Assembly: GCF_002214365.1 (NCBI RefSeq)
Contig: NZ_CP014854.1
Span: forward strand, 372,001 to 436,000
DNA: 64,000 nt
Direction of reading: 5' to 3'
Source: Thermococcus celer Vu 13 = JCM 8558
GTDB taxonomy: Archaea; Methanobacteriota_B; Thermococci; Thermococcales; Thermococcaceae
The position numbers and the translations under genes are program-made. This document shows, piece by piece, positions 1 to 64,000 of this stretch. Below the pieces are notes generated by a model that was given only the letters and a program-made list of their open reading frames with translations, did no database searches and was not told the origin of the DNA. How positions within the stretch are numbered: the first letter of the stretch is position 1; each line of letters starts with the position of its first letter.

Positions 1-141
1 TAAAAAAAGGCTTAACAACTTCTTCATCTGAGATCACCTCGGTGGTTCAGCGGGTCTATATTGAAACGGAATATATACTTTGCGGTGTTCCTCTAATCGA
101 AAATACTGGAAAAGATTTTAACCTGCGTGTAAAAGTTTTTC

Positions 142-600
142 ATGATGAACATGCTGAAGGAAATAGCCGAATTAACCTCGGGGGCAGTCCTGATTACGGG
201 TAACGGGAAGAGGATCGCGAGGATATACCTGAACGCATGGGGAAGGGAAGGAAGACGGATACTCGCCGAATACCTGCCGTTCCAGGTTGAGGGTGATGTC
301 TACATAGGCCCGCCCTTTGAGAGCGACGATTTTGACGTTTACCTTATAGTCAACCCCCTCTCCCGTTCGAAGGCAGAAAAGGAGGAGCTAAAGAAGTGGC
401 TCGCCTCCCACGGGGACAAGCTCGTTCTGCTCTACGAGCACAAGTACGTGAGGGACTCCATAACTCGCTATGGAATAAGGGAATTCATCGATTATTTAAT
501 TGCGTACAAAAGGGAAACGGTTGGCTTCGAGAGGGTGGACGTGGCGAGGCTGGAGGACGGAAAGATAGTTGAGAGCAAAACGTACATCCGGAGGTACTGA
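142..600 (+). CDS. Conserved hypothetical protein, 152 aa
   Basis: I do not recognise a family. The protein is soluble-looking, with mixed charged and hydrophobic stretches, no signal peptide and no membrane segment. Codon use matches the GC-rich core genes that follow. The start is uncertain because ATG codons lie at 142, 145 and 151 and no clear Shine-Dalgarno sequence precedes them. A TATA-like run (about 70-77) lies upstream. It is separated by a short gap from ftsY on the same strand. A membership in a Thermococcales-specific family is an inference from codon use only. Confidence 0.7.
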   Translation: MMNMLKEIAELTSGAVLITGNGKRIARIYLNAWGREGRRILAEYLPFQVEGDVYIGPPFESDDFDVYLIVNPLSRSKAEKEELKKWLASHGDKLVLLYEHKYVRDSITRYGIREFIDYLIAYKRETVGFERVDVARLEDGKIVESKTYIRRY

Positions 601-690
601 TGACTGTCCCGGTCATCTATGTGGGCATGCGTGGTAACCGTGTTCACAACGGTTATATACCGCTGATCCCTCGCCAATACGGTGGTGAAG

Positions 691-1596
691 ATGCTCGGGA
701 AACTCAGGGAGAAGTTAGGCTCATTCGTGGAGAAGGTCTCGCAGACGGAGATAAGCGAGAAGGACGTGGAGAACGCGCTCTGGGACCTTGAGATTGAACT
801 CCTCGAGGCGGACGTCGCCCTCGAGACGGTGGAGGAGCTCAAGGAGCGGATAAAGGAGAAGCTCGTCGGCCAGAAGGTCAAGATTGGAACGAACAAGAGG
901 GAGCTGGTGGAGAAAGCGGTTCGCGAGGCCGTCCTCGAGGTTATGACGCCCGGGAGAAGGATAGACCTCCTCGAGATGATAAGATCGAAGGAGGAGAAGC
1001 CCTTCGTCATAGCCTTCGTGGGCTTCAACGGCTCGGGAAAGACCACCACGATAGCCAAGCTCGCGCACTGGCTCAGGAAGAACGGTCTGGGGGTTGTCAT
1101 AGCGGCGAGCGACACCTTCAGGGCCGGGGCGATAGAGCAGGTCGAGGAGCACGCGAGGCGCGTCGGGGTTAAGGTCATCAAGCACTCCTACGGTGCGGAT
1201 CCAGCCGCCGTTGCCTACGACGCCATCCAGCACGCGAAGGCAAGGAACCTCGACGTCGTCCTCATAGACACGGCCGGGAGGAACGAGCTGAACAGGAACC
1301 TGATGGACGAGATGAGGAAGATAGTCAGGGTTACGAAGCCCGACCTCGTCATCTTCGTCGGCGACAGCCTCGCAGGAAACTCCGTCGTCGAGCAGGCGAA
1401 GCAGTTCAACGAGGCCGTTAGAATAGACGGCGTTGTACTGACGAAGCTGGACGCGGACGCGAGGGGCGGGGCGGCGCTGAGCATAAGCCACGCCATAGGC
1501 GCGCCCATACTCTTCGTCGGCGTCGGCCAGGGCTATGACGATCTGAGGCCCTTCGACGAGAGGTGGTTCGCCGACAGGATCTTCGGGGAAGGGTAA
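691..1596 (+). CDS. ftsY: Signal recognition particle receptor FtsY
   Basis: SRP GTPase that docks the ribosome-nascent chain-SRP complex at the membrane for co-translational targeting. The 301-residue protein has the N domain (about residues 1-95) followed by the G domain. Visible motifs are the P-loop [10 protein letters not shown] (about 111-120), [17 protein letters not shown] and [10 protein letters not shown]. It lacks the long acidic N-terminal extension of bacterial FtsY, as is usual in archaea. I chose the ATG at 691 because it is preceded by GGTGGTGAAG, a ribosome binding site; in-frame GTG codons at 682 and 685 are part of that site. Confidence 0.95.
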
Positions 1597-1720
1597 TTCA
1601 TCCGCGGCATCGGAGGAACCGCCGGGTAAACCCCTATTTTACCCTTTTCAAGTCGAATCGTCCTCGCAAAGGTTCGTTCTCTGTCTCATCTCAAAGGATA
1701 GATAACGTCCCGCCTTCCAG

Positions 1721-2494
1721 TCATCTAAGGATCTCTGCAACCTCCCCGAAATCCACCTTAGCCGTCATGTCTATGTTAACCGGCGTTACGCTCACCTTCC
1801 GCTCGACCTTCAACGCGTAGGCATCCGTCCCTGGCTCGAATTCCTCGCACCTCTTCCCCACCACCCAGTAGTAGGGGTGCCCCCTCGGGTCTATGCGCTC
1901 CTCCACGGTCGGGCGGTACCGCCGCCTCGCGAGCCTCGTCACCTCTATTTTAGTCTCGGGCGTGGCGTCCATTGGAACGTTCACGTTGAGCACGTCAACG
2001 CCCTCCGGAAGGCCCCTCTCGAGGACAGCCCGGGCCATTCTTCGCAGAAAATGCGACGCGACCGAGAAGTCCACGCCGTCGCCCTCGCCGAGGGTCTTCT
2101 TCCAGTCGACCTCGAGGCTTATCGCTATCCCGGGGATACCGTGGGTCGCGGCCTCTATCGCGGCCGACGCGGTGCCAGAGACGGTTATCTCGGTGCTGAG
2201 GTTCTCGCCGAGGTTGATGCCGCTTATGACGAGGTCGAAGTCGGTGAAACGGGCGAGGGCGAAGATAACGCAGTCGGTAGGCGTCCCGTCGAGGCCGTAG
2301 GCGACCTTAGCTCCGGGAACGTTGACGAGCTTCGCCCTGAGCGGTCGGTGGAGGGTCATGGCCCGCCCGCTGGCGCTCCTCTGGAAGAGTGGCGCGACGA
2401 CGTAGACGTCGCCGAGGTCCCGGACGGCCTCAACCGCCGCCCTGATGCCCTTTGAGTAGATTCCGTCGTCGTTCGTTATGAGTATGCGGTGCAT
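1721..2494 (-). CDS. surE: 5'/3'-nucleotidase SurE
   Basis: SurE-family metal-dependent phosphatase acting on nucleoside monophosphates. The 257-residue protein begins with the diagnostic metal-binding motif ITNDDG (about residues 6-11), followed by SGIN around residue 90 and the GTPTDC segment. Length is typical for the family. It is divergently arranged with the RaSEA gene, and the 58-bp gap between them holds a TATA-like CTTTAAAAA (about 2513-2521). Cellular role (nucleotide salvage or stress) is inferred from the family. Confidence 0.95.
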   Translation of the reverse strand: MHRILITNDDGIYSKGIRAAVEAVRDLGDVYVVAPLFQRSASGRAMTLHRPLRAKLVNVPGAKVAYGLDGTPTDCVIFALARFTDFDLVISGINLGENLSTEITVSGTASAAIEAATHGIPGIAISLEVDWKKTLGEGDGVDFSVASHFLRRMARAVLERGLPEGVDVLNVNVPMDATPETKIEVTRLARRRYRPTVEERIDPRGHPYYWVVGKRCEEFEPGTDAYALKVERKVSVTPVNIDMTAKVDFGEVAEILR

Positions 2495-2552
2495 GATGGG
2501 AACTCTACCTCACCTTTAAAAACCCTAACTCCCAGCGGGTTCCGGTGAGAGG

Positions 2553-3527
2553 ATGACCTACTGGACGAGCGAGGACAACGTCGCCGGGGAACCGGGAACG
2601 GCGCTGTTCATCATACTCCCCACTATCGGATGCTACCGCTTCAGGATAAACGAGGCCTGCTACATGTGCGCCTACCCGACGGCCGCCCCCCGGGTTAGGT
2701 GGAGCCAGGAGGCGATAGTCGACTACGTTAGGGAAGCCCTCAAGAAAATCGAGGGCAGGAAAGGGCCCTTCGCGGTGAGGATGTTCACCTCCGGTTCCTT
2801 CCTCGACAACGGCGAGCTCAAGCCGGAGACGAGGAGGAGGATCTTCGAAATCCTTGCAGAGATGGATAACGTCAAGGAGATCGTAATCGAGAGCAGGAGC
2901 GAGCTTGTCAGGTATGAAGCCGTTAAAGAGCTTGCCGAGATAGTTCCGGATAAACATTTTGAAGTTGCCATCGGTCTTGAGACGGCCAACGACGACGTGG
3001 CTGACGTTTCCATAAACAAAGGGAACACCTTTGCCGACTTTGTGAGGGCAGCTGAGATAACACACAAGGCCGGCGCCAAGGTCAAGACTTACCTTCTACT
3101 CAAGCCAATCTTCCTCTCCGAGCGCGACGGGATTGAAGACGCCAAGGAGAGCATAGTCAAAGCGGAGCCGTACACGGACACGTTCTCCATCAACATAACC
3201 GACATCCAGAAGGGGACGCTCTACGAGAGGCTCTGGGAGAAGAAGGAATACCGCCCGCCGTGGCTCTGGAGCGCGGTCGAGGTTCTCATCTGGGCGAAGA
3301 GGAAGTTTCCCGACAAGAGAATCCTGAGCGATCCCGTGGGAGCAGGCTCGAAGCGCGGACCCCACAACTGCCTCACAGACTACGACAGAGTCATCGGCAA
3401 GGCCATAAAGAAATTTTCAGCCACGCAGGACTTGAAGTATATAGAGAACCTGAAGCTTGAATGCAGAGATAGATGGGAGTACATAGTCGAGAACGGCCTC
3501 CTCGACTGGCAGCTGGTGACGTGGTGA
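2553..3527 (+). CDS. raSEA: Archaeosine synthase radical SAM subunit RaSEA
   Basis: Radical SAM enzyme that, with ArcS, converts the lysine-modified intermediate at position 15 of archaeal tRNA to archaeosine (G+). The 324-residue protein has an atypical radical SAM start: a Cys in the GCYRF segment (about residue 32), then EACYMCAYP, giving C-x8-C-x2-C rather than CxxxCxxC; this variant is characteristic of the family. Later conserved segments include TSGSFLDNGE, IESRSE and GLETANDDV. The start ATG follows GGTGAGAGG at a good distance. Assignment rests on the overall sequence and the unusual cysteine spacing; arcS is not in the window. Confidence 0.85.
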   Translation: MTYWTSEDNVAGEPGTALFIILPTIGCYRFRINEACYMCAYPTAAPRVRWSQEAIVDYVREALKKIEGRKGPFAVRMFTSGSFLDNGELKPETRRRIFEILAEMDNVKEIVIESRSELVRYEAVKELAEIVPDKHFEVAIGLETANDDVADVSINKGNTFADFVRAAEITHKAGAKVKTYLLLKPIFLSERDGIEDAKESIVKAEPYTDTFSINITDIQKGTLYERLWEKKEYRPPWLWSAVEVLIWAKRKFPDKRILSDPVGAGSKRGPHNCLTDYDRVIGKAIKKFSATQDLKYIENLKLECRDRWEYIVENGLLDWQLVTW

Positions 3528-3567
3528 AGCCTTGAGTTTTTGGTCTTCTCTTTCTCTGTTTCAAAAC

Positions 3568-4035
3568 TCAACACGTGACGTGAAGCCCTGTGCTTATAAT
3601 CATGAGAACCATCAACGCTGGGAGGAATCCCTGAACTGCCAATAGGACTTTCTCCAGCTTTTTCTCTCCGAGAACAATGCCGCTCAGGATGGAGACGATG
3701 AGGATCCCCCACAGCCATTTAATAGTCTCATCAGAAAAAATGGGCATCAGCACCGCTGTGAGTATCGGCACTCCTATTGACAAACCTGATTTTTTGAAGA
3801 GTGGCTTTTTGTAGTAAAGGTACAGTGCGAGAAGAATTATGGCCGGGAGGAGAACGAGGATGACGAAGATTGGAGTTGGCGAGTACCATATATGGCACGT
3901 AAAGATCCTGTCCCAGAGCTTAATACTCTCGCCTCTGATGTAGTATTTCTCCAGCCAGGAGGAGTCGATGAGGATTTCCCAACTTGTGGCCACTCCAAGA
4001 ATAAAAAGATGGGAGAAGAGGGTCTTGGGATTCAT
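3568..4035 (-). CDS. Integral membrane protein, paralogue of the protein at 4154-4627
   Basis: A 155-residue protein with about four predicted hydrophobic membrane segments. It shares with its neighbour at 4154-4627 the motif W-Y/R-S-P-T/S-PIFV-LVLLPA and a C-terminal GFLPALMVL-like segment, and both end in a short tail closing with Cys. No family name recognised. It lies at the downstream end of a minus-strand series whose first gene is the secreted peptidase-like protein. Its ATG is preceded by AGGAGGTGA, which is itself the end of a decayed peptidase copy. A role accompanying the peptidase (anchor, export or inhibition) is inferred from the repeated pairing only. Confidence 0.75.
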   Translation of the reverse strand: MNPKTLFSHLFILGVATSWEILIDSSWLEKYYIRGESIKLWDRIFTCHIWYSPTPIFVILVLLPAIILLALYLYYKKPLFKKSGLSIGVPILTAVLMPIFSDETIKWLWGILIVSILSGIVLGEKKLEKVLLAVQGFLPALMVLMIISTGLHVTC

Positions 4036-4039
4036 GTAT

Positions 4040-4111
4040 TCACCTCCTTCTCGGAACTATCTTAACAAGGTAAGTTTCAGATCCCCAGTTGCCCCATGCT
4101 AGATAGCGATC
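4040..4111 (-). pseudogene. 3' remnant of a second peptidase-like gene
   Basis: On the minus strand the 23 codons before the TGA at 4040-4042 read DRYLAWGNWGSETYLVKIVP followed by RRR. The intact peptidase ends with DHYLAWGNWG-SKTHLVKIIP, so the two are clearly homologous. A TAA (4112-4114) interrupts the frame just upstream, although weak nucleotide similarity continues a further dozen bases or so. The remnant sits directly before the membrane protein at 3568-4035, exactly as the intact peptidase sits before the membrane protein at 4154-4627. This shows an ancestral tandem duplication of a two-gene unit with loss of one peptidase. Confidence 0.85.
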
Positions 4112-4153
4112 TTACATTACCTGCTTTCCCCGACCTCACCTCATTTGGCATAC

Positions 4154-4627
4154 CTAACACGCTCCGTGGAATTGAGCGAATATTACCAATATAACCACCA
4201 GTCCTGGTAAAAATCCTCCAAAGGCGAGAATTGCCCTATCCCCCATGTCTTTCCCGAGGGCGGTCCCACTACTCAAGGAAACGAGCATGAGGAGAATGAA
4301 GTTAATGAGGAAATCGGAAATAAAAACCGGTGCTATGGTCGCAGCCAATAGTGAAAACAACATAGAAAAGCCAAGATTTCTAAGTGATGAATCCCTGTGG
4401 AAAATATATGAAGCTAGGAGCACGAGCGCGGGAAGAAGAACCAGAAGAACAAAAATGGGGGAGGGCGAATACTCTCTCCAGCAGACGTAGGGCCTTCCGG
4501 TGGAGCCAGTCCAGTTCTTGAACCAGACCATTCCGCCTTTGATATAGTATTCTACAGGAATTTTGAAGAGAGGTATTAATTCCCACACAAAAGCAAAAAA
4601 AGGAATGAGGATTCTTGGGAGCTTCAC
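4154..4627 (-). CDS. Integral membrane protein, paralogue of the protein at 3568-4035
   Basis: A 157-residue protein with about four hydrophobic segments and a central CWREYSPSPIFVLLVLLPA motif that is also present in its paralogue. The GTG start at 4625-4627 follows the ribosome binding site AGGTGAT, which overlaps the stop codon of the upstream peptidase-like gene; the two are therefore very probably translated from one transcript. Function is unknown. The pairing with a secreted peptidase-like protein, seen twice in tandem, is the only functional hint. Confidence 0.75.
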   Translation of the reverse strand: MKLPRILIPFFAFVWELIPLFKIPVEYYIKGGMVWFKNWTGSTGRPYVCWREYSPSPIFVLLVLLPALVLLASYIFHRDSSLRNLGFSMLFSLLAATIAPVFISDFLINFILLMLVSLSSGTALGKDMGDRAILAFGGFLPGLVVILVIFAQFHGAC

Positions 4628-4631
4628 GGGA

Positions 4632-5978
4632 TCACCTCTTTTCAGGGATTATTTTTACAAGGTGAGTCTTAGAGCCCCAGTTGCCCCATGCGAGATAGTG
4701 GTCATACATATCCCAACCGCTATGGATTGCCACGTATTCTACTTGGCCATTGCTGTTCTTTGCGTACCCCACCACAACAACACTATGATCTTCATATGGG
4801 CCTTGCCCATCCGTTGCTTTTCCACCATTCTCAAGCTGAAGTAACGCGGGTCTATAGTTATCAACCTCTTTAATGACATCACCCTCGTGTATGTATCCAC
4901 CCCACAACCAGCACAATCCTAATGTACAAGTAGGTTGTGCATCATAGTTGTTTACAAGTGACCATGATACTATCCCTTCATTTTTTAGTTTTTGATATTC
5001 ACTTGCAAAGGACTCAATCCCATCACATGCGTCGGAGCCGGGGTATCCACACCACCAAGTCCATCCCTTCCTGTCTTTTGTATCAAACGTTCCCATAGTA
5101 TGGTGGAGGATATCAACCAAAGACGTCATGTATCTCTTGTACTCTTCTGTATAATATCCGCTTTCATAGATTTCTGGATGCTCATGGTATGCTATGATCT
5201 GAGCCGCAGCAATTGGGGTACATCCATCCCATAGATCCCATGGATCTGCATTTAGTCCAACATTATTTGGATAACTTGTTGAAGCTCCTCCTAGGTCACC
5301 AACTCCTTCATTGTAAGTCCAATATGAATCTTCTGTCCATACGGGAACACTTGGTATAATCTTAAGGGTAATTGACTCTGTCAGTACTTTGGTATTGGTC
5401 TCACTTGCAGGAGATGCTCCAATTTTTCTCCAGGCGTTTGCTACCTGTTCGCGTGAGAACTCCAGTTTAACGGCTTTCGGAACCAAGACCAGTCTACCGT
5501 ATATGTCCATGGCCTTCCCTTTTCCTATGTCTATGCCATAGCTCAGCCCGCCGTAGTAGAGCAGTCTGTGCCCTCCTGTTGAAAAGTCCTGGATTCTGGC
5601 TGCACCGAGCCTTCCAAGCCTTTTGCTTGGTGCCTCTCCCTTTCCAAACTCAAGAACGGGGGGCATGTATCTCTGCGCCGCCACGAGTATAAAGCCGCTT
5701 GGTTTGCCGTTCACAAGCACGGTGAACTCATAGGCGCTCCTTGTCCCGTTTGGGAAGTAATACACAACAGGCCTGGAAAGCTTTGCATCTTTCCAGTCCC
5801 CGAAATCTGGTACGTTCTCAGATGCCCACTGTACGTGCCTCTGAGCAACGAGCATAGCCTCATTTGGGGCTACGATGCTGACTTCGCTCTTTGCATAAGT
5901 TGTGTTAGAAACTCCGATAAGTCCTCCAAAAATTAAAACTATAAAAAACACTCTTACGTAGCTTCTTAATCGGGCCAC
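4632..5978 (-). CDS. Secreted papain-fold cysteine peptidase-like protein (C10/C39-like)
   Basis: A 448-residue exported protein. Residues 1-29 form a signal peptide. Residues about 30-210 resemble a pro-domain (segment KPSGFILVAAQRYMPPVLEF). The catalytic part starts near residue 215, with the nucleophile Cys253 in DGCTPIAAAQIIAYHE and His398 in PYEDHSVVVVGY; Asp423 or Asn433 (IHSGWD, WGNWG) could complete the site. This order and the GCTP-AAAQ-YH pattern fit the streptopain (C10) and C39-like families, but which family it belongs to is uncertain. AT-rich compared with flanking core genes. It heads an operon with the membrane protein at 4154-4627. It may degrade extracellular peptides; activity is not shown. 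Confidence 0.8.
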   Translation of the reverse strand: MARLRSYVRVFFIVLIFGGLIGVSNTTYAKSEVSIVAPNEAMLVAQRHVQWASENVPDFGDWKDAKLSRPVVYYFPNGTRSAYEFTVLVNGKPSGFILVAAQRYMPPVLEFGKGEAPSKRLGRLGAARIQDFSTGGHRLLYYGGLSYGIDIGKGKAMDIYGRLVLVPKAVKLEFSREQVANAWRKIGASPASETNTKVLTESITLKIIPSVPVWTEDSYWTYNEGVGDLGGASTSYPNNVGLNADPWDLWDGCTPIAAAQIIAYHEHPEIYESGYYTEEYKRYMTSLVDILHHTMGTFDTKDRKGWTWWCGYPGSDACDGIESFASEYQKLKNEGIVSWSLVNNYDAQPTCTLGLCWLWGGYIHEGDVIKEVDNYRPALLQLENGGKATDGQGPYEDHSVVVVGYAKNSNGQVEYVAIHSGWDMYDHYLAWGNWGSKTHLVKIIPEKR

Positions 5979-6279
5979 TCTGAATCACCCTAAGTAATAA
6001 AACCTAAATGTTAATAAAATTTTCTATTTTTTGCCATAACTTAGTAATAATCCGTGATACTCCCCGACCTAAAATATGGGGCTGGCGGATGCCAAACGTG
6101 GTTGGATCTTTTCGTGGGGATTAAGCGAACTTCCTTCATCCTAAAGTCGTGTTTTCCTCAGCTTTTTCGCAGGGTGTATAAACATAACCAGCACTTCTTT
6201 TGCGTACATTCCTGCCCACCCACGAAAGCTTTAAATGTTGACAAACGTAAACGGGGTTAGCAGATTGCGGGTGATGATT

Positions 6280-6552
6280 ATGGCAGATGTCGAAACCAAG
6301 ACAGCCATTGAAAAGAACGGCTACCTCGTTACCGGCAAGGCGGAGGGCGTCGTTGAAATCGACGTGGACACTTTTCTCTGCAAGGGCTGCGGAATCTGCG
6401 TCGAGATGTGTCCCAGAAAGGTCTTCGAGTGGAGCGGGGAGCTGAGCGAAAAGGGCGTCCACTACCCGGTTCCGGTTAACGCCGAGAAGTGCGTCAAGTG
6501 CAAACTCTGCGAGCTCCTCTGCCCGGACTTCGCGATATCCGTAAGGTGGTGA
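6280..6552 (+). CDS. korD: 2-oxoacid:ferredoxin oxidoreductase delta subunit (ferredoxin-type)
   Basis: Small 90-residue electron-transfer subunit with two [4Fe-4S] motifs, CKGCGICVEMCPRK and CVKCKLCELLCPD. It passes electrons from the catalytic subunits to external ferredoxin. The ATG at 6280 is chosen because GGGTGAT lies at suitable distance; 6274 is a possible alternative. It is the first gene of a seven-gene run, and a TATA-like CTTTAAATG (about 6227-6235) lies upstream. Stop and the korA start are two bases apart. It is the only ferredoxin-type subunit in the cluster and may serve both sets of catalytic subunits. Confidence 0.9.
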   Translation: MADVETKTAIEKNGYLVTGKAEGVVEIDVDTFLCKGCGICVEMCPRKVFEWSGELSEKGVHYPVPVNAEKCVKCKLCELLCPDFAISVRW

Positions 6553-6554
6553 CC

Positions 6555-7745
6555 ATGATAATCCGGGGCGACGAGCCCGAGCAACTGGAGCTCCTGAGAA
6601 AGCTCTACAAACCCGGCAACTACTTCCTGCAGGGCAACGAGGCACTGTCTTACGGAGCCCTCTTCGCGGGTTGCAGGTTCTACGCGGGCTACCCGATAAC
6701 GCCATCGAGCGAGATCGCGGAGACGATGGCCCGGGAGCTACCGAAGCTCGGCGGCTACTACCTCCAGATGGAGGACGAGATAGGGAGCATAGCGGCGATG
6801 GTCGGTGCCTCCTGGACCGGCTTCAAGGTCATGACGGCGACGAGCGGGCCGGGTTTCAGTCTGATGCAGGAAAACCTCGGCTACGCTGTCATGACCGAGA
6901 CACCTCTCGTTCTGGTCGATGTCCAGAGGAGCGGGCCGAGCACGGGGCAGGCCACTAAAGGAGCCCAGGGGGACTTCTTCCAGGCGAGGTGGGGGACCCA
7001 CGGAGACCACCCTATGGTTGCGGTCTCCCCGATAAGCGGACAGGACGCCTTCTGGGAGGTAATAAGAGCGTTCAACATCGCCGAGAGGCTGAGGACTCCG
7101 GTGGTCTTCCTCTTCGATGGAGTTCTGGCGCACACGAGGGAGCAGGTGCGGATCCCGGACGTTTCGGAGGTTGAGATAACCTACCGCAAGCTTCCGGCCA
7201 ACGAGGAGGAGGCTAAACTGCCCTTCGGGGACCCGCACGGCGACGGCGTCCCGCCCATGCCGCTCTTCGGTCACGGTTACTTCACCCACGTCACGGGCTC
7301 AACCCACAAGGAGAACGGCCTGAGGGACGTTTACACTCCGGAAGTCCACGACAAACTCGTGAGGAGGATCCACCGCAAGATAGAAAAGAACAGGGACGTT
7401 TACGAGAGCTACGAGGAGCGCTTTACCGACGATGCGGAGATCCTCGTCGTCAGCTGGGGAGTGACCGCGAGGCCCGCGCTTGGAGCCGTTATCAGGGCGA
7501 GGGAGGAGGGAATAAAGGCCGGTCTCTTCGTGCCGAAGACGGTCCATCCCTTCCCGGGCGAGAGGATGAGGCAACTTGGAAAGCGCGTCAGGGCGGTACT
7601 CGTTCCGGAGATGAACCTCGGTCAGATGATACTCGAGGTCGAGCGCCACGTCAACGACGACGTTCTCCTGAGGGGAATCAACAGAATCGGTGGCGTGCCA
7701 TTAACCGTTGAGGAGATCCTCCGCGAGATAAGGGGTGTTGCCTGA
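6555..7745 (+). CDS. korA: 2-oxoacid:ferredoxin oxidoreductase alpha subunit
   Basis: Catalytic subunit of a 2-oxoglutarate-type ferredoxin oxidoreductase that oxidatively decarboxylates a 2-oxoacid to its CoA thioester during amino acid fermentation. The 396-residue protein has the pyrimidine-binding TPP region near the N terminus (AGYPITPSSEIAE, QMEDEIGSIAAMVGASWTG, TSGPGFSLMQE) and the C-terminal transketolase-like domain ending with EMNLGQM. The ATG at 6555 follows the GGTGACC of the korD end. It overlaps korB at TGATGG. Two stretches are identical at DNA level with the paralogue at 9148-10296. Substrate assignment comes from family knowledge and gene order and has not been tested here. 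Confidence 0.9.
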   Translation: MIIRGDEPEQLELLRKLYKPGNYFLQGNEALSYGALFAGCRFYAGYPITPSSEIAETMARELPKLGGYYLQMEDEIGSIAAMVGASWTGFKVMTATSGPGFSLMQENLGYAVMTETPLVLVDVQRSGPSTGQATKGAQGDFFQARWGTHGDHPMVAVSPISGQDAFWEVIRAFNIAERLRTPVVFLFDGVLAHTREQVRIPDVSEVEITYRKLPANEEEAKLPFGDPHGDGVPPMPLFGHGYFTHVTGSTHKENGLRDVYTPEVHDKLVRRIHRKIEKNRDVYESYEERFTDDAEILVVSWGVTARPALGAVIRAREEGIKAGLFVPKTVHPFPGERMRQLGKRVRAVLVPEMNLGQMILEVERHVNDDVLLRGINRIGGVPLTVEEILREIRGVA

Positions 7746-8599
7746 TGGCGAAGGAGATATACTCCACCTACCCGATGGTTAAGTACCTCCGCAGGGAGGC
7801 CCTTCCAACGGCTCTGTGTCCCGGCTGCGGCGGTGGGACGGTTCTCAACGCCTTCGCCAACGCCGTCGATGGGTTAAAGCTCGACCCGAAGGACCTGGTC
7901 GTCGTCAGCGGCATCGGCTGTTCGGCGTGGATAGCCTCGCCCTACTTCCTGGCGGACACGCTTCACACCACCCACGGGAGGGCGATAGCCTTCGCAACGG
8001 GCGTCAAGGTCGGCCTTCCCGACAAGAAGGTGGTGGTGATAAGCGGCGACGGCGACCTGGCGAGCATAGGCGGGAACCACCTAATCCACGCCGCGAGGAG
8101 GAACATCGACGTAACCGTCATCCTCGTGAACAACTTCATCTACGGTATGACCGGCGGACAGGTGGCCCCGACGACTCCCTTCGGCGCGAAGACGACCACC
8201 AGCCCGTACAGGAACATAGAACACCCGCTCCAGATCTCGGAGACGGTGGCGGCCGCGGGAGCGAGCTACGTCGCCAGGTGGACCACCGCACACGTTTACC
8301 AGCTCATCGAGAGCATCAAGACCGCTTTGCAGGTCAAAGGGTTCTCGCTCGTCGAGGTCATATCTCAGTGCCCGGTTCAGTACGGGCGGAGGAACAGGAT
8401 GAAGGAGCCCGCCGAGATGCTCCGCTGGTTCCTGCGCAACTCGGTGCCCGTCTCCAAAGCCAGGAAGATGAGGCCGGAGGAGCTCGAGGGCAAGTTCGTC
8501 GTCGGCGAGATAGTCAGGCGGGAGAGGCCCGAGTTCACGGAGGAGCTTAACAAGCTTGTTGATGAAGTCCAGGAACACTTCGGCCTCAAGGGGGAGTGA
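7745..8599 (+). CDS. korB: 2-oxoacid:ferredoxin oxidoreductase beta subunit
   Basis: TPP- and iron-sulfur-binding subunit of the same enzyme, 284 residues. The N-terminal CPGCGGG holds two of the cluster ligands, followed by GIGCSAW, HTTHGRAIAFATG, and the TPP/Mg-binding region GDGDLASIGGNH with NNFIYGMTGGQ. A further Cys lies in SQCPVQYGRRN. Its ATG overlaps the korA stop by one base, so translation is coupled. Length is normal for the KorB family. Confidence 0.92.
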   Translation: MAKEIYSTYPMVKYLRREALPTALCPGCGGGTVLNAFANAVDGLKLDPKDLVVVSGIGCSAWIASPYFLADTLHTTHGRAIAFATGVKVGLPDKKVVVISGDGDLASIGGNHLIHAARRNIDVTVILVNNFIYGMTGGQVAPTTPFGAKTTTSPYRNIEHPLQISETVAAAGASYVARWTTAHVYQLIESIKTALQVKGFSLVEVISQCPVQYGRRNRMKEPAEMLRWFLRNSVPVSKARKMRPEELEGKFVVGEIVRRERPEFTEELNKLVDEVQEHFGLKGE

Positions 8600-8603
8600 T
8601 AGC

Positions 8604-9116
8604 ATGCAGATAAGGTTCGCGGGTGTGGGCGGTCAGGGAGTCGTCCTTGCTGGAGTCATACTCGGCGAGGCGGCCGCCATAGAGGGGTTGAACGTTCTCC
8701 AGACGCAGGACTACAGCTCCGCCAGCAGGGGCGGCCACTCGATAGCCGACGTCATCATATCTAAGGAGCCCATCTACGACGTCATGGTGACGAAAGCGGA
8801 CGTTCTCGTCGCCCTCGCCCAGCTCGGCTACGACACCGTCAAGGATAGCCTGAAGGAGGATGGAACGCTCATAGTTGACACCGACCTCGTTAAACCCGAT
8901 AGGGATTACATCGGCGCCCCGTTCACGAGGATGGCCGAGGAGAGCACGGGGCTTTCGCTGACGGTCAACATGGTGGCCCTCGGCTACCTCGTGGCGAAGA
9001 CCGGCGTCGTGCGCAGGGAGAACGTTGAGGAGGCCATAAGGAGGCGCGTTCCGAAAGGGACGGAGGAGATAAACCTCAGGGCCTTCCGGGCCGGCTACGA
9101 GGAGGGGAGGAAGTGA
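8604..9116 (+). CDS. korC: 2-oxoacid:ferredoxin oxidoreductase gamma subunit
   Basis: Gamma subunit of 170 residues with the family signature FAGVGGQGVVLAGVILGEAA at the N terminus and QDYSSASRGGHSIADV. It contributes to CoA binding in the complex. I chose the ATG at 8604 because it is preceded by GGGAGTGAT. The C terminus ends in the motif KGTEEINLRAFRAGYE, shared with its paralogue at 11138. It is the last gene of the first set; about 30 bases separate it from the second alpha subunit. Confidence 0.9.
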   Translation: MQIRFAGVGGQGVVLAGVILGEAAAIEGLNVLQTQDYSSASRGGHSIADVIISKEPIYDVMVTKADVLVALAQLGYDTVKDSLKEDGTLIVDTDLVKPDRDYIGAPFTRMAEESTGLSLTVNMVALGYLVAKTGVVRRENVEEAIRRRVPKGTEEINLRAFRAGYEEGRK

Positions 9117-9147
9117 TAATCACGAAGATTTTAGTTGAGGTGGTAAC

Positions 9148-10296
9148 ATGAGATACCCGTTTCCGGTTGGAAAATCCGACTTCATCCAGGGCGATGAGGC
9201 GATAGCGAGGGCCGCCATCCTTGCAGGGTGCAGGTTCTACGCGGGCTACCCGATAACGCCCGCGAGCGAGATATTCGAGGCAATGGCCCTCTACATGCCC
9301 CTCGTCGATGGAGTGAGCATACAGATGGAGGACGAGCTGGCGAGCATGGCGGCCATAATAGGGGCCTCGTGGGCCGGTGCAAAGGTCATGACGGCGACGA
9401 GCGGGCCGGGTTTCAGTCTGATGCAGGAAAACCTCGGCTACGCGGTCATGACCGAAACTCCGGTTGTCGTCGTCGACGTCCAGCGCGGCGGCCCCTCGAC
9501 GGGCCAGCCGACGCTGGCGGCCCAGGGGGACATAATGCAGGCCATCTGGGGAACCCACGGCGATCATTCGCTCATCGTCCTCAGCCCGTCGACCGTTCAG
9601 GAGGCCTTCGACTTAACGATAAGGGCCTTCAACTTAGCTGAGAAGTACAGGACGCCGGTGGTTCTCCTCACGGACGCGGAGATAGCCCACATGCGCGAGC
9701 GCGTCTACATCCCCAGCCCCGACGAGATAGAGATAGTGAACCGCAAGCTTCCGGCCAACGAGGAGGAGGCTAAACTGCCCTTCGGGGACCCGCACGGCGA
9801 CGGCGTCCCGCCCATGCCGATATTCGGGAAGGGGTACCACACCTACGTCACCGGCCTCACCCACGACGAGATGGGACACCCGAAGACCGTTGACGCCGAG
9901 GTTCACGAAAGGCTCATCAGGAGGATATTCGATAAGCTGGAGCGCAACAGGGACGAGATAATCTCCTACGAGGAGTTCGAGCTCGACGACGCCGAGGTGG
10001 CGATAGTCAGCACGGGCATAGTCTCGCGCTCCGCCATCAGGGCCGTGAAGATGCTGAGGGAGAGGGGCGTTAAGGCGGGAATGCTCAAGCTCAACACGAT
10101 ATGGCCATTCAACTTCGAGATGATAGAGGAACTCGCCGAGAGGGTCAGGAAGATATACGTCCCGGAGATGAACATGGGGCAGCTCTACCACCTCGTCAGG
10201 GAGGGCGCCAACGGAAGGGCCGAGGTCGAGCTCATAGCCAAGATAGGTGGGGAGGTTCACACCCCGATGGACATAGTCGAGAGGGTGGTGGGATGA
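9148..10296 (+). CDS. Second 2-oxoacid:ferredoxin oxidoreductase alpha subunit (XOR-type)
   Basis: A 382-residue paralogue of KorA in the same operon, with the same landmarks: AGYPITPASEIFEA, QMEDELASMAAIIGASWAG and TSGPGFSLMQENLGYAVMTE. In Pyrococcus furiosus a comparable second set is known as XOR, of unknown substrate. Two blocks (9382-9443 and 9740-9819) are identical in DNA to korA (6825-6886 and 7183-7262), including silent positions, which points to gene conversion. The start ATG follows GAGGTGGTAAC. It probably makes a different 2-oxoacid specificity from korABC. Confidence 0.85.
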   Translation: MRYPFPVGKSDFIQGDEAIARAAILAGCRFYAGYPITPASEIFEAMALYMPLVDGVSIQMEDELASMAAIIGASWAGAKVMTATSGPGFSLMQENLGYAVMTETPVVVVDVQRGGPSTGQPTLAAQGDIMQAIWGTHGDHSLIVLSPSTVQEAFDLTIRAFNLAEKYRTPVVLLTDAEIAHMRERVYIPSPDEIEIVNRKLPANEEEAKLPFGDPHGDGVPPMPIFGKGYHTYVTGLTHDEMGHPKTVDAEVHERLIRRIFDKLERNRDEIISYEEFELDDAEVAIVSTGIVSRSAIRAVKMLRERGVKAGMLKLNTIWPFNFEMIEELAERVRKIYVPEMNMGQLYHLVREGANGRAEVELIAKIGGEVHTPMDIVERVVG

Positions 10297-11141
10297 TGTA
10301 CCTCAAATCCGCTTACGAGATCCGCGACAAATACCTGAGAAAGGACATGCTACCGACCATATTCTGCCCGGGCTGTGGGATAGGGTCGGCCCTCCAGTAC
10401 ACGCTCCGCGCGATAGACGATCTCGGCCTCAACCAGGACGAGATAGTCTGGGTCAGCGGAATCGGGTGCAGCTCGAGGGTCCCGGGTTTCGTGGACTTCG
10501 ACGGCCTGCACACCACCCACGGGAGGGCCCTCGCCTTCGCAACTGGCATAAAGCTCGCCAACCCGGACCTCAAGATAATCGCCTTCATGGGCGACGGTGA
10601 CACGGCCGCAATCGGTGGGAACCACTTCATCCACGCCATCAGGAGAAACCTCGACGTCACCGTTATCCTCATCAACAACTTCACCTACGGGATGACCGGC
10701 GGGCAGGTCGCCCCGACGACTTTGAAAGGCCTAAAGGGGACCACCGCCCCGTACGGACAGTTCGAGAACCCCTTCGACATAGCCGACCTTGCGGTCGCGG
10801 CCGGCGCCAACTACGTGGCGAGGTGGAGCGTCTTCAACTACCTCCAGGGGATCAACAGCATAAAGAAGGCCCTTCAGAAGGAGGGCTTCAGCCTCGTCGA
10901 GTTCCTCTCGCCGTGCCCGATAAGCTTCGGAAGGAGGAACAGGATGAAGACCTCCCCCGAGTTGCTCCGCTGGTACCAGAAGATAACCGTCCCGCTCGCC
11001 AAGGCGAAGAAGATGAAGCCGGAGGAGCTCGAGGGCAAGGTCGTCATCGGCGAGTTCGTTGACCGGGACAGGCCGGGCCTCGTGAGGGAGTACGAAGCGT
11101 ACAAGCGGAGGGCAAAGAAGACGATGGGGTGGGAAGAATGA
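10293..11141 (+). CDS. Second 2-oxoacid:ferredoxin oxidoreductase beta subunit (XOR-type)
   Basis: A 282-residue KorB paralogue: CPGCGIGSA near residue 27, GIGCSSRVPGF, HTTHGRALAFATG, the TPP/Mg segment GDGDTAAIGGNH and NNFTYGMTGGQ. The ATG at 10293 (or 10296) overlaps the stop of the upstream alpha gene in an ATGATG string. It forms the catalytic core with the preceding alpha subunit. Substrate unknown. Confidence 0.88.
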   Translation: MMYLKSAYEIRDKYLRKDMLPTIFCPGCGIGSALQYTLRAIDDLGLNQDEIVWVSGIGCSSRVPGFVDFDGLHTTHGRALAFATGIKLANPDLKIIAFMGDGDTAAIGGNHFIHAIRRNLDVTVILINNFTYGMTGGQVAPTTLKGLKGTTAPYGQFENPFDIADLAVAAGANYVARWSVFNYLQGINSIKKALQKEGFSLVEFLSPCPISFGRRNRMKTSPELLRWYQKITVPLAKAKKMKPEELEGKVVIGEFVDRDRPGLVREYEAYKRRAKKTMGWEE

Positions 11142-11698
11142 GGAAGGAGGTACTCTTCAGCGGTTTCGGTGGCCAGGGCGTCATCCTCGCCAGCGTTATC
11201 CTCGGCAGGGCGGCCGCGGTCTACGAGAACCTCTACGCGGTGCAGAGCCAGGCCTACGGTCCCGAGTCGAGGGGTGGAGCGAGCAAGGCGGAGGTCGTCA
11301 TCAGCGACGAGCCCATAGACTACCCCAAGACCCTCAGCCCGGACTACGCCGTCCTCTTCTCCCAGGAGGCCTACAACAAGTACCTCCACTCGGTGAGGGA
11401 GGGGGCGAAGGTAATAGTCGAGGAGGAGCTCGTCCCGAGGAGAGACCTGGAGTTCGAGAAGAAGCTCGACGTGCTGGCCCTTCCGCTCACGGAGATAGCC
11501 GAGGAGACGACGGGTTTGAGCCTCACGATGAACATCCTGACCCTCGGGATCCTGACCGCCTGGACGGGCGTCGTAAGCAGGGAAGCCGTGGAGAAGGCGG
11601 TTCTGGACGCCGTTCCCAGGGGGACGGAGGAGATAAACCTGAGGGCTTTACACAGGGGGTTCGAGCTCGGGGAGAAGGCCAAAAACGGGGAGCTCTGA
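11138..11698 (+). CDS. Second 2-oxoacid:ferredoxin oxidoreductase gamma subunit (XOR-type)
   Basis: A 186-residue gamma-subunit paralogue starting MRKEVLFSGFGGQGVILASV; the motif QAYGPESRGGASKAEV aligns with the RGG region of korC. The ATG at 11138 overlaps the stop of the beta gene by four bases; an in-frame GTG at 11129 is less likely. It is the last gene of the cluster. No delta (ferredoxin) gene follows, so this complex either borrows KorD or donates electrons differently. Confidence 0.88.
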   Translation: MRKEVLFSGFGGQGVILASVILGRAAAVYENLYAVQSQAYGPESRGGASKAEVVISDEPIDYPKTLSPDYAVLFSQEAYNKYLHSVREGAKVIVEEELVPRRDLEFEKKLDVLALPLTEIAEETTGLSLTMNILTLGILTAWTGVVSREAVEKAVLDAVPRGTEEINLRALHRGFELGEKAKNGEL

Positions 11699-11758
11699 CT
11701 TCGCTTTCCCTTTCCATCCTTCCCAAAAGCTTATCAACCCGCGTTTCCATCTTCTACC

Positions 11759-12229
11759 ATGCTCACCAACGAGACCAAAAACCGAAGCTGGGGTGGGACG
11801 GTCAGGCTCGCCGACAGCTTCTTCAAACGATTCAGGGGTTTAATGCTCGTTGGGAACGTCAGCTACGCCCTCGTCTTCGTCCTCCCGGCCGAGACACGGG
11901 CCAACGCCTCGATCCACACCTTCTTCATGCTGGACGACATCGACGTGATATGGCTCGACTCGTCGAGGAGGGTCGTTGATTTCAAACGGGCGAGGAAGTG
12001 GCGCCTCTACGTCCCCAAAAATCCCGCGAGGTACATCATCGAGGGCCCGGTGGGCGTTATAAGGACGCTCGACGTCTCGGAGGGCGATCTAATAAGCTGG
12101 CAGGCGAGCGAGGAGAAAAAGAAGGCCGTGCCCCTGAAGATCGGCATGCCCGACAAGATATCCTTCGACCCATCTAACGGGATCGCGATGACGGAGAGCG
12201 TTAGGGAAGTGAAGGTGAAGGGACGCTGA
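11759..12229 (+). CDS. DUF192 family protein
   Basis: A 156-residue protein of the DUF192 (COG1430) family. Recognisable landmarks are RFRGLMLVG near residue 27, the conserved [16 protein letters not shown] block, and the C-terminal part [15 protein letters not shown]. Family function is unknown. It lacks the signal peptide found in many bacterial members and is probably cytoplasmic. The start ATG at 11759 lies just downstream of a TATA-like CTTATCAA, so the transcript may be nearly leaderless. It is the last core gene before the accessory island. Confidence 0.85.
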
Positions 12230-12325
12230 GTATTTAACGTTCTCTCCAGAACTCCAATGGAAGGAGTTCAATGGTATCTTTTCTGGAAAACGCTTGTTAA
12301 AAACGTTTCTTAAAAAATCCAGATA

Positions 12326-12885
12326 CTGTCGGGATAAGTAGTAGGGTGTTAGGTTTAAGTGCCTGATGATACTTCAGAAAAGAGAGGGGGAAAATGAAGA
12401 CTGGAACCATTATTTACTGGATGATTTCAGTCTTAAAAACCTTTTCGCCGGAATAAGATTCCAGTAGAAAAGAAAAGTAGAGCAGTAGAATTATACTTGC
12501 GAGGCCTCAGTTTATCTCTGGGCTGCGATTGATGTTGAAGGCGCAGTCTGGATTACAACAACTAGAAACTGGTGGATTGCCCGGTCTGGTTGTTTTGAAA
12601 TCCTGCGAAGCTGGTTGATGGTGGGCATTGGTACAAGTCTGCCTTTAAGTCTTTGAGTTTGGACTTTGTTCATGTGACTTTTGGGGGCGGAGCGCTGGTT
12701 CAGGACCCTTAAGGAGAGAACGAGGCGTTTCTGGAATAATTTCAGGGGTAAGGACTGGAGGAAGGTTCACAGGTTTGTTTTCTTGTTTGCTTTCTGGTAT
12801 AATTTTATAGCATTCTCGGTTTGGTCGACCACCTGGTGATGTTGCTGAATGGCTTCAGGAGGTGATGCCCCAGTTATCCCAACAG
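12326..12885 (+). mobile_element. Degenerate IS6-like (ISPfu-type) insertion sequence
   Basis: A decayed element bounded by imperfect inverted ends: CTGTCGGGATAA at 12326 and TTATCCCAACAG at 12874-12885. Near the left end a start codon opens MKTGTIIYW, after which the frame breaks up. Near the right end the plus strand encodes ERWFRTLKERTRRFW, then NNFRGKDWRKVHRFVF and FAFWYNF, typical of the C-terminal part of archaeal IS6-family transposases; the frame then shifts. At about 560 bp it is shorter than a full element of roughly 780 bp. A related remnant lies at 54280-54584 on the other strand. No target duplication is visible. It forms the left edge of the AT-rich island. Confidence 0.8.
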
Positions 12886-12911
12886 AATGTAGTATTTGTT
12901 AACCAAAAAAT

Positions 12912-12919
12912 TTTTAAAT
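12912..12919 (+). promoter_or_regulatory. TATA-like promoter of the peptide/radical SAM cluster
   Basis: An AT-rich TTTTAAAT box, preceded by the purine-rich run AACCAAAAAA, lies about 50 bases before the first small peptide gene. Transcription would start near 12940-12945, leaving a short leader that carries GGAGGTGG. The box lies just outside the right end of the IS remnant. A second AT-rich TAATATATATTTTA at 13258-13271 could drive the radical SAM gene separately. Confidence 0.5.
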
Positions 12920-12965
12920 ATTTGAGAATAAACATAGTTTGCATAAACTGTTGGAGGTGGTATGA

Positions 12966-13106
12966 TTGGCAAGAGTTGAATATGTGAAAAAAAGAATATC
13001 CAAAATAAGTACATACAAAGGAAAAGGCGACGAGGTGCCTTTTGTTTGTGTCAGTTGCTTGCTGTGTGTATCAGGAGTGCTATCTCCCACAAGTAGCATT
13101 ACATAA
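12966..13106 (+). CDS. Putative RiPP precursor peptide A, 46 aa
   Basis: A short gene beginning with TTG five bases after a strong ribosome binding site GGAGGTGG (12953-12960). The 46-residue product has a charged N-terminal half (MARVEYVKKRIS) and a C-terminal core EVPFVCVSCLLCVSGVLSP containing Cys28, Cys31 and Cys34. It aligns end to end with the next small gene (peptide B): MA-R/K-V/I-EY-V/I at the N terminus and E-V/L-PF-V/I-C..C..C..G..LSP in the core. The arrangement leader plus Cys core immediately before a radical SAM/SPASM gene is that of ribosomally made, post-translationally modified peptides. The gene is easily missed because of its TTG start. Confidence 0.7.
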   Translation: MARVEYVKKRISKISTYKGKGDEVPFVCVSCLLCVSGVLSPTSSIT

Positions 13107-13119
13107 AAAGGGGATGTCT

Positions 13120-13260
13120 ATGGCAAAAATCGAGTATATTGTGTTCCGAAAGAAGGAAGAATACACCAAGCCTTACCCCGGAACAACTCAGGAGTTACCC
13201 TTTATTTGCAAAGGAGGTTGCGTGGTTTGTGCGGCGGGCTCAATACTTAGTCCATTCTAA
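13120..13260 (+). CDS. Putative RiPP precursor peptide B, 46 aa
   Basis: A 46-residue peptide starting at ATG 13120 after AGGGGAT; an in-frame ATG two codons earlier (13114) is possible. It has a charged leader-like half (MAKIEYIVFRKKEEY) and a core ELPFICKGGCVVCAAGSILS ending in PF, with Cys30, Cys34 and Cys37. It has the same length as peptide A and a matching core, but cysteine spacing is C-x3-C-x2-C instead of C-x2-C-x2-C. It lies 13 bases after peptide A and 39 bases before the radical SAM gene. It is probably the partner of A in a two-peptide product; the modification type is not known. Confidence 0.72.
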   Translation: MAKIEYIVFRKKEEYTKPYPGTTQELPFICKGGCVVCAAGSILSPF

Positions 13261-13299
13261 TATATATTTTAGCTTGGTAATTAAGGAGGTGCTTAAAAA

Positions 13300-14568
13300 A
13301 TGTCTGAGAAAATATTCCTGCCGAATCCTAAAGCATTGTGGGAAATAAAAAATAACAGAGCAATAATACATATGGCGGATAAAGAGCTTGGATTGGATGA
13401 AGAAGGCACTAAAATCTTTTCCAGAATTGTACAACGCAAGCCTATAAAGATAACTACTCTGGAGCAAGAAGAATTTATAGATGATTTGATAAGAAATGAT
13501 GTGATCTTACCCTATAACCCAGAAAATCCTTCTTTTTTCCCGCCGGGAGCTATAGCTGTTGAGATTACACATAAGTGTAATTTGCAGTGTGAGCACTGCT
13601 ACGTAGGAATACGGGAAAATCCAAGTGTTCTATCTTTGGAGGCGTTTAAGAAGATTGTGCGTGAAATGGAAGAGATGAGTTGTTACGCGTTAGCAATTGG
13701 AGGAGGAGAACCTACTTTACATCCAGATTTTGAAAAAATTTTAAGAGCTATATACAACAGTAAGGTAAGAGCACACATAGTCACAAATGGAACAACAAAC
13801 ATTGCAGATTATCTTGAAAAATATGCAGATAAAAAGAGAAATAGCTTTGAAGTGACTGTAAGTATAGATGGACCCAAAGATATACATGAGAAAATTCGGA
13901 AAAATGCAGTATTTGACAGGATAATTGAAAACATCCAGAAACTGGCGGAATTGGGCTGGAAACCGCACATTCAGACAACTGTCTCCTTAAAAAATTATTA
14001 TTCCATTCCCAGATTATTGGATCAAATTAAAAATTTACCCATTCAAAGTTGGGCAGTTAAGATGGAATATCCCGTAGGTAATGCTAAAGTTCATGCAAAC
14101 ATGTTCCCCTCTCCCCATGAATTTGTAGAAATTAGGGATCAGATTCATAAATGGTGGGAAAGAAGTGGTATCAAAACAATAAAGTTTGTAGATGATTTAG
14201 GGTACTTTCCTCCGGTTCTCAAAAAACCAGCTAAAAGAAGAATGTATTATCTTTGTTCTGCTGGTGTTACTCAAGTAACCTTAGATGCAGATGGTAACAT
14301 TACTCCATGCACCCTCATCCAGATTGCTGATGGAACTTCAAAATACATTGCTGGAAATATATATGTGGATAGCTTAAAGGAAGTGTGGAACACCAGTGAA
14401 TTATTGTGGAAATTTAGATTGTTGTGGCCAGAAAATGAGATATGCTCCCGTTGTGGTTTAGTATGTGCCAAGTGTCCCGCTACAGTGCTTGCAATTGCAA
14501 AGAATCTTTTTAAACCTGATCCAAGATGCTCAATGTTCCAGAGGAGGTGTGGCGATGTCAATAGTTGA
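13300..14568 (+). CDS. Radical SAM/SPASM peptide-modifying enzyme with N-terminal RRE/PqqD-like domain
   Basis: A 422-residue maturase. Residues about 8-75 resemble a PqqD-type RiPP recognition element (WEIKNNRAIIHMADKELGLD...LDLIRNDVIL pattern). The radical SAM core follows, with the SAM cluster ligands Cys93, Cys97 and Cys100 (CNLQCEHC) and GGGEPTLHPDFEK around 134-146. The C-terminal SPASM region has Cys319, Cys337, Cys382, Cys385, Cys389, Cys392, Cys410 and Cys417, enough for two auxiliary clusters. The start follows GGAGGTG. It overlaps the ABC ATPase by 14 bases. AT-rich relative to core genes. Such enzymes install thioether or other crosslinks on Cys-containing precursors; here the substrates are inferred to be peptides A and B. 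Confidence 0.9.
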   Translation: MSEKIFLPNPKALWEIKNNRAIIHMADKELGLDEEGTKIFSRIVQRKPIKITTLEQEEFIDDLIRNDVILPYNPENPSFFPPGAIAVEITHKCNLQCEHCYVGIRENPSVLSLEAFKKIVREMEEMSCYALAIGGGEPTLHPDFEKILRAIYNSKVRAHIVTNGTTNIADYLEKYADKKRNSFEVTVSIDGPKDIHEKIRKNAVFDRIIENIQKLAELGWKPHIQTTVSLKNYYSIPRLLDQIKNLPIQSWAVKMEYPVGNAKVHANMFPSPHEFVEIRDQIHKWWERSGIKTIKFVDDLGYFPPVLKKPAKRRMYYLCSAGVTQVTLDADGNITPCTLIQIADGTSKYIAGNIYVDSLKEVWNTSELLWKFRLLWPENEICSRCGLVCAKCPATVLAIAKNLFKPDPRCSMFQRRCGDVNS

Positions 14569-15502
14569 ATTAAAAAACGTTGTAAAATCGTTTTCAGGTC
14601 CCCAGGGGAATATCGTTGCTGTCAACAATCTAAGTTTTCAAGCAAAAGAAAGTGGAGTTCTTGGTATTCTTGGTCCCAATGGTGCTGGAAAAACGACAAC
14701 TTTAAGGATGATTGCCACGATTTACAAGCCTGACAGAGGCACCATAATGGTTGATGGAATAGACGTTCTGAAGGAGCCTTTGAAAGTCAGAAGCAAGATA
14801 GCGTATATGCCCCAGGAGCCGGATTTGATCCCGTCTTTGTCCGTTGAGGATCACATAACTTACTATCTCCGTTTTAGGGGTTTCGACAAAAAAGAAGCCA
14901 AAAAGTGTTGCGAAGAAGCCCTGAGATCATTCAATTTGGAGAAGCACAGAAACAAAAAGCCCTTTCAACTCAGCACTGGGCTAAAAAGACGGGTTCAATT
15001 GGCATCTGTTTTGTCTGCGGAAGCGCCTGTGATTTTTCTTGACGAACCAACAACGGGATTGGATCCGATGAGCAAGAGGAACACGTGGGAGTTAATCAAA
15101 GACAGGATTGAGGATAGCGGGGCAACTATCCTCCTCACAAGTCATGATCTTTATGAGGTGGAGTATCTTGCAAATCGTGTTATAATCATAAACAATGGTA
15201 GACTAATAGCCGAGGGCACGCCGAGAGATTTGAGAAAAAAGTTTGGTAAGAGCGTTAAAGTTGTATTTGAGGATTCTTTGAGTTTTGACGCTTTGAGAGG
15301 GGAGCTTATGGGTGTTGAGGGAGTGAAAGATATTTCTCAGGTAAGCGAGAATGCAGTTGAGATAAAGCTGGACTCCATAGACCGTTCCATTAACAATCTT
15401 GTCCGGGTTCTCGCATCCAAGGAGCTACAAATTAAGGACATCATCACAACCGCTGCAAACTTCGAGGACGTGTATCTTGAAATACTGGGAGGTGAAATAT
15501 GA
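14555..15502 (+). CDS. ABC transporter ATP-binding protein of the peptide cluster
   Basis: A 315-residue DrrA/CcmA-type ATPase. Walker A is GPNGAGKTTT, the signature is STGLKRRVQLA (a variant of LSGGQ) and Walker B is VIFLDEPTTGLD; the C-terminal third is the extension usual for drug and peptide exporters. The ATG at 14555 follows GAGGTGTGGCG and lies inside the end of the radical SAM gene, so expression is coupled. With the permease downstream it would export the modified peptide or give self-protection. No fused C39 peptidase domain is present. Confidence 0.9.
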   Translation: MSIVELKNVVKSFSGPQGNIVAVNNLSFQAKESGVLGILGPNGAGKTTTLRMIATIYKPDRGTIMVDGIDVLKEPLKVRSKIAYMPQEPDLIPSLSVEDHITYYLRFRGFDKKEAKKCCEEALRSFNLEKHRNKKPFQLSTGLKRRVQLASVLSAEAPVIFLDEPTTGLDPMSKRNTWELIKDRIEDSGATILLTSHDLYEVEYLANRVIIINNGRLIAEGTPRDLRKKFGKSVKVVFEDSLSFDALRGELMGVEGVKDISQVSENAVEIKLDSIDRSINNLVRVLASKELQIKDIITTAANFEDVYLEILGGEI

Positions 15503-16293
15503 TGGACCTTAAATCAGCGGTATCTTCGCTTGGAGTTGCCATTTCAAGGGAAATAAAAATTGGCATGGATTTAGAATTTTTCTTCGGGACTTTGTTTGAG
15601 CCCCTAATATACGTCATGCTCTTTGGACCTTTGATGGGGAAGCTCATTGGAAACGTGAATTTTGGGGGAAATGAAATCTCTTATCTTGCTTTTATGTTTC
15701 CAGGAGTGCTCACCATAATAGGCATCAACCAAGGGTTCCGAGGAGCGGCAACATTTATTCAGGATAAGTTTAGAGGAGGCTTGGAGACACTTTTCACGCT
15801 CCCCGTGCATCGTTCAACTCTCTTCTTAGCAAAGATTTTGGGCTCATGTTTGAGGGCATTAATAGCAATGTCGGTAATATCGCTTTTGGCAGCTTTAATG
15901 GCAGAAGGGCTTTCTTTAACGTTATTGGGAATTTTAAAAAGCTTTTTGATCAATATGACCCTTGTTATAGCCTTAGCAAGCTGTATGGTATATCTCCTTT
16001 CCAAGAGTCAAAACCCAAATCTCCCTCTTGCGATTTCCGGCATATTACTGCTGCCCATGATGTTCCTTTCCACAGTTTTTTATCCTGAAAGCGTCTTCAG
16101 CGGTAGCAGAGTGCTATCTCTAATAGTTGCAGTTAATCCCATGACCCACGCCGCGAGATTGATTAGGTCTTTCATATATTCAACGCCACTACCAGCTTCA
16201 ACGTTGCTGATCTCTACAGCATACCTATCGGTTCTTGCGTTTGTAAGTTTGCTATTGGGCATCAGGGGATTTTCACGGGCATTGGAGCGCTAA
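15499..16293 (+). CDS. ABC-2 type permease of the peptide cluster
   Basis: A 264-residue membrane protein of the ABC-2 family with six hydrophobic segments and the conserved FMFPGVLTIIGINQGF and GLETLFTLPVHRSTL regions. Its ATG overlaps the ATPase stop (ATGATG). It pairs with the ATPase to make an exporter. The product, inferred from context, is the modified peptide. Confidence 0.88.
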   Translation: MMDLKSAVSSLGVAISREIKIGMDLEFFFGTLFEPLIYVMLFGPLMGKLIGNVNFGGNEISYLAFMFPGVLTIIGINQGFRGAATFIQDKFRGGLETLFTLPVHRSTLFLAKILGSCLRALIAMSVISLLAALMAEGLSLTLLGILKSFLINMTLVIALASCMVYLLSKSQNPNLPLAISGILLLPMMFLSTVFYPESVFSGSRVLSLIVAVNPMTHAARLIRSFIYSTPLPASTLLISTAYLSVLAFVSLLLGIRGFSRALER

Positions 16294-16323
16294 TCTTCTT
16301 TTTACTTCACGGAGGTGTGAAAT

Positions 16324-16647
16324 TTGATTCTAACCTTTGTCTATTTCCTTTTTGGATTTTTACTCGCGTTCTGTCCTTTCACAGGAATACCGGCCATACT
16401 GATAGGTATCTTATTCGTCAAAATCGATACTAAAGCCAAGCTCGCGTACTCCCTCGCGGGTTTTGTGGCGGGAACCCTGGCTGGAGCATCCCTGTGGGGG
16501 AGCTCTTGGATCTTTGAGCAACTCAGATGGGGTTATCAGGAACATGGAATATGGGGGTTTATCGGGGGCACAACGATTATCCTGCTGTTAGCCATTCTCT
16601 TGGCCCGGGTTCTTAATAAGAAGTATCCGATGGGTGATGCAAAATGA
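16324..16647 (+). CDS. Small membrane protein of the peptide cluster, 107 aa
   Basis: A 107-residue protein with three hydrophobic segments. It begins with TTG (16324) after GGAGGTGTGAAAT. The stop overlaps the start of the next gene (ATGA). No family recognised. Its position after the exporter genes is where RiPP clusters often carry immunity or accessory membrane proteins; this role is inference only. Confidence 0.65.
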   Translation: MILTFVYFLFGFLLAFCPFTGIPAILIGILFVKIDTKAKLAYSLAGFVAGTLAGASLWGSSWIFEQLRWGYQEHGIWGFIGGTTIILLLAILLARVLNKKYPMGDAK

Positions 16648-17120
16648 AGTATACTGTTTTGGATTTTATATCGGTGGCGATAGCATATGGCATTATAGCA
16701 TATTCTACTCAACTTTTGGGTTTTTATGCTATGCTCCAACTCATGAGTGCCCCTATCTGGAAGATGTGGGTTGCTATAATCGGTGTGGGAATTAAGTTTC
16801 TGTTACAAGTTTCAATAATCTGGTTTTTTATTCGGATAATGCTGGGGTATACCCTTAAGACGACTGATATTAGCTCTGCGTTTGTTCCATTGATTATAGC
16901 CGGGATTTTCTGTTTCGTTTTGAGGTTTGTTGGATACTTTATCCTAACCAATGTGTATCTTATTTCATTAAGACATATTCTGGAAAACATTTCTATGGCT
17001 ATAGGGTGGTTTTTGTCACTTTACCTCCTTGGAAAGAAAATATCGCTGAGTCCTTTAAAGAAACATGTAGTAATATTTGGTATTGGGCTGTTGGTCTATT
17101 TTGTTCTCCCACCGATTTGA
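16644..17120 (+). CDS. Membrane protein of the peptide cluster, 158 aa
   Basis: A very hydrophobic 158-residue protein with about five membrane segments, AT-rich, translationally coupled to the preceding gene. No family recognised. A possible immunity or assembly role comes only from context. It is the last clearly intact gene of the coupled run. Confidence 0.65.
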   Translation: MKYTVLDFISVAIAYGIIAYSTQLLGFYAMLQLMSAPIWKMWVAIIGVGIKFLLQVSIIWFFIRIMLGYTLKTTDISSAFVPLIIAGIFCFVLRFVGYFILTNVYLISLRHILENISMAIGWFLSLYLLGKKISLSPLKKHVVIFGIGLLVYFVLPPI

Positions 17121-17134
17121 TTTAGAACCCTTAA

Positions 17135-17302
17135 TATGGAAACGTATCTTTTGCAATAGGCGAGATCATTGGAGCGGTGATAGGCTTTGTGGGTACAGGT
17201 GATGCCTATTCAAACCAATGGCGGTACCTGTGGTGGGTACCCGTTCTCTTATTCGTCGCTTCGCTCGTGGGAATCTTGAAGGGCACTCTCAAGAGAGCGT
17301 GA
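17135..17302 (+). pseudogene. C-terminal fragment of a membrane protein
   Basis: An open stretch with no acceptable start codon upstream (a TAA precedes it at 17132-17134) encodes a hydrophobic tail: GEIIGAVIGFVGTGDAYS followed by NQWRYLWWVPVLLFVASLVG and a Lys/Arg-rich end. It looks like the 3' end of a lost membrane gene. GC content is visibly higher than in the flanking cluster genes. A non-standard start inside the stretch cannot be excluded. Confidence 0.5.
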
Positions 17303-17350
17303 TTGGAGTACTGGAAGTAGGTTTCAGAAAATACAGAGAAACGTGGGGGG

Positions 17351-17689
17351 ATGTCAATGAACGCATTTAATAAATTGAGGTTTGTTATTCAATCTGCACT
17401 CCTTTTGGGAATACTTAGACTGACTCTAAAGGTTCTACCCGGTTTGAAGGTCTACCTGAAATCGACTGTACCCCTGGCGTTGGCCGGCATAACTGGGTCA
17501 ATGCTAAGGCTTTTTTACAACGATTGGGTACCTTTTAGAATGATCGTGGAGCAGGTGGCTCTAATGTCCGGCTTGATATTAGCCATGCTATTGCCGGGTA
17601 GAGAATTGGGTGCTGGAAGGATATCACACATATCTTGCGCTTTAGTGGGACTCTTGGTATTTTTGGTCATTGTTCCTGTCCCTCTTTAA
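17351..17689 (+). CDS. Membrane protein, 112 aa
   Basis: A 112-residue protein with three to four hydrophobic segments. The ATG at 17351 follows GGGGGG closely; an alternative ATG is at 17357. No family recognised. It is the right-hand edge of the accessory island, after the fragment at 17135-17302. Confidence 0.6.
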   Translation: MSMNAFNKLRFVIQSALLLGILRLTLKVLPGLKVYLKSTVPLALAGITGSMLRLFYNDWVPFRMIVEQVALMSGLILAMLLPGRELGAGRISHISCALVGLLVFLVIVPVPL

Positions 17690-17737
17690 CGCCTGACTTT
17701 TAAGGTCGTGAAATCCGAGCAGGTGGGTTTTGGCATT

Positions 17738-18297
17738 CTAATCCTCCAACTTAAGGAGTTTTCTCAGTTTCTTTGCTTCTTCCTGCAGTTTGGGGGAGTT
17801 TATCAAAACCAAGAGGTTCATGAGGTGTATAAACTCAATGGGATCTATGTCCATACCTTCCAGACGCTTGACTAAATCCCGCGAGAGGGTTTCCAAACTC
17901 GAGAGGAAGGTTTTTATCACATTTATAAAGAGGGTTCTGTCCTCAATTTCAAATCCCGCTCGTTTAAAGAGATTGTAGAGCGTCTCAGCTTCCCGGTGAT
18001 GAATTGCATCCATTGTGGGGGTTATGAGGTTCCCCTCTCCCGCTGGTGCTATGAGGAATATCCTCGCCGTCCTTCGATAGAGCTTTTCGTTGCCCTCCTT
18101 TCCCACAGCCCTTACAAATCCCGCCTTTTCCAGGAGATTTATGTGGCGGTATATCGTCGAGACATCCTTCTTTAATAGGATGCTGAGCCCGGAAGCGGCC
18201 ATGGGGCGCTCCCTAAGCAGTTGATTATCTCAAGCCTCGTTCTATCCGCAAGTAGCTTAATCTTCTCCGGGTCGGTAACGATAAGAACGTCCTTCAT
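17738..18297 (-). pseudogene. ArsR-like winged-helix regulator disrupted by a frameshift
   Basis: Read on the minus strand, an ATG at 18295-18297 opens MKDVLIVTDPEKIKLLADRT followed by RLEIIN, the usual N terminus of archaeal ArsR-type regulators. At about 18217-18221 one base appears to be missing; in the next frame the sequence continues LRERPMAASGLSILLKKDVS followed by TIYRHINLLEKAGFV, the recognition helix and wing, and then a long C-terminal helical part to 17738. Restoring one base gives a continuous protein of about 185 residues. Either the gene is broken or the sequence has an error. It lies downstream of a permease remnant and a DUF211 fragment. Confidence 0.75.
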
Positions 18298-18309
18298 GAC
18301 TACCTACTC

Positions 18310-18609
18310 TCAATATTCTTCAAGGCTATCTTGGGGTGTTTCACTCTCTTCTATAATCCTCTTACCTGCAGCAACCATATCTATGCTGTGCACAACTCCC
18401 CCAAATTCCTCTATGGTTCTGACAATCTCCTCATAGTCAAGGTTGTCCCCGACTATCGTTATCTTGATGTTCTCCGTTTCCTTGTCTATCTCGACGAGGG
18501 TTATGTTAACACCGTCAAAATCCACATCACCTGATGGGGGATAATTTGAAAAAAGGTATAACAAAGGGAACGTTGCCCTTCCAAACTCACCCGCCTTTAC
18601 CTCTCCCAC
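18310..18609 (-). pseudogene. DUF211 protein with replaced or truncated N terminus
   Basis: Residues from about 30 onward match the archaeal DUF211 family closely: DGVNITLVEIDKETENIKIT, then DNLDYEEIVRTIEEFGGVVH and SIDMVAAGK. DUF211 proteins normally start with a segment containing RRLVLDVLKPH and the first strand of the fold; here the preceding residues are unrelated (GEFGRATFPLLYLFSNYPP). The open frame overlaps the permease remnant upstream. It is therefore probably a truncated gene whose 5' end is fused to other sequence. In other archaea DUF211 genes often accompany transport genes; function unknown. Confidence 0.65.
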
Positions 18610-18856
18610 AGGCCTTTATCTTCCTGGCCAGCTTCAGGTAACCCACGAGGAACGGTATCTGGAGGATGGGCGTTACGGCAGGAGGAATGGCCATCATGCC
18701 CATTCCCGCGGCCATCGCAACCGCCATCGCGTTCCCTCGTTCTTCCCGACGGAGGTGAAGACCACCGCCGTGTGGTCCTCGTAGCTCAGCCCTATCTTCT
18801 TGTCGAAGTACGTCAGTAGCAGGAGTGCTATAGCGTAGTTGAACATTTGAAATTCT
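18587..18856 (-). pseudogene. C-terminal remnant of an ACR3/bile acid:Na+ symporter-type permease
   Basis: The minus strand encodes FNYAIALLLLTYFDKKIGLS, then YEDHTAVVFTSVGKNEGT, a segment typical of the C-terminal half of arsenite (ACR3)/bile-acid-type permeases. One base is out of frame at about 18730; the next frame continues AMAVAMAAGMGMMAIPPAVT followed by PILQIPFLVGYLKLARKIK. No N-terminal part is present. With an ArsR-like regulator and DUF211 fragment on the same strand, this was probably a metalloid or ion export operon that is now decayed. Confidence 0.7.
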
Positions 18857-19005
18857 TTGCATTCATGGCGGATACTTTTGGCCGTATAAAGTTTTCGGTA
18901 GTGGGAGTATTACACATGTATGGGTATTACAATGATGGGGCATGGGAGAACCGCGCTCTTTCAGATGCCCCAATAAGCTGGATATCAAACGTCAAAACCG
19001 ATCCG

Positions 19006-19353
19006 CTAAAACTCTAACTCCACCCCGTTATCCTCGCCCTCCCAGAGGGTCAGCCTCGCGAGCTTAACGTCCGCCGGAAGGCTTTTCTGTATCTCCCCGG
19101 CGATCCAGAGGGCGACGTTCTCCGCCGTGGGGTTGTCGAAGAGGTTGTTAAGGTTCCTGTGGTCGAGCCGTCCGATTATCCCGTCCACGGTTCTCCTCAG
19201 CTCGAGGAAGTCCATCACGTAACCCCTCTCTATCTCCCCCTCAACGGCCACCTCGAGGAGGAAGGTGTGCCCGTGAAGCTCCTCCCGTTCTCCGTCCATG
19301 GAAACGGCGTGGGCGGCCTCGAACCTGAAGCGCTCCACTATCCTCGCCTTCAT
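19006..19353 (-). CDS. 6-pyruvoyl-tetrahydropterin synthase/QueD family protein
   Basis: A 115-residue T-fold enzyme. Zinc ligands are visible in FRFEAAHAV and LHGHTF; later conserved segments are MDFLELR, LDHRNLN and PTAENVALWIA. The catalytic Cys usual before the LHGH motif in QueD is absent and the site is Glu-rich (GEREELHGH). Archaeal PTPS variants with Glu in this region are known to make the pterin precursor for folate-type cofactors, so this could be a pterin enzyme and not a queuosine/archaeosine one. The ATG at 19351-19353 is preferred over an upstream in-frame start because it aligns with family N termini. Confidence 0.8.
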   Translation of the reverse strand: MKARIVERFRFEAAHAVSMDGEREELHGHTFLLEVAVEGEIERGYVMDFLELRRTVDGIIGRLDHRNLNNLFDNPTAENVALWIAGEIQKSLPADVKLARLTLWEGEDNGVELEF

Positions 19354-19408
19354 GTTAACACCGAAAAGCACATGGGGGATGAGGACTTAAACGCTTTTGG
19401 GTGATGGC

Positions 19409-19666
19409 ATGGGCTGCGGTATGGCCGTCGATGCCAACCGGGTTATAGCCGGAGGCGTTCTGGTCTTCGTGGAGCCGGAGGAGTTCAGGAGGTTCCTCGA
19501 GCTCAAGGAAAGGCCCCTCGTCATAGTTGGCGAGACGGGCGGCTTCAAGAGGACCAAACTGACCATGACGACCTACGACGGGGCAATCATAATCACCCGC
19601 GGCGAGGTTGAGGTCCCGGAGGGTGCAGTTCTCGTGAAGGCCCGGGAGCTCTCCCTCGGGAAGTGA
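19409..19666 (+). CDS. Conserved hypothetical protein, 85 aa
   Basis: A small soluble protein with alternating strands and helices (MGCGMAVDANRVIAGGVLVF; EFRRFLELKERPLVIVGETG; ITRGEVEVPEGAVLVKARE). No family recognised. The ATG at 19409 follows GGTGATGGC. It lies divergently from the pterin-synthase-like gene with a short intergenic region carrying a TATA-like sequence. Codon use is like core genes. Confidence 0.65.
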   Translation: MGCGMAVDANRVIAGGVLVFVEPEEFRRFLELKERPLVIVGETGGFKRTKLTMTTYDGAIIITRGEVEVPEGAVLVKARELSLGK

Positions 19667-19771
19667 TATATCCAACCATGCATATTTTTTCTTTAACTTA
19701 ATAACCCACCGTAATGTTTAAAACCCGCAGGTCTTATAAGGGGAGGGAGTCATCCAGGGGCGGTGGTTAAA

Positions 19772-22003
19772 ATGGTCAGGTACATGGTGACCTCTGCGCT
19801 TCCTTACGCTAACGGACCGATTCACGCGGGACACCTGGCCGGAGCCTACCTGCCGGCGGACATCTTCGTGCGCTACCTCAGACTGAGGGGCGAGGAGGTC
19901 CTCTTCGTATGCGGAACGGACGAGCACGGCACGCCCATAACCTTCCGCGCGCTGAAGGAGGGGAGGAGCGCGAGGGAGATCGTCGACGAGTTCCACGAGC
20001 ACATAAAGACGACCTTCGAGAGGGCCAAGATAAGCTTCGACTACTTCGGCAGGACCGAGCTACCGGTTCACTACAGGATCAGCCAGGAGTTCTTCCTGAG
20101 GGCCCTCGAGAACGGACACCTCGTGAAGAAGGTCAGCAAGCAGGCCTACTGCGAGCACGACAGGATGTTCCTTCCCGACAGGTACGTCGTCGGGACCTGC
20201 CCCTACTGCGGCGCCGAGAACCAGAGGGGGGACCAGTGCGAGGTCTGCGGGCACCCGTTAACGCCGGAGGAGCTGATAAACCCGCGCTGTAACATCTGTG
20301 GCAACCCGATAACCTTCAGGGACTCCGCCCACTACTACATCAGGATGAAGGACTTCGAGGACAGGCTGAGGGAATGGGTGGAGAAGCAGGAGCACTGGAA
20401 GCCCAACGTCAGGAACACGGTCCTCGGCTGGATAAAGGAGGGCCTCGAGGAGAGGGCCATAACGAGGGACCTCGACTGGGGCATTCCGGTTCCGCTGGAC
20501 GACGAGGACGTGAAGGGCAAGGTCCTCTACGTCTGGTTTGAAGCGCCGATAGGCTACATCTCAATAACGATGGAGCACCTCAAGCGGGAGGGCAGGGAGA
20601 ACGACTGGAAGAAGTTCTGGCTGAACCTCGACGGGGAGACGAAGGTCATCCACTTCATCGGCAAGGACAACGTGCCCTTCCACGCCATATTCTGGCCTGC
20701 CTTTCTGATGGCCTACGGGAAGTACAGGGATGGAGAAACCGAGGCCGAGTGGCTCCTGCCCTACGACATCCCGGCTAACGAGTACCTCAACCTTGAGGGC
20801 AGGAAGTTCTCCACGAGCAGGAACTGGGCGATATGGGTCCACGAGTTCCTCGACGCGTTCCCGGCGGATTACCTGAGGTACTACCTCACGGCGATAATGC
20901 CCGAAACGAGGGACAGCGACTTCAGCTTCGCCGACTTCAAGACCAAGATAAACGAGGAGCTGGTGAACAACCTCGGCAACTTCGTGCACCGCGCCCTGAC
21001 CTTCACCAACCGCTACTTCGACGGCGTGGTTCCCGAGAGGGGGGAAATGGATGACCTCGACAGACAGGCCTTCAAGGAGATCGAGAGGGCCTTCGAGGAG
21101 ACGGGGGAGCTGATAGGCCACTACCGGTTCAAGGATGCATTGAAGCGCGTCATGGAGTTAGCCATATTCGGCAACCGCTACTTCGACCGCCAGAGGCCGT
21201 GGAAGACCGCGAAGACCGACCGCGCGAGAACCGCCACAACGGTGAACGTGTCCATCCAGATAGTGAAAGCTTTGGGAATCCTCCTTGAGCCGTTCCTGCC
21301 CGACGCGAGCGAGAGGATATGGCACCTCCTCAACCTCGAGGAGTTGAAGAGGTGGGAGTTCAGCGAGGTCCCCGCGGGCCACAGGGTCAGGAGGGCAACG
21401 CCGATGTTCAGGAAGGTGACGGACGAGGATATAATCCACTTCATCGTGAACCACATAGCCCGCGGCAACCCTGCCAGCGCGAGACTGCTCCTCGACAAGT
21501 ACTACCGGAAAGAAGACGTCATCAAGGTAACGCTCGAGCGCTTTAAGAACAAGGAAGAGGCCCTCGCGATCCTCGGGAGCATCTACGGGGAAGAAGTCGA
21601 AACCGAGGCCGAGAAACCCGAAAAATCGAAAAAGGCCTCGAAAAAGGAGAAAGCCAAGAAAAATGGGGGTGAGAAGATGGAATACGTAAGCTTCGATGAG
21701 TTCGCGAAGCTCGACCTTAGGGTGGGGAAGGTAATCGAGGTGAAGGACCACCCGAACGCCGACAGGCTCTACCTCGTGAAGGTGGACCTCGGGGACGAGG
21801 TCAGACAGCTGGTCGCCGGGCTGAAGAAGTACTACAGGCCCGAGGAGCTGCTCAACCGCTACGTCGTCATCGTGGCCAACCTCGAGCCCAAGAAGCTCCG
21901 CGGCGTTGAGAGCCAGGGGATGCTCCTGGCGGCGGACGACGGGGAGAACGTCGCCCTGCTGATGCCGGATAAAGAAGTGAAGCTGGGCTCGAGGATAAGG
22001 TGA
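19772..22003 (+). CDS. metG: Methionyl-tRNA synthetase with C-terminal tRNA-binding domain
   Basis: Class I aminoacyl-tRNA synthetase of 743 residues. HIGH motif is HAGH (residues 18-21) and KMSKS equivalent is KFSTS in NLEGRKFSTSRNW. Two zinc-knuckle pairs (CPYCGAENQRGDQCEVCG and a following CNICG) lie in the connective domain, and the anticodon-binding helices follow. After a Lys/Glu-rich linker (about residues 605-630) comes an EMAP-II/Trbp111-like OB domain (DLRVGKVIEVKDHPNADRLY) that binds tRNA non-specifically. In some archaea this domain is a separate gene; here it is fused. Start at 19772 follows GGTGGTTAAA. Confidence 0.97.
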   Translation: MVRYMVTSALPYANGPIHAGHLAGAYLPADIFVRYLRLRGEEVLFVCGTDEHGTPITFRALKEGRSAREIVDEFHEHIKTTFERAKISFDYFGRTELPVHYRISQEFFLRALENGHLVKKVSKQAYCEHDRMFLPDRYVVGTCPYCGAENQRGDQCEVCGHPLTPEELINPRCNICGNPITFRDSAHYYIRMKDFEDRLREWVEKQEHWKPNVRNTVLGWIKEGLEERAITRDLDWGIPVPLDDEDVKGKVLYVWFEAPIGYISITMEHLKREGRENDWKKFWLNLDGETKVIHFIGKDNVPFHAIFWPAFLMAYGKYRDGETEAEWLLPYDIPANEYLNLEGRKFSTSRNWAIWVHEFLDAFPADYLRYYLTAIMPETRDSDFSFADFKTKINEELVNNLGNFVHRALTFTNRYFDGVVPERGEMDDLDRQAFKEIERAFEETGELIGHYRFKDALKRVMELAIFGNRYFDRQRPWKTAKTDRARTATTVNVSIQIVKALGILLEPFLPDASERIWHLLNLEELKRWEFSEVPAGHRVRRATPMFRKVTDEDIIHFIVNHIARGNPASARLLLDKYYRKEDVIKVTLERFKNKEEALAILGSIYGEEVETEAEKPEKSKKASKKEKAKKNGGEKMEYVSFDEFAKLDLRVGKVIEVKDHPNADRLYLVKVDLGDEVRQLVAGLKKYYRPEELLNRYVVIVANLEPKKLRGVESQGMLLAADDGENVALLMPDKEVKLGSRIR

Positions 22004-22006
22004 AGC

Positions 22007-22861
22007 TCATAGCCTGAGCTCCACCCAGTTCTCCTTTTTGCCCTTGAGGATCCTCACCAGCCCCTTCCTCTCGAGGCGCCTGAACATCCTCCACGCGGTG
22101 GTCTTGGGCAGGCCGATGGCCTCGCGAACTTCCGCCTGGCTGGCCCTTCCGCCCCTGTCGAAGATGTAGAGCAACGCGCGCCTTTCCTCCTCGTTGAGGT
22201 CGAGGTTCTCGAGTTTGGCCTCGAACTCCTCCCTGCTCGGCATCGGCTTCCCTTCCACCTTCCGTCTCCGGAGCAGGTAGCCGCCCCCGACCGCACCGAG
22301 AACCGCCAGAGCTGTTAGGATCACCGGATACGTCAGGGGATACGTTGAATTCCCGGTTTCACCCGCACTTTCGGAGTCCCTGCCGTTGAGCGTGTACGAG
22401 ATGCTCTGGTTTCCGGGGGGCATGGTTATCGAGTTGCCGGCTATCTCGAGGGGTACGTCACTCAGGTCAACCACTATAGCGTTTTCAGGCAGTACCACCG
22501 TGAAGGAATCGCCGGTGGAGACGTTGAGCGTCCACACCATCCCCTCCTTCGACGTCAGGTCGGGGGTGTAGTAGGAGACGTTGACCACCTCGGCGTCCCC
22601 TGGGTAGATTAGAAGGCTCCCGTTCCCGAGCTCGAAGTTAACGGGATTGCCGTTCCCGTCCTCAACGATAACGTTCTCGTAGTGTTCGCCGAGGAGGGGG
22701 AGCTCGATCTGGGAGGAGTACTCCGAGGGGAGGAGCTCGTATTCAACCTTAACGTAACCGTCATCGTAAACCGTCAGAACGAGGGAGGAGACGGTATAGG
22801 GGCTAACCCCGGGCAGGAGAACGAGCGTTATCAGCAGGATGAGTGCGACCTTGACCCTCAT
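22007..22861 (-). CDS. Membrane-anchored HTH regulator with extracellular domain
   Basis: A 284-residue protein with a signal peptide (1-21), an extracellular all-beta-like domain (about 22-170), one membrane segment near residues 176-196 (YPVILTALAVLGAVGGGYLL) and a cytoplasmic winged helix at the C terminus (about 220-284; AEVREAIGLPKTTAWRMFRR, then LERKGLVRILK). This layout suggests a one-component sensor-regulator or an anchored DNA-binding protein. It lies directly behind the secreted helical protein at 22895-24115, whose product it may sense. It is convergent with metG. Confidence 0.75.
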   Translation of the reverse strand: MRVKVALILLITLVLLPGVSPYTVSSLVLTVYDDGYVKVEYELLPSEYSSQIELPLLGEHYENVIVEDGNGNPVNFELGNGSLLIYPGDAEVVNVSYYTPDLTSKEGMVWTLNVSTGDSFTVVLPENAIVVDLSDVPLEIAGNSITMPPGNQSISYTLNGRDSESAGETGNSTYPLTYPVILTALAVLGAVGGGYLLRRRKVEGKPMPSREEFEAKLENLDLNEEERRALLYIFDRGGRASQAEVREAIGLPKTTAWRMFRRLERKGLVRILKGKKENWVELRL

Positions 22862-22894
22862 TCAAGCATCCCCCCGTAATGAAAAAGGAAAGGG

Positions 22895-24115
22895 TCAGGA
22901 GTGCGCAAGGATGAACTCCTCAACCTGGTGGAGCTCATCCAGCGCTACGGCGAAGTGGGCCCTTGCATCCATCGGTTTCCTCGCCCTGAGGAGGTCGACG
23001 CCTATCCTGAGCTCCTGCACGGCCACCCTCAGTCTCATCTCCGCTCCCCTTGTGTCGACGCCCTTCCTCTTAAGCTCGCGAAGGGCCTTCCCGTCCTTCT
23101 GAATCCTGGAGTTCATCTCCCCCAGGAAGGCGTGGATATCCTTCAGCTTCTCCTCGAGCTCCCTCTCGCGGCCCTTCCTGAGCACGAACTCGATGGCCCT
23201 GTGGAACTCGTCTACCGTCTTTCTGTTCTCCATGATGAGGGTCAGTGCGTCCCTGTACTTACCATCGTCCGCGAGGGCCTTGACCCGGTTGTAAAGCTCT
23301 GAGAACGCATCGAGTCTCTCCTGAAGCTCCGTGGTGTTGTAGCCCTTCTCGTTTCCGGCTTCGATGGCCTTCTTGGCTATCTCCATGCCCTTCTCGCCCT
23401 TGGTCAGGAAGTCTTTAACGACCTTATCGGCGTTTGCGTAGGCGAGCTCCTCGTGAACCTTCCTCAGCTCTTCATCGAGGAGGGCCCTCTTCTCCCTGGC
23501 GGTCTCGTAGTCCGCCTTCGCCTTCTCGTAGTCGCCCGCCTTAAGGTCATCGAGCACAACTTTGTAGGCCTCCATAGTCTCGTTGTAAAGCGCCGTGAGG
23601 TTGCTCACGTCTATCCCCTGCCTCTCCGCCATGCTTATCGTTCTCTGAACGAACCGGAAGTACTCGCCGGTGCGTTCGATTTCCATCCTGATGCGTTCCC
23701 TCGCGTCCTGGACTTTCTCCCTGGTATCCTTTAGGGCCGAGAGGGCAACCTTATAGTGGTGCATCGCGGTAAGGCTATCGAGTATCGAGTCGTAGTAGCC
23801 CCCATCGCTGTACTCCTTCACGGCCTTTTCCTTGTACCCCTCCGCGAGCCTGTAATGGGTCAGTATCGTCGAGTTCTCCGGTAGTTTATCCTCCATGGGC
23901 TTTATCCTGTCCTCGGCGAACCTGCTCAGGCGCTGGAGCTTCTCCACGAGGTTCTCGGCTATAACCATCTCTCTGGTGGCGTTGTCAGTTACGCCCGCGT
24001 AGGAACCGGTGGTGTTGGCGGTGTTGTTCATTCCGGTGGCCGCCAGCCCCAGCGGTACGAGGCTCCCTACCAGCAGGGCCACCAGGGCCAGTGCAAATGC
24101 CTTCATCCTCCCCAT
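22895..24115 (-). CDS. Secreted long alpha-helical protein
   Basis: A 406-residue exported protein. After a signal peptide (about 1-25, MGRMKAFALALVALLVGSLV) the mature chain is almost entirely charged helices with heptad-like patterning (for example ELRKVHEELAYANADKVVKD), plus several N-glycosylation-type sites near the start. No enzyme motif is seen. The start is taken at 24115 because GGTGAT lies close by; an upstream in-frame codon exists. It is followed, in the same direction, by the membrane-anchored regulator. A structural or surface role is likely. Confidence 0.7.
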   Translation of the reverse strand: MGRMKAFALALVALLVGSLVPLGLAATGMNNTANTTGSYAGVTDNATREMVIAENLVEKLQRLSRFAEDRIKPMEDKLPENSTILTHYRLAEGYKEKAVKEYSDGGYYDSILDSLTAMHHYKVALSALKDTREKVQDARERIRMEIERTGEYFRFVQRTISMAERQGIDVSNLTALYNETMEAYKVVLDDLKAGDYEKAKADYETAREKRALLDEELRKVHEELAYANADKVVKDFLTKGEKGMEIAKKAIEAGNEKGYNTTELQERLDAFSELYNRVKALADDGKYRDALTLIMENRKTVDEFHRAIEFVLRKGRERELEEKLKDIHAFLGEMNSRIQKDGKALRELKRKGVDTRGAEMRLRVAVQELRIGVDLLRARKPMDARAHFAVALDELHQVEEFILAHS

Positions 24116-24350
24116 TGGCATCACCGATGATGGCTACGCTCCCCCCTTATTTTAGGACTCCGATGAAACGAACGTTCCAGAGCGTTCCATTTTATTTCAA
24201 ACCTGCTATACGGGCCTTTTTGTAAGCGATAATGGCCATTGCCTCTTTAAAATTTAAAAACTCCGCGGATTGAGGTCGTAGTCATTCGAATTCAACGGTT
24301 CAGCTTACCGTCCGCTCCATAGGTCGGATCGGATGAAGCCCTAATAAACC

Positions 24351-25106
24351 TTACAGCAACATCTTTAACGCGACTATCACGAGGATGATGGCGAAGGCCC
24401 TCCGCAGGTGCTCTGGATGAGCCCGATGGACGAGGAGCGCCCCTATCCTTGCACCCACGATGAGGCCGGGGGCGAGGAGGAAGGCGGTGTGGACGTCAAG
24501 CTGTCCGAGGCGGTAATGGCCTATCGAGCCCGCCAGCGCCGTGAAGAACAGGGCGAGGCTTGACGTTCCCACCGCGTAGCGCATGGGTATCCCGATGTAG
24601 GTGTGGAAGAGTGGAACGTTTAGCACACCACCGCTGATTCCAAGTAGGCCGGAGGTGAGGCCCGCGAGGACACCTACCACTGCAACCCTGAAGGTTTTGG
24701 TCTCGCCCACTTCCCCTGATTGGTCTCCTCCCATTCCGTAATCCGTTTTTTCCTTCCCTTTCCACATTTGAAGCGCCAGGTAGAGCAGAAGGAAAGCAAA
24801 AATCAGCTTTAGATAAGCCTCTGGAAGCAGAGAAGACATGTAGGCGCCGAGAACCGCGGTGGGGGCGGAAAAAACCTCCTTCACGAGGACGACGCGGTAG
24901 AGAACCGCCCCTTTCCTGATGTGGGTTATCCCCGCTGAAAGGGAGCTTAGGACTATACACGCCAAACTCGTCCCGACGGCGACGTGAACCGGGACGCCGA
25001 GGAATACCAGCGTCGGAACTATCAGAAAGCCGCCGCCGACGCCGAAGAGGCCGGCGATGACGCCTATGCCGAGGCCGATGACGAAGTCGAGCAGGTAATC
25101 CAGCAT
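24351..25106 (-). CDS. TauE/SafE family permease (1)
   Basis: A 251-residue membrane protein of the TauE/SafE (DUF81) family, which exports sulfite, sulfoacetate or other organosulfur anions. The two-repeat structure is visible: GVIAGLFGVGGGFLIVPTLV in the first half and GLTSGLLGISGGVLNVPLF in the second. About eight membrane segments. It is one of three members in this window; the paralogue at 25337-26131 is nearby on the same strand. Substrate not predictable from sequence. Confidence 0.88.
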   Translation of the reverse strand: MLDYLLDFVIGLGIGVIAGLFGVGGGFLIVPTLVFLGVPVHVAVGTSLACIVLSSLSAGITHIRKGAVLYRVVLVKEVFSAPTAVLGAYMSSLLPEAYLKLIFAFLLLYLALQMWKGKEKTDYGMGGDQSGEVGETKTFRVAVVGVLAGLTSGLLGISGGVLNVPLFHTYIGIPMRYAVGTSSLALFFTALAGSIGHYRLGQLDVHTAFLLAPGLIVGARIGALLVHRAHPEHLRRAFAIILVIVALKMLL

Positions 25107-25150
25107 GGAAACCCTTTTCAGAAGGGCGTTAAAAATCCTGCGGTGATAGG

Positions 25151-25318
25151 TTGGGGCCGAAAACCCTTAGGTTCTGGCTTCTCGTGGTTTTAACCTTCGC
25201 CTTAACCCGGCCCGGGTCGATAGCCTCCACCAACTTCGACGCCCCCTACGACCGGCCCCTGGTAATTGCGTGGCTTGTTACATGGCTAATCTTGCCACCC
25301 TGCTGGTGGGACACATAA
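25151..25318 (+). CDS. Possible small membrane protein, 55 aa
   Basis: Between two minus-strand permease genes the plus strand has an open frame starting TTG at 25151 directly after GGTGATAGG. The product has an N-terminal hydrophobic helix (RFWLLVVLTFALTRPGS), a polar loop (STNFDAPYDRP) and a second hydrophobic helix (LVIAWLVTWLILPPCWW). The two well-formed helices and ribosome binding site suggest a real small gene; no homologue is known to me. Confidence 0.45.
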   Translation: MGPKTLRFWLLVVLTFALTRPGSIASTNFDAPYDRPLVIAWLVTWLILPPCWWDT

Positions 25319-25336
25319 AAGGGAGAAGAGAGAAGA

Positions 25337-26131
25337 CTAAGGAACCGGAAGGCCGAGGCCCTTCAGAATCATCCTGAGGGCCAGGAGGGCCATGACGACC
25401 GCGAAGGCTTTCCTCAGGGATGAGGCTTTCATCCGCTTCGCCATCCCCGCACCGAGCTGGGCGCCGGTGATGAGGCCCGGCACGAGAAGGGCCAGCCACA
25501 CCGTCTCCACGTTGCCCATCGCATAGTGCTTTAGTGCACCGGCGCTCGCCGTGAAGACTATCGCGAAGCTCGACGTCGCCACGGCGTAGTGTATCGGCAG
25601 GCCGAGGTAGGTCAAGAAGGGCACGTTTATTATGCCGCCGCCGACGCCGAGGAGACCGCTGGCTATCCCCGCGAAGAAGCCGCCGACTGGAACGAGGGGG
25701 TAGTTAACCCTCATCTCCCCAAGCCTAACCTCGTCGGGCTCGACCGTCTTTTTCCTGTACGTCCTGATGGCCACGGGTATAAGGGCGGCCCCAAAGATGA
25801 CCTTCAGTTCCCCGGCGCTTATGTAGCCCGTCATCCACGCGCCGATGTAGGCACCGAACACGGCCGTCGAGGCCAGCAGAAGGCCTGCTTTGTAGTGTAC
25901 CCTGCCCTGCCTCGCGTAGGCTATTGCCGAGCTGAGGGATGTGAAGACCACGGCCGCGCTCGACGTTCCAACTGCATGGTGTATCTCGACGCCGAGGAAG
26001 TTCAGCGTTGGAACTATCAGAAAGCCGCCCCCGAGACCGAACAAAGCGGCGAGGATGCCGATGACAACGCCCACCGTGAAGTAGCCGATGTATCCAACGT
26101 ACCTTAGCACGGGATCACCCTCAAACACCAT
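25337..26131 (-). CDS. TauE/SafE family permease (2)
   Basis: A 264-residue paralogue of the permease at 24351-25106. Repeats: GILAALFGLGGGFLIVPTLN and GIASGLLGVGGGIINVPFL, each in a half-protein of four membrane segments, with HHAVGTSSAAVVF and HYAVATSSFAIVF after them. The two permeases are related but divergent, suggesting an old duplication with different substrates. Anion export is the family role. Confidence 0.88.
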   Translation of the reverse strand: MVFEGDPVLRYVGYIGYFTVGVVIGILAALFGLGGGFLIVPTLNFLGVEIHHAVGTSSAAVVFTSLSSAIAYARQGRVHYKAGLLLASTAVFGAYIGAWMTGYISAGELKVIFGAALIPVAIRTYRKKTVEPDEVRLGEMRVNYPLVPVGGFFAGIASGLLGVGGGIINVPFLTYLGLPIHYAVATSSFAIVFTASAGALKHYAMGNVETVWLALLVPGLITGAQLGAGMAKRMKASSLRKAFAVVMALLALRMILKGLGLPVP

Positions 26132-26173
26132 CCTATTCCAGACCTAAACGGGTTTAGGGAAAAGGAGCACACA

Positions 26174-27175
26174 TCAGAGCATCCTGACCTCCTCAGGCGG
26201 GCGCACCTTCACCACCTCGCGGTTCACGAGCGTCTCCGGGATCTCACCGCGGAGGACCACCAGGAGGTTCCTCACGGCCTGGAAGCCCATGTCCTCCATG
26301 GCCTCCCTCGAAAGGCCCGCGTGGTGGGGCGTTAGAACCGTCTCCCACTCGTAACTGAACAGCTCATGCTCCTGAACCGGCTCCTTCTCGAAGACGTCCG
26401 TCGCGTAACCCTTGAGCTTCCCTTCCTCGATGGCCCTGGTTACGGCTTTCTCGTCGACGAGCGTCCCCCTGCCTATGTTGACGAGGTACTTCCCCTCGAG
26501 GAGTTTAAGCCTCTCCCCGTTGATTACGTGGTACGTCTCGGGGGTTGCTGGAAGGGCGAGGATGACGATGTCGCTCTCCCTGAGAACGTCCTCAAGGGGT
26601 TTATACACGGCTCCAACTTCCTTCTCGATGTCGGGCTTCCTCGAGCGCGACCAGTAGAGGATCTCCGTGCCCATCGCCTTCATTCTCCTCGCTATGGCCT
26701 TCCCGATGGCGCCCATGCCGAGGATGCCGACCTTCTTGCCGTAGACCGTTTCGATTTCCTTGAATCCGCTCCATATCATCGCGTGGCTCTCCCACTTCCC
26801 GGAGCGTATCAGCCTGTCCGTGTAGGCTATCTTCCTGAGGAGCGCTATCGTTAGCCCCACGGCGAACTCGGCGACGGCCTCGCTGAGAACCCCCGAGACC
26901 TTCGTGACGTATATCCCCTTCTCCGTCGCGGCCTCAACGTCCACGTGGTCGTAGCCAGCCGAATGACAGCTTATGACCCTAAGCCTTTCGGCTCTCTCGA
27001 TCACCTCGCGCGGGAACCTGTTCAGCGGCGAGATTATGACGCCGTCGAACTCCCCGATTCGCTCCTTGAGCTCGTCAACGCTTGGATAAAGGATGAAATC
27101 GACGTCGGCGTACTTCCTGAGCTCCTCAACGGGCTTGCTCTTCATCTTGAACAGAATCGCCACCTTCGGCCTCAT
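26174..27175 (-). CDS. D-2-hydroxyacid dehydrogenase (glyoxylate reductase-like)
   Basis: A 333-residue NAD(P)-dependent dehydrogenase. The Rossmann nucleotide-binding motif is GILGMGAIGKAIA around residue 150. Catalytic Arg lies in NIGRGTLVDE (about 236), Glu in DVFEKEP and His in TPHHAG. The residue after the second beta strand region (YWSRSRK) has Arg/Ser, suggestive of NADP preference. Closest functional class is glyoxylate/hydroxypyruvate reductase; exact substrate cannot be told. Confidence 0.85.
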   Translation of the reverse strand: MRPKVAILFKMKSKPVEELRKYADVDFILYPSVDELKERIGEFDGVIISPLNRFPREVIERAERLRVISCHSAGYDHVDVEAATEKGIYVTKVSGVLSEAVAEFAVGLTIALLRKIAYTDRLIRSGKWESHAMIWSGFKEIETVYGKKVGILGMGAIGKAIARRMKAMGTEILYWSRSRKPDIEKEVGAVYKPLEDVLRESDIVILALPATPETYHVINGERLKLLEGKYLVNIGRGTLVDEKAVTRAIEEGKLKGYATDVFEKEPVQEHELFSYEWETVLTPHHAGLSREAMEDMGFQAVRNLLVVLRGEIPETLVNREVVKVRPPEEVRML

Positions 27176-27299
27176 GGTATCACCTTAAGATGTTTATCGA
27201 AACGACCTAATAAGTTTTTCCTTTGCCCTTCGTCAAAGCTCCGAACCGCCACCGGGAAAACTTAAAAACTTTTCCGGTTTCTCCCGTTAGGTGGTGCAG

Positions 27300-28748
27300 A
27301 TGGGTAAAGTTGAGAGGAAGAGGTGGAGCGAGGAGTTCAGCGAGTGGTACAACGAGCTGATCGAGACCGCCGGAATACAGGACAAGCGCTATCCGGTCAA
27401 GGGCATGAACATCTGGCTCCCGTACGGCCTTAAAATCATGAGGAACATCGAGGGGTTCATCCACGCGGAGATGGAGAGAACAGGGCACGACGAGGTTCTC
27501 TTCCCCGCGCTCATCCCCGAGACCGAGTTCCAGAAGGAGGCCGAGCACATAGCCGGCTTCGAGGGCGAGGTCTTCTGGGTCACCCACGCGGGCCACGAGC
27601 CCCTCGACGTCAGGCTCATCATGAGGCCGACGAGCGAGACCGCCATGTACTCGATGTTCTCCCTCTGGATAAGGTCCCACGCCGACCTTCCCTTCAAGAT
27701 ATACCAGATAGTCAACGTCTACCGCTACGAGACCAAGCACACGAGGCCCCTCATCAGGGTCAGGGAGATAAGCCGCTTTTTCGAGGCCCACACGGCCCAC
27801 GACAGCTTTGAGGACGCCGAGAGGCAGATAAAGGAGGACCTCGAGATATTCGACAGACTCGCGAATCTCCTGGCCCTGCCGTACATAATCTCGAGGAGGC
27901 CCGAGTGGGACAAGTTCCCCGGTGCTTACTACTCCCTCGGGGCGGAGGTAATGATGCCCGACGGCAGGACGCTTCAGATAGGCACGATGCACAATTATAA
28001 GCAGAACTTCGCAAGGGCCTACAACATCCAGTACGAGACGGAGAACGGGGAGCACGAGTTCGTGCACCAGACGACCTTCGGGATGAGCGAGCGCCTCCTC
28101 GCGGCGGTCATAGCGATACACGGCGACGACAGGGGAATGGTCCTGCCGCCCACGATAGCCCCGATACAGGTCGTCATCGTTCCGATACCCAAGAAGAACG
28201 CCGAGGCGGACGTCTTCGCCTACGCCCGCGAGCTCGCTGAAGAACTCAGGACCGCTGGGCTCAGGGTTCACGTGGACGAGCGCGACATAAGGCCCGGAAG
28301 GAAGTACTACGACTGGGAGCTCAAGGGCGTCCCGCTCCGCATCGAGGTAGGTCCGAGGGACGTTGAGGGGAAGAATGCGGTCCTCGCGAGGCGCGACACC
28401 CTCGAGAAGGTCACGGTTGAGCGCGATAAACTGGTTGATGAGGTCAGGACGACCCTGGATAAAATCCACGAGAACCTCTACGACCGTGCAAGGGAGTTCC
28501 TCGAGGGGCACATCAAGCGCGTTGAGACGATAGAGGAGGCGAAGGAGGTCTTCGAGGACAGGCGGGGAATAGTTGAGATACCCTGGTGCGGCGAGGAGAA
28601 GTGCGGTCTCGAGATGGAGGAGATCCTCGACGCCAAGATGCTCGGGACACCTTACCCGGAGGGGAAGGCTAAGGCCCCCGTGGGCAAAAAGTGCCCGGTC
28701 TGCGGCAGGGAAGCTAAGTTCATAGCGAGGTTCGCGAGGACGTACTGA
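27300..28748 (+). CDS. proS: Prolyl-tRNA synthetase, archaeal/eukaryotic type
   Basis: Class II synthetase of 482 residues. Motif 1 is near [20 protein letters not shown], motif 2 in [20 protein letters not shown] and motif 3 in [20 protein letters not shown]. The anticodon-binding domain follows, then a C-terminal zinc-binding domain with Cys in [12 protein letters not shown] and CPVCGREA, and the terminal Tyr that is characteristic of this class. No bacterial-type editing insertion. The start ATG at 27300 follows AGGTGGTGCAG. Confidence 0.97.
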
Positions 28749-28841
28749 CCTTTATCCTTTCTCGGCTTTCTTTTGATGTTAATGCCGTTGGATTTGCCGT
28801 TCCTTCTCAACATTTAAAAATGGAAGGTGGAACCCACCACC

Positions 28842-30452
28842 ATGATTCTGGGGATCCACGACGGTCACGACGCCGGTGCGGTGCTAATCGATGACGATAG
28901 GGTATTCGCGGTGAACGAGGAGAGGCTCAACCGCGTCAAGAAGTACCGGGGTTTTCCGGAGCTGAGCGTCAGGAAGGTCATGGAGATGGCCGGCGCCTCC
29001 CCCGAGGATATAGAGGTCATAGCGGTCGCGGGGGTGTTCCGGAAGCGAAAAAGACTGCTCGAGCTGGAGGGGAACCTCAGGAGGACCTTCGGACCGGATT
29101 TCAAGGGGAAGGTTCTCTTCGTCGAGCACCACCTCGCCCACTCGGCCTCTGCCTACTACACCTCCGGCTGGCGCGATGCCCTCGCGGTGAGCATAGACGC
29201 CGCCGGCGACGGCCTGAGCTCCTCGATTTACGTCGGAAGGGACGGCGAACTGGTGAGGATAGCCCAGAGCACCTACCTCGACTCCCTCGGGGACTTCTAC
29301 GCCTCCGTTACCGAGCTCTTGGGTTTCAAACCGATGCGCCACGAGGGCAAGGTGATGAGCCTGGCCGCCTACGGGAGGCCGGCCTACGACCTGAGCTCGA
29401 TAATCGGGCTTAACGGCCTGAGCTTCGACAACCACCTCGGCCTCATCGGGGTCGAGGCAACGAGAAGGCTGGCGGAGCTCTTCAACTACCCGCTCAGCCG
29501 CGCCAGGGAGACAGCCCTCCGGATGAAGCGGGGGGACCTCGGGGGGGAGCTCCAGAAGAGGGCGATTGAGATAGCGGCGAGCGCCCAGGCGCATCTGGAG
29601 AAGCTCGTCGGAGAGCTCGGGCTCAGGCTGAGGGATAGGGGACTTCCGGTCGCCTACGCCGGTGGGGTCGCCCAGAACGTCAAGGCCAACGCCGTGCTGA
29701 GGCGTATCCTCGGCGACGATAACCTCTGGGTCTTTCCGGCGATGGACGACGGCGGGCTGGCCTTTGGAGCCGCGGTCTTCGTGAAGGCGCAGTTTGAGAG
29801 GCTCGACGGAAGGTGGGGACCGTCCAGGCTGAGGCACGTCTACCTCGGGCCGGCCTATGAAAAGGGAGAGGTCGAGGAGTTCCTTAGGAAGGAGGGCGCT
29901 GAGTTCGAGGAGGTCGATGACGTCCCGGGTTTCGTCGCCGATGCCCTATCGGAGGGCAGGCTCGTGGGCTTCGTGGCGGGGGGGATGGAGTTCGGACCGA
30001 GGGCCCTGGGTAACCGCTCGATCTTGGCGAACCCAATGGAAGAGGGGGTTAAGGAGAGGCTCAACGTCGCCCTCAGGAGGGACGTCTTCCAGCCCTTCGC
30101 GCCTTCCCTGCTCTGGGAAAAAGCTCGTGAGTACCTTGAGGACCTGAACGGATGGCCGAACGAGTTCATGACGATGAGCTACGCGGCGGGCGAGGAGTTC
30201 AAAGAGTTAGCACCTGCGGTCGTCCACGTGGACGGCACGACGAGGCCGCAGGCGGTGCGGAGGGAGGTCAACCCGGTTTACTACGATTTAATCAAAGCCT
30301 TCGAGCGGAGGACGGGACTGGGGGCGGTTCTCAACACGAGCTTCAACATGCACGGAGAACCCATAGTCTGCTCCCCGGCCGATGCCCTCAGGACTTTCAG
30401 GAACGCGGGGCTTGACCTGCTGGTCGTCGAGGGGTTCGCGGTTTGGAATTGA
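28842..30452 (+). CDS. Carbamoyltransferase (NodU/CmcH/TobZ family)
   Basis: A 536-residue O-carbamoyltransferase. The N-terminal ASKHA-like domain shows GIHDGHDAGAVLI, the metal-binding EHHLAHSASAYYTS (about residues 95-108) and IDAAGDG; the C-terminal domain shows GGMEFGPRALGNRSI and NTSFNMHGEPIV. These enzymes form carbamoyladenylate from carbamoyl phosphate and ATP and transfer the carbamoyl group to a hydroxyl of a natural product. The archaeal acceptor is unknown and no other biosynthetic gene lies beside it. It is not HypF: no acylphosphatase domain or zinc fingers are present. ATG at 28842 is preferred over the GTG at 28827. Confidence 0.88.
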   Translation: MILGIHDGHDAGAVLIDDDRVFAVNEERLNRVKKYRGFPELSVRKVMEMAGASPEDIEVIAVAGVFRKRKRLLELEGNLRRTFGPDFKGKVLFVEHHLAHSASAYYTSGWRDALAVSIDAAGDGLSSSIYVGRDGELVRIAQSTYLDSLGDFYASVTELLGFKPMRHEGKVMSLAAYGRPAYDLSSIIGLNGLSFDNHLGLIGVEATRRLAELFNYPLSRARETALRMKRGDLGGELQKRAIEIAASAQAHLEKLVGELGLRLRDRGLPVAYAGGVAQNVKANAVLRRILGDDNLWVFPAMDDGGLAFGAAVFVKAQFERLDGRWGPSRLRHVYLGPAYEKGEVEEFLRKEGAEFEEVDDVPGFVADALSEGRLVGFVAGGMEFGPRALGNRSILANPMEEGVKERLNVALRRDVFQPFAPSLLWEKAREYLEDLNGWPNEFMTMSYAAGEEFKELAPAVVHVDGTTRPQAVRREVNPVYYDLIKAFERRTGLGAVLNTSFNMHGEPIVCSPADALRTFRNAGLDLLVVEGFAVWN

Positions 30453-30544
30453 GCTCATTGAGGTACTTTTCAGCGCATTGAAGTACATCTTTTTCTCGAG
30501 GTAAAGTTATAAACATCGCCCCGAAGGAGGAGCGGGTGATGCTC

Positions 30545-31714
30545 ATGGCGCTGAGCGACAGGCTCGAACTCGTCAACCCTTCTGAGATTAGGAAGCTCTT
30601 TGACCTGGCCCAGGGGATCGAAGGATTAATCTCCCTCGGGATAGGTGAACCCGACTTCGACACCCCGGAGCATATCAGGGAGTACGCTAAGGAGGCCCTC
30701 GATAGGGGGATGACCCATTACGGCCCGAACGCGGGACTGCCGATGCTGAGGGAGGCGGTGGCGTGGAAATTGAAGGAGCAGAACGGCATCGAGGTTGACC
30801 CCAAAACGCAGGTCATGGTGACCGTCGGTGCCAACCAGGCTTTTCTGATGGGGCTCGCGGCCTTTCTCAGGGACGGTGAGGAGGTCCTCATACCCAGCCC
30901 GATGTTCGTCAGCTACGCCCCCGCCGTTCTCCTCGCCGGTGGAAAGCCCGTCGAGGTCCCCACCTACGAGGAGAACGACTTCAGGCTCTCCGTTGAGGAC
31001 CTCGAGAGACACGTGACGGAGAAGACGAGGGCGCTCATAATAAACACCCCGAACAACCCGACGGGCGCTGTTCTCAAGAGGAAGGACCTCGAGGAGATAG
31101 CGGACTTCGCGGTGGAGCATGACCTCATGATCCTCAGCGACGAGGTCTACGAGCACTTCGTCTACGACGGCGTGAGGAACCACAGCATAGCCTCCCTCGA
31201 CGGAACCTTCGAGAGGACGATAACCATCAACGGCTTCTCCAAGACCTTCGCCATGACCGGCTGGAGGCTCGGCTTCGTCGCGGCCCCAGAGTGGGTTATC
31301 GAGAGGATGACCCGCTTCCAGATGTACAACGCGACCTGTCCTGTCACGTTCGCCCAGTACGCCGCCGCCAGGGCCCTGAAAGACGAACGCAGCTGGAGGG
31401 CCGTCGAGGAGATGCGGAAGGAGTACGACCGGAGGAGGAACCTCGTCTGGAAGCGCCTGAACGAGATGGGCCTTCCAACGGTCAAGCCGAAGGGAGCCTT
31501 CTACATCTTCCCGCGCGTGAAGGAGACTGGCCTAACCGACAGGGAGTTCAGCGAACTGATGCTGCGCGAGGCGAGGGTCGCCGTCGTTCCGGGTTCGGCC
31601 TTCGGAAAGGCCGGGGAGGGCTACATCAGGATAAGCTACGCCACGGCCTACGAGAAGCTTGAGGAGGCCATGGACAGGATGGAGAAAGTTTTGAGGGAGA
31701 AGAAGCTCGTCTAA
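30545..31714 (+). CDS. PLP-dependent aromatic/aspartate-type aminotransferase
   Basis: A 389-residue class I aminotransferase, very like the structurally characterised Pyrococcus aromatic aminotransferase. Landmarks are SLGIGEPDFDTPEHI, THYGPNAGLPMLREA, INTPNNPTGAV, SDEVYEHFVYD, the PLP-lysine segment NGFSKTFAMTGWRLG and the carboxylate-binding YIRISYATAYEKL. It transaminates aromatic amino acids with 2-oxoglutarate, producing 2-oxoacids that feed ferredoxin oxidoreductases. The ATG at 30545 aligns with the family start (MALSDRLELV); ribosome binding site GGGTGATGCTC precedes it. The 3' end overlaps the convergent phosphoesterase by four bases. Confidence 0.92.
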   Translation: MALSDRLELVNPSEIRKLFDLAQGIEGLISLGIGEPDFDTPEHIREYAKEALDRGMTHYGPNAGLPMLREAVAWKLKEQNGIEVDPKTQVMVTVGANQAFLMGLAAFLRDGEEVLIPSPMFVSYAPAVLLAGGKPVEVPTYEENDFRLSVEDLERHVTEKTRALIINTPNNPTGAVLKRKDLEEIADFAVEHDLMILSDEVYEHFVYDGVRNHSIASLDGTFERTITINGFSKTFAMTGWRLGFVAAPEWVIERMTRFQMYNATCPVTFAQYAAARALKDERSWRAVEEMRKEYDRRRNLVWKRLNEMGLPTVKPKGAFYIFPRVKETGLTDREFSELMLREARVAVVPGSAFGKAGEGYIRISYATAYEKLEEAMDRMEKVLREKKLV

Positions 31715-32361
31715 AGCCTTTTTAACTCCACCTTTACTTCCTTTCCCCTTTCGAGCTCCACAACGGCGTAGTAGCCCCTGAAGAGCGGGCCCGGGTTCAC
31801 AACGGTTGTTCCTCCGACCCTGTCGATTCCCCGCCCCTCGTGTATGTGGCCGCAGACGACCAGAGGGGGGCCTTCCCTCTCGATGAACTCCCTTAACGCC
31901 CTGCTACCGACGTGATGGCCGGAGTGAACCCTATCGGCCACGGTTCCGTGGGGAGGGACGTGGGAGAGGATGATGTCCCCTCTGCGGTAGTTCCGTTCGA
32001 GTATCCCCTGAATCTCGTCCTCGGTGAGCTCCCAGAGGGTATGGAACGGCGTAACGTTCGAGCCTCCGACTCCGATGATTCCAATTCCCCCGAGTTCAAC
32101 CCGATTATCGTGGACGTTTACCCCGAGCTCGCTCAAAAGCTCCGGAACGTCCCGCCCATCGCAGTTCCCGTGGACGGCGAAGAGCGGTTTGCCGAGCTCA
32201 AGGAGTGGCTTGAGGACTTTTCTCGCCTCCCCAGAACCGCTGAAGTGCGTTAAATCTCCCGCCACAAGCAGGGCATCGAATTCTTCTTCCCGTAGAACCT
32301 CGGCGAGTTTTCTTGACTTCCTGTGATCACCGTGGATGTCGGTCACCGCGATTAACCTCAT
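31711..32361 (-). CDS. Calcineurin-type metallophosphoesterase
   Basis: A 216-residue enzyme with the full metal-ligand series: DIHGDH (about residues 8-13), VAGDLTHF, HGNCDG, SHVPPHG and CGHIHEGRG. This arrangement fits the YfcE/Icc-like compact phosphoesterases; natural substrate is unknown. Its start lies 12 bases after the kinase gene stop on the same strand, so the two may be co-transcribed. Confidence 0.88.
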   Translation of the reverse strand: MRLIAVTDIHGDHRKSRKLAEVLREEEFDALLVAGDLTHFSGSGEARKVLKPLLELGKPLFAVHGNCDGRDVPELLSELGVNVHDNRVELGGIGIIGVGGSNVTPFHTLWELTEDEIQGILERNYRRGDIILSHVPPHGTVADRVHSGHHVGSRALREFIEREGPPLVVCGHIHEGRGIDRVGGTTVVNPGPLFRGYYAVVELERGKEVKVELKRL

Positions 32362-32373
32362 GGAACCACCCCC

Positions 32374-32916
32374 CTAATCGTTGCCAAGCATCAGGTAGGG
32401 CAGGATATCGTCGTAAGCGTTGCTCCAGTCCACTACCCCGACCCTCCTCTTCACACCCCCATCGATGAGCGCTAAAATCTCCTCGACGACCTCTTCAGGC
32501 GTTTTGCCGGTGGTGTCGACCTCCAGAACGTTCCCGTTCCTTTCAAGGGCCTCGACGAGGATCACATCTATCAGCTCGGCCTCAACGTTCTCGGCCAGCT
32601 TTTTACGGGGGTATCCGCGGGCTTTGAGTCTCTCGGCCACATCCTTTGGATGGAGACGGAGAACCACGACGAGGTCGGCCGGGACGTGGTGGCTGAGGTG
32701 GCCGTCGATTACGACATCCTCATCCTGGAACGCGGCCCCGGCTTCCTTAGCTAAGGCATCGACGTCTATCTCCACCTCGTCCCCTGCCGGCTCCCCCAGT
32801 CCCCTCTCGAGGGCGAAATCCTTCACGCTCACGTAATCGTAACCGAGCCTCTCGCTCAAGAGCTTTGAGACGGTGGTCTTGCCGACCCCGGGGGTACCGG
32901 TCACGGCTATTATCAT
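32374..32916 (-). CDS. Adenylate kinase-like NTPase (AK6/Fap7 family)
   Basis: A 180-residue P-loop protein beginning [20 protein letters not shown], with the LID-region residues [20 protein letters not shown] and the VIDGHLSHH segment characteristic of the AK6/Fap7 family. Members act as adenylate kinase and, in archaea and eukaryotes, as ribosome-assembly ATPases for the small subunit. It is encoded upstream of a phosphoesterase on the same strand. The function is inferred from family membership. Confidence 0.88.
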
Positions 32917-33052
32917 CGCTTTGACCTCCGAGCTATCCTTCTTTCGTCCCGGGGTTTATATGCGTGATTATCGTTAATCGCCGAAGTTAGGCATGGCATT
33001 CAGCGAAAACCTTTTAAGGACTACAGTTTCTATATAGGCCCGGTGACGCGGA

Positions 33053-33268
33053 ATGGAGAGGCTAAAATTACTCCAGAAAAAACTGCACGTTGTGAAGGAG
33101 CAGAGGGAGCTCCTCATGCTGGAGGAGGCCCGGCTTATCAGGGCCGCCCGCCAGAGAAAGGACGCCGCCAGGAAGCTCGCCAAGATAAAGAAGGAGAAGG
33201 TCGCCCTCGCCCTTGAGGAGGCGAGGCTCCTCAGGGTCCTCAAGCAGAACGGCCGCCCTGCCATCTGA
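33053..33268 (+). CDS. Small coiled-coil protein, 71 aa
   Basis: A 71-residue, very basic, Leu/Ala/Lys/Arg-rich protein that is predicted almost entirely helical with heptad spacing (KLLQKKLHVVKEQRELLMLE; AARKLAKIKKEKVALALEEA). No family recognised. A TATA-like ATATA (about 33034) precedes it and the codon use is like core genes, so it is probably expressed. Possible nucleic acid binding or a protein scaffold; not resolvable. Confidence 0.65.
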   Translation: MERLKLLQKKLHVVKEQRELLMLEEARLIRAARQRKDAARKLAKIKKEKVALALEEARLLRVLKQNGRPAI

Positions 33269-33323
33269 GCTTTTCAAAACTTTTAAGGATTCAAACGGAG
33301 AAAAATAAGAGCGATGGAGAAGC

Positions 33324-34541
33324 TCAGAAGACGCTGAGCTTGTCCTCCAGTATCATCTTCTGTATCTTCGTGATGTCGGCGAGCCACGCGTCCGCTATCT
33401 CGTAGGCCGGCTTCTGTATGGCCTCGATGCTGTAGCCCTTCTTGGGGATGACCTGGACGCTGGCGACGAGGGGCTCGTCTATCGGCCTGCCTATCTGGCT
33501 GAGTATCCTGACGTAGACCTCCTCGACGCCCTCGACCTGCTCCGCGATGTCGCTGGCTATGAGCATCGAGAGGAGGTTGTATATCTTCCCGACGTGGCTG
33601 ACGGGGTTCTTTCCGGCGGCGGCCTCCATGCTCATGTGTCTGTTCGGGGTAATGAGCCCGTTGACGCGGTTGCCCCTGCCGACGCTGCCGTCGTCCCCCG
33701 CCTCGGCGCTGGTTCCGGTGACGGTTATGTAGTAGATGTCCTTCTTCGGGTCGTCGGCGGTGTTGACGTAGACGTTGACCTTCCTCTCGGTGTGTTCCTC
33801 GACCACTCCCCGGGCGGCCTCGTAGATGGCCTCCTTGACGGCCATGTAGTCGTCCGGGTTGTCGACCTCGCTGTCCACAATGGCCGCGGCGATGGTGAGG
33901 TCTATCTCCTCGCCCCTCCTGAGGCCCATGACCTTGATGTCCTCTCCAACGGCCGGGTGCTTCCTCTTGAAGTCGTCGCCGTTGAGGAGCTTCTCCGTTT
34001 CAAGAACTATCTTCTCCGTCTCGCTGAGCGGGGCGTAGCCGACGCCGAAGCTCGTGTCGTTGGCGAGCGGAATCGGGTTCTCCTTGGCCTTGTTGAAGAC
34101 GCCGACGAGGTCCACGCTCCCCTGGCCGATGCGGGAGTCGATGACGACGTGGTTCTCAAGGTCGAGGTGCCTGACGGCCTTCTTGAGGTACTCGCGGGCG
34201 GCCTTTATAGCCACCTCGTGAACCGGGAAGAGCTCGCGGTCGACCATCTCAACGGCCCTTCCGGAGAGGAGTATGTAGATCGGCTTGATGACCTCGCCGC
34301 CGCCGAAGCGTGGGTAGGCCCTGCCCCCCACAACCTCCACCTGGTCGGTGTTGTGGTGGAGGATTATGCCGTATCTCTTTATGTACTCCCTGCTGAGGGC
34401 CCTGCTGACGGCCTCGGCTATCCCGTCGGCTATGCTGTCAGGGTGGCCTATACCCTTCCTCTCCACGAGCTCGACCTGCTGCATCTCCACCGGAGTCCTC
34501 ATGAGCTCCTCAACCACTATGTTCCTAACCTTCTCCACCAT
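33324..34541 (-). CDS. mat: Archaeal-type S-adenosylmethionine synthetase
   Basis: Methionine adenosyltransferase of the archaeal class, forming SAM from methionine and ATP. The 405-residue protein has the archaeal family segments [20 protein letters not shown] near residue 24, [38 protein letters not shown] and [20 protein letters not shown]. It is unrelated at first sight to bacterial MetK apart from the GHPD motif. The ATG at 34539-34541 is chosen because GGGGTGACG precedes it. SAM from this enzyme supplies the radical SAM enzymes in the window. Confidence 0.96.
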
Positions 34542-34770
34542 GAGCGTCACCCCTTAAGGTCTGTATGGGCACCTCTGTTCATCCGCTTATATACTTTTCG
34601 GCATGAATTTGAGTTACTGATATTCCCACCAGTTATTAAATCGGAAAATCCCGGGGTTCTTCCCGAAGATGTTTCACAACGAACGTGTTCAAGGACGTTC
34701 CCCGGGCTATCGAAGGACACGGGGAACCCACACTTTTTAAGGTCCCAACGTAGGTAGTACGGGTGGGAAC

Positions 34771-35400
34771 ATGGAACTGAGGGAAATCATCCGTGAGATA
34801 CGCGAGGTTCTCGACGAGAAGGACGGGATCAGGGAGGAGGCGCTGAAACTCACGCGTGAGATCGTGCGGCTCAGCGGGGACACCATAAAGGCCCTCCACA
34901 GGGGTGAGGTTGAGAAGGCGGGGGAGAGACTGAAGGCCGTCAGGGGAAAGGTCGATGAGCTGAGGGGGAAGCTCGAAAACCACCCCGATATTTACTTCAC
35001 CGGCTACGTCCAGAGCGCCCATCAGGAGTTCGTGGAGGCGAGCCTGTTCTTCGCCTACATGAGCGGGGGAGAGTTCCCGTCACCCTCCGAGCTTGGGGTT
35101 CCGCACGCGGACTACGCGCTCGGAATCGGTGACTTCATAGGGGAGCTGAGGAGGCGCTTTCTACTGCTCCTCCTCGATGGGGACGTGGCCGGGGCGGAGA
35201 ACGTTTACCGGTTCATGGAGGATGTATACGAGGAGCTCATGACCCTCGAGTACCCCAAGGGCCTCGTGAACGTCCGCCAGAAGCAGGATCAGGCGAGGCA
35301 CATCCTCGAGAGGACGCTTGAAGACCTGACGAGGGCAAAGCTGAACAGGAAACTCGAGGAGAGGCTTGAGGCGGTGATGAGGGATAATGCAATTACATAA
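34771..35400 (+). CDS. Translin family protein
   Basis: A 209-residue all-helical protein of the translin/TRAX family, nucleic-acid-binding proteins that form ring-shaped oligomers in other organisms. Recognisable are the N-terminal helix with paired Arg/Lys, the segment YFTGYVQSAHQEFVEASLFF, GVPHADYALGIGDFIGELRR and YPKGLVNVRQKQDQARHILE. TRAX-type acidic catalytic residues (EFVEA, GDFIGE) are present, so RNase activity is possible. Upstream TTTTTAAGG (about 34733-34741) looks like its TATA box. Confidence 0.85.
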   Translation: MELREIIREIREVLDEKDGIREEALKLTREIVRLSGDTIKALHRGEVEKAGERLKAVRGKVDELRGKLENHPDIYFTGYVQSAHQEFVEASLFFAYMSGGEFPSPSELGVPHADYALGIGDFIGELRRRFLLLLLDGDVAGAENVYRFMEDVYEELMTLEYPKGLVNVRQKQDQARHILERTLEDLTRAKLNRKLEERLEAVMRDNAIT

Positions 35401-35412
35401 TTAGGTGATTGT

Positions 35413-35985
35413 GTGATTAGTGAATTAAATGAAAAGCTCGGGAGGATAGCGGAGGTTCAGGCCAAACTCGCCAGGAGGATAGTTGAGAGGCCTATACCGA
35501 TAGGGGAGATCCAGACCGTGGGGGCGGTCGACGTTTCTTACGGCGACACGGCCAGGGCGGCCTTCGTCCTCTGCTCGTATCCGGACTGCGAGGTGTTAAA
35601 GGCCAGGGTAATCGAAACGGAGGTTCCCTTCCCTTACGTATCCACCTTCTTTTTCCTCAGGGAGACGCGGCCCATCCTCCTGGCGGCTAAGGGGGAGGGG
35701 TTCGACGTCCTCCTCGTGGAGGGGCACGGGAAGGCCCATCCCAGGGGCTACGGTCTGGCGTCCCACATCGGGCTGCTGCTTGGAAAATCGACGATCGGTG
35801 TCGCCAAAAAGAGCCTGAAAGGGGTCGCGGGGGATAAGTTCAGGAGGGTGGGAAAAGCTTATGTAAGCGTCGGGCACTTAATCGACTTGGAGTCTGCGGT
35901 GAGGATAGTTGAGCCTCTGCTCGAGAACGGGTATCCAGCTCCGCTGAGGCTCGCGGACAGGTTGTCGAAGAGGGGAAGTCTATGA
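35413..35985 (+). CDS. nfi: Endonuclease V
   Basis: Deoxyinosine-specific endonuclease of 190 residues. Catalytic acidic residues are visible in VGAVDVSY (about residue 43) and [10 protein letters not shown] (about 110), with the wedge-like [11 protein letters not shown] segment in between and the conserved [18 protein letters not shown]. The GTG at 35413 is the first start in frame. It is followed by ribK with an ATGA overlap. Hyperthermophiles need it for repair of hydrolytic adenine deamination. Confidence 0.9.
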
Positions 35986-36620
35986 AGAGGGTTCAGCTGC
36001 TCATACTGCTCGTTCGGAAGGGTGCGATTGGCAGGAAGATAAAGATAACCCTGAGGGAGCTCGCCGGGGAACTCGGAACCTCCCCGCAGTCGGTTCTTAG
36101 ACTCATTGAGGAGATGGAAGAGGAGGGGCTGGTGGAGAGGGAGGTGGTGGGCAGAAAGACGTGCGTTGAGGTGAGCCCCGAGGGGCTGGCCTTCCTGGAG
36201 AACCTCTGCGATGCCATCTCGGAGGCACTCTACAACGGCGTGATCCTCGGGGAGGTAATATCGGGAATAGGGGAGGGGGCGTACTACGTTAAGCAGTACT
36301 CCCACCTGATAAAGGAGTACCTCGGCTTCGACCCTTACCCGGGCACCCTGAACGTCCGCGTGCTGTTTCCGAAGACGGTTTTCGATGCGTTATGCGGCGT
36401 TAGACCGGTGATTCTACCCGGTTTCACGAAAGAGGGAAGGACCTTCGGGGACGTTAAAGCCTACAGGGTCAGAATAGATGGGATGGAGGGGGCCATAGTC
36501 ATACCCTCAAGGACGGTCCATCCGCCAAAGATAGCCGAGATAGTTGCCCCCGTGTACCTCCGGAAGGAGCTGGGGCTGAAGGACGGTAGCAGGGTCAGGG
36601 TGGAGGTTGTGAGAGAATGA
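35982..36620 (+). CDS. ribK: CTP-dependent riboflavin kinase with N-terminal winged helix
   Basis: Archaeal riboflavin kinase that uses CTP to make FMN. The 212-residue protein has an N-terminal wHTH (about 1-80; [20 protein letters not shown]) and a C-terminal DUF120/RibK barrel ([37 protein letters not shown]). Fusion to the HTH is known in euryarchaea and suggests flavin-responsive transcriptional control. It is coupled to the endonuclease V gene upstream and to a membrane protein downstream. Confidence 0.92.
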
Positions 36621-37135
36621 ACCCGCGTTCGGTACTCACCTGGGCGGGTGTTGGCGCTTTCGTGGGGTTCGTCGTGGCCGTCGGGATGTACTCACCGACG
36701 AATAACGAGAACTTTGCGTACCTGATATACGTGGGAATGATCGTGGGGGCGCTTTTGGGAGTTAGGTATCCGGTGAACACCCGCGCTTCCGCCTACGCTT
36801 TCCCCCTGGGGTTTGCGGCAACGACATCTCTTGCCGGCCTCTGGATGGTGGGGGACCTCAGTTCCAGTGAGGTCTACGCGTTCCTTGCCGTCGTCGTGGC
36901 GATGATGATGCTCGTGGGGACCAGCGGTTTTCTCGACATGTTCCTGGTACCTTTAACGTACTTTGGTGGTTTCACCGTCGCAATGCTAACGTTCAGGGGC
37001 TACCCGCCCCTGCAGGCCTCGGAGGGGGCGGTTGTTAGTCTCTTTACCATCGGAGTCATGGGGGCAATACTGACCTTTTTTGCCGTCTTTGGCAGATGGG
37101 CGTTCACGGTGGCAAGAAACATCCCAAGGAGGTAA
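36617..37135 (+). CDS. Conserved membrane protein, 172 aa
   Basis: A 172-residue integral membrane protein with five to six hydrophobic segments. No family recognised. It overlaps ribK by four bases (ATGA), which places it in the same operon. A flavin transport role is conceivable from the neighbour but nothing in the sequence supports it directly. Confidence 0.7.
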
Positions 37136-37176
37136 CGTTTAAATACGTTCACCGACAACCCCATGCGGTGATTAAA

Positions 37177-37386
37177 ATGGTGATGCGTCTCTCGAGGCTC
37201 TACGGGAAGCAGATATACAACACCAGGGGTTATTACGTTGGTTACGTCGATGAGATCCTGATCGAGATAGAGCGGGGCAAGGCAAGGGTGCTCGCCCTGG
37301 GCCTCCCAGGGGAGAAGGTCGGCGTTCCCTACGATAGGGTCACCGCAATAGGCGATATAATCCTTGTAAAAGCGAAAGAGGAGTGA
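37177..37386 (+). CDS. PRC-barrel domain protein
   Basis: A 69-residue single PRC-barrel domain: MRLSRLYGKQIYNTRGYYVG, YVDEILIEIERGKARVLALG and a C-terminal VPYDRVTAIGDIILVKAKEE. Stand-alone archaeal PRC-barrel proteins include CdpB-type cell division adaptors that link FtsZ to other division proteins; this one could be such a protein. The ATG at 37177 follows GGTGATTAAA; a TATA-like TTTAAATA lies at 37139-37146 inside the end of the preceding gene. The 3' end abuts the convergent DHH gene. Confidence 0.85.
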   Translation: MVMRLSRLYGKQIYNTRGYYVGYVDEILIEIERGKARVLALGLPGEKVGVPYDRVTAIGDIILVKAKEE

Positions 37387-38850
37387 TCATCCCTCTTTAA
37401 CTTTTAACGCCTCGAGGAACTTTTCGGTTATCGCCTCCTCGGCGAGCTTCAGAAGTGAGTTCTTATCCTTTGCGAGCTTGAAGATTCCGAGGGGAATCCT
37501 GGCGCCGCCCGATTGAGAGTGACCGCCACCGCTGCCGATGTCCCCAAAGGCCTCCTTCATCACCTTCCCTATGTTTACCCTGACGTCACGGGTCCTTGCC
37601 GACATCTCTATCCTGTCGTCAACTATGCCGAAGACGAGGACGGTGGTTATCCCCTCCAGGTGGAGGAGAAAATCGGCTGATTCGGCTATGGCATCGCGGT
37701 TGGTTATGAACCCAACGTTGCTGACGATGACGTTCTTGTAGATGCGCCGGTTCATTATGGCCCTGGCGAGTATTTCAGCCGTTTCGGTGCTTATGTCCGG
37801 GTGCTCTATCTTGTCGAGTAGCTCGTAGTCAACTTTTCCGGCGAGGAACTCTATCGCCTTCAGGTCAACGTGGCTTAGCTTGGAGAACTTTTTGGTATCG
37901 ATGTAGATACCGTAGAAGAGCGCCGTCGCGAGGGCGGGTGAAAGCGGAATCTCGAGGGTGCGGAGGTATTCAACCAGTATCGATGAGGAGGAGTTGACCT
38001 CTGGCCTTATGTCGAGGAAAGCATCGGCCGGGAGAAGCTCCTGAAGGTGCTGGAGTATCTGGTGGTGGTCTATAACTATCCTTATCCTCTTGTAGTCCTC
38101 CCGCTCGAGTACAGTCAGGTTCCCGTTGGGCTGGCAGTCCACGAGGGCCATGAAGGGATAGCGCTTGAGCTCGTAGGAGCCGCGGGAGACCCTCTTCAGG
38201 TCGATCCCGAGAAGGTTGACGAACGCCCTGTTCTCGTGGTGGGTTATCTCGCCCCCGTACACTATCTGGGTTTTGAAACCGAGCGTCTGGGCTATGACGC
38301 TGAGCGCCGTTGCTCCGGCTATGGAATCGGGATCGGGGTTATCGTGCATGACTATCAGGAGGGAATCTCCCTCCTCCTTTAACTCGGTGAGCTTTTTAAC
38401 GAGCAGGTTGGCGTTCTTCCTCTCGCCGAGCATCTCCACCGTCCTCACCACGGCGTCCCTGATGGCACTCCGGGGCGAGACAGCGTACTCGACCCTGATC
38501 CCAGCCTCGAACTCCTCGTTGATTTGGGAGACGAGTTCGTCGAGGGTTACCTCGTCGGGGATGAGGGTGAGGATCGGCACGTCTTTGTTGTTGGTCCTTA
38601 TCACGTAGATGGTTTTCTTTATCGTGTCGATGTCCATTACGGTGATTATAACGAGCTCGGCCTTATCTACACCCGCCTTCAGCAACGTCGCCGTGTACGA
38701 AAAATCACCCTGAACGACCTGGAACCCACTCTCCTCGAGGGCCCTCGCTCGAAGCTCGTCCTTCTCAACGATCACGACCTCGAACTCCCCCCTCAGGGAG
38801 TCCGCTATTGAGCGACCTATCGCTCCGCCCCCAAGTACCAGCACCCGCAT
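37387..38850 (-). CDS. DHH-family phosphoesterase with N-terminal TrkA-N domain
   Basis: A 487-residue protein. The N-terminal Rossmann domain (MRVLVLGGGAIGRSIADSL) is of the TrkA-N type that binds NAD or nucleotides. The central DHH domain shows HDNPDPDSIAGA, ALVDCQPNG and VIDHHQ, and the C-terminal DHHA1 domain shows GSGGGHSQSGGARIP. DHH proteins of this kind hydrolyse cyclic dinucleotides or short oligonucleotides. The fusion suggests a nucleotide- or redox-regulated phosphodiesterase. Start at 38850 fits the ribosome binding site GGTGAGAAAC. Confidence 0.85.
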   Translation of the reverse strand: MRVLVLGGGAIGRSIADSLRGEFEVVIVEKDELRARALEESGFQVVQGDFSYTATLLKAGVDKAELVIITVMDIDTIKKTIYVIRTNNKDVPILTLIPDEVTLDELVSQINEEFEAGIRVEYAVSPRSAIRDAVVRTVEMLGERKNANLLVKKLTELKEEGDSLLIVMHDNPDPDSIAGATALSVIAQTLGFKTQIVYGGEITHHENRAFVNLLGIDLKRVSRGSYELKRYPFMALVDCQPNGNLTVLEREDYKRIRIVIDHHQILQHLQELLPADAFLDIRPEVNSSSSILVEYLRTLEIPLSPALATALFYGIYIDTKKFSKLSHVDLKAIEFLAGKVDYELLDKIEHPDISTETAEILARAIMNRRIYKNVIVSNVGFITNRDAIAESADFLLHLEGITTVLVFGIVDDRIEMSARTRDVRVNIGKVMKEAFGDIGSGGGHSQSGGARIPLGIFKLAKDKNSLLKLAEEAITEKFLEALKVKEG

Positions 38851-38952
38851 GTTTCTCACCTTTTTGCACGATAATGTTTAAATACAAGCGCCGATATACT
38901 AAGACGGTGAACTCCTTACGGGATTTCTTCGACCGAGGGATATATATAGCTA

Positions 38953-40674
38953 ATGGTGATGGGAATGCAGCTGCCGGATAAACAGCCGCTCACCGAGAAC
39001 GTTGTGGTGACCTCACCGGAGGAGCTTGGGGATCTCATCCGGGAGGGTCTCTCGAAGGGAAGCGGCGCGTTTCTAAAGATATTCGCCAAGGATTCCGCCG
39101 GAAAGTACTACATAACGGTACTCCTCGATAGATCCAAGGTGCTCGCTGCCGAATGCCTGCTGGTGGACAAAAACCAGAACCTCAGCGGGGATGAGGCAAT
39201 CAGCCTTTTGAAGTCACTCCTGGACAAACCCATGGTCGTCGACGTTTACACCCTCGACGAGCTGGAGATCAAGCTTTCAATAGCGGACAACGTTGACGTC
39301 TACGTTAAGACGCCCAAGGTACCTATAGAGGAACTGTTCGGGAAGACCGGGGAAGGCCCGCCGAAGAAAGAAGGAACGGAATCAAAGAGTCCAACGGCCG
39401 TCGAGCAGGGAACCCCCAGGGTAGTGCCGCAAACGGAGGCACAGGTGAAGGAAAAAACCGAGGTTGCCACCGAGAAGAAACCCGCGAAAGAGAAAGAACA
39501 GCCCCCAGCCGGAAGGCCGGAGGTCGTTATTAACCTCACCGGTGGAGAGATACCGGAGAGGGCGTTCCAGCTGTACGCCGAAGACCTCCTAAGGGAGGCC
39601 AAGAGGATCAGGGGGCTGAGGATCAACAGGATTCAGTTCAACGCGAACGTCGGTGAGGGTGTGGTTTACCTGAACGTCCACATATACGGCAACTCCACCG
39701 GGGACTCTACGGACATAGAGATCGCGGAGAAGAGGATGCTCCACGCGGTCAGCAAGTACGCACCGGTTCTTCTCAGGGAGGCGGAGGTCAAACCCATAAT
39801 CAGGGACGTCAGGATCCACATCGACGGGCAGGAGATCAGGCCCCAGGAGATAATGGACAGGGACAAAAAGAAAACCGGCGACGTGACGAAGGACGGGAGG
39901 ATAACCCTCTCGGTCCTTGAGGACGTCTGGCCGTATTTCAGCGCCTACGCCAGGACCGCCATAGGAGAGTTGGAGGGGGCGGGAGTAAAGGTTGAGAAAG
40001 CGTACTTTGACATCAAGGGAAGGAGGGAGTTCGAGATCAACCTGTCCCTGGTCGGGGAGTCAAGGATGACCAAGGAGAACGTGGAGAAACTCGTCAGGGA
40101 TGTTCTCACAAGACACGCCAAGGAACTTGGCAGATCCATAAACCGGTACATAACCGTCCACAACGTCGACGTCGAGATCCTAACACCCTCCGTGGTGAGC
40201 GCCGCCAGAAAGGCCCCCAGGGTGGCCTCGGGCAAAGCCGCCGAGGTCCTTGCAAAGAAGGAACTCCTCGAGAAGGAAGTCGAGAAGATGCTCAAACAGG
40301 CTGGAATAGACGAACTGGCACCCCTGACAGAGGAGAAGAGAAAAGAAGCCGAGGAGACCATGCTTAAAAGCCGCATAGAACCCGCGATAGAGACCCTGAA
40401 GGCGAGGGTACACGCCGAGATGAAACTCATCCCGAGGGTCACGTTCAAATGGCTCAAGATGAACCACGAGATCGAGGGCTCCACGGTGGTGGTTGACATC
40501 GAAACGAGTTTCATCCGGGAGGAGACGGGGGGACTCTTCGGATCGTTCTCGGGGGTCTCAGATGCCAAGATAAAGAGGGACATCGAGGAGATGATAAAAC
40601 GAACCATCCGGGAAGTCTCAAAGGAATACGGAGTAGGGATAAAATTGAGAAAGCTAAAGATAATTCTCCGTTGA
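38953..40674 (+). CDS. DUF2226-type protein, 573 aa
   Basis: A long protein with an N-terminal mixed domain (about 1-120), a Lys/Glu/Pro/Thr-rich low-complexity linker (about 128-185) and a long C-terminal part with repeated alpha/beta units. I assign it to the DUF2226-like archaeal group from its N-terminal part; confidence in the family name is moderate. It has no signal peptide. Its C-terminal region shows the pattern lysine-rich helix, EAGIEELA/QAGIDELA, then a final beta unit, which is shared with the 340-residue protein at 54648-55670. Starts at 38953, 38959 and 38965 are all possible. Confidence 0.6.
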   Translation: MVMGMQLPDKQPLTENVVVTSPEELGDLIREGLSKGSGAFLKIFAKDSAGKYYITVLLDRSKVLAAECLLVDKNQNLSGDEAISLLKSLLDKPMVVDVYTLDELEIKLSIADNVDVYVKTPKVPIEELFGKTGEGPPKKEGTESKSPTAVEQGTPRVVPQTEAQVKEKTEVATEKKPAKEKEQPPAGRPEVVINLTGGEIPERAFQLYAEDLLREAKRIRGLRINRIQFNANVGEGVVYLNVHIYGNSTGDSTDIEIAEKRMLHAVSKYAPVLLREAEVKPIIRDVRIHIDGQEIRPQEIMDRDKKKTGDVTKDGRITLSVLEDVWPYFSAYARTAIGELEGAGVKVEKAYFDIKGRREFEINLSLVGESRMTKENVEKLVRDVLTRHAKELGRSINRYITVHNVDVEILTPSVVSAARKAPRVASGKAAEVLAKKELLEKEVEKMLKQAGIDELAPLTEEKRKEAEETMLKSRIEPAIETLKARVHAEMKLIPRVTFKWLKMNHEIEGSTVVVDIETSFIREETGGLFGSFSGVSDAKIKRDIEEMIKRTIREVSKEYGVGIKLRKLKIILR

Positions 40675-40684
40675 TTTTTCCCTT

Positions 40685-40745
40685 TATCGTCAGCACTCAA
40701 GATCCTCATCATCCTGACGTCAGTTCTGCCGAGGTCATCATCCGT
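40685..40745 (-). ncRNA. C/D box small RNA (2'-O-methylation guide)
   Basis: On the minus strand all four boxes are present in canonical order: C box ATGATGA (40735-40741), 11-nt guide (40724-40734), D' box CTGA (40720-40723), 7-nt spacer, C' box ATGATGA (40706-40712), 12-nt guide (40694-40705), D box CTGA (40690-40693). Guide lengths and spacer are typical of archaeal C/D RNAs. A TATA-like TTAAATAC (40765-40772 on the plus strand as its complement) lies about 25-30 bases upstream of the expected 5' end. By the D+5 rule the guides CCTCGGCAGAA and GGATCTTGAGTG would direct methylation of a G and a C respectively; targets were not identified. Confidence 0.82.
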
Positions 40746-40868
40746 ATTTCCATGGGTTCCCGGAGTATTTAACTGTGTTCACCGGGAGCGGTTATGACAC
40801 GAGGTACGGGGTTTCTTCGTTTTATATCTAAACGCTAAGTTTTTAAGCTGAACGTTGTCCCGCTCAAC

Positions 40869-41738
40869 ATGGGTTATCTACTCCTTGGGATTGCGGCGGC
40901 GCTCACTTCGGCGTTTTCGTGGGCGGTCTCCACGATTTTAATAAAGGTTGGTATGAGGGGCAAAAGCCCGATAGCGGTTAACATAATACGACTCTACATA
41001 GTGTCGGTTCTCTTTGCGGGCATTTTCCTGGTCACGGGGAGGTTTTCCGAGATAGCGTCTCTACCGCCCCTTACCCTCGTTGTGGCCTTTGTCTCGGCAC
41101 AGTTCGGCTTTGTCATAGGGGACTACTTCTACTTCAACGCCCTTAACATTGCCGGCGTATCAAGAACCGTGCCGATAACCTCCACGTATCCACTCTGGAC
41201 CATACTCTGGGATTTCCTCTTCCTTGGAAGGAGCATAAAACCGCAGGTAATCCTCGGTGCATTTCTGGTCGTTGCGGCAATAGTCATCGTTAGGAAGGCG
41301 GAAGAGGAGGAGCACATTAACGGAAAGGCCTTTCTCTTCGCACTCCTCGCCCCCATATCGTGGAGCCTGGCCATACTCATGATGGACTGGCTTACGGGGT
41401 ACGTTGAAGCCCTGACACTGGCCGGGCTGAGGATGGTGCTGGCCGCCCTCGGGGTTACCCTCTTTCTCCCGAGGTTCTGGGAGGAGCTCAGGGCGGTCAC
41501 GAGAAAAGAGCTGGCGGTTCTTTTCGGTGCCGCACTCTTCGGACTTTTAATCGGCCAGTACTTCTTTGTGTACTCGGTAAACCTCGTTGGGTCCGAGGTG
41601 GCCGCCCCGGTTTCGGCCATAAACCCGATAATATCCTCCGCCCTGGCGATAGTCCTGCTGAAGGAATCCCCGAACAAAAGGATACTTGAGGGTCTCGTAC
41701 TGGCGGTGCTCGGTGTGATACTGATATCCACCGCCTGA
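40869..41738 (+). CDS. EamA/DMT superfamily transporter
   Basis: A 289-residue protein with ten membrane segments in two EamA repeats (first half GIAAALTSAFSWAVSTILIK; second half ALLAPISWSLAILMMDW), as in drug/metabolite exporters such as RhaT or YdcZ relatives. Cargo unknown. A TATA-like TTTTATAT (about 40820-40827) and TTTTTAAG (about 40841-40848) lie upstream. It is followed by the H/ACA RNA on the same strand. Confidence 0.85.
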   Translation: MGYLLLGIAAALTSAFSWAVSTILIKVGMRGKSPIAVNIIRLYIVSVLFAGIFLVTGRFSEIASLPPLTLVVAFVSAQFGFVIGDYFYFNALNIAGVSRTVPITSTYPLWTILWDFLFLGRSIKPQVILGAFLVVAAIVIVRKAEEEEHINGKAFLFALLAPISWSLAILMMDWLTGYVEALTLAGLRMVLAALGVTLFLPRFWEELRAVTRKELAVLFGAALFGLLIGQYFFVYSVNLVGSEVAAPVSAINPIISSALAIVLLKESPNKRILEGLVLAVLGVILISTA

Positions 41739-41747
41739 GGCTCAGGT

Positions 41748-41755
41748 TTTTAAGC
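41748..41755 (+). promoter_or_regulatory. TATA-type promoter of the H/ACA RNA
   Basis: The sequence GGTTTTTAAGCC at 41746-41757 resembles a Thermococcales TATA box and lies about 25 bases before the first structured part of the RNA (near 41774). It stands ten bases after the stop codon of the transporter gene, so the RNA probably has its own promoter. Confidence 0.55.
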
Positions 41756-41773
41756 CCCTGCACGTAACTTTAC

Positions 41774-41938
41774 CCGCCGACAGCGGGGGGACAATCGTCT
41801 CCTCGCACGGGCTCGGTCAACCCGCCTCCGCGAGGTATCGGGCTCTGTGAGCGGAGAGTGCTCACGCCGAGCCCACAGGGCCGGGAGCATCCACCCGCGC
41901 GAAGGATGAACGCGGGCCTCTGTACCCGGCCCACAGTT
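41774..41938 (+). ncRNA. H/ACA box small RNA with two guide hairpins
   Basis: A GC-rich non-coding stretch with two consecutive H/ACA units. Unit 1: lower stem GGGCTCGG (41809-41816) with CCGAGCCC (41867-41874), then ACA (41875-41877); upper stem CTCCGC (41826-41831) with GCGGAG (41851-41856); apical loop with GA at 41832 and TGA at 41848, as in a K-loop. Unit 2: lower stem GGGCCGGG (41878-41885) with CCCGGCCC (41925-41932), then ACA (41933-41935); upper stem CCCGCG (41894-41899) with CGCGGG (41911-41916); loop with GA and TGA. The distance from upper stem to ACA is 16 nt in unit 2 (canonical) and 18 in unit 1. A further small hairpin precedes it. It should guide pseudouridylation. Confidence 0.8.
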
Positions 41939-41979
41939 CGATCCCCTTCTGAGGAAGGCTTATAACCTCTGAGAATAAA

Positions 41980-42002
41980 ATGAATAACCGGTGGTTATTC
42001 AT
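41980..42002. promoter_or_regulatory. Palindromic operator at the HTH-CBS gene start
   Basis: A perfect inverted repeat, ATGAATAACC - GGT - GGTTATTCAT, lies 15-20 bases downstream of a TATA-like TTATAAC (about 41960-41966) and ends on the start codon at 42001. Its position over the expected transcription start and its symmetry fit an operator for a dimeric HTH repressor, most simply the product of the gene itself. Confidence 0.65.
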
Positions 42003-42573
42003 GGTTACGATCCCCCGCCCCATCGACCCGAGGGAGATAAGGCGAATCCGGAAGGAACTCGGCATAACCCAGGAAGAGCTCGCGAGGAAGGCCGGCGTGA
42101 CACAGGCCTACGTGGCCAAGCTGGAGGCGGGAAAGGTCGATCCCCGGTTATCGACCTTCAACAGGATCCTTCAGGCCCTGCTCGAGTGCAAGAGGGCCCA
42201 GCTCAAGGCGAGGGACGTCATGTCCTCCCCGGTTATCTCGGTCAAGCCCTACGAGAGGGTCGAGAACGTCATCAAGCTGATGAACGAGCACAACATCTCT
42301 CAGATTCCTGTTATAGCGGGCAACAAGGTCGTCGGTTCCATAACGGAGCGAACGCTGGTCAGGCAGAGCCTCGAGTACGAGGACATCTACGACAGGAAGG
42401 TCATGGAGGTTATGGAGGAACCTTTCCCGATAGTCAACGGGGACGAAGACCTCGAGGTCGTCAAGTACCTCCTTGAGGAGCGCCCCGCGGTTCTGGTCCA
42501 GGACAGGGCTGGAAAGCTGGTTGGGATCATAACCCGCGTGGATATCTTCAGGATAGGAAAGACGAGGGAATAG
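42001..42573 (+). CDS. HTH (XRE-type) transcriptional regulator with two CBS domains
   Basis: A 190-residue protein. An XRE-like HTH is at residues about 10-65 (RIRKELGITQEELARKAGVT; QAYVAKLEAGKVDPRLSTFN). A pair of CBS domains follows (VMSSPVISVKPYERVENVIK; VMEEPFPIVNGDEDLEVVKY). CBS pairs bind adenosyl ligands, so this is a candidate adenine-nucleotide- or SAM-sensing repressor. The ATG at 42001 is preferred over 41980 because the latter lies inside the palindrome and near the likely transcription start. Confidence 0.88.
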   Translation: MVTIPRPIDPREIRRIRKELGITQEELARKAGVTQAYVAKLEAGKVDPRLSTFNRILQALLECKRAQLKARDVMSSPVISVKPYERVENVIKLMNEHNISQIPVIAGNKVVGSITERTLVRQSLEYEDIYDRKVMEVMEEPFPIVNGDEDLEVVKYLLEERPAVLVQDRAGKLVGIITRVDIFRIGKTRE

Positions 42574-42662
42574 AATCATCTTTGCCCTTTTCCCGTTCTG
42601 GGAAAGTTTTTATAACCTGTGACCACAATCAACACGTTCTACTGAAGGCGGGGGAACGGGCT

Positions 42663-43880
42663 ATGCGAAGGATGATCACCGTGATTGTTCTTGCCCTCCT
42701 CTTCTCCCAGTACGTGGGCGCCACCAGCATAGCGATTGACGTTTCGCACGAAGAGGGGACGGTGGCACTGGTATCCCCGATAGTGGATCCCACCACCGGA
42801 AGGGTCGTGGCCGAAGGCATTATACCCACCCTCTCCTGGTATGACTGGGGTTACATTGGTTACGGTCCAGAACTTGGGGAGGCAGGTGTCAGGCACCTCG
42901 GGGATGACATAAACTACGAAGCGCTGAAGGGCGTTGACGTTCTCATAATAGGGCAGCCGCGGAAGAACTTTTCCTCTCAGGAGATCGAGGCCATCCTGAA
43001 ATGGTTCTCAGAGGGAGGGAAGGTGCTTTGGATTGCAGGAGACTGCGACAGGAAAGAAAGCGCCTACATCCAGCGAAACGTTAACGAGTTGCTCTCTGCA
43101 ATACCAAATGTGCGGTTGAGGATGGACTACGCCACGGCAACCGACACGTTCAGTAACGCCGGAGAGAGCTCCTACGTGTCAGGCTTCGTCAGGGTGGACT
43201 TAAAAACCCCGGATGCGGCCATTCTAAACAAAGGTTACCACGTCGAAATCGGCAAGGTGCTCTTCCATACGCCGGGTGTTCTGGCGTGGGTGGACGAAAA
43301 AGGCAAATGGCATCCACTAATCGCGGGAGCGGTTCCCGAGGGGGTCTACAGAATAGTCATGACGAGCAGTAACGGGATGATAGAGGATAACTACGCCCCC
43401 GAAGCGAGGGCTTACAGGGCATGGAACAGGGGGCTGTTCACGCTCCTGGCCGCGGAGTTCGTTAAATTCCCCAACGGGGCCGGGAGCGTTCTGATAGTCA
43501 GCGGAGAGAGCCCCTACGGAAGCCCCGTGCCCATATGGGTGAACCGCTACGGCAACTACATATTCGATGGACAGCAGTTCGTTACCAACCTCCTTCGCTG
43601 GGCGATCCTCGAGGCATCGAAACTTCCGAAGGCGGAGACCACGACCACTTCCACGACGAGGAGCACCACAACGACCACCACGACGCAGAAAACTTCCTCG
43701 ACCACCCATACCGCGATCTCCACCACTACCACATCCACTCCAAAGGAGGAAACGGTCACCCACACCACCACGACACCCCAGAAAGAATCCTCCCTACCAG
43801 GGAGGCTCGTTTGGATCGTAGGGCTCTTAGTGGTCATCGGGGCCGCCATCCTCGTGGTGTTGATACTTAGGAGACCGTAA
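42663..43880 (+). CDS. Secreted, C-terminally anchored surface protein
   Basis: A 405-residue exported protein. The N terminus (MRRMITVIVLALLFSQYVGA) is a signal peptide. A domain of about 300 residues follows, with DVLIIGQPRKNFSSQEIEAI and GGKVLWIAGDCD that resemble GATase/ThuA- or DUF4350-like folds. A Thr-rich, Pro-containing linker (about residues 325-375) and a C-terminal membrane helix (LVWIVGLLVVIGAAILVVLI) with basic tail anchor it. Thr-rich stalks are typical of Thermococcales surface proteins. Ligand unknown. It is followed by a lipoprotein gene on the same strand after about 100 bases. Confidence 0.75.
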   Translation: MRRMITVIVLALLFSQYVGATSIAIDVSHEEGTVALVSPIVDPTTGRVVAEGIIPTLSWYDWGYIGYGPELGEAGVRHLGDDINYEALKGVDVLIIGQPRKNFSSQEIEAILKWFSEGGKVLWIAGDCDRKESAYIQRNVNELLSAIPNVRLRMDYATATDTFSNAGESSYVSGFVRVDLKTPDAAILNKGYHVEIGKVLFHTPGVLAWVDEKGKWHPLIAGAVPEGVYRIVMTSSNGMIEDNYAPEARAYRAWNRGLFTLLAAEFVKFPNGAGSVLIVSGESPYGSPVPIWVNRYGNYIFDGQQFVTNLLRWAILEASKLPKAETTTTSTTRSTTTTTTTQKTSSTTHTAISTTTTSTPKEETVTHTTTTPQKESSLPGRLVWIVGLLVVIGAAILVVLILRRP

Positions 43881-43985
43881 ACGGTTTTTTCTGCTTCTTC
43901 ACCCTTTTCTGGATGGCCAAAATATCCAACAACTTTATATACCCTCGACTAAACCATTGATGGACAAATAATCCAGGTGATGCGA

Positions 43986-45860
43986 ATGAAGAAGACCGCC
44001 CTTCTACTCGCGCTTCTGCTGCTCGGCGCCGTCGTGGCGGCGGGCTGTATAGGGAGTGGAGACACCGCAACCCAGACATCGACCTCCCCGAGTTCGACGA
44101 GTCCAACGAAGACACCGTCATCAACTCCTACGACGACCTCACAGACTCCCTCTACCACCCACACGTCGGTTGAAACGGAGAAATCGTTCTACCCGGTTAC
44201 GATAAGGGACTTCGCCAACAGAACCGTTATCATCAAAAAGAAACCCGAGCGCGTCGTGACCCTTGCCCCCGCCATAACAGAGGACCTCTACTACATCGGT
44301 CAATTTGATGAGGTCGTCGGTGTTACGGACTACGACGACTTTCCGCCGGGCGTCGCCAACCTCACCAGGATTGGAGGCTATGGTAAGTACGCGAAGCTCG
44401 AGGTCATAGCGTCGCTAAAGCCCGACCTAATCCTCGTCGACAGCTACTCCACGCCCATCATGGAGAGCCTGGAGAAGATAGCCCCCGTGGTCGTCGTCGA
44501 CCCCCACGGCCTCAACGACATACCGAAGGCGCTCGAGCTCCTCGGAAAGGTCTTCAACGCGGAGGACGATGCCAAGAAGGCCATAGCCGAATTCAACGCC
44601 AGGGTGGACGCGGTAAGCTCGGCCGTTAAGGACGAACCCAAACTCAAGGTCTTCTACATCGTCTGGAGCAACCCGCTTATGACGGCCGGCGGGGGAACGT
44701 TCATCAGCGACGTCATAGGGCTCGCCGGCGGGGAGAACATCTTCAAGGACGCGAGCGGATGGCCGACGGTGAGCGTTGAGCAGGTCATCGAGAGGGACCC
44801 GGACGTCATCATCCTCACCCCCCACTGCGGGATGACCGTTCAGGACGTCTACAAGGGACCTCTGGCAAACACGAGAGCCGCCAAAGACGGGAGGGTTTAC
44901 CTCATCGAGAACGAGAACGACCTCGTACACCCCAGCCCGCGCGTTGTCCGCGGTCTTGAAACGGTGGCGAAGCTCCTCCACCCGGACGCGTTCAGGGTGA
45001 GCTACCCGCTAACGATAACCGACTTCGCTGGGAGGAAGGTCACCATCGAGAGGGAGCCCGAGAGGATAGTCTCGCTCGCGCCGAGCATAACCGAGAGCCT
45101 CTTCTACATCGGGGCCGGCGATAAGCTCATCGGCGTCACGAAGTGGGCGGACTTCCCGCCTGCCGTGAAGAACATCACGAGGGTGGGCGGTTACGGAAAG
45201 TACGCGAACCTCGAGCTCATAGCGTCGCTGAACCCCGATCTAATACTCGCGGACAGTTACTCCATGGCCATCCTGAATGATCTCGAGAAGATAGCCCCGG
45301 TCCTCATAGTGGCTCCCAAGAACATCACGGACATCTACGACGCCATCGAGCTCCTCGGAAAGATAACCAACCGCGAGGAGGCGGCGGAATCCGTAGTCGC
45401 CGACATGGAGGCAAGGGTGAGCTACGTTACCTCCATGGTGGAGGGGAGGCCAAAACCGAAGGTGCTGTTCATAACCTGGTGGAACCCCATCTGGGTCCCC
45501 GGGAACGGCACCTTCCAGGACGACCTGATACGGCTCGCGGGCGGCGAGAACATATTCTCGGACATGAAGGGCTGGGCCCAGGTGAGCATGGAACAGGTTC
45601 TCAAAAGGAACCCGGATGTGATAATAATCTCGGCCCACGGGGCGATAACCCCCGAGGACCTCTGCAACACCGAGCTCGCGAACACCAACGCGGTCAAGAA
45701 CGGAAGGGTGTTCTCCATCAGCGACGAGAACCTCGTGGCGAGGCCCGGCCCGAGGATAGTCTACGGTCTCGAGGAGGTAGCTGGATACCTCCACCCCGAT
45801 GCATTCAACTACAGCTTCCAGCCTCTGGTCTGCAACGCGACGGCCTCCCAGGGAGGCTGA
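43986..45860 (+). CDS. Tandem two-domain ABC substrate-binding lipoprotein (BtuF/FepB-like)
   Basis: A 624-residue lipoprotein with a signal peptide and lipobox (VVAAGC, Cys near residue 21), a Thr/Ser-rich linker (to about residue 70) and two complete periplasmic-binding domains of the vitamin B12/siderophore type in tandem. Matching pairs are VTIRDFANRTVIIKKKPERV and LTITDFAGRKVTIEREPERI; IGGYGKYAKLEVIASLKPDL and VGGYGKYANLELIASLNPDL; and GGENIF in both. Internal duplication is unusual because these receptors are normally single domain. No permease or ATPase gene accompanies it. A TATA-like TTTATATA (about 43934-43941) precedes it. An in-frame GTG at 43977 is an alternative start. Confidence 0.88.
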   Translation: MKKTALLLALLLLGAVVAAGCIGSGDTATQTSTSPSSTSPTKTPSSTPTTTSQTPSTTHTSVETEKSFYPVTIRDFANRTVIIKKKPERVVTLAPAITEDLYYIGQFDEVVGVTDYDDFPPGVANLTRIGGYGKYAKLEVIASLKPDLILVDSYSTPIMESLEKIAPVVVVDPHGLNDIPKALELLGKVFNAEDDAKKAIAEFNARVDAVSSAVKDEPKLKVFYIVWSNPLMTAGGGTFISDVIGLAGGENIFKDASGWPTVSVEQVIERDPDVIILTPHCGMTVQDVYKGPLANTRAAKDGRVYLIENENDLVHPSPRVVRGLETVAKLLHPDAFRVSYPLTITDFAGRKVTIEREPERIVSLAPSITESLFYIGAGDKLIGVTKWADFPPAVKNITRVGGYGKYANLELIASLNPDLILADSYSMAILNDLEKIAPVLIVAPKNITDIYDAIELLGKITNREEAAESVVADMEARVSYVTSMVEGRPKPKVLFITWWNPIWVPGNGTFQDDLIRLAGGENIFSDMKGWAQVSMEQVLKRNPDVIIISAHGAITPEDLCNTELANTNAVKNGRVFSISDENLVARPGPRIVYGLEEVAGYLHPDAFNYSFQPLVCNATASQGG

Positions 45861-45889
45861 ACCCTTTTATTTTCATCATTTTTTAAGCG

Positions 45890-46390
45890 ATGTACAACAC
45901 ATTGGGTAGCGTTGACATGACGCCCGTGGTCGACGAGCTCCATAAAATAGCCAACTCCGGGCTCTACATAAAGATACCCAAGTTCGAGCTCAAGACCGAG
46001 AGGCAGTGTGACTTCGACGAGAACAACGTCGCCGTCGTGAGGTGGGACGGTGAGGTTTCGCCGTGCTACAGGTTCCTCCACACCTACTACGAGTACATCT
46101 TCGGCAGGAAGAAGAAGGTAAACGCCTACTCCTTCGGCAACGTCCGTGAGAAGAGCCTCGCGGAGATATGGACAAGCGAGAAATACACCTGGTTCCGTTT
46201 TACCATGAAGAACTACATGTACCCCCCCTCGTGCACCGACTGCGAGCTCAGGGACGCGTGCGATTTCGTAAAGACAAGCGACATCGACTGCTGGGGGAAC
46301 GAACCGAGCTGCGCCGACTGCCTCTGGGCGAGGAGATTAATCTTCTGTCCCATCCCGCAGTACACGTTCGGAAAGTTCCTTCACCCTTAG
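45890..46390 (+). CDS. Stand-alone SPASM-domain protein, radical SAM core missing
   Basis: A 166-residue protein with the cysteine pattern of a SPASM/twitch domain: Cys in RQCDF, VSPCYR, SCTDCELRDACD, DIDCWGNEPSCADCLW and IFCP, plus the NVREKSLAEIW segment between them. It resembles the C-terminal part of radical SAM enzymes related to the tungsten-cofactor-modifying Cmo group. The N-terminal CxxxCxxC core is absent. A TATA-like TTTTTTAAG stands immediately upstream, so it could be expressed; it may be a truncated gene or a separate iron-sulfur protein. The last 54 bases overlap the convergent OsmC-like gene. Confidence 0.65.
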   Translation: MYNTLGSVDMTPVVDELHKIANSGLYIKIPKFELKTERQCDFDENNVAVVRWDGEVSPCYRFLHTYYEYIFGRKKKVNAYSFGNVREKSLAEIWTSEKYTWFRFTMKNYMYPPSCTDCELRDACDFVKTSDIDCWGNEPSCADCLWARRLIFCPIPQYTFGKFLHP

Positions 46391-46705
46391 AATCTTCTTC
46401 TCGTCTTCTCCCGTGGTTATGGTTATTTTATATGTGATCTCCTTCAGCTGAGGCTCTTCTAAGCCGCGCCACCCCCTAACTTCAACGTTCAGGGCTTTAA
46501 CATCGAGCCGCATTTTCTTAATGAGCCTCCCCCAGTTGACCATCAAACATCCACCGATAGCGGAGAGGAGCATCTCCGTCGGGTTCGGACCCCTGTTGTT
46601 CCCATCGGTGTTCGTATCTATGAAGAAGGCAAATTCCCTGACCCTGGCCTCGCTTCCCACGTTTCCGTCCCATTCGAGCTTGGCTTTGTATTCGAGTCTC
46701 CCCAT
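46337..46705 (-). CDS. OsmC/Ohr family protein
   Basis: A 122-residue OsmC-fold protein: GPNPTEMLLSAIGGCLMV around residues 40-57 holds the N-terminal of the two redox cysteines, and the central strands and helix ALNVEVRGWRGLEEPQLKEI follow. A second catalytic Cys is not evident at the usual place near residue 110, so peroxidase activity is uncertain. Start ATG at 46703-46705 aligns with the family. Its 3' end runs 54 bases into the convergent gene. Confidence 0.82.
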   Translation of the reverse strand: MGRLEYKAKLEWDGNVGSEARVREFAFFIDTNTDGNNRGPNPTEMLLSAIGGCLMVNWGRLIKKMRLDVKALNVEVRGWRGLEEPQLKEITYKITITTGEDEKKILRVKELSERVLRDGTED

Positions 46706-46878
46706 GAATTACCACCAAAACGAATGAAACCTATTTTGTATAAAAGGGTTGCTGGAAATTAAAGGACACACAAAGAGAAGCTGTGAACATGAGAGGACAA
46801 TATGGACTGTGATCTTTCCTCAAGGGTGGTAAGGCATGTAAGAGGCGCGATTTCATCTTTTATGATGGGAAACTACAG

Positions 46879-48528
46879 TTAAGTGCCCGATTTCACGACA
46901 TACTTTCGGAAAAGAGCCTTCTCGGCCACGGTTTCAACCGCCTTATAATAGCCCGGTATGTATAGAGTTGGTCCGCGGAGGATGACGCTCTCGTCCACCC
47001 AGTTAACCTCGCTGATGCCCTTTGGTTTTCCGTGCTTCAATATGTCCTCCCATATTCTCTTGTTTATTATGCATCCCGGATCGTCTCCGAGGAGGTCGAG
47101 GGTGTAGTGGTAACTCCTTGCCCTACAGCCGCCACAGATGTTTCTGTAGGGGCAGTTCTTACACTGCCCGGTAAAGTTGTCCCTGTCCCTCAGGAGGTTG
47201 AATATCCTGCTCGTCTCCCATATCTCCTTGAAGTTTTTGGTCCTCACGTTGCCGACAGGAAGCGGTAGGAAGACACAAGGGGTAACAGTCCCATCGGGCT
47301 CTATCCCCGCGTAAATCCTCCCCGCACCGCAACCACCTATGAACTCCGCCAGTGTTCTAACGCTGTTGTTCTCACCTATGTAAAAGTGGGCTGGCGTTAC
47401 GTTCTTGCCCTTCGATTCGAGCAGGGTAACCCTCGCGTACTGGGGAGCCGTGGTGAGTATCTCAAGCTTGCGCTTTTTCATCTGGCGGTAGACCTCCTTC
47501 ATGAATTCCTCCCTTTCCTCCGGAGTTAGGTCGACCTTCACCATCTCCTCGGCCCTTCCCGTCGGGACGAGGTTGAAGAATATCACGCGCTTGACCCCGA
47601 TGTTCTCCGCCAGGTCGAGGATGTCGTCTATCTCGCCGTAGGTGTCCTTGTCCATGACCACGGCCATTCCGTGGCTTACCCCGAGCTCAACGGCGTTCGC
47701 GAGGGCCCTGGTCGCGTGCTCCCACGCTCCCGGAATCCCGCGGAACTCGTCGTGCTTCTGCGGATTCGCAGAGTCAACCGAGACCTCCACGTATTTTAGA
47801 CCTAGGTCGACGGCCTTCTTCATGTTCTCTATATCGGCGAACGTCCAGCCGTTGGTGGCGACGGAGGTGTGTATTCCCCTCGACGCCAGCTCCTTCACCA
47901 CCCTGTAGAAATCGGGGTGTATCGTCGGCTCGCCGCCGCTTATCGCCACCGCGGCGACCCCAGCGTTGTCAAGCTGGTCGACGAGGTTTAGCTTCTCCTC
48001 GAGGGAGAGCTCGCTCGGCAGTGGTTTGTCGGCTCGCTGGTAACAGTGCTTGCACCGGAAGTTGCACATGTTTGTGAAATTCCAGACTATGAGGAAGGGG
48101 CCGGCCAGCCTCTGGGGAACCGTGATGCCGTACTTGGTTATGCCCTCGAGGACCACCCAGATCCCCCTCCTTATGTGGGGGTCCCTCAGGAGGGCTTCTT
48201 TTACAGCTTCCTCGTCGCCACGGGCAATTTTTATTCCCATCTTCAAAAGGAGCTTTATGACGTCCGCCTGGAACCTCACCATTAGCGGGCACTTGATGCT
48301 CTCCCCCGCGTAGATGCCGAGCGCCCAGTAGAGTGCTGGCAGCTCCCTGTCGTTAATCTTGTATTTTTTTAAAGAGGGCTTTATCAGTGCCCTCGCAAGT
48401 GGATTTCCAAGAATAAGCTTAAAAGCCGTTAACGCAGTTGAAAGCTGATTACCATTGGATGCCTCCTCTCCGGTGTTTGAGGAGGACTCTTCGGTGACAT
48501 GTTCCATCCTCATCACCCCTGATTTCAT
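46879..48528 (-). CDS. Radical SAM/SPASM protein with N-terminal extension
   Basis: A 549-residue enzyme. An N-terminal helical extension of about 145 residues precedes the radical SAM core (NMCNFRCKHCYQRADKPLPS, then GGEPTIHPDF and NGWTF). The C-terminal SPASM part has Cys in FIGGCGAGR, TPCVFLPL, GQCKNCPYRNICGGCRARSY and DPGCI. The nature of the substrate is unknown; family relatives modify peptides or make tetrapyrroles. No precursor-peptide gene was seen beside it. A GbsR-like regulator is divergent, separated by a region with a palindrome. Possible starts are 48528, 48513 and 48507. Confidence 0.85.
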   Translation of the reverse strand: MKSGVMRMEHVTEESSSNTGEEASNGNQLSTALTAFKLILGNPLARALIKPSLKKYKINDRELPALYWALGIYAGESIKCPLMVRFQADVIKLLLKMGIKIARGDEEAVKEALLRDPHIRRGIWVVLEGITKYGITVPQRLAGPFLIVWNFTNMCNFRCKHCYQRADKPLPSELSLEEKLNLVDQLDNAGVAAVAISGGEPTIHPDFYRVVKELASRGIHTSVATNGWTFADIENMKKAVDLGLKYVEVSVDSANPQKHDEFRGIPGAWEHATRALANAVELGVSHGMAVVMDKDTYGEIDDILDLAENIGVKRVIFFNLVPTGRAEEMVKVDLTPEEREEFMKEVYRQMKKRKLEILTTAPQYARVTLLESKGKNVTPAHFYIGENNSVRTLAEFIGGCGAGRIYAGIEPDGTVTPCVFLPLPVGNVRTKNFKEIWETSRIFNLLRDRDNFTGQCKNCPYRNICGGCRARSYHYTLDLLGDDPGCIINKRIWEDILKHGKPKGISEVNWVDESVILRGPTLYIPGYYKAVETVAEKALFRKYVVKSGT

Positions 48529-48564
48529 ACTTGGAGGTTTTCCGTATAAAGTTTTCTGTTATGT

Positions 48565-48576
48565 CAGTTATAACTG
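48565..48576. promoter_or_regulatory. Palindrome in the radical SAM / regulator divergent promoter
   Basis: The perfect 12-bp palindrome CAGTTATAACTG sits between the two divergent genes, embedded in the longer AT-rich stretch TTATGTCAGTTATAACTGTT. AT-rich boxes for both directions flank it. It is a plausible operator for the adjacent HTH regulator. Confidence 0.45.
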
Positions 48577-48638
48577 TTATATTGATTGAGAACAAAATTT
48601 AAATATCATCTCCGCGATATAATAAGGGGGAGATTTAG

Positions 48639-49112
48639 TTGCCGATGCATAAGAAAGAAAGCCGGAAATTTATCGAAACTGTGGAGAGGATTATGGTTAG
48701 GTGGGGGTATACACACAGTGATGGAAAAATATATGGGCACCTACTCCTAAGTGAAAGCCCTCTAACGATTTCTGAGCTTGCCGAGCTCACGGGGTTAAGC
48801 CGCTCATCCGTTTCAACCTCCTTGAATAGGCTCTCCCGCGATTATCTGGTTACGGTTAGGAAGAATGGAAAAACAAAGCTTTTTACGGCTATACCCTCTT
48901 TTCTTGAGAAATTCTTACGACAGCCAAAAGAGACCCTGGAGAAAGAGGTGAGACCATTAAAAAAACTCACGGAGGTACTCATGGAGGATACAAAGTCAGG
49001 GGAGCATAAATTAAAGCTCCAGGAGATCCTTTCTGACTTAAAAGCACTGGAATGCATTCTTTCGAAGATAATTGAGATGGAAGAAATGGAAGTAGAATGT
49101 CTTGAAAAGTGA
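48639..49112 (+). CDS. GbsR/MarR-like winged-helix regulator
   Basis: A 157-residue regulator with a winged helix at about residues 25-85 (LTISELAELTGLSRSSVSTS; LNRLSRDYLVTVRKNGKT) and a helical C-terminal dimerisation part. The GbsR type of MarR-like protein fits best. It begins at TTG 48639 or ATG 48645, both after GGGGGAG. It is divergent from the radical SAM gene and may control it, or the downstream TauE gene. AT-rich compared with core genes. Confidence 0.78.
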   Translation: MPMHKKESRKFIETVERIMVRWGYTHSDGKIYGHLLLSESPLTISELAELTGLSRSSVSTSLNRLSRDYLVTVRKNGKTKLFTAIPSFLEKFLRQPKETLEKEVRPLKKLTEVLMEDTKSGEHKLKLQEILSDLKALECILSKIIEMEEMEVECLEK

Positions 49113-49146
49113 TTGGCGGGATTCGCTGGTAATTAAGGGCCGTCAT

Positions 49147-49172
49147 ATGAAAAATTATTTTTCATGAAAAAT
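49147..49172. promoter_or_regulatory. Triple half-site operator upstream of TauE gene
   Basis: A perfect inverted repeat, ATGAAAAAT-T-ATTTTTCAT (49147-49165), overlaps a third copy of the same half-site, ATGAAAAAT (49164-49172), which runs into a TATA-like TTTTTTAAG. Binding here would cover the promoter of the TauE permease at 49232. The GbsR-like regulator upstream is the nearest candidate. Confidence 0.55.
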
Positions 49173-49231
49173 TTTTTAAGTGTGCTTAACCTCATTCGGG
49201 TTGCCTAAAAATAAAGTGGGGGATAAAACTA

Positions 49232-49966
49232 ATGGATTATGTCCTGATTGCATTTATTGCGTTCATCCTGAGCGTTATCTTCTCAATAGGCGGCGTGGGG
49301 AGTGCGATAGCCATAGTACCGACCATGACGTGGCTTGGCATTTCCCTGATGGTGGCCAAGCCCACGGGTCTTTTCATAAACACGCTCTCGATGCTCTCGG
49401 CAACGCTCAAGAACCTCAGGGAGAAAAAGCTTGACCACCGCTTTGGACTTCCGATACTAATTGCCGCCACGGTCTCAGCTCCAATCGGCGCGTACACCGG
49501 CAAGTTCGTCCCGAAGAGGTACGTCCTCGGGGTTTTCATAGCCTTCCTCCTCTACTCCGGGACAATGATGATATTCTTCAAACCAAGGCCGAGGGGAAAG
49601 GATGGGAACCACATCGTGGAGGGCTCCATGATAGGCGCCCTGGCGGGCTTCCTCGGCGGTCTGCTGGGCGTGGGCGGAGGGGGAATAATAAGCCCGACCC
49701 TGATAATGCTCGGTTATGAACCGAAGAAGGTTGCTACGACGACGGCCCTTGTGGTGTTCTTCTCGTCTCTGAGCGGTTTCCTGACCTACTGGGGCATGGG
49801 GACGCTGGACTGGAAGTTGCTCGGCGTCGTTTCGGTATCGGCGATAGCCGGGGGCTGGCTCGGAACGCACCTGATGCACTTCAAGATGAGCTCGGATGCG
49901 GTGAAAAAGGTAATCGGCGTTATACTCTACCTCATGATGATAAGGATGATAGCGGGCATCCTCTGA
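49232..49966 (+). CDS. TauE/SafE family permease (3)
   Basis: A 244-residue membrane protein with the two half-repeats IFSIGGVGSAIAIVPTMTWL and GFLGGLLGVGGGGIISPTLI. The first repeat departs more from the family than in the other two members of the window. It is probably an anion exporter. The gene is preceded by an operator-like triple half-site. It ends three bases before the convergent ABC permease gene. Confidence 0.85.
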   Translation: MDYVLIAFIAFILSVIFSIGGVGSAIAIVPTMTWLGISLMVAKPTGLFINTLSMLSATLKNLREKKLDHRFGLPILIAATVSAPIGAYTGKFVPKRYVLGVFIAFLLYSGTMMIFFKPRPRGKDGNHIVEGSMIGALAGFLGGLLGVGGGGIISPTLIMLGYEPKKVATTTALVVFFSSLSGFLTYWGMGTLDWKLLGVVSVSAIAGGWLGTHLMHFKMSSDAVKKVIGVILYLMMIRMIAGIL

Positions 49967-49968
49967 GG

Positions 49969-50709
49969 TCAGGGAACGCTCCGCTTTATCTCGTACGCCG
50001 TCAGCAGGAGGAAGGCCAGAGAGAGGAGCATCATGATCGAGAGCGAGATCCGGGGGTTGATGTAGAACTTCCCCGTCAGGGAGTAGTGCATGGCCTCAAC
50101 CGAGTAGGTCAGTGGAAGCGTTAAGGATAGGGCACGAGCAATTAGAGGCGTCCTCTCAAGTGGGATGAACACCCCGGAGAGGAATATCATTGGGAACCTT
50201 ACGGCGTTGAAGACTGTCATCGTCTGCGTGGGATCCTTGAGCATGTAAGAGACGAGCACCCCAAAGGAGGAGAAGGTGAACGTCGAGAGGAGTACGTAGG
50301 CCAGGAGGAGCCATGGATGGAGGGGATGGGATGAGGCGAGCGGGAGTATTATAGCCAGCGTTACGACCGATGACAGCACTCCGAAGAGGAAGCTGCTGAG
50401 CGTCTTTCCAAGGGCTATCGTGGTGTAGCTGACCGGGAAGAGAAGGAGCCGCTCGAAGGAACCTATCTTTCTTTCAAACACTATGGATGCGGCGGACATC
50501 GAGGTCGAGCCGAAGAAGAGGGCGAGCGCTATCAATCCCGGAGCGAGCTCCCCGAGCCTGCCGCCGTTCTTGATGGCAAAGGCCAAGGCAAACGACGCCG
50601 GGAATATGATCCCCCAGCTCATCGTGGCCGGCTTCATGTAATACTCCTTAATGTCCTTCTTGGCTATGTAGATCGCCCTGCTTAAACCTTCCAACGCCCT
50701 CACCCTCAA
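49969..50709 (-). CDS. ABC-2 type permease
   Basis: A 246-residue six-segment ABC-2 permease (KPATMSWGIIFPASFALAFA, FERKIGSFERLLLFPVSYTT, PMIFLSGVFIPLERTPLIA). It overlaps the ATPase gene by 62 bases if TTG at 50707-50709 is used; later starts at 50703 or 50694 shorten this. It closely resembles the permease at 55879-56592, as if the two exporter systems are old paralogues. Substrate unknown. Confidence 0.85.
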   Translation of the reverse strand: MRVRALEGLSRAIYIAKKDIKEYYMKPATMSWGIIFPASFALAFAIKNGGRLGELAPGLIALALFFGSTSMSAASIVFERKIGSFERLLLFPVSYTTIALGKTLSSFLFGVLSSVVTLAIILPLASSHPLHPWLLLAYVLLSTFTFSSFGVLVSYMLKDPTQTMTVFNAVRFPMIFLSGVFIPLERTPLIARALSLTLPLTYSVEAMHYSLTGKFYINPRISLSIMMLLSLAFLLLTAYEIKRSVP

Positions 50710-51622
50710 CGATTTTTAGAAAGACTTCCTCCATGTCCGCACTCCTGAGGCTCATGAAGTTCACATCAATCCCCTCCTCTCTTAAAACCTGCGATATCTC
50801 TTCAATTGCAACAAGGGAATCTCTCGCGACCACCTTGAGGGTCCCCTTATCGAGGTAGGCCCTATCTATGACGTCGACACCCTTTAACCTCTCCAGCAAC
50901 CTCTTTGGGTCTGAAACGCCGAGCTCTATGGTCTCGTCGTAAGGGACGAGTCTCTTCAGCTCCGAGGGCTTTCCCTCCGCAACTATCCTGCCCTTATTGA
51001 TTACGGCCACCCTCTCACTCAGGTGGGAAACCTCGTAAACGTTGTGGCTCGTGAGGAATATCGTAATGTCTTCCTCTTTAAGCGCCTTTATCAGCGCCCA
51101 CATCTTCCTCCTGCTCTTCACGTCGAGGACGAGGGTGGGTTCGTCCAGCAGGAGTATTTTGGGTTTATGAACCAGTGCAGCGGCTATGGTTAGTCTCCTT
51201 TTAAGCCCTCTGAACAGGTTTGCGAATTTCTCATCCTTTTTGTCCTCCAGGTCAAAGAACTCGAGGAGCTCCAGAACCCTTTCCTTTCTGAGTCTCTTGG
51301 GAACGCCGTGCATCTCGGCACTGAACATTAAGTTGTCAAAGCATGTGAGCTCGGGATAGAGGTTCGATATGTCTTGGACGACGCCCACGGACGCCTTTAC
51401 TTTTTCCGGCTCCTTTCTCACGCTGTGGCCGTTTACGATGGCGTCGCCGCTTGAGATATTCGTCAGGCCGCACATCATCCTTATCGTCGTGGTTTTTCCT
51501 GCTCCATTGGGGCCCAGGAAGCCGTAGATTGTGTTAAAAGGTACCCTGAGGTTCACGCGGTCAACCGCCAGGAAATCTCCGTAGTACTTCGTTAAGTCCT
51601 TTGTAATGATGGCGTATTCCAT
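50648..51622 (-). CDS. ABC transporter ATP-binding protein
   Basis: A 324-residue ATPase: Walker A GPNGAGKTTTIRM, signature region NLFRGLKRRLTIAAAL, Walker B KILLLDEPTLVLD. The signature is a FRGLKRR variant, as in DrrA-like exporters. A C-terminal domain of about 100 residues follows. It forms an operon with the permease gene at 49969-50709. The encoded C terminus overlaps the permease start. Confidence 0.88.
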   Translation of the reverse strand: MEYAIITKDLTKYYGDFLAVDRVNLRVPFNTIYGFLGPNGAGKTTTIRMMCGLTNISSGDAIVNGHSVRKEPEKVKASVGVVQDISNLYPELTCFDNLMFSAEMHGVPKRLRKERVLELLEFFDLEDKKDEKFANLFRGLKRRLTIAAALVHKPKILLLDEPTLVLDVKSRRKMWALIKALKEEDITIFLTSHNVYEVSHLSERVAVINKGRIVAEGKPSELKRLVPYDETIELGVSDPKRLLERLKGVDVIDRAYLDKGTLKVVARDSLVAIEEISQVLREEGIDVNFMSLRSADMEEVFLKIVEGEGVGRFKQGDLHSQEGH

Positions 51623-51737
51623 TATTTTTCCACCTCTTTTAGTCGTCTTTGTCGTTCCTCCGTGTAACCCTTGCCCCTATCCGTTGACGAGTCGGGATCA
51701 GCTCAGGTGTATTCTCCCCTTGATCAAAAAGTCGGTG

Positions 51738-52139
51738 CTAACAATTATGCCCCTCATGCTGGCACTCATGCTCTTCTTTTTCCCTCTCTATCTTTTCCTT
51801 CCAGTATGGGTCCACTTCGAGAACCTGATGAATGAATGCTTCGACGACATCCTTAATCCCTCCATAGGCTCCAGTGACCACCTCAATGCCGAGTTCGTTG
51901 AAGTATTCGATGGCCTTCCTGCCCATTCCGTATGCCAGGACAACCTCCCCACCGTGCTCCCTTATGAAGTTTGGCAGGTCTCCGGGGCCGTGCTCATCGA
52001 AGGGCACCTCAACGACTTCCGCGTTCTTTATTTCTGCTCCTTCAACATCCACGAAGACGAAATATTTTGCCCTCCCAAAGTGGCCGCTAACGTTGCTTTC
52101 CAATCCTCCCTTATCTTCAGCAGGAATCGCTATCCTCAT
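51738..52139 (-). CDS. NifX/NifB-type dinitrogenase iron-molybdenum cofactor-like protein
   Basis: A 133-residue protein of the NifX/NifB family: MRIAIPAEDKGGLESNVSGH, HFGRAKYFVFVDVEG and GMGRKAIEYFNELGIEVVTG. C-terminal His/Glu/Cys-rich tail (EHECQHEGHNC) suggests metal binding. Nitrogenase genes are not expected in Thermococcales, so a role in iron-sulfur or other metal-cluster handling is more likely. The ATG at 52137-52139 matches the family start; upstream in-frame codons overlap a divergent promoter. Confidence 0.82.
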   Translation of the reverse strand: MRIAIPAEDKGGLESNVSGHFGRAKYFVFVDVEGAEIKNAEVVEVPFDEHGPGDLPNFIREHGGEVVLAYGMGRKAIEYFNELGIEVVTGAYGGIKDVVEAFIHQVLEVDPYWKEKIEREKEEHECQHEGHNC

Positions 52140-52181
52140 TTCAACCACCATAAACAGTTGAAATTCATGACATATAAAGTT

Positions 52182-52195
52182 TGTGCATATGCACA
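52182..52195. promoter_or_regulatory. Palindrome TGTGCATATGCACA between NifX-like and FmdE-like genes
   Basis: A perfect 14-bp inverted repeat lies ten bases from a SurR-like site and within the divergent promoter region. It may be a binding site for an unidentified regulator; it is not a transcription terminator, because no U-run follows and genes diverge from it. Confidence 0.4.
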
Positions 52196-52204
52196 TTTTT
52201 TGTG

Positions 52205-52221
52205 AACCTTTGGTTAATAAC
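52205..52221 (+). promoter_or_regulatory. SurR-like binding site upstream of FmdE fragment
   Basis: The sequence AAC-CTTTG-GTT-AAT-AAC is the exact reverse complement of GTT-n3-AAC-n5-GTT, the extended consensus for the sulfur-response regulator SurR. It lies 17 bases upstream of a TATA-like TTTATATT (52239-52246) that serves the gene starting at 52279. The same n5 bases (CTTTG) occur in the hydB site at 58829. Confidence 0.65.
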
Positions 52222-52278
52222 ACAAGTATGAAAAAATGTTTATATTTAGTGCTACTATTTTATAAAATGGTGATACAA

Positions 52279-52629
52279 ATGGAGAACATTAATGAGCTGA
52301 TAAATGCGGGGGATTTGGGTAGCGTCCTGGAGATTGCTAAAGAATTTCATGGTCATGTATGTCCTTACGTTGCCCTTGGCATAAAGGCATCGGCCATTGC
52401 TATGAAAGAGCTTGGAGTTAACAGACTGGGTTTTAACGGGAGCATAGACGAGGAGATTCTGGCCGTAGTGGAGACCAATAACTGTTTTACAGATGGCGTT
52501 CAGGTTGCCACGGGATGCACCCTTGGAAACAATTCCCTCGTATACCTCGACCTGGGGAAGACTGCGCTGACTCTTGTCAAACGTGGCGAGTGGGAAGGAG
52601 TGAGGATTTACATCGATGCTGGGGCTTGA
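52279..52629 (+). pseudogene. FmdE-like protein, truncated at its C terminus
   Basis: 116 codons match the N-terminal part of FmdE-type proteins: FHGHVCPYVALGIKASAIAM, VETNNCFTDGVQVATGCTLG and NNSLVYLDLGKTALTLVKRG. Normal FmdE proteins continue past this point, often into a zinc-ribbon part. Here the frame ends with DAGA and a stop at a junction with a different gene (ABC ATPase) read in another frame from 52616. The truncated protein could still fold. The ATG at 52279 follows GGTGATAC. Confidence 0.72.
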
Positions 52630-53005
52630 AAGACTAGCCTTGAAAAAGCTAAATCAGCTTAGCGGTGGGGAGCTTCAGAAGGTTGTTATAGCAAGGGCAC
52701 TGGCTCAGGAAGCCAGGGTTCTTCTCTTAGATGAGCCGACAAACAATCTTGACTTGAAGAGCCAGCTCGAACTCATGCGCTTGGTGAAAAAACTTTCCGT
52801 TGAGAGGGGAATAACCGTTTTGCTGGTTGTACATGATGTCAACATCGCCCTCAGGTTTGCTGATGAGTTCATCTTTATGAAGGATGGAAAAATAATTGTC
52901 AAGGGAGACCATAAAATAGTAAAACCCGAATTGATAGGGGAGGTATACGGAATTCCGGTGACAATTCATAGAATTTCGGGTGTTCCCGTCGTCGTTCCGG
53001 TTTAA
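52616..53005 (+). pseudogene. 3' half of an iron/cobalamin-type ABC transporter ATPase
   Basis: 130 codons encode the C-terminal half of a FecE/BtuD-type ATPase: signature LSGGELQKVVIARALAQE, Walker B VLLLDEPTNNLDL, switch VVHDVNIALRFADEF. Walker A and the Q-loop are absent. In complete relatives the residues MLGLERLA follow an EVMEM-like helix that is missing here. The remaining sequence begins inside the end of the FmdE fragment, so it is best read as the right side of a deletion junction; it cannot work as an ATPase. The 3' end overlaps the convergent MoaD-like gene by four bases. Confidence 0.8.
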
Positions 53006-53232
53006 CCCCCGCTCAAAACGGGCATCACTTTCAGTTCATCACCCTCCTCGATGATAGCATCCCCCCTGGCGGGCTTGCCGTTTATAAGGAGTATCCTATC
53101 ATGGAACTCACGGTACCTTGGAATCACCTCCTCCAAAATCTCGTCTGCTGTTTTTGGAGCATCAATCTTAATCTCGAGTTCTCTAGCTTTTGCAAGGTGT
53201 GCGAAAGCTCCCATGAGTTTGATCCTGACCAT
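53002..53232 (-). CDS. MoaD/ThiS-type sulfur-carrier protein
   Basis: A 76-residue beta-grasp protein ending in the thiocarboxylate-forming Gly-Gly (MPVLSGG). Conserved parts include MVRIKLMGAFAHLAKARELE and RILLINGKPARGDAIIEEGD. Such proteins carry sulfur to molybdopterin/tungstopterin or to tRNA thiolation. ATG at 53230-53232 gives the usual length. No moaE partner is adjacent. Confidence 0.87.
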   Translation of the reverse strand: MVRIKLMGAFAHLAKARELEIKIDAPKTADEILEEVIPRYREFHDRILLINGKPARGDAIIEEGDELKVMPVLSGG

Positions 53233-53358
53233 TGAAACCACCCACATTATTATTTCTTTCCCGATTGATAAAGATTGCCCCAGTAGGGTTTGAGATGTTA
53301 CTTTTCGTGGTTGTTTTTGATTAATACTTGTTCTTCTTTTGCATTTTGTAAAATTTTA

Positions 53359-53372
53359 AACTTTTGGTTCAC
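53359..53372 (+). promoter_or_regulatory. Weak SurR-like half-site upstream of TATA
   Basis: AAC-TTTTG-GTT-CAC (53359-53372) is followed by GAA in place of the final AAC of the SurR consensus. A TATA-like TTTATATATTTT follows at about 53379-53390, the same order as at the hydB and FmdE promoters. It may regulate the membrane gene at 53567; the match is partial. Confidence 0.3.
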
Positions 53373-53457
53373 GAAACTTTTATATATTTTAATTGCGTAA
53401 ATTTTCATGCAAAAACCCGTTGGGGGGTCAATGGGGAGACGTGCATTAGGTACTAAA

Positions 53458-53581
53458 TGCGTTTCGATTACACCTGGTCCATAGGGGGGTTCCGGATGGG
53501 ACATATGAAACGACACGAATGCGTTTCGATTACACCTGGTCCATAGGGGGGTTCTGGATGGGACATATGAAACGACACGAA
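53458..53581. repeat. 62-bp tandem duplication covering a gene start
   Basis: Two adjacent 62-base copies (53458-53519 and 53520-53581) differ by a single base (TTCCGG in the first, TTCTGG in the second). Each contains GGATGGGACAT followed by ATGAAACGACACGAA; in the first copy this reading frame meets a stop after about 12 codons, in the second it continues as the membrane protein at 53567. The near-identity points to a recent duplication. Confidence 0.95.
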
Positions 53582-53911
53582 GCCATTTATTTCGTTCTCC
53601 TTGCTTTGGGGTGTATCCTCTGGCTTGAGAATCACTATCCTTCGATTGAAGCAGTTCTTGGTGGCCTGATTGGTGCAGTGGCCATTTACATCGTTCCCGG
53701 GGTGATTTTCAGGAGCATGGGAATCAACAAACCCGCTGTGGTCTTTACTATACTATGGGAATTCGTCGGTGCCATCGTGACAAGGGTCATAGATTTCCCT
53801 CTCTGGAGTTTCTTTCTAATGGCAGGCGTTGGTGGCGTTGTCGTTTTACTGTTCTTTCCCCTTTTAGAAATGGCAGGTTGGATCACGGGTGATAGCCATA
53901 AAGAACTCTAA
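53567..53911 (+). CDS. Membrane protein, 114 aa
   Basis: A 114-residue protein with four hydrophobic segments, starting MKRHEAIYFVLLALGCILWL. Family not recognised. It uses the ATG in the second copy of the 62-bp tandem repeat. Its last codons (GDSHKEL and stop, 53890-53911) are an exact 22-base match to 54468-54489 within the IS remnant downstream. The gene may be regulated by the sites upstream of the repeat; the duplication lengthens the leader by 62 bases. Confidence 0.6.
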   Translation: MKRHEAIYFVLLALGCILWLENHYPSIEAVLGGLIGAVAIYIVPGVIFRSMGINKPAVVFTILWEFVGAIVTRVIDFPLWSFFLMAGVGGVVVLLFFPLLEMAGWITGDSHKEL

Positions 53912-54023
53912 GCCTCTTTGTGTCTCTCCTTCTTGTCTATATTGCGCCGTGAACTGCTGTGAGGAGGAAGGAACTTATTGTGACTATCTACGCCCCGGAC
54001 CGTAATGGCGGAGGTGATGTGTA

Positions 54024-54185
54024 ATGATGCTTAGGGATACGCTTGTCTTTTTAATCTCTTTAATTTTCACAGGTCTGGCAATAATTGATGGAACTTCTCT
54101 CCTTGTTGCAGTAGCAACAATTATGTTTCCATTTGTTGCCGGCAAATCTCATCCGGCTCCACAGGAGGTGAAAAGGGATGGTTGA
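54024..54185 (+). CDS. Small membrane protein, 53 aa
   Basis: A 53-residue protein: MMLRDTLVFLISLIFTGLAI (helix 1), then LLVAVATIMFPFVAG (helix 2) and a polar tail. The ATG overlaps the stop of a 20-codon open stretch before it (TAATG), and the next small gene starts inside its own end, so it is part of a compact operon. No family recognised. Confidence 0.5.
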   Translation: MMLRDTLVFLISLIFTGLAIIDGTSLLVAVATIMFPFVAGKSHPAPQEVKRDG

Positions 54186-54291
54186 AATTACGTTGAAGAG
54201 AACGCTACTCATTTTCTTTTTGCTAAATCTTGTTGTCTTTGTGATGGTAGTAACTGACACCGGAAGTATTGAAAACATTCTGTTAGGATAA
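54178..54291 (+). pseudogene. Small membrane gene truncated by IS insertion
   Basis: Starting at ATG 54178 (after AGGAGGTGAAAAGG) the frame reads MVEITLKRTLLIFFLLNLVV, then FVMVVTDTGSIENI. From 54280 on, the bases belong to the IS end, which supplies only three codons and a stop (LLG, stop at 54289-54291). The rest of this gene was lost or displaced by the IS insertion. Confidence 0.6.
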
Positions 54292-54584
54292 CTGGGGCAT
54301 CACCTCCTGAAGCCATTCAGCAACATCACCAGGTGGTCGACCAAACCGAGAATGAACCCTAACAAAATTATACCAGAAAGCAAACAGAAAAACAAACCTG
54401 TGAACCTTCCGCCAATCCTTACCCCTGAAATTATTCCAGAAACGCCTCGTTCTCTCCTTAAGGGTCCTGATAGCCATAAAGAACTCTAATCCAGTAAATA
54501 ATGGTTCCAGTCTTCATTTCCCCCTCTTTTTTCTGAAGTATCATCAGGCACTTAAACCTAACGCCCTACTGCTTATCCTGACAG
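54280..54584 (-). mobile_element. Deletion derivative of an IS6-like (ISPfu-type) element
   Basis: About 305 bp bounded by CTGTTAGGATAA (54280-54291) and, at the other end, TTATCCTGACAG (54573-54584); the two are inverted repeats with one mismatch. In its own (minus) orientation it starts MKTGTIIYW like the element at 12326, jumps after 54489, and resumes at RTLKERTRRFWNNFRGKDWR, then KVHRFVFLFAFWYNFVRVHS and RFGRPPGDVAEWLQEVMPQL. The C-terminal 60 codons are intact, but most of the catalytic DDE region is missing. The joint holds a 22-base segment (54468-54489) identical to the end of the gene at 53567-53911. It cannot transpose by itself. Confidence 0.82.
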
Positions 54585-54647
54585 TATCACACATTGCGAC
54601 GTAACCGTTTTATACCCTGATGTCCATATAACACCAGCGGTGATACC

Positions 54648-55670
54648 ATGAGGCCCATCAAATCACTCGACTCCGGGGGGTTTGATGAACTGCTCGGTAT
54701 CCTCAACGGCATGGGGAACAGGCTTCTCCTCATCAGGATATCCGGGAAGGACGCTTTTCTTTACGGAAACGGCAGGGTCATGAGGGAGTACATCGATATC
54801 CCCCGGGATCTGAGGGACGTCGAGGTGGTGGAACTCGACAAGTTCGAGTTCCTGGACCTTCTTCAGGGGGAGGCCGAGCCGAAGCGCACCCCCATGACTG
54901 TGGAGTTCTCGTATTCCCTCGACGCCCCCAAGGACATCTACATACACCTGGAGGATGCCCTACTCAAGGCGGTGCTGAAGGCCTACAAAACCCTCGGAAT
55001 CGCCATCGAGAGGGCCGATCTAAAGGCTTCGATAAGGTACGGGGCAACCGGCAGGGACATACTCCTCATCAGGGGAAACGTAAAGGGGTTATCTGCCAGC
55101 GAAGTGGAAAAGACGGAGCTGGCGAGGGTTCTGTCGGACGTCGTATCCCGGGAGGCGGGCTTTGATGCGAGGGTCCTGCTCCGGGGCTTCGATCTGGTTA
55201 AAACACGCGGAAAGCCCCTGCTGAGGGTATCGGCACCGCGGGCCCACGTCAGGGGAGGAAGGGTTCTCGAGGTGCCCCTTGCCAGGAACGTGGCCCCGAG
55301 CCTGAACAGGGATAAAGTACAGGTTGAGGTGGAGAGGATACTGGAGGAGGCGGGGATCGAGGAGCTCGCGGGAAAACTCAAGAGGGATACCGAAAGGCGG
55401 GTTCAGACGGGAGCGATTGAGGCCTTCCTGAGGGAAAGACTATCAGGCATCAGAGATGTCCAGGTGAACTGGATTAAGGTCTCCCCCGGGGGGGACGGCG
55501 GGGTCAAGGTCGCCATCGGCGCGTCCAGGAGGTCAAAGTCAAGGAGCGACGTTGAAATAACCAGCATGGTTGGGAAGGAAATAGAGGCCGCCCAGAGGGA
55601 AGGGAGAGCCCGGGGACTGGCTTTTAAGGTTTCGTCGGCGTTTCTGGTGCTGGAGGAGGACGTCTATTAG
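54648..55670 (+). CDS. DUF2226-like protein, shorter paralogue of 38953-40674
   Basis: A 340-residue protein with an N-terminal mixed domain (about 1-80, SLDSGGFDELLGILNGMGNR, then LLLIRISGKDAFLYG), a central alpha/beta domain (about 85-200) and a C-terminal helical and beta unit with VERILEEAGIEELAGKLKRD. The last segment parallels MLKQAGIDELAPLTEEKRKE in the longer protein at 38953-40674; domain order is the same apart from the missing low-complexity linker. No signal peptide. Function unknown. Confidence 0.62.
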   Translation: MRPIKSLDSGGFDELLGILNGMGNRLLLIRISGKDAFLYGNGRVMREYIDIPRDLRDVEVVELDKFEFLDLLQGEAEPKRTPMTVEFSYSLDAPKDIYIHLEDALLKAVLKAYKTLGIAIERADLKASIRYGATGRDILLIRGNVKGLSASEVEKTELARVLSDVVSREAGFDARVLLRGFDLVKTRGKPLLRVSAPRAHVRGGRVLEVPLARNVAPSLNRDKVQVEVERILEEAGIEELAGKLKRDTERRVQTGAIEAFLRERLSGIRDVQVNWIKVSPGGDGGVKVAIGASRRSKSRSDVEITSMVGKEIEAAQREGRARGLAFKVSSAFLVLEEDVY

Positions 55671-55717
55671 GCCCGGCAACATTAAAAACCTCCCCTCCAT
55701 TTTTCGCTGGTGGTGGT

Positions 55718-55885
55718 ATGAAGCGTAGAACCCTCTACAGGGCACTGCTGGCCATCGTCCTCCTTCTAACGATCGTTTACACCCTCGGGATACTTGGCTT
55801 AGTGCCCTTCCGGTGGAGCTACTACATCACGATGTTCATGATAGTCCTCTTCCTCGTCCTCAGAATGGAGAAGAAGCGTCAGTAG
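55718..55885 (+). CDS. Small membrane protein, 55 aa
   Basis: A 55-residue protein with two hydrophobic helices: RALLAIVLLLTIVYTLGILG and YYITMFMIVLFLVLRM, ending in basic residues. The start ATG at 55718 follows GGTGGTGGT. It overlaps the convergent ABC permease gene by seven bases. The clear ribosome binding site, ideal helix pattern and core-like codon use make it a real gene candidate. Confidence 0.6.
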   Translation: MKRRTLYRALLAIVLLLTIVYTLGILGLVPFRWSYYITMFMIVLFLVLRMEKKRQ

Positions 55886-56592
55886 AGGGCCTTTATCCTC
55901 CTCACGGAGAGCGCCATGAAGGTCGTTGCTATGAGGATGAGCGCGAGCAGGGCATAGAGGGGCGCCACGACGTCGTAGTAGTACAGCATCGAGTACCTGA
56001 GCCCGTCGACCGAGTACGTCATCGGCGTCAGGATGCCCACGACGAGGAACCACCTCGGAAAGAGCGTGAGGGACTCGATAGCACCGCTGGTGAACATCAT
56101 GGGGAGCCTGAGCAGGTTGAGCCACGTCATGACGTTTATCGGCTTCTCAACGGCCAGCGCTATGTAGAGACCGAAGGCGGAGAAGGCCACGTTGGCCAGG
56201 ATGAGGAAGAGAATAGTGAGGGGCCAGTTCCAGACGGGGTAGACCATGAAGTACTTCACAAGGACGAGCGTTATCAGGCTCACCATGAGGCCGAAGAGCG
56301 AAGCCACGAGGACCTTGGCGAGGACTATCTCCCCGTATCGAATCGGGGCGAGGAGGAGACGCTCGAACGTTTTGAGGCGCCTCTCGAATATCAGCGACGA
56401 GGAGACGAAGGAGGTCGTCGCGAAGAGGGCCGAGATGCTGATGAGACCAGGGGCGAGGTGGTCGACGTCGCCGAAGCGAACGATGAAGGCAAGGGTGAAC
56501 ACGAGGGGGAACACGAGACCCCAGCTGATCGAGCCAGGTTTCAACAGGTACTCCCTGAGCTCCTTGTTCACTATAGCGAGAACGTGCCTCAT
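55879..56592 (-). CDS. ABC-2 type permease
   Basis: A 237-residue permease with six membrane segments (SISWGLVFPLVFTLAFIVRF; FERRLKTFERLLLAPIRYGE; LPMMFTSGAIESLTLFPRWF). Its ATG at 56590-56592 overlaps the stop of the ATPase gene (ATATGAG). It closely parallels the permease at 49969-50709. It forms an exporter with the ATPase upstream; cargo not known. Confidence 0.88.
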   Translation of the reverse strand: MRHVLAIVNKELREYLLKPGSISWGLVFPLVFTLAFIVRFGDVDHLAPGLISISALFATTSFVSSSLIFERRLKTFERLLLAPIRYGEIVLAKVLVASLFGLMVSLITLVLVKYFMVYPVWNWPLTILFLILANVAFSAFGLYIALAVEKPINVMTWLNLLRLPMMFTSGAIESLTLFPRWFLVVGILTPMTYSVDGLRYSMLYYYDVVAPLYALLALILIATTFMALSVRRIKALY

Positions 56593-57530
56593 ATGGGACA
56601 CCCCCCACAGCTCACGGGACAGGTTTTGTCCTCGTTGCTCTCCGTGAGCTCGAGGAAGACCTCCTCGATGCTCGGGAGTTCCGTGGAGATGTGCCTCACG
56701 GTAAGTCCGAGGCTTTCCTTGACCTTCCAGAACTCCTCAAGGAACTCATCAGGATCTTTTACGGTAACCACTATCGAGTCCTCGTCGAACGTCGGGCTAT
56801 ACGGCTCGAGGAACTTCAAAAGCCTGTTGCCGATGGGCTCGACCCTGAGCCTCACCCTAACACCCGCCCCCACGAGTTTCCTCAGCTCGTTCCTCTTCCC
56901 CAGGGCCACGATTTTCCCGCGGTTGATTATCGCTATTCGATGGGGCAGAACCTCGGCCTCCCACATGTTGTGGGTGGTCAGGAAAATCGTCTTCCCGGTT
57001 TTGTTGAGGGCCAGTATCATCTCCCTGACGAGCTTGGCCGACTGAACGTCCAGCGCCACGGTGGGCTCGTCCATGAAGAGCACGGGGGGTTCGTGAACCA
57101 GCGCCGCCGCGATGGTAGCCCGTCTCTTGTATCCCGAGCTGAGTTTCCCGAACTTCCTCTTCGCCGGGAGGTTGAACTCCTCTATCAGGCGGGAGACGTT
57201 CTCCATTGGAGCGTCGTACAGCCTGGCCAGAAAGCGGAGGTTCTCCTCGACCGTTAACTCATCGTAGAGGTTCGAGACGTCCGGGACGAGGCCGATGCTA
57301 CGCTTAACTTCCAGCCTCTGGGTCTTAACGTCGTAACCGTTCACGTAGGCCTCACCGGCCGTTATCGAAGTAAGGGTCGAGAGCATCCTAACGGTGGTGG
57401 TCTTTCCGGCTCCGTTGGGGCCAAGGAACCCGAATATCTCCCCCTTCCTGACCTCAAAGCTTATCCCATCGACGGCCGTGAAGTCACCGTACCTCTTGGT
57501 CAGCTTTCTGACCTCTATAACGGCCCTCAC
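56589..57530 (-). CDS. ABC transporter ATP-binding protein with Cys-rich tail
   Basis: A 313-residue ATPase: Walker A GPNGAGKTTTVRM, signature region KLSSGYKRRATIAAAL, Walker B VLFMDEPTVALDV. The C-terminal end carries CPVSCGGCP, three cysteines in a CxxxCxxC-like spacing not expected in an ABC ATPase; it may bind a metal or react to redox state. The GTG start overlaps the stop of the beta-propeller gene (GTGA), so all three genes form one operon. Confidence 0.85.
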   Translation of the reverse strand: MRAVIEVRKLTKRYGDFTAVDGISFEVRKGEIFGFLGPNGAGKTTTVRMLSTLTSITAGEAYVNGYDVKTQRLEVKRSIGLVPDVSNLYDELTVEENLRFLARLYDAPMENVSRLIEEFNLPAKRKFGKLSSGYKRRATIAAALVHEPPVLFMDEPTVALDVQSAKLVREMILALNKTGKTIFLTTHNMWEAEVLPHRIAIINRGKIVALGKRNELRKLVGAGVRVRLRVEPIGNRLLKFLEPYSPTFDEDSIVVTVKDPDEFLEEFWKVKESLGLTVRHISTELPSIEEVFLELTESNEDKTCPVSCGGCPI

Positions 57531-58687
57531 TCTCTCATCTCCCTCCAGAGCATTGCGATGGCAATCAGAACGAGCGCCCCTATCCCGAGAGCCACCGCAG
57601 GGTTTCCGAGTTCCCTCTTCGGCGGTGTTGCCGTGGTGGACTCAGTGGGAGTAACCGGGGAAGTTTCGTTAAGGCCCATGAAATCGACGTCGGCCTCGCA
57701 GAGCTCCTTACCGTGGAACCTGCGGGTGAGGGCCAGGTACCTCGCCCCCGGCGAGATGGCAACTTTGTCGATGGTGGTATCGTTGGACGGGTAATCCGCC
57801 ATTATCGCCCCGTCGGGGCCTATTATAATGGCCTCCGCTTCTCCGGCGGCCAGGGTGTAACCGTTGGCAGTCGCCACGTCCGTGGTCATGAGATAAAAGG
57901 GAACCGAGTACACCTGTTTGCCATCCCCGTCGAGCAGGACTATCTCGTTCAGACCACCGCCCAGCGCTATCCTCTTCCCATCGAAGTCCATGTCCCTGAT
58001 GAGACCGTCGAACTTCTTCTCCCAGAGCTCCTTCCCGTCCCAGGTGAAGGCGTAGACGGAGCTCCATGTCTCGTCCGGGGAGACCGCGAGGGACACGAAC
58101 ATATCATCGTTTCCCGCCACCCTCTTCACATCACCGGGGAGGGTGATGTTGAGAAGGGCCCTTCCGTCCAGGGAGAACGCCACGAGCTTCCCATCGTCCG
58201 CGCCGACGAGTATTCTATCACCGACGAGGTCAACGCTCCATACGTAGGAACCCACGTCCCTCTTCCAGACGAGTGCCGTGTCCCTGAAGAAGTAAACGAA
58301 GCCTCCGACGTTACTCGCCACCGCGTATTTTCCGTCGGGCGATATGTCCACGCTGTAGACGACGTTTTCGGTCCTGTACTCCCTCAGAAGCTTTCCGTGA
58401 GAATCGAAGAACTGAACCCAGTACCCGTCGGTTCCGACGATGACCGTTCCATTGTCGCTGGCGGCCACGGAGTATGCGAGACCCCTAACGGGGGCCCTGA
58501 AGGCCACGCTCCCGTTAGGCCGCAGGAGTACCGCGTTGTACCCAAAGGCGAGCGCCAGGTCCCCCCTATCGTTGAACGCCATGGAGAACACTATGCACTG
58601 GTCGTGGTACGTCCAGAGAAGGTGGGGCTGGGCGCTTACGGGTGTCAGCGTGAGGAGAAGCAGGATGAGGGGAAACAACCGTTTCAT
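57527..58687 (-). CDS. Secreted beta-propeller protein with C-terminal anchor
   Basis: A 386-residue exported protein. Signal peptide 1-19 (MKRLFPLILLLLTLTPVSA). Repeated blades of WD40/PQQ-like type follow, each with an aromatic or Gly-Asp turn (YSVDISPDGKYAVASNVGGF; WSVDLVGDRILVGADDGKL; RDMDFDGKRIALGGGLNEI). Near the C terminus lie a Thr-rich linker and a membrane helix (PAVALGIGALVLIAIAMLW). It is the first gene of an operon with an ABC exporter; it may be exported substrate or a surface receptor linked to it. Confidence 0.82.
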   Translation of the reverse strand: MKRLFPLILLLLTLTPVSAQPHLLWTYHDQCIVFSMAFNDRGDLALAFGYNAVLLRPNGSVAFRAPVRGLAYSVAASDNGTVIVGTDGYWVQFFDSHGKLLREYRTENVVYSVDISPDGKYAVASNVGGFVYFFRDTALVWKRDVGSYVWSVDLVGDRILVGADDGKLVAFSLDGRALLNITLPGDVKRVAGNDDMFVSLAVSPDETWSSVYAFTWDGKELWEKKFDGLIRDMDFDGKRIALGGGLNEIVLLDGDGKQVYSVPFYLMTTDVATANGYTLAAGEAEAIIIGPDGAIMADYPSNDTTIDKVAISPGARYLALTRRFHGKELCEADVDFMGLNETSPVTPTESTTATPPKRELGNPAVALGIGALVLIAIAMLWREMRE

Positions 58688-58828
58688 AGTTTCACCGCTC
58701 CTGCATCCGTTGGCGATTTTAAATAGTTAATGGTGCGGGCCTCAAAGCTCGGGAGAAGATGGGAGTGGTTCCAGACTCCAAAAAGATATTCCCTCGAGGG
58801 CTTATGTTAGGCTCAACGAAAGCTTCTC

Positions 58829-58859
58829 AACCTTTGGTTTACAATTTTCGGGTTTAAAA
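58829..58859 (+). promoter_or_regulatory. SurR-like site and TATA box of the hydrogenase operon
   Basis: AAC-CTTTG-GTT-TAC-AAT (58829-58845) matches the reverse complement of the SurR consensus GTT-n3-AAC-n5-GTT except for the last base. The TATA-like GTTTAAAA (58852-58859) lies seven bases downstream. In Pyrococcus SurR activates hydrogenase genes when sulfur is absent; this arrangement fits the same control. Confidence 0.7.
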
Positions 58860-58943
58860 ACGCTTTTTTAGTCCCCTGTGAAGTCCGTATTGAGGGGATA
58901 GATATGAGCACGTGTATATTCCTGTTCATTGGAGGTGACGAAC

Positions 58944-60047
58944 TTGAGGTACGTTAAACTCCCCAGGGAGAACACTTACGCGTTCCTTGAACGGCTGAAG
59001 GAGTGGGGGAAACTGTACGCCCCCGTGAAAATCTCCGAGAAGTTCTACGACTTCAGGGAAATAGACGACGTCAGAAAGGTCGAGTTCCACTACAACAGAA
59101 CGATAATGCCGCCGAAGAAGTTCTTCTTCCCGCCGAGGGAGAAGCTCTTTGAGTTCACTGTCTCCAGGGCGGAGTACAGGGAAACGCTGGAGGACGTCGA
59201 GCCCTTCGTGGTCTTCGGCATTCACTCCTGCGACATCTTCGGCCTCAAGATCCTCGACACGGTATACCTCGACGAGTTCCCGGACAAGTATTACAGAGTA
59301 AGAAGGGAGAAGGGCATCATCGTAGGCATCAGCTGCATGCCGGACGAGTACTGCTTCTGCAACCTGAGGGAGACCGACTTCGCCGACGATGGCTTCGACC
59401 TCTTCCTGCACGAGCTCCCCGATGGCTGGCTCGTCCGCGTCGGGACGCCCACCGGCCACAGAATCGTGGATAGAAACATCAAGCTCTTCGAGGAGGTCAG
59501 CACCGAGGACATCTGCAACTTCCGGGAGTTCGAGAACAAACGCTCGAAGGCGTTCAAATACCACGAGGACTGGAGCAACCTGCGTTATCTCCTCGAGCTC
59601 GAGATGGAGCACCCAATGTGGGAAGAGCAGGCCGACATCTGCCTCGCCTGCGGCAACTGCAACCTAACGTGTCCTACGTGCCGCTGCTACGAAGTTCAGG
59701 ACATCGTCAACCTCGACGGGGACACAGGCTACCGCGAGAGGCGTTGGGACTCCTGCCAGCTCAGGAGCCACGGTCTGGTTGCCGGGGGTCACAACTTCAG
59801 GCCCACCAAGAAAGCCCGCTTCATGAACCGCTACCTCTGCAAGAACGCCTACAACGAAAAGCTCGGCATAAGTTACTGCGTCGGCTGCGGAAGGTGCACC
59901 TACTTCTGCCCCGCGGGCATAAGCTTCGTGAGGAACCTGCGCACCATCATGGGGCTCGAGGAGAAGTCGTGTCCGCCGGAGGTAAGCGATGAGATTCCGA
60001 AGAGGGGCTTCGCCTACGCCGCAGGGGTAAGGGGTGATGGTCTATGA
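58944..60047 (+). CDS. hydB: Cytosolic NiFe hydrogenase (sulfhydrogenase I type) beta subunit
   Basis: Iron-sulfur subunit of the soluble NADP-dependent hydrogenase, 367 residues. Two [4Fe-4S] motifs are visible, [16 protein letters not shown] (about residue 232) and [14 protein letters not shown] (about 312). The TTG start at 58944 is chosen because GGAGGTGA lies five bases upstream and the product begins RYVKLP as in Pyrococcus HydB. It passes electrons between HydG and HydD. First gene of hydBGDA. Confidence 0.94.
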
Positions 60048-60928
60048 GCGAGGCCGTTCCACGGGAGGTCATGATGCCCGACGGCAACCCCTACGCACTC
60101 CACAGGGTAAAGGTTCTCAAGGTTTACCCGCTCACGGAGATGGAGAAGCTGTTCCTCTTCCGCTTCGAGGACCCCGAGCTGGCCGAGAAGTGGACCTTCC
60201 GCCCGGGACAGTTCGTCCAGCTCACGATACCCGGCGTCGGTGAGGTTCCGATAAGCATCTGCTCCTCGGCCATGAGGAAGGGCTTCTTCGAGCTCTGCAT
60301 CAGGAAAGCCGGGAGGGTTACAACGGTCATTCACAGACTCAAGCCCGGAGATACCGTCCTCGTCCGCGGCCCCTACGGCAACGGTTTCCCCGTTGACGAG
60401 TGGGAGGGCATGGACCTGCTCCTCATAGGTGCGGGTTTGGGAACCGCTCCCTTAAGAAGCGTCTTCCTGTACGCGATGGACAACCGCTGGAAGTACGGCA
60501 ACATAACATTCATCAACACCGCCCGCTACGGCAAGGACCTGCTCTTCTACAAGGAGCTCGAGGCCATGAAGGATCTGGCCGAGGCGGAGAACGTCAGGAT
60601 AATCCAGAGCGTCACGCGCGACCCCGAGTGGCCCGGAAGGCACGGCAGGCCACAGAACTTCATCGTTGAGGCCAACACCAACCCGAAGAGAACCGCGGTG
60701 GCGGTGTGCGGGCCGCCGAGGATGTACAAATCCGTCTTCGAGTCCCTCATCAACTACGGTTACAGGCCCGAGAACATATTCGTCACGCTGGAGAGGAAGA
60801 TGAAGTGCGGGATAGGCAAGTGCGGCCACTGCAACGTCGGAACGAGCACGAGCTGGAAGTACGTGTGCAAGGACGGCCCGGTCTTCACGTACTTCGACAT
60901 AGTATCAACGCCCGGACTGCTCGACTGA
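60044..60928 (+). CDS. hydG: Cytosolic NiFe hydrogenase gamma subunit (FAD/NAD(P)H-binding)
   Basis: A 294-residue ferredoxin-NADP reductase-type subunit. FAD-binding [20 protein letters not shown], the NAD(P) site [15 protein letters not shown], and the C-terminal [2Fe-2S] motif with Cys in [14 protein letters not shown] and YVCKDG. It is the NADP(H) site of the hydrogenase. The ATG overlaps hydB by four bases. Confidence 0.94.
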
Positions 60929-60938
60929 GGTGGTGAAG

Positions 60939-61733
60939 ATGGAGAAGGAGAAGGTTCGCATCGGGTTCTACGCCCTCACCTCATGCTACGGCTGTCAGCT
61001 GCAGTTCGCCATGATGGACGAGATACTCCAGCTCATCCCGAGGGCGGAGATAGTGTGCTGGTACATGATTGAGAGGGACTCCTACGAGGACGAGCCCGTG
61101 GACATAGCCTTCATAGAGGGGAGCGTCTCCACGGAGGAGGAGGCCGAGCTCGTTAAGAGGATACGGGAGAACGCGAAGGTTGTGGTGGCCGTGGGGGCCT
61201 GCGCAACCCAGGGCGGGGTGCAGAGCTGGGAGCAGGAGAAAAGCCTGGAAGAGCTGTGGAAGGCCGTCTACGGAGATGCAAAGGTGAAGTTCCAGCCCAA
61301 GCTTGCCAAACCCGTCGATGAGTACATCAAGGTAGATTACCGGATCTACGGCTGCCCGCCGGAGAAGAGGGACTTCCTCTACGCCCTCGGCACCTTCCTC
61401 GTCGGTTCGTGGCCGGAGGACATAGATTATCCGGTCTGCGTGGAGTGCAGGCTGAAGGGAAACAGCTGTATCCTCATCGAGAAGGGCGAGCCCTGCCTCG
61501 GTCCGCTCACGAGGGCCGGTTGCGACGCCCGCTGTCCGGGCTTTGGGGTGGCGTGCATCGGATGCAGGGGGGCGATAGACTACGACGTCGCCTGGTTCGA
61601 CTCCCTCGCCAGGACGTTCAGGGAGAAGGGGCTCACGAAGGAGGAGATACTCCAGCGCATGAAGATATTCAACGGCCACAACCCGAGACTCGAGGAGATG
61701 GTCGAGAAGGTCTTTCAGGGGGTGGAAGAATGA
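60939..61733 (+). CDS. hydD: Cytosolic NiFe hydrogenase delta (small) subunit
   Basis: The 264-residue small subunit with iron-sulfur clusters: [38 protein letters not shown] and a C-terminal Cys set ([40 protein letters not shown], then CIGCRG). Start at 60939 follows GAGGTGGTGAAG. It relays electrons to the HydA active site. Confidence 0.94.
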
Positions 61734-63019
61734 AGGAGATCTACCTTCCAATCACCGTTGACCATATAGCGAGGGTCGAGGGAAAGGGCGGCGTTGAGAT
61801 AGTCGTGGGCGACGATGGTGTCAAAGAGGTCAGGCTCAACATCATAGAGGGCCCGCGCTTCTTCGAGGCCATAACCGTGGGCAAGAAGCTTGAGGAGGCG
61901 CTGGCGGTTTACCCGAGGATATGTTCCTTCTGCTCCGCCGCCCACAAGCTCACCGCGGTTGAGGCGGCGGAGAAGGCGGTCGGTTTTGAACCCCGCGAGG
62001 AGATTCAGGCCCTGAGGGAGGTCTTATACATTGGCGACATGATAGAGAGCCACGCGCTTCACCTCTACCTCCTCGTCCTGCCGGATTACCTCGGGTACTC
62101 CAGTCCGCTCAAGATGGTGGAGGAATACAGGAAGGAGATAAATATCGCCCTTGAGCTCAAGAACCTCGGGGGCTGGATGATGGACGAGCTCGGGAGCAGG
62201 GCGATACACCAGGAAAACGCGGTTCTCGGGGGTTTTGGAAAACTGCCCGGCAAGGGCACCCTCGAGCTCATGAAGAAGCGCCTCGCTGAGGCGCTCCCGA
62301 AGGCCGAGTACACCTTCGAGCTCTTCACGAAACTGGAGCAGTACGCGGAGGTCGAGGGGCCGATAATCCACATGGCGGTGAGGCCACGCAACGACGTTTA
62401 CGGGATATACGGCGATGCCATAAGCGTCAGCGACGGCTTCGAGTTCCCGAGCGAGGATTACAAAAAGCACATGGTGGAGCGCGTCGTTGAGCACAGCTTC
62501 GCCAAGCACAGCTTCTACAACGGGGAGAAACCCTTCATGACCGGCGCGATATCCCGCCTCACCAACCACGCCGACAAACTCTACGGGAGGGCGAAGGAGC
62601 TCTACGAGAGTCACAGGGAGTTATTCAGACCGACAAACCCCTTCACCAACAACCTCGCCCAGGCCCTCGAGCTGGTATACTTCACGGAGAGGGCGATGGA
62701 TCTAATAGACGAGGCCCTCGCGAGGTGGCCTGTGAGGCCGAGGGATGAGGTGGAGGTCAGGGACGGCTTCGGCGTCGCCACGACCGAGGCCCCGCGCGGG
62801 ATACTCGTCTACGCCCTCGGGGTGAAGGACGGTAGGGTCTCCCACGCGGACATCATAACGCCGACCGCCTTCAACCTGGCGATGATGGAGGAGCACGTCA
62901 GGATGATGGCGGAGAAGCACTACAACGACGAGCCGGAGAGGCTCAAGCTCCTCGCTGAGATGGTGGTCAGGGCCTACGACCCGTGCATCTCCTGTTCGGT
63001 GCACGTGGCGAGGCTCTAA
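61730..63019 (+). CDS. hydA: Cytosolic NiFe hydrogenase alpha (large) subunit
   Basis: The 429-residue NiFe subunit: N-terminal [16 protein letters not shown], first active-site cysteine pair in [11 protein letters not shown], and C-terminal pair in DPCISCSVH followed by VARL. The last four residues after His would be removed by a maturation protease, for which a gene lies at 63268. The ATG overlaps the hydD stop by four bases. The complex couples H2 and NADP(H) in the cytosol. Confidence 0.95.
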
Positions 63020-63071
63020 GGTCTTTCCCAAATTTTTTAATGATAAACGAAAGAGAAAAGCAGGGGAGAAC

Positions 63072-63263
63072 ATGGCCGAGGATATTGGGTCGTCTCGGAG
63101 AACGCTCACCAAAGCCACGGAGCTCACCGAGAAGTACGGCATGTTGCCCAACGACGCCCTGATACTCGCCACCGGTATCGAGCATGGCTTCGTCTTGGCG
63201 ACCCTTGATGATGATTTCTTTGAGCCCGCGGAGGCAGAGAACGTTGAGATCATAACGGGGTGA
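63072..63263 (+). pseudogene. C-terminal fragment of a PIN-domain (VapC-like) protein
   Basis: 63 codons match only the C-terminal part of PIN-domain proteins: ATELTEKYGMLPNDALILAT, then GIEHGFVLATLDDDF and VEIITG, holding the final acidic residues. The N-terminal strand with the first catalytic Asp is missing, and no VapB-like gene is present. The residues before TELTEKYG are unlike the family. It ends five bases before the protease gene. Remnant of a toxin-type nuclease. Confidence 0.7.
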
Positions 63264-63267
63264 TCCC

Positions 63268-63717
63268 GTGAGAACCCTCGTCCTCGCCCTCGGCAACGAG
63301 CTCATGACCGACGACGGGGTGGGCCTCAGGGCCGGCCGGCTTCTCCTCGAGAGGGGTTGCAACGTCCTTGAGGTGGGCACGGACGTCTTCCGGCTCTCCA
63401 GCTATTACAACGGAGAGGAGAGGCTGATAGTCATCGACGCCATCCTGAGTGGAGAACTAAAACCCGGAGAGGTGATCCACCTCCAGGGCGAGGAGGTTTT
63501 CGAGAAGCTCAGGGCGGAGATACGGAGCGCCCACTTCATGGGGGCGATAGAGGGGCTCAAACTGCTGATGTCGCTTGACGAACGATTGAAAAACGCTGAG
63601 CTCCACTTCATCGGCGTCGTTGCTAAGCGAATAGACCTCGGAACGGAACTCAGCGAAGAGGTCAGGAACGCCCTTCCCCGGGTCGTTGAGCTCGTCGAAG
63701 AATTATGTAAAAATTGA
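63268..63717 (+). CDS. Hydrogenase maturation protease (HyaD/HycI/FrxA type)
   Basis: A 149-residue endopeptidase with the family motif GNELMTDDGVGLRAG (nickel-ligand Asp) near residue 8, IDAILSGELKPGEV (second Asp, about 57) and SAHFMGAIEGL (His, about 91). It removes the C-terminal tail of a NiFe large subunit after nickel insertion. The start GTG at 63268 follows GGGGTGATCCC. It lies 250 bases behind hydA, and the VARL tail of HydA is the probable target. Confidence 0.9.
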   Translation: MRTLVLALGNELMTDDGVGLRAGRLLLERGCNVLEVGTDVFRLSSYYNGEERLIVIDAILSGELKPGEVIHLQGEEVFEKLRAEIRSAHFMGAIEGLKLLMSLDERLKNAELHFIGVVAKRIDLGTELSEEVRNALPRVVELVEELCKN

Positions 63718-63747
63718 GTTAAATAATTGAGGAATTGCAGGAGAACG

Positions 63748-64000
63748 TCACTGGAAGAGGGGGAGCGCTTCCCTTACCCGCTTGAGAAGCTCCCTCTTCG
63801 CCTCGCCCTCCTCGAGGGCGACCTCCAGCACCTCGTCTATGGTCTCGACGGGAACTATCCGGATCCTCTCCGCCTTGTCCTTGCTGAGGAAAACGTCCTT
63901 CTCGTTGCTCTTGGGGATTACGACGGTCTTTACGCCGGCCTCTATCGCGGCCTCTATCTTCGGCGTGGCGCCGCCTATCGGTAGCACCTCGCCCCTAACG
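63748..64000 (-). CDS. lon: ATP-dependent Lon protease, C-terminal part (cut by window end)
   Basis: The minus strand reads [20 protein letters not shown], then [18 protein letters not shown] and an acidic/basic helical tail that ends in LPLFQ. The first segment holds the end of the Lon protease domain with the catalytic Lys neighbourhood (GGATPK). The gene starts beyond the right edge of the window; archaeal LonB is membrane anchored. Convergent with the maturation protease gene. Confidence 0.9.

Follow-up and report, generated by a model that had tools for sequence, protein, structure and literature searches.

A segment of the Thermococcus celer chromosome is best explained as a mobile RiPP cassette encoding two Cys-core precursors, a radical SAM (rSAM)/SPASM maturase that would cross-link them, likely through thioethers, and a DrrA/DrrB-like exporter, with a product that is probably antagonistic; we put the probability of this combined reading at about 0.7. 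The cassette lies in a 64,000-nucleotide window—the whole stretch of DNA analyzed here—drawn from a closed Thermococcaceae genome of 1.87 Mb, and every feature described below is on the forward strand. Judged from the gene sequences, there is good support for a RiPP-type cassette that combines precursors, an rSAM/SPASM maturase, and an exporter, and an encoded precursor conserved beside the modifying enzyme, as expected of a RiPP, was found at 3/3 loci.

Recurrence of the cassette in two further Thermococcales genomes supports its being real. Among 94 Thermococcales genomes, maturase orthologues occur only in G004 (68% identity) and G074 (69%) besides T. celer, with the next match at 35%; profile searching across the phylum (115 genomes) showed the same gap. 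Both orthologous loci carry peptide genes directly upstream of the maturase (two in G004, one in G074) and the exporter pair directly downstream, and the order peptide(s)–rSAM/SPASM–ABC–permease is common to three genera at unrelated chromosomal sites. The initial annotation had named peptides that are not conserved beside homologous maturases as a refuting outcome, and the cassette withstood this test: Every one of the three maturase-bearing genomes has a peptide, and none of the other 91 does. A peptide profile searched against the 94 genomes matched only the five known peptides (E about 1e-22; next best 0.02), values that are circular because the profile was made from the same five sequences; independent pairwise tblastn of the peptides against the loci gave E = 7e-16, 3e-11, and 1e-8. 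Degenerate-pattern scans of a genome contig collection, which may leave out near relatives of T. celer, returned no relative, and a viral scan and plasmid tblastn returned distant rSAM proteins only (≤32% identical). The rSAM loci of G080 and G059 (28–35% identical) form part of another cluster and were excluded. A counterpoint to the best explanation is that only three loci are known and that one of them, G074, has a frameshift near codon 57 of the maturase, reflecting either a sequencing error or decay.

The two precursor genes are adjacent 46-codon ORFs: peptide A (12966–13106; TTG start; core PFVCVSCLLC) and peptide B (13120–13260; ATG start; core PFICKGGCVVC). Their ORFs and conservation bear out the earlier description of two matched 46-residue Cys peptides directly before an rSAM/SPASM enzyme. 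The TTG start of peptide A was assigned because its relatives start with ATG at the same codon, with N termini reading MAKIEYV (G004) or MAGIIYF, and a GGAGGTG site lies immediately 5′ of it. A candidate archaeal TATA/BRE promoter element was read by eye 5′ of peptide A (12905–12925); as judged in the same way, an A-run followed by a T/A-rich box keeps its position upstream of the peptide genes in all three cassette genomes. Ten residues are unchanged in 5/5 peptides (M1, A2, Y6, Y17, G19, P25, F26, C28, C31, and C34 in peptide A numbering), giving the leader motifs MA...Y and Y.G and the core pattern PF-x-C-x(2,3)-C-x2-C.

Type B peptides have one extra residue between the first and second Cys relative to type A, and both types are retained in T. 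celer (G000) and G004. Identity is 64–68% between B peptides, 38–55% between A and B, and 50% between A peptides, the last not above all A–B values. Because B–B identity exceeds A–B identity, the B type, at least, probably predates the split of the two loci. Nei–Gojobori estimates gave dN 0.22 and dS 2.17 for peptide B (dN/dS about 0.1), dN 0.46 and dS 1.07 for peptide A (dN/dS about 0.43, from a short and noisy comparison), and dN 0.22 and dS 2.97 for the maturase, all dS values being close to saturation. These ratios point to clear purifying selection on the encoded peptide B and to weaker selection on peptide A. Neither peptide matched any Pfam or NCBIfam model, in keeping with the initial view that the cores are unlike known products.

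The maturase (13300–14568; 422 aa) carries Pfam Radical_SAM (PF04055; 6.7e-25) and SPASM (PF13186; 4.5e-10) domains above cut-off, with the CxxxCxxC motif and the SPASM cysteines in place; C93, C97, C100, and seven C-terminal Cys are invariant in three maturase orthologues. It reaches no NCBIfam cut-off, its best matches being TIGR04133, the ACGX system, and mycofactocin. Scores fall outside the curated sactisynthase families (AlbA, 67.4 against a cut-off of 850 bits; StsB, 72.6 against 625 bits) and outside the curated ranthipeptide families (PapB, 70.8 against 340 bits, with the SCIFF maturase absent from the best 25 NCBIfam matches). The gene order had earlier been likened to that of sactipeptide- or ranthipeptide-type clusters; the likeness is one of architecture only. 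By sequence, the nearest solved proteins include SuiB, SkfB, PqqE, and anaerobic sulfatase maturases. A fold search with the maturase model placed the RiPP maturases SuiB, TigE, and SkfB, together with PqqE, among the leading matches, the model itself being of low confidence (mean pLDDT 47.8, from an alignment of three sequences); SuiB aligned to it over nearly its full length with a TM-score of only 0.37.

Under the favored reading, the maturase would bind the conserved, charged leader (MA.IEY...Y.G) of peptides A and B. A RiPP recognition element (RRE) had been proposed at the N terminus of the maturase. The full-length model places strands at residues 13–31 and helices at 34–44 and 54–65 (pLDDT about 60–78 within a model averaging 47.8), a strands-then-two-helices topology that fits the proposal. 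No RRE was matched in Pfam or in a profile search of PDB chains, and hhalign of the N terminus against PqqD-like proteins, with both alignments shallow, detected none; an AF2 model of the N-terminal domain alone differed from the full one and had no meaningful fold match in Foldseek. A PqqD-like RRE at residues about 8–72 is plausible on the model's topology, if weakly supported, and the failure to detect one in these searches counts against the favored reading.

The exporter genes follow without a gap. A DrrA-like ABC ATPase (14555–15502; 315 aa) overlaps the maturase gene by 14 nt, and a DrrB-like ABC-2 type permease (15499–16293; 264 aa), the last conserved gene of the cassette, overlaps the ATPase by 4 nt, coordinates that confirm both overlaps as first described. 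Pfam ABC_tran and ABC2_membrane are above cut-off; the best NCBIfam matches, TIGR01188 and TIGR01247, are both under theirs. In Pfam, the ATPase is matched by ABC_tran and, weakly, by the DrrA C-terminal model and by nothing else; it lacks the C39 peptidase domain found in peptidase-containing ABC exporters (PCATs). Neither a peptidase nor an obvious immunity gene is part of the unit conserved at the three loci, a further point against the best explanation. The transporter would carry the product out of the cell and may at the same time shield the producer from it, and the leader would presumably be taken off by a host protease.

The edges of the cassette lie at about 12890 and at 16303. Its left border is a decayed insertion sequence (12322–12890): In a DNA search with 12240–12900 as query, positions 83–650 matched many copies in T. 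celer and other Thermococcales genomes. G+C content is 0.40 in the T. celer cassette, against about 0.56–0.60 in the surroundings, and about 0.38–0.48 across the region, against about 0.60 beyond it; the G004 and G074 cassettes stand at 0.39 against 0.44–0.47 in their flanks. No tRNA, Rfam element, or convincing flanking direct repeats were found at the borders. At the right border, outside the system, the window retains TACTTCACGGAGGTGTGA (16303–16319), which by alignment represents the final codons (YFTEV stop) of a gene, since lost, for a secreted protein of ~230 aa. A gene for this protein precedes mem1 in G034, G042, and G001, and blastn homology to these genomes starts at 16303 in all three.

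Behind this stub lie three membrane genes that fall within the cluster as first drawn, which is therefore too long: mem1 (16324–16647) and mem2 (16644–17120), 97% identical to G034, and mem3 (17351–17689), which lacks its N-terminal third relative to a 160-aa relative in G042. The start of homology at 16303, the stub, and the truncation of mem3 indicate that mem1–mem3 come from another cassette and place the end of the RiPP unit near 16300. By sequence comparison, they are the rump of a different cassette that comprised the secreted ~230-aa protein and membrane genes, although they could now be cotranscribed with the RiPP genes. They follow the permease closely and in the same orientation, as immunity or leader-processing genes might be, yet such a role is highly improbable: All three are missing from both orthologous loci, the G034 genome carries the 97% identical mem2 relative without a maturase (further mem2 relatives occur in G042, G001, and G021), their homology begins within another gene's remnant, and mem3 is truncated. 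Inclusion of these genes in the cluster was rejected.

Three further readings bear on what the conserved unit makes. That the short ORFs are chance neighbors of the maturase and not its substrates draws on their length, merely 40–47 codons; their exclusive co-occurrence with the maturase in 94 genomes, pairwise E-values down to 7e-16, and purifying selection on peptide B leave this idea largely refuted and barely credible. As to chemistry, we expect that the maturase cross-links the hydrophobic three-Cys core, most likely by joining Cys through thioethers to carbons of other core residues. It might instead form carbon–carbon links, epimerize, or carry out another rSAM reaction, leaving the Cys free, in disulfides, or bound to metal: The closest solved and curated relatives are chemically varied (SuiB forms a carbon–carbon link, EpeE is an epimerase, and PqqE and mycofactocin MftC are also among them), and the enzyme reaches no thioether-enzyme cut-off. 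Against this, few core residues are invariant and the three Cys belong to them, and other core positions that might be the target vary; we consider a modification that bypasses thioethers quite unlikely.

Occurrence of the cassette in 3 of 94 genomes, from three genera and at different sites, with low G+C and an insertion-sequence neighbor, fits an antagonistic peptide, and under the preferred reading the product would probably be a narrow-spectrum weapon against related archaea, with peptides A and B possibly acting together as two components. The modified peptide is less likely to be a cell–cell signal or else a cofactor, redox or metal; points in favor of such a role are that mycofactocin-like and signal-peptide systems share the enzyme superfamily, that CxxCxxC is a common metal-binding pattern and the core could bind metal, and that a cognate immunity gene is not conserved. 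A dedicated exporter at 3/3 loci speaks against such a role, as does the fact that no dependent dehydrogenase or receptor gene accompanies the cassette; a core cofactor, moreover, is ill-suited to so patchy a distribution and mobile a context. A bolder form of the antagonistic reading—a new thioether RiPP class of hyperthermophilic archaea, with a two-component three-Cys pair and one new rSAM family, serving as a mobile anti-archaeal weapon—is tentative, and on balance we lean against it.

Known systems offer partial parallels. In the sporulation killing factor cluster (skfA-skfB-skfC-skfE-skfF) of Bacillus subtilis, a short Cys-containing precursor is directly followed by an rSAM/SPASM maturase, with an ABC ATPase and permease behind. 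The gene order is alike, and SkfB ranks with the best matches to the Thermococcus maturase both in sequence and in structure, whereas the Thermococcus cassette has three core Cys and two precursors, and its conserved unit contains neither a CPBP protease nor a thioredoxin-like gene. Thuricin CD (Trn-alpha/Trn-beta) is a two-component sactibiotic whose related precursors have three core Cys each and are encoded beside rSAM and ABC genes. The Thermococcus cassette too has two three-Cys precursors in such a setting, but with one maturase, not two, and with tighter Cys spacing, and the likeness is one of precursor number and gene setting. Ranthipeptides of the PapB and SCIFF type share an rSAM/SPASM enzyme with auxiliary-cluster cysteines and a Cys-bearing core; the subthreshold PapB score and the lack of any Pfam or NCBIfam match for the precursors set the cassette apart. 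The best reading is a family of rSAM-modified Cys-core RiPPs that is probably thioether-linked and possibly two-component.

Archaeal rSAM RiPP clusters are an already predicted kind: Genome mining has widely predicted ranthipeptides and sactipeptides in archaea (Song et al. 2025, PMC12144867). The main text of that paper does not mention Thermococcales or Pyrococcus, and its supplement may list this locus. According to the same text, validation of archaeal RiPP products had until then been confined to two lanthipeptides from haloarchaea; the paper added further lanthipeptides and named archaeal rSAM RiPPs as predicted and still to be explored (PMC12144867). For the cassette or this precursor family, no published description was found among open-licence papers, and an earlier genome-mining listing is possible. 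In this little-explored area, the cassette offers a compact precursor–enzyme pair open to testing, and a maturase and product from a near-boiling organism could have stability enough for structural and mechanistic work.

The genome of Thermococcus celer itself carries a second candidate radical SAM-peptide cassette on the minus strand of locus L100 (G000:C1:1-13000), at 9139-5202. It comprises a short ORF for a 31-aa candidate peptide (MVKTILSRLISGPTPAGGCCNRSQRCKNLLF), a 435-aa radical SAM/SPASM protein, and transporter genes for an ABC ATPase and two permeases. Top matches to the 435-aa protein were CefB and geopeptide maturases, all below the cut-off. This cassette adjoins another copy of the decayed insertion-sequence remnant seen at the main cassette. 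A third candidate cassette occupies 4691-2108 of the same locus and strand, with a 26-aa candidate peptide encoded by a short ORF (MKKKLKIRKLSNAGCYHWNSHDSVGL), a 431-aa radical SAM/SPASM protein, and an MFS transporter.

Genomes G059 and G080 harbor a RiPP-like cluster of a distinct kind (L041, 456-4243; part of it also in L040). It encodes two radical SAM/SPASM proteins, an MFS transporter, and a PqqD protein (PF05402, 4.7e-12), together with a 65-aa ORF, seen in G059, in which (I/L)GPICAPEAHW occurs as two repeats. In G074, one of the two other genomes with the main-cassette maturase, the reading frame of the maturase gene shifts by one base close to codon 57, where the minus strand of L039 has a run of A residues (around 8315-8330); this may equally reflect sequencing error, decay, or slippage.

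Behind the main cassette, window positions 16303-17689 are the rump of a separate cassette encoding a secreted protein of ~230 aa and two small membrane proteins, found at L096 (6736-10245, minus strand) as well as in L095 and L097, and present in two copies in G042. Pfam searches with four members gave no significant match; the cassette may constitute a toxin-immunity or surface system. A gene for a winged-helix regulator on the minus strand of the window, at 17738-18297, has apparently suffered a frameshift: Its N-terminal portion (MKDVLIVTDPEKIKLLADRTRLEIINCL) falls in another frame, whereas its relatives have open frames of ~185-200 aa.

What the first reader, a model, noticed from the sequence alone, without database searches (positions are those of the whole stretch)
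12966..13260. Two precursor peptides of equal length with different Cys spacing
Peptide A (TTG start, strong GGAGGTGG) and peptide B (ATG) both have 46 residues and share MA-R/K-V/I-EY-V/I at the start and E-V/L-PF-V/I-C..C..C..G..LSP at the end. A has C-x2-C-x2-C, B has C-x3-C-x2-C. Conservation of both ends with a variable middle is typical of precursors read by one maturase. Two dissimilar cores suggest a two-component product. Peptide A begins with TTG and would be missed by most gene finders.
Basis: seen in the sequence. Interest (0 to 1): 0.78.

Follow-up and report, generated by a model that had tools for sequence, protein, structure and literature searches.

The report
Archaeal cysteine-peptide cassette with radical-SAM maturase
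A heat-loving archaeon carries a small, apparently mobile gene cassette making two related cysteine-rich peptides, an enzyme likely to cross-link them and a pump; relatives that lost the peptides keep the pump, as expected if the peptides are antimicrobials and the pump protects.

Summary
Two 46-codon genes, A (12966-13106, TTG) and B (13120-13260, ATG), encode paralogous peptides (pairwise E=2e-9; none of 5000 shuffles as good). They open an operon with a radical-SAM/SPASM enzyme (13300-14568), an ABC ATPase (14555-15502) and an ABC-2 permease (15499-16293).

Only two other genomes among 115 of the phylum carry orthologous peptides plus maturase, G066 (A+B) and G069 (A only). All three cysteines are invariant in all five peptides. 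The spacings define two ancient subfamilies (A: CX2CX2C; B: CX3CX2C). Equal length and the LSP tail are not conserved. The TTG start is right: an in-frame stop immediately precedes it, a Shine-Dalgarno sits at normal distance, and orthologues have ATG there.

The cassette lies at different loci in different genera, with empty sites in congeners. G074, G062 and G063 keep an intact ATPase and permease beside scars of deleted peptide/maturase genes. The G062-G063 transporter evolves under purifying selection (dN/dS about 0.15).

Best explanation: a rSAM-matured RiPP, probably thioether-crosslinked and antagonistic, with the ABC pair as exporter/immunity. Chemistry and activity are untested; an RRE domain was not detectable. 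'Two-component' is plausible but not required.

The parts
12911..12923 (+). TATA-like archaeal promoter element (TTTTTAAATATTT) ahead of the operon
   Evidence: Sequence. The corresponding region of G066 is 83% identical over 134 bp in G074, where the peptide genes behind it are gone.
12953..12960 (+). Shine-Dalgarno GGAGGTGG, 5 nt before the TTG of peptide A
12966..13106 (+). Precursor peptide A, 46 aa, TTG start, CX2CX2C core
   Evidence: Orthologues in G066 (L009:2955-3077 -) and G069 (L010:2831-2953 -)
13120..13260 (+). Precursor peptide B, 46 aa, ATG start, CX3CX2C core
   Evidence: Orthologue in G066 (L009:2790-2933 -), 61% aa identity over 46 codons; not found in G069
13300..14568 (+). 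Radical SAM/SPASM protein, 422 aa, with an 85-residue N-terminal extension of unidentified fold; proposed peptide maturase
   Evidence: Pfam PF04055 E=6.7e-25, SPASM PF13186 E=4.5e-10; 68-69% identical orthologues only in G066 and G069; best NCBIfam models all far below cut-off
14555..15502 (+). ABC transporter ATP-binding subunit, overlaps the maturase gene by 14 bp
   Evidence: PF00005 E=5.6e-32; kept without peptides/maturase in G062, G063, G074
15499..16293 (+). ABC-2 type permease, overlaps the ATPase gene by 4 bp
   Evidence: PF01061 E=4.6e-14; 7 of 115 genomes, own included, have it or a relative

Best explanation
A mobile RiPP cassette of Thermococcales-like archaea. Peptides A and B are translated as unmodified precursors. 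Their conserved N-terminal segment (MAxIEYVxxRK) is the recognition leader, and the segment P-F-x-C-x2/3-C-x2-C followed by a short hydrophobic tail is the core. The single radical-SAM/SPASM enzyme binds both and modifies the core, most likely by joining the cysteine sulfurs to carbons of other core residues (sactipeptide- or ranthipeptide-like thioethers). The ABC ATPase/permease pair exports the product and gives self-protection. The product most likely acts against related archaea. The two Cys spacings give two differently ringed products made by one enzyme; whether they act together is open. Shown: paralogy, start codons, operon, co-occurrence of peptides and maturase, cysteine conservation, insertion at different sites, selective retention of the transporter. 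Inferred: leader/core boundary, thioether chemistry, export, antagonistic role, host range.
For: Peptides occur only where the maturase occurs: the same three genomes, of 151 and 115 searched. Gene order A-(B)-rSAM-ATPase-permease is conserved while flanking genes differ. The maturase has invariant CX3CX2C, GGGEP and seven C-terminal cysteines (C319, C337, C382, C385, C389, C392, C410), the pattern of a SPASM enzyme with auxiliary clusters. Its nearest solved relatives include peptide- or protein-modifying enzymes: anSME, SuiB, SkfB, PqqE, CteB (the names SuiB and CteB for 5v1q and 5wgg are from my knowledge). Immunity-like behaviour: G074 keeps promoter and transporter but has lost A, B and rSAM; G062 and G063 keep the transporter plus about 90 bp of the rSAM 3' end with the same breakpoint. 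G062-G063 dN/dS is 0.14 (ATPase) and 0.16 (permease), so the transporter is useful without the peptides. The SKF sactipeptide cluster also uses an ABC pair (SkfE/SkfF) for export/resistance (PMC8172795). Patchy distribution with empty sites fits a conflict system better than a cofactor pathway.
Against: No RRE could be demonstrated in the 85-residue extension: Pfam PqqD silent, profile comparison insignificant, medium-confidence model without a matching fold. No protease gene in the cassette and no double-glycine site, so leader removal is unexplained. No acceptor residue is conserved after the last Cys beyond hydrophobics. The transporter may serve another substrate. Only three peptide-bearing loci exist, and one has a frameshifted maturase.
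Confidence: 0.62

Rival explanations
1. The peptides are metal- or Fe-S-binding peptides (CxxCxxC) that are exported as metallophores or electron carriers; the radical-SAM enzyme alters a residue other than the cysteines.
For: CX2CX2C resembles the first three ligands of a ferredoxin motif (my knowledge); the cysteines are invariant.
Against: No fourth Cys or other invariant ligand; two spacings kept side by side; transporter retained after peptide loss is harder to explain unless it imports the product made by others.
Confidence: 0.13
2. The peptides are secreted signals (quorum or pheromone type) rather than toxins.
For: Small, probably exported, next to a radical-SAM enzyme; no toxin activity shown here.
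Against: No sensor gene is conserved in the cassette; patchy, site-variable distribution and transporter-only remnants look like producer/resistant genotypes.
Confidence: 0.12
3. The peptides are scaffolds for a small redox cofactor, as PqqA or MftA are.
For: Mycofactocin and tungsten-cofactor-associated maturases are among the best NCBIfam matches.
Against: All matches are far below family cut-offs (115.7 against 425 bits for the best); two divergent peptides, no further biosynthetic or cofactor-using gene, rare distribution, ABC export pair.
Confidence: 0.06
4. The cassette is a decaying relic with no current product.
For: G069 maturase is frameshifted at an A-run; G081 holds only fragments; G062, G063 and G074 have lost the production genes.
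Against: In the window and in G066 every gene is intact; maturase orthologues differ mostly at third positions (105/57/221) and B likewise (15/10/28).
Confidence: 0.07

Closest known systems
Thuricin CD (trn) two-component sactibiotic, Bacillus thuringiensis
   Same: Two paralogous precursors with three clustered Cys each, radical-SAM maturation, ABC transporter genes in the cluster (PMC3132745, PMC12093266).
   Different: trn uses two radical-SAM enzymes (TrnC, TrnD) with RRE domains and has a protease gene; here one maturase, no protease, no detectable RRE, Cys spacings CX2CX2C and CX3CX2C instead of CX3CX3C, archaeal host, no synergy shown.
SKF (skf operon), Bacillus subtilis
   Same: Precursor, one radical-SAM enzyme, ABC pair SkfE/SkfF for export/resistance (PMC8172795); SkfB is among the nearest solved relatives of the maturase.
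   Different: SKF is a single, head-to-tail cyclic peptide with one thioether; skfC (putative protease) and a thioredoxin gene are absent here; SkfB has a twitch domain, here seven SPASM-region cysteines.
Sactibiotic-like cluster of Caldicellulosiruptor kristjanssonii (Murphy et al. 2011, PMC3132745)
   Same: Thermophile; CX3CX3C and CX3CX2C motifs in candidate peptides, one of them 45 aa: the nearest published precedent for neighbouring peptides with different Cys spacing.
   Different: Bacterial, has GG cleavage motifs and an adjacent peptidase; no sequence relationship tested beyond the motif.
ACGX-system (TIGR04340) and TIGR04133 radical SAM/SPASM families
   Same: Best curated maturase matches (110 and 116 bits).
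   Different: Far below the curated cut-offs (400 and 425 bits); the N-terminal 85 residues are not covered; the peptides match no NCBIfam family and no Pfam family above cut-off.

Membership tests
Radical SAM/SPASM enzymes | Radical SAM domain with CX3CX2C | tested here: met
   PF04055 88.6 bits, cut-off 29.5; C93, C97, C100 invariant
Radical SAM/SPASM enzymes | C-terminal SPASM domain with seven cysteines | tested here: met
   PF13186 40.1 bits, cut-off 21.5; CX12GX4C ... CX2CX3CX2C ... C, all invariant; spacing of the second half is shorter than the canonical CX2CX5CX3C I recall
RRE-containing RiPP maturases | N-terminal PqqD-like RRE fold | tested here: inconclusive
   No Pfam hit, hhalign not significant, own PqqD profile no better than shuffles, Foldseek of a pLDDT 65 model without a match
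Sactipeptides | Cys-to-alpha-carbon thioether in the product | not testable with these tools
   Needs mass spectrometry/NMR of the product
Sactipeptides | Clustered conserved Cys in the core, modified by a SPASM radical-SAM enzyme encoded next to it | tested here: met
   Three invariant Cys in all five peptides; maturase gene follows directly
Ranthipeptides | Thioether to beta- or gamma-carbon in the product | not testable with these tools
   Needs mass spectrometry/NMR. The six-Cys (SCIFF) pattern and a conserved D/E/T acceptor after each Cys, as I recall them for known ranthipeptides, are absent in the five peptides
Two-component bacteriocins | Two peptides that need each other for activity | not testable with these tools
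   Both present in the window and G066; only A in G069, whose maturase gene is frameshifted
Bacteriocin with dedicated ABC immunity | Transporter protects without the production genes | tested here: inconclusive
   Transporter kept alone in three genomes, under purifying selection in the G062-G063 pair; protection itself not testable
Bacteriocins exported by C39-peptidase transporters | Double-glycine leader and C39 peptidase domain | tested here: not met
   No GG site before the cores; ATPase has no peptidase domain

The most novel reading that the evidence does not exclude
A new class of radical-SAM archaeocin: one maturase, possibly using a leader-binding domain unrelated to the RRE, makes two differently ringed thioether peptides in a hyperthermophile. 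The cassette moves between genera, and an arms-race signature is visible as producer, resistant (transporter only) and empty genotypes.
Probability: 0.25. Interest if true: 0.75.

Novelty: new member of a known kind. Interest (0 to 1): 0.52.

Why it matters
Little is known about peptide weapons in hyperthermophilic archaea, and no paper on a radical-SAM RiPP in this group was found in the library searched. The cassette is small (3.3 kb) and offers a direct test. It gives two natural substrates with different Cys spacing for one enzyme, which is useful for learning what sets ring topology. Natural transporter-only strains provide candidate resistant controls, and an enzyme from a hyperthermophile may be unusually stable for anaerobic biochemistry.

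Tried and rejected
(1) NCBIfam/Pfam scans of the peptides: nothing, even at E=10 in NCBIfam. (2) Two genome-contig scans with the maturase found no relative; viral contigs gave only distant radical-SAM matches; plasmids only low-identity radical-SAM matches (best rows 23-27%) and nothing significant for peptide B' of G066. The genome and viral scans depend on exact back-translated patterns, so they are weak negatives. (3) AlphaFold2 of the maturase with three sequences: mean pLDDT 46, not used; N-terminal part: pLDDT 65, Foldseek without a match. (4) RRE by PqqD profiles: rejected as unsupported. The visible L-[DN]-x2-G-x2-IF similarity to PqqD motifs is no better than chance by these tests. 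(5) Treating the downstream membrane genes 16324-17689 as cassette immunity genes: rejected; they were not seen beside the other cassettes, and 16644-17120 has a 97% identical homologue in G018, which lacks the cassette. (6) An in-frame ATG start for A: impossible because of the upstream TGA; ATG 12962 is out of frame and only about 1 nt from the Shine-Dalgarno. (7) Makarova et al. 2019 on archaeal antimicrobial peptides was not held, so whether it lists this cassette is unknown.

Full report
What is there. The window lies in a 1.87-Mb single-contig archaeal genome. At 12966-16293 there is a compact operon: peptide A, peptide B, a radical-SAM/SPASM protein, an ABC ATPase and an ABC-2 permease, with gaps of 13 and 39 bp and then overlaps of 14 and 4 bp. 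A TATA-like element lies at 12911-12923.

Check of the observation. A and B are both 46 codons. They align over 45 residues at 38% identity (E=2e-9 for the pair), and none of 5000 shuffles of B reaches the score (80 against a maximum of 53). The TTG start of A is well supported. TGA directly precedes it in frame, GGAGGTGG ends 5 nt upstream, and the orthologous genes in two other genera start with ATG at the same codon. Starting at the next in-frame codon would delete the conserved MAxxEY.

Homologues. Of 115 genomes in the phylum and 396 in a wider archaeal sample, only G066 and G069 have a true orthologue of the maturase (68-69% identity; the next best matches lie at E about 1e-39 to 1e-43 and start only at residues 80-87). 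Only the same two genomes have the peptides. G066: A' MAKIEYVVRRRSSEYKGTKEDVPFVCAACLICISAILRGK and B' MAKIEYVRKKKRNREYIKPYVGSTQEVPFKCQSGCVVCAIGAILRST. G069: A'' MAGIIYFKERKYSEYKGNTEELPFVCAFCMVCTQSVIKLT only. Ten columns are invariant, among them all three Cys and the P-F before the first. Within-type scores (A-type 96-115, B-type 146) exceed cross-type scores (64-89). The two spacings are therefore old subfamilies, not a local accident. The equal length and LSP ending of the window pair are not conserved.

The maturase. It has the radical-SAM motif and seven invariant C-terminal cysteines, and it matches PF04055 and PF13186 above cut-off. The best NCBIfam models (TIGR04133, the ACGX system, mycofactocin, nif11-class and tungsten-cofactor maturases) all score far below their cut-offs, so it belongs to none of them. 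Solved relatives include anSME, SuiB, SkfB, PqqE and CteB (SuiB and CteB named from my knowledge). The first 85 residues are specific to this family. Position and size suggest a leader-binding domain, but I could not show an RRE by Pfam, profile-profile comparison, a dedicated PqqD profile with shuffled controls, or a structure search with a mediocre model.

Genomic behaviour. In G066 the cassette sits between truA and a 158-aa gene that are adjacent in most congeners. In G069 it sits between the S19e and PDCD5-like genes, again adjacent in most congeners. In the window it lies in a 6.8-kb island between the DUF192 and PTPS-like genes, which are 0.7 kb apart in G012. It has therefore been inserted at different sites in different genera. 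The permease or a relative is present in 7 of 115 genomes, the window's own included. Three of them (G074, G062, G063) hold intact ATPase and permease genes but no peptide or maturase genes. G074, at the same truA site as G066, keeps the promoter region (83% over 134 bp) and resumes similarity near the ATPase start. G062 and G063 keep about 90 bp of the maturase 3' end with a shared breakpoint. Since that shared loss, the two transporter genes have evolved with dN/dS of 0.14 and 0.16. G081 has only fragments at the S19e site.

Interpretation. Loss of the production genes with retention of the transporter is what an antagonistic peptide with transporter-based immunity predicts. It is not what a self-serving cofactor or a merely decaying cassette predicts. 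The nearest functional parallels are SKF, where SkfE/SkfF serve export/resistance (PMC8172795), and thuricin CD, with two three-Cys precursors (PMC3132745, PMC12093266). A candidate peptide with the CX3CX2C spacing next to a CX3CX3C one was reported in a Caldicellulosiruptor cluster. I therefore commit to a radical-SAM RiPP cassette with probable thioether cross-links. Confidence is 0.62 for the whole scheme taken loosely, about 0.85 for 'radical-SAM-modified precursor peptides' alone, and about 0.5 to 0.55 each for thioethers and for antagonism taken strictly. I do not file it as a sactipeptide or ranthipeptide because the linkage is untested. The two-component reading is possible: both types are kept in two genomes. 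It is weakened by G069, which has A only, though its maturase gene is frameshifted at a run of A and may be non-functional or a sequencing error.

Limits. Three peptide-bearing loci are few. The genome-contig scans relied on exact peptide patterns and may have missed relatives. No metagenome scan was available. The literature library lacks many papers, including the 2019 archaeal antimicrobial-peptide survey, so 'unreported' means not found here.

Noticed in passing
window 12500-12840: Between DUF192 and the cassette, stop-interrupted coding remnants (e.g. WFRTLKERTRRFWNNFRG...RFVFLFAFWYN) resemble an insertion-sequence transposase; no Pfam match, so only an impression. It could relate to how the cassette arrived.
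   Followed up: partly
L096:123-3638 (G065) and L098:70-3641 (G028): A different cassette: two radical-SAM/SPASM genes, a free-standing PqqD-like gene between them and an MFS transporter; the second radical-SAM gene is the nearest non-orthologous relative of the window's maturase in the phylum. No precursor peptide was identified.
   Followed up: partly
window 16324-17689: Three small membrane-protein genes downstream of the cassette, not seen beside the other cassettes; 16644-17120 has a 97% identical homologue in G018 and relatives in 13 further genomes.
   Followed up: partly
L067:4952-6726 (G073): The S19e/PDCD5 interval that holds the cassette in G069 holds an unrelated 1.7-kb insertion (one gene, apparently secreted) in G073 and a cassette relic in G081: a possible insertion hotspot.
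   Followed up: partly
L010:2586-2600 (G069): The maturase gene is frameshifted within a run of A near codon 56 of the window's protein; real mutation or sequencing error cannot be told apart here.
   Followed up: partly
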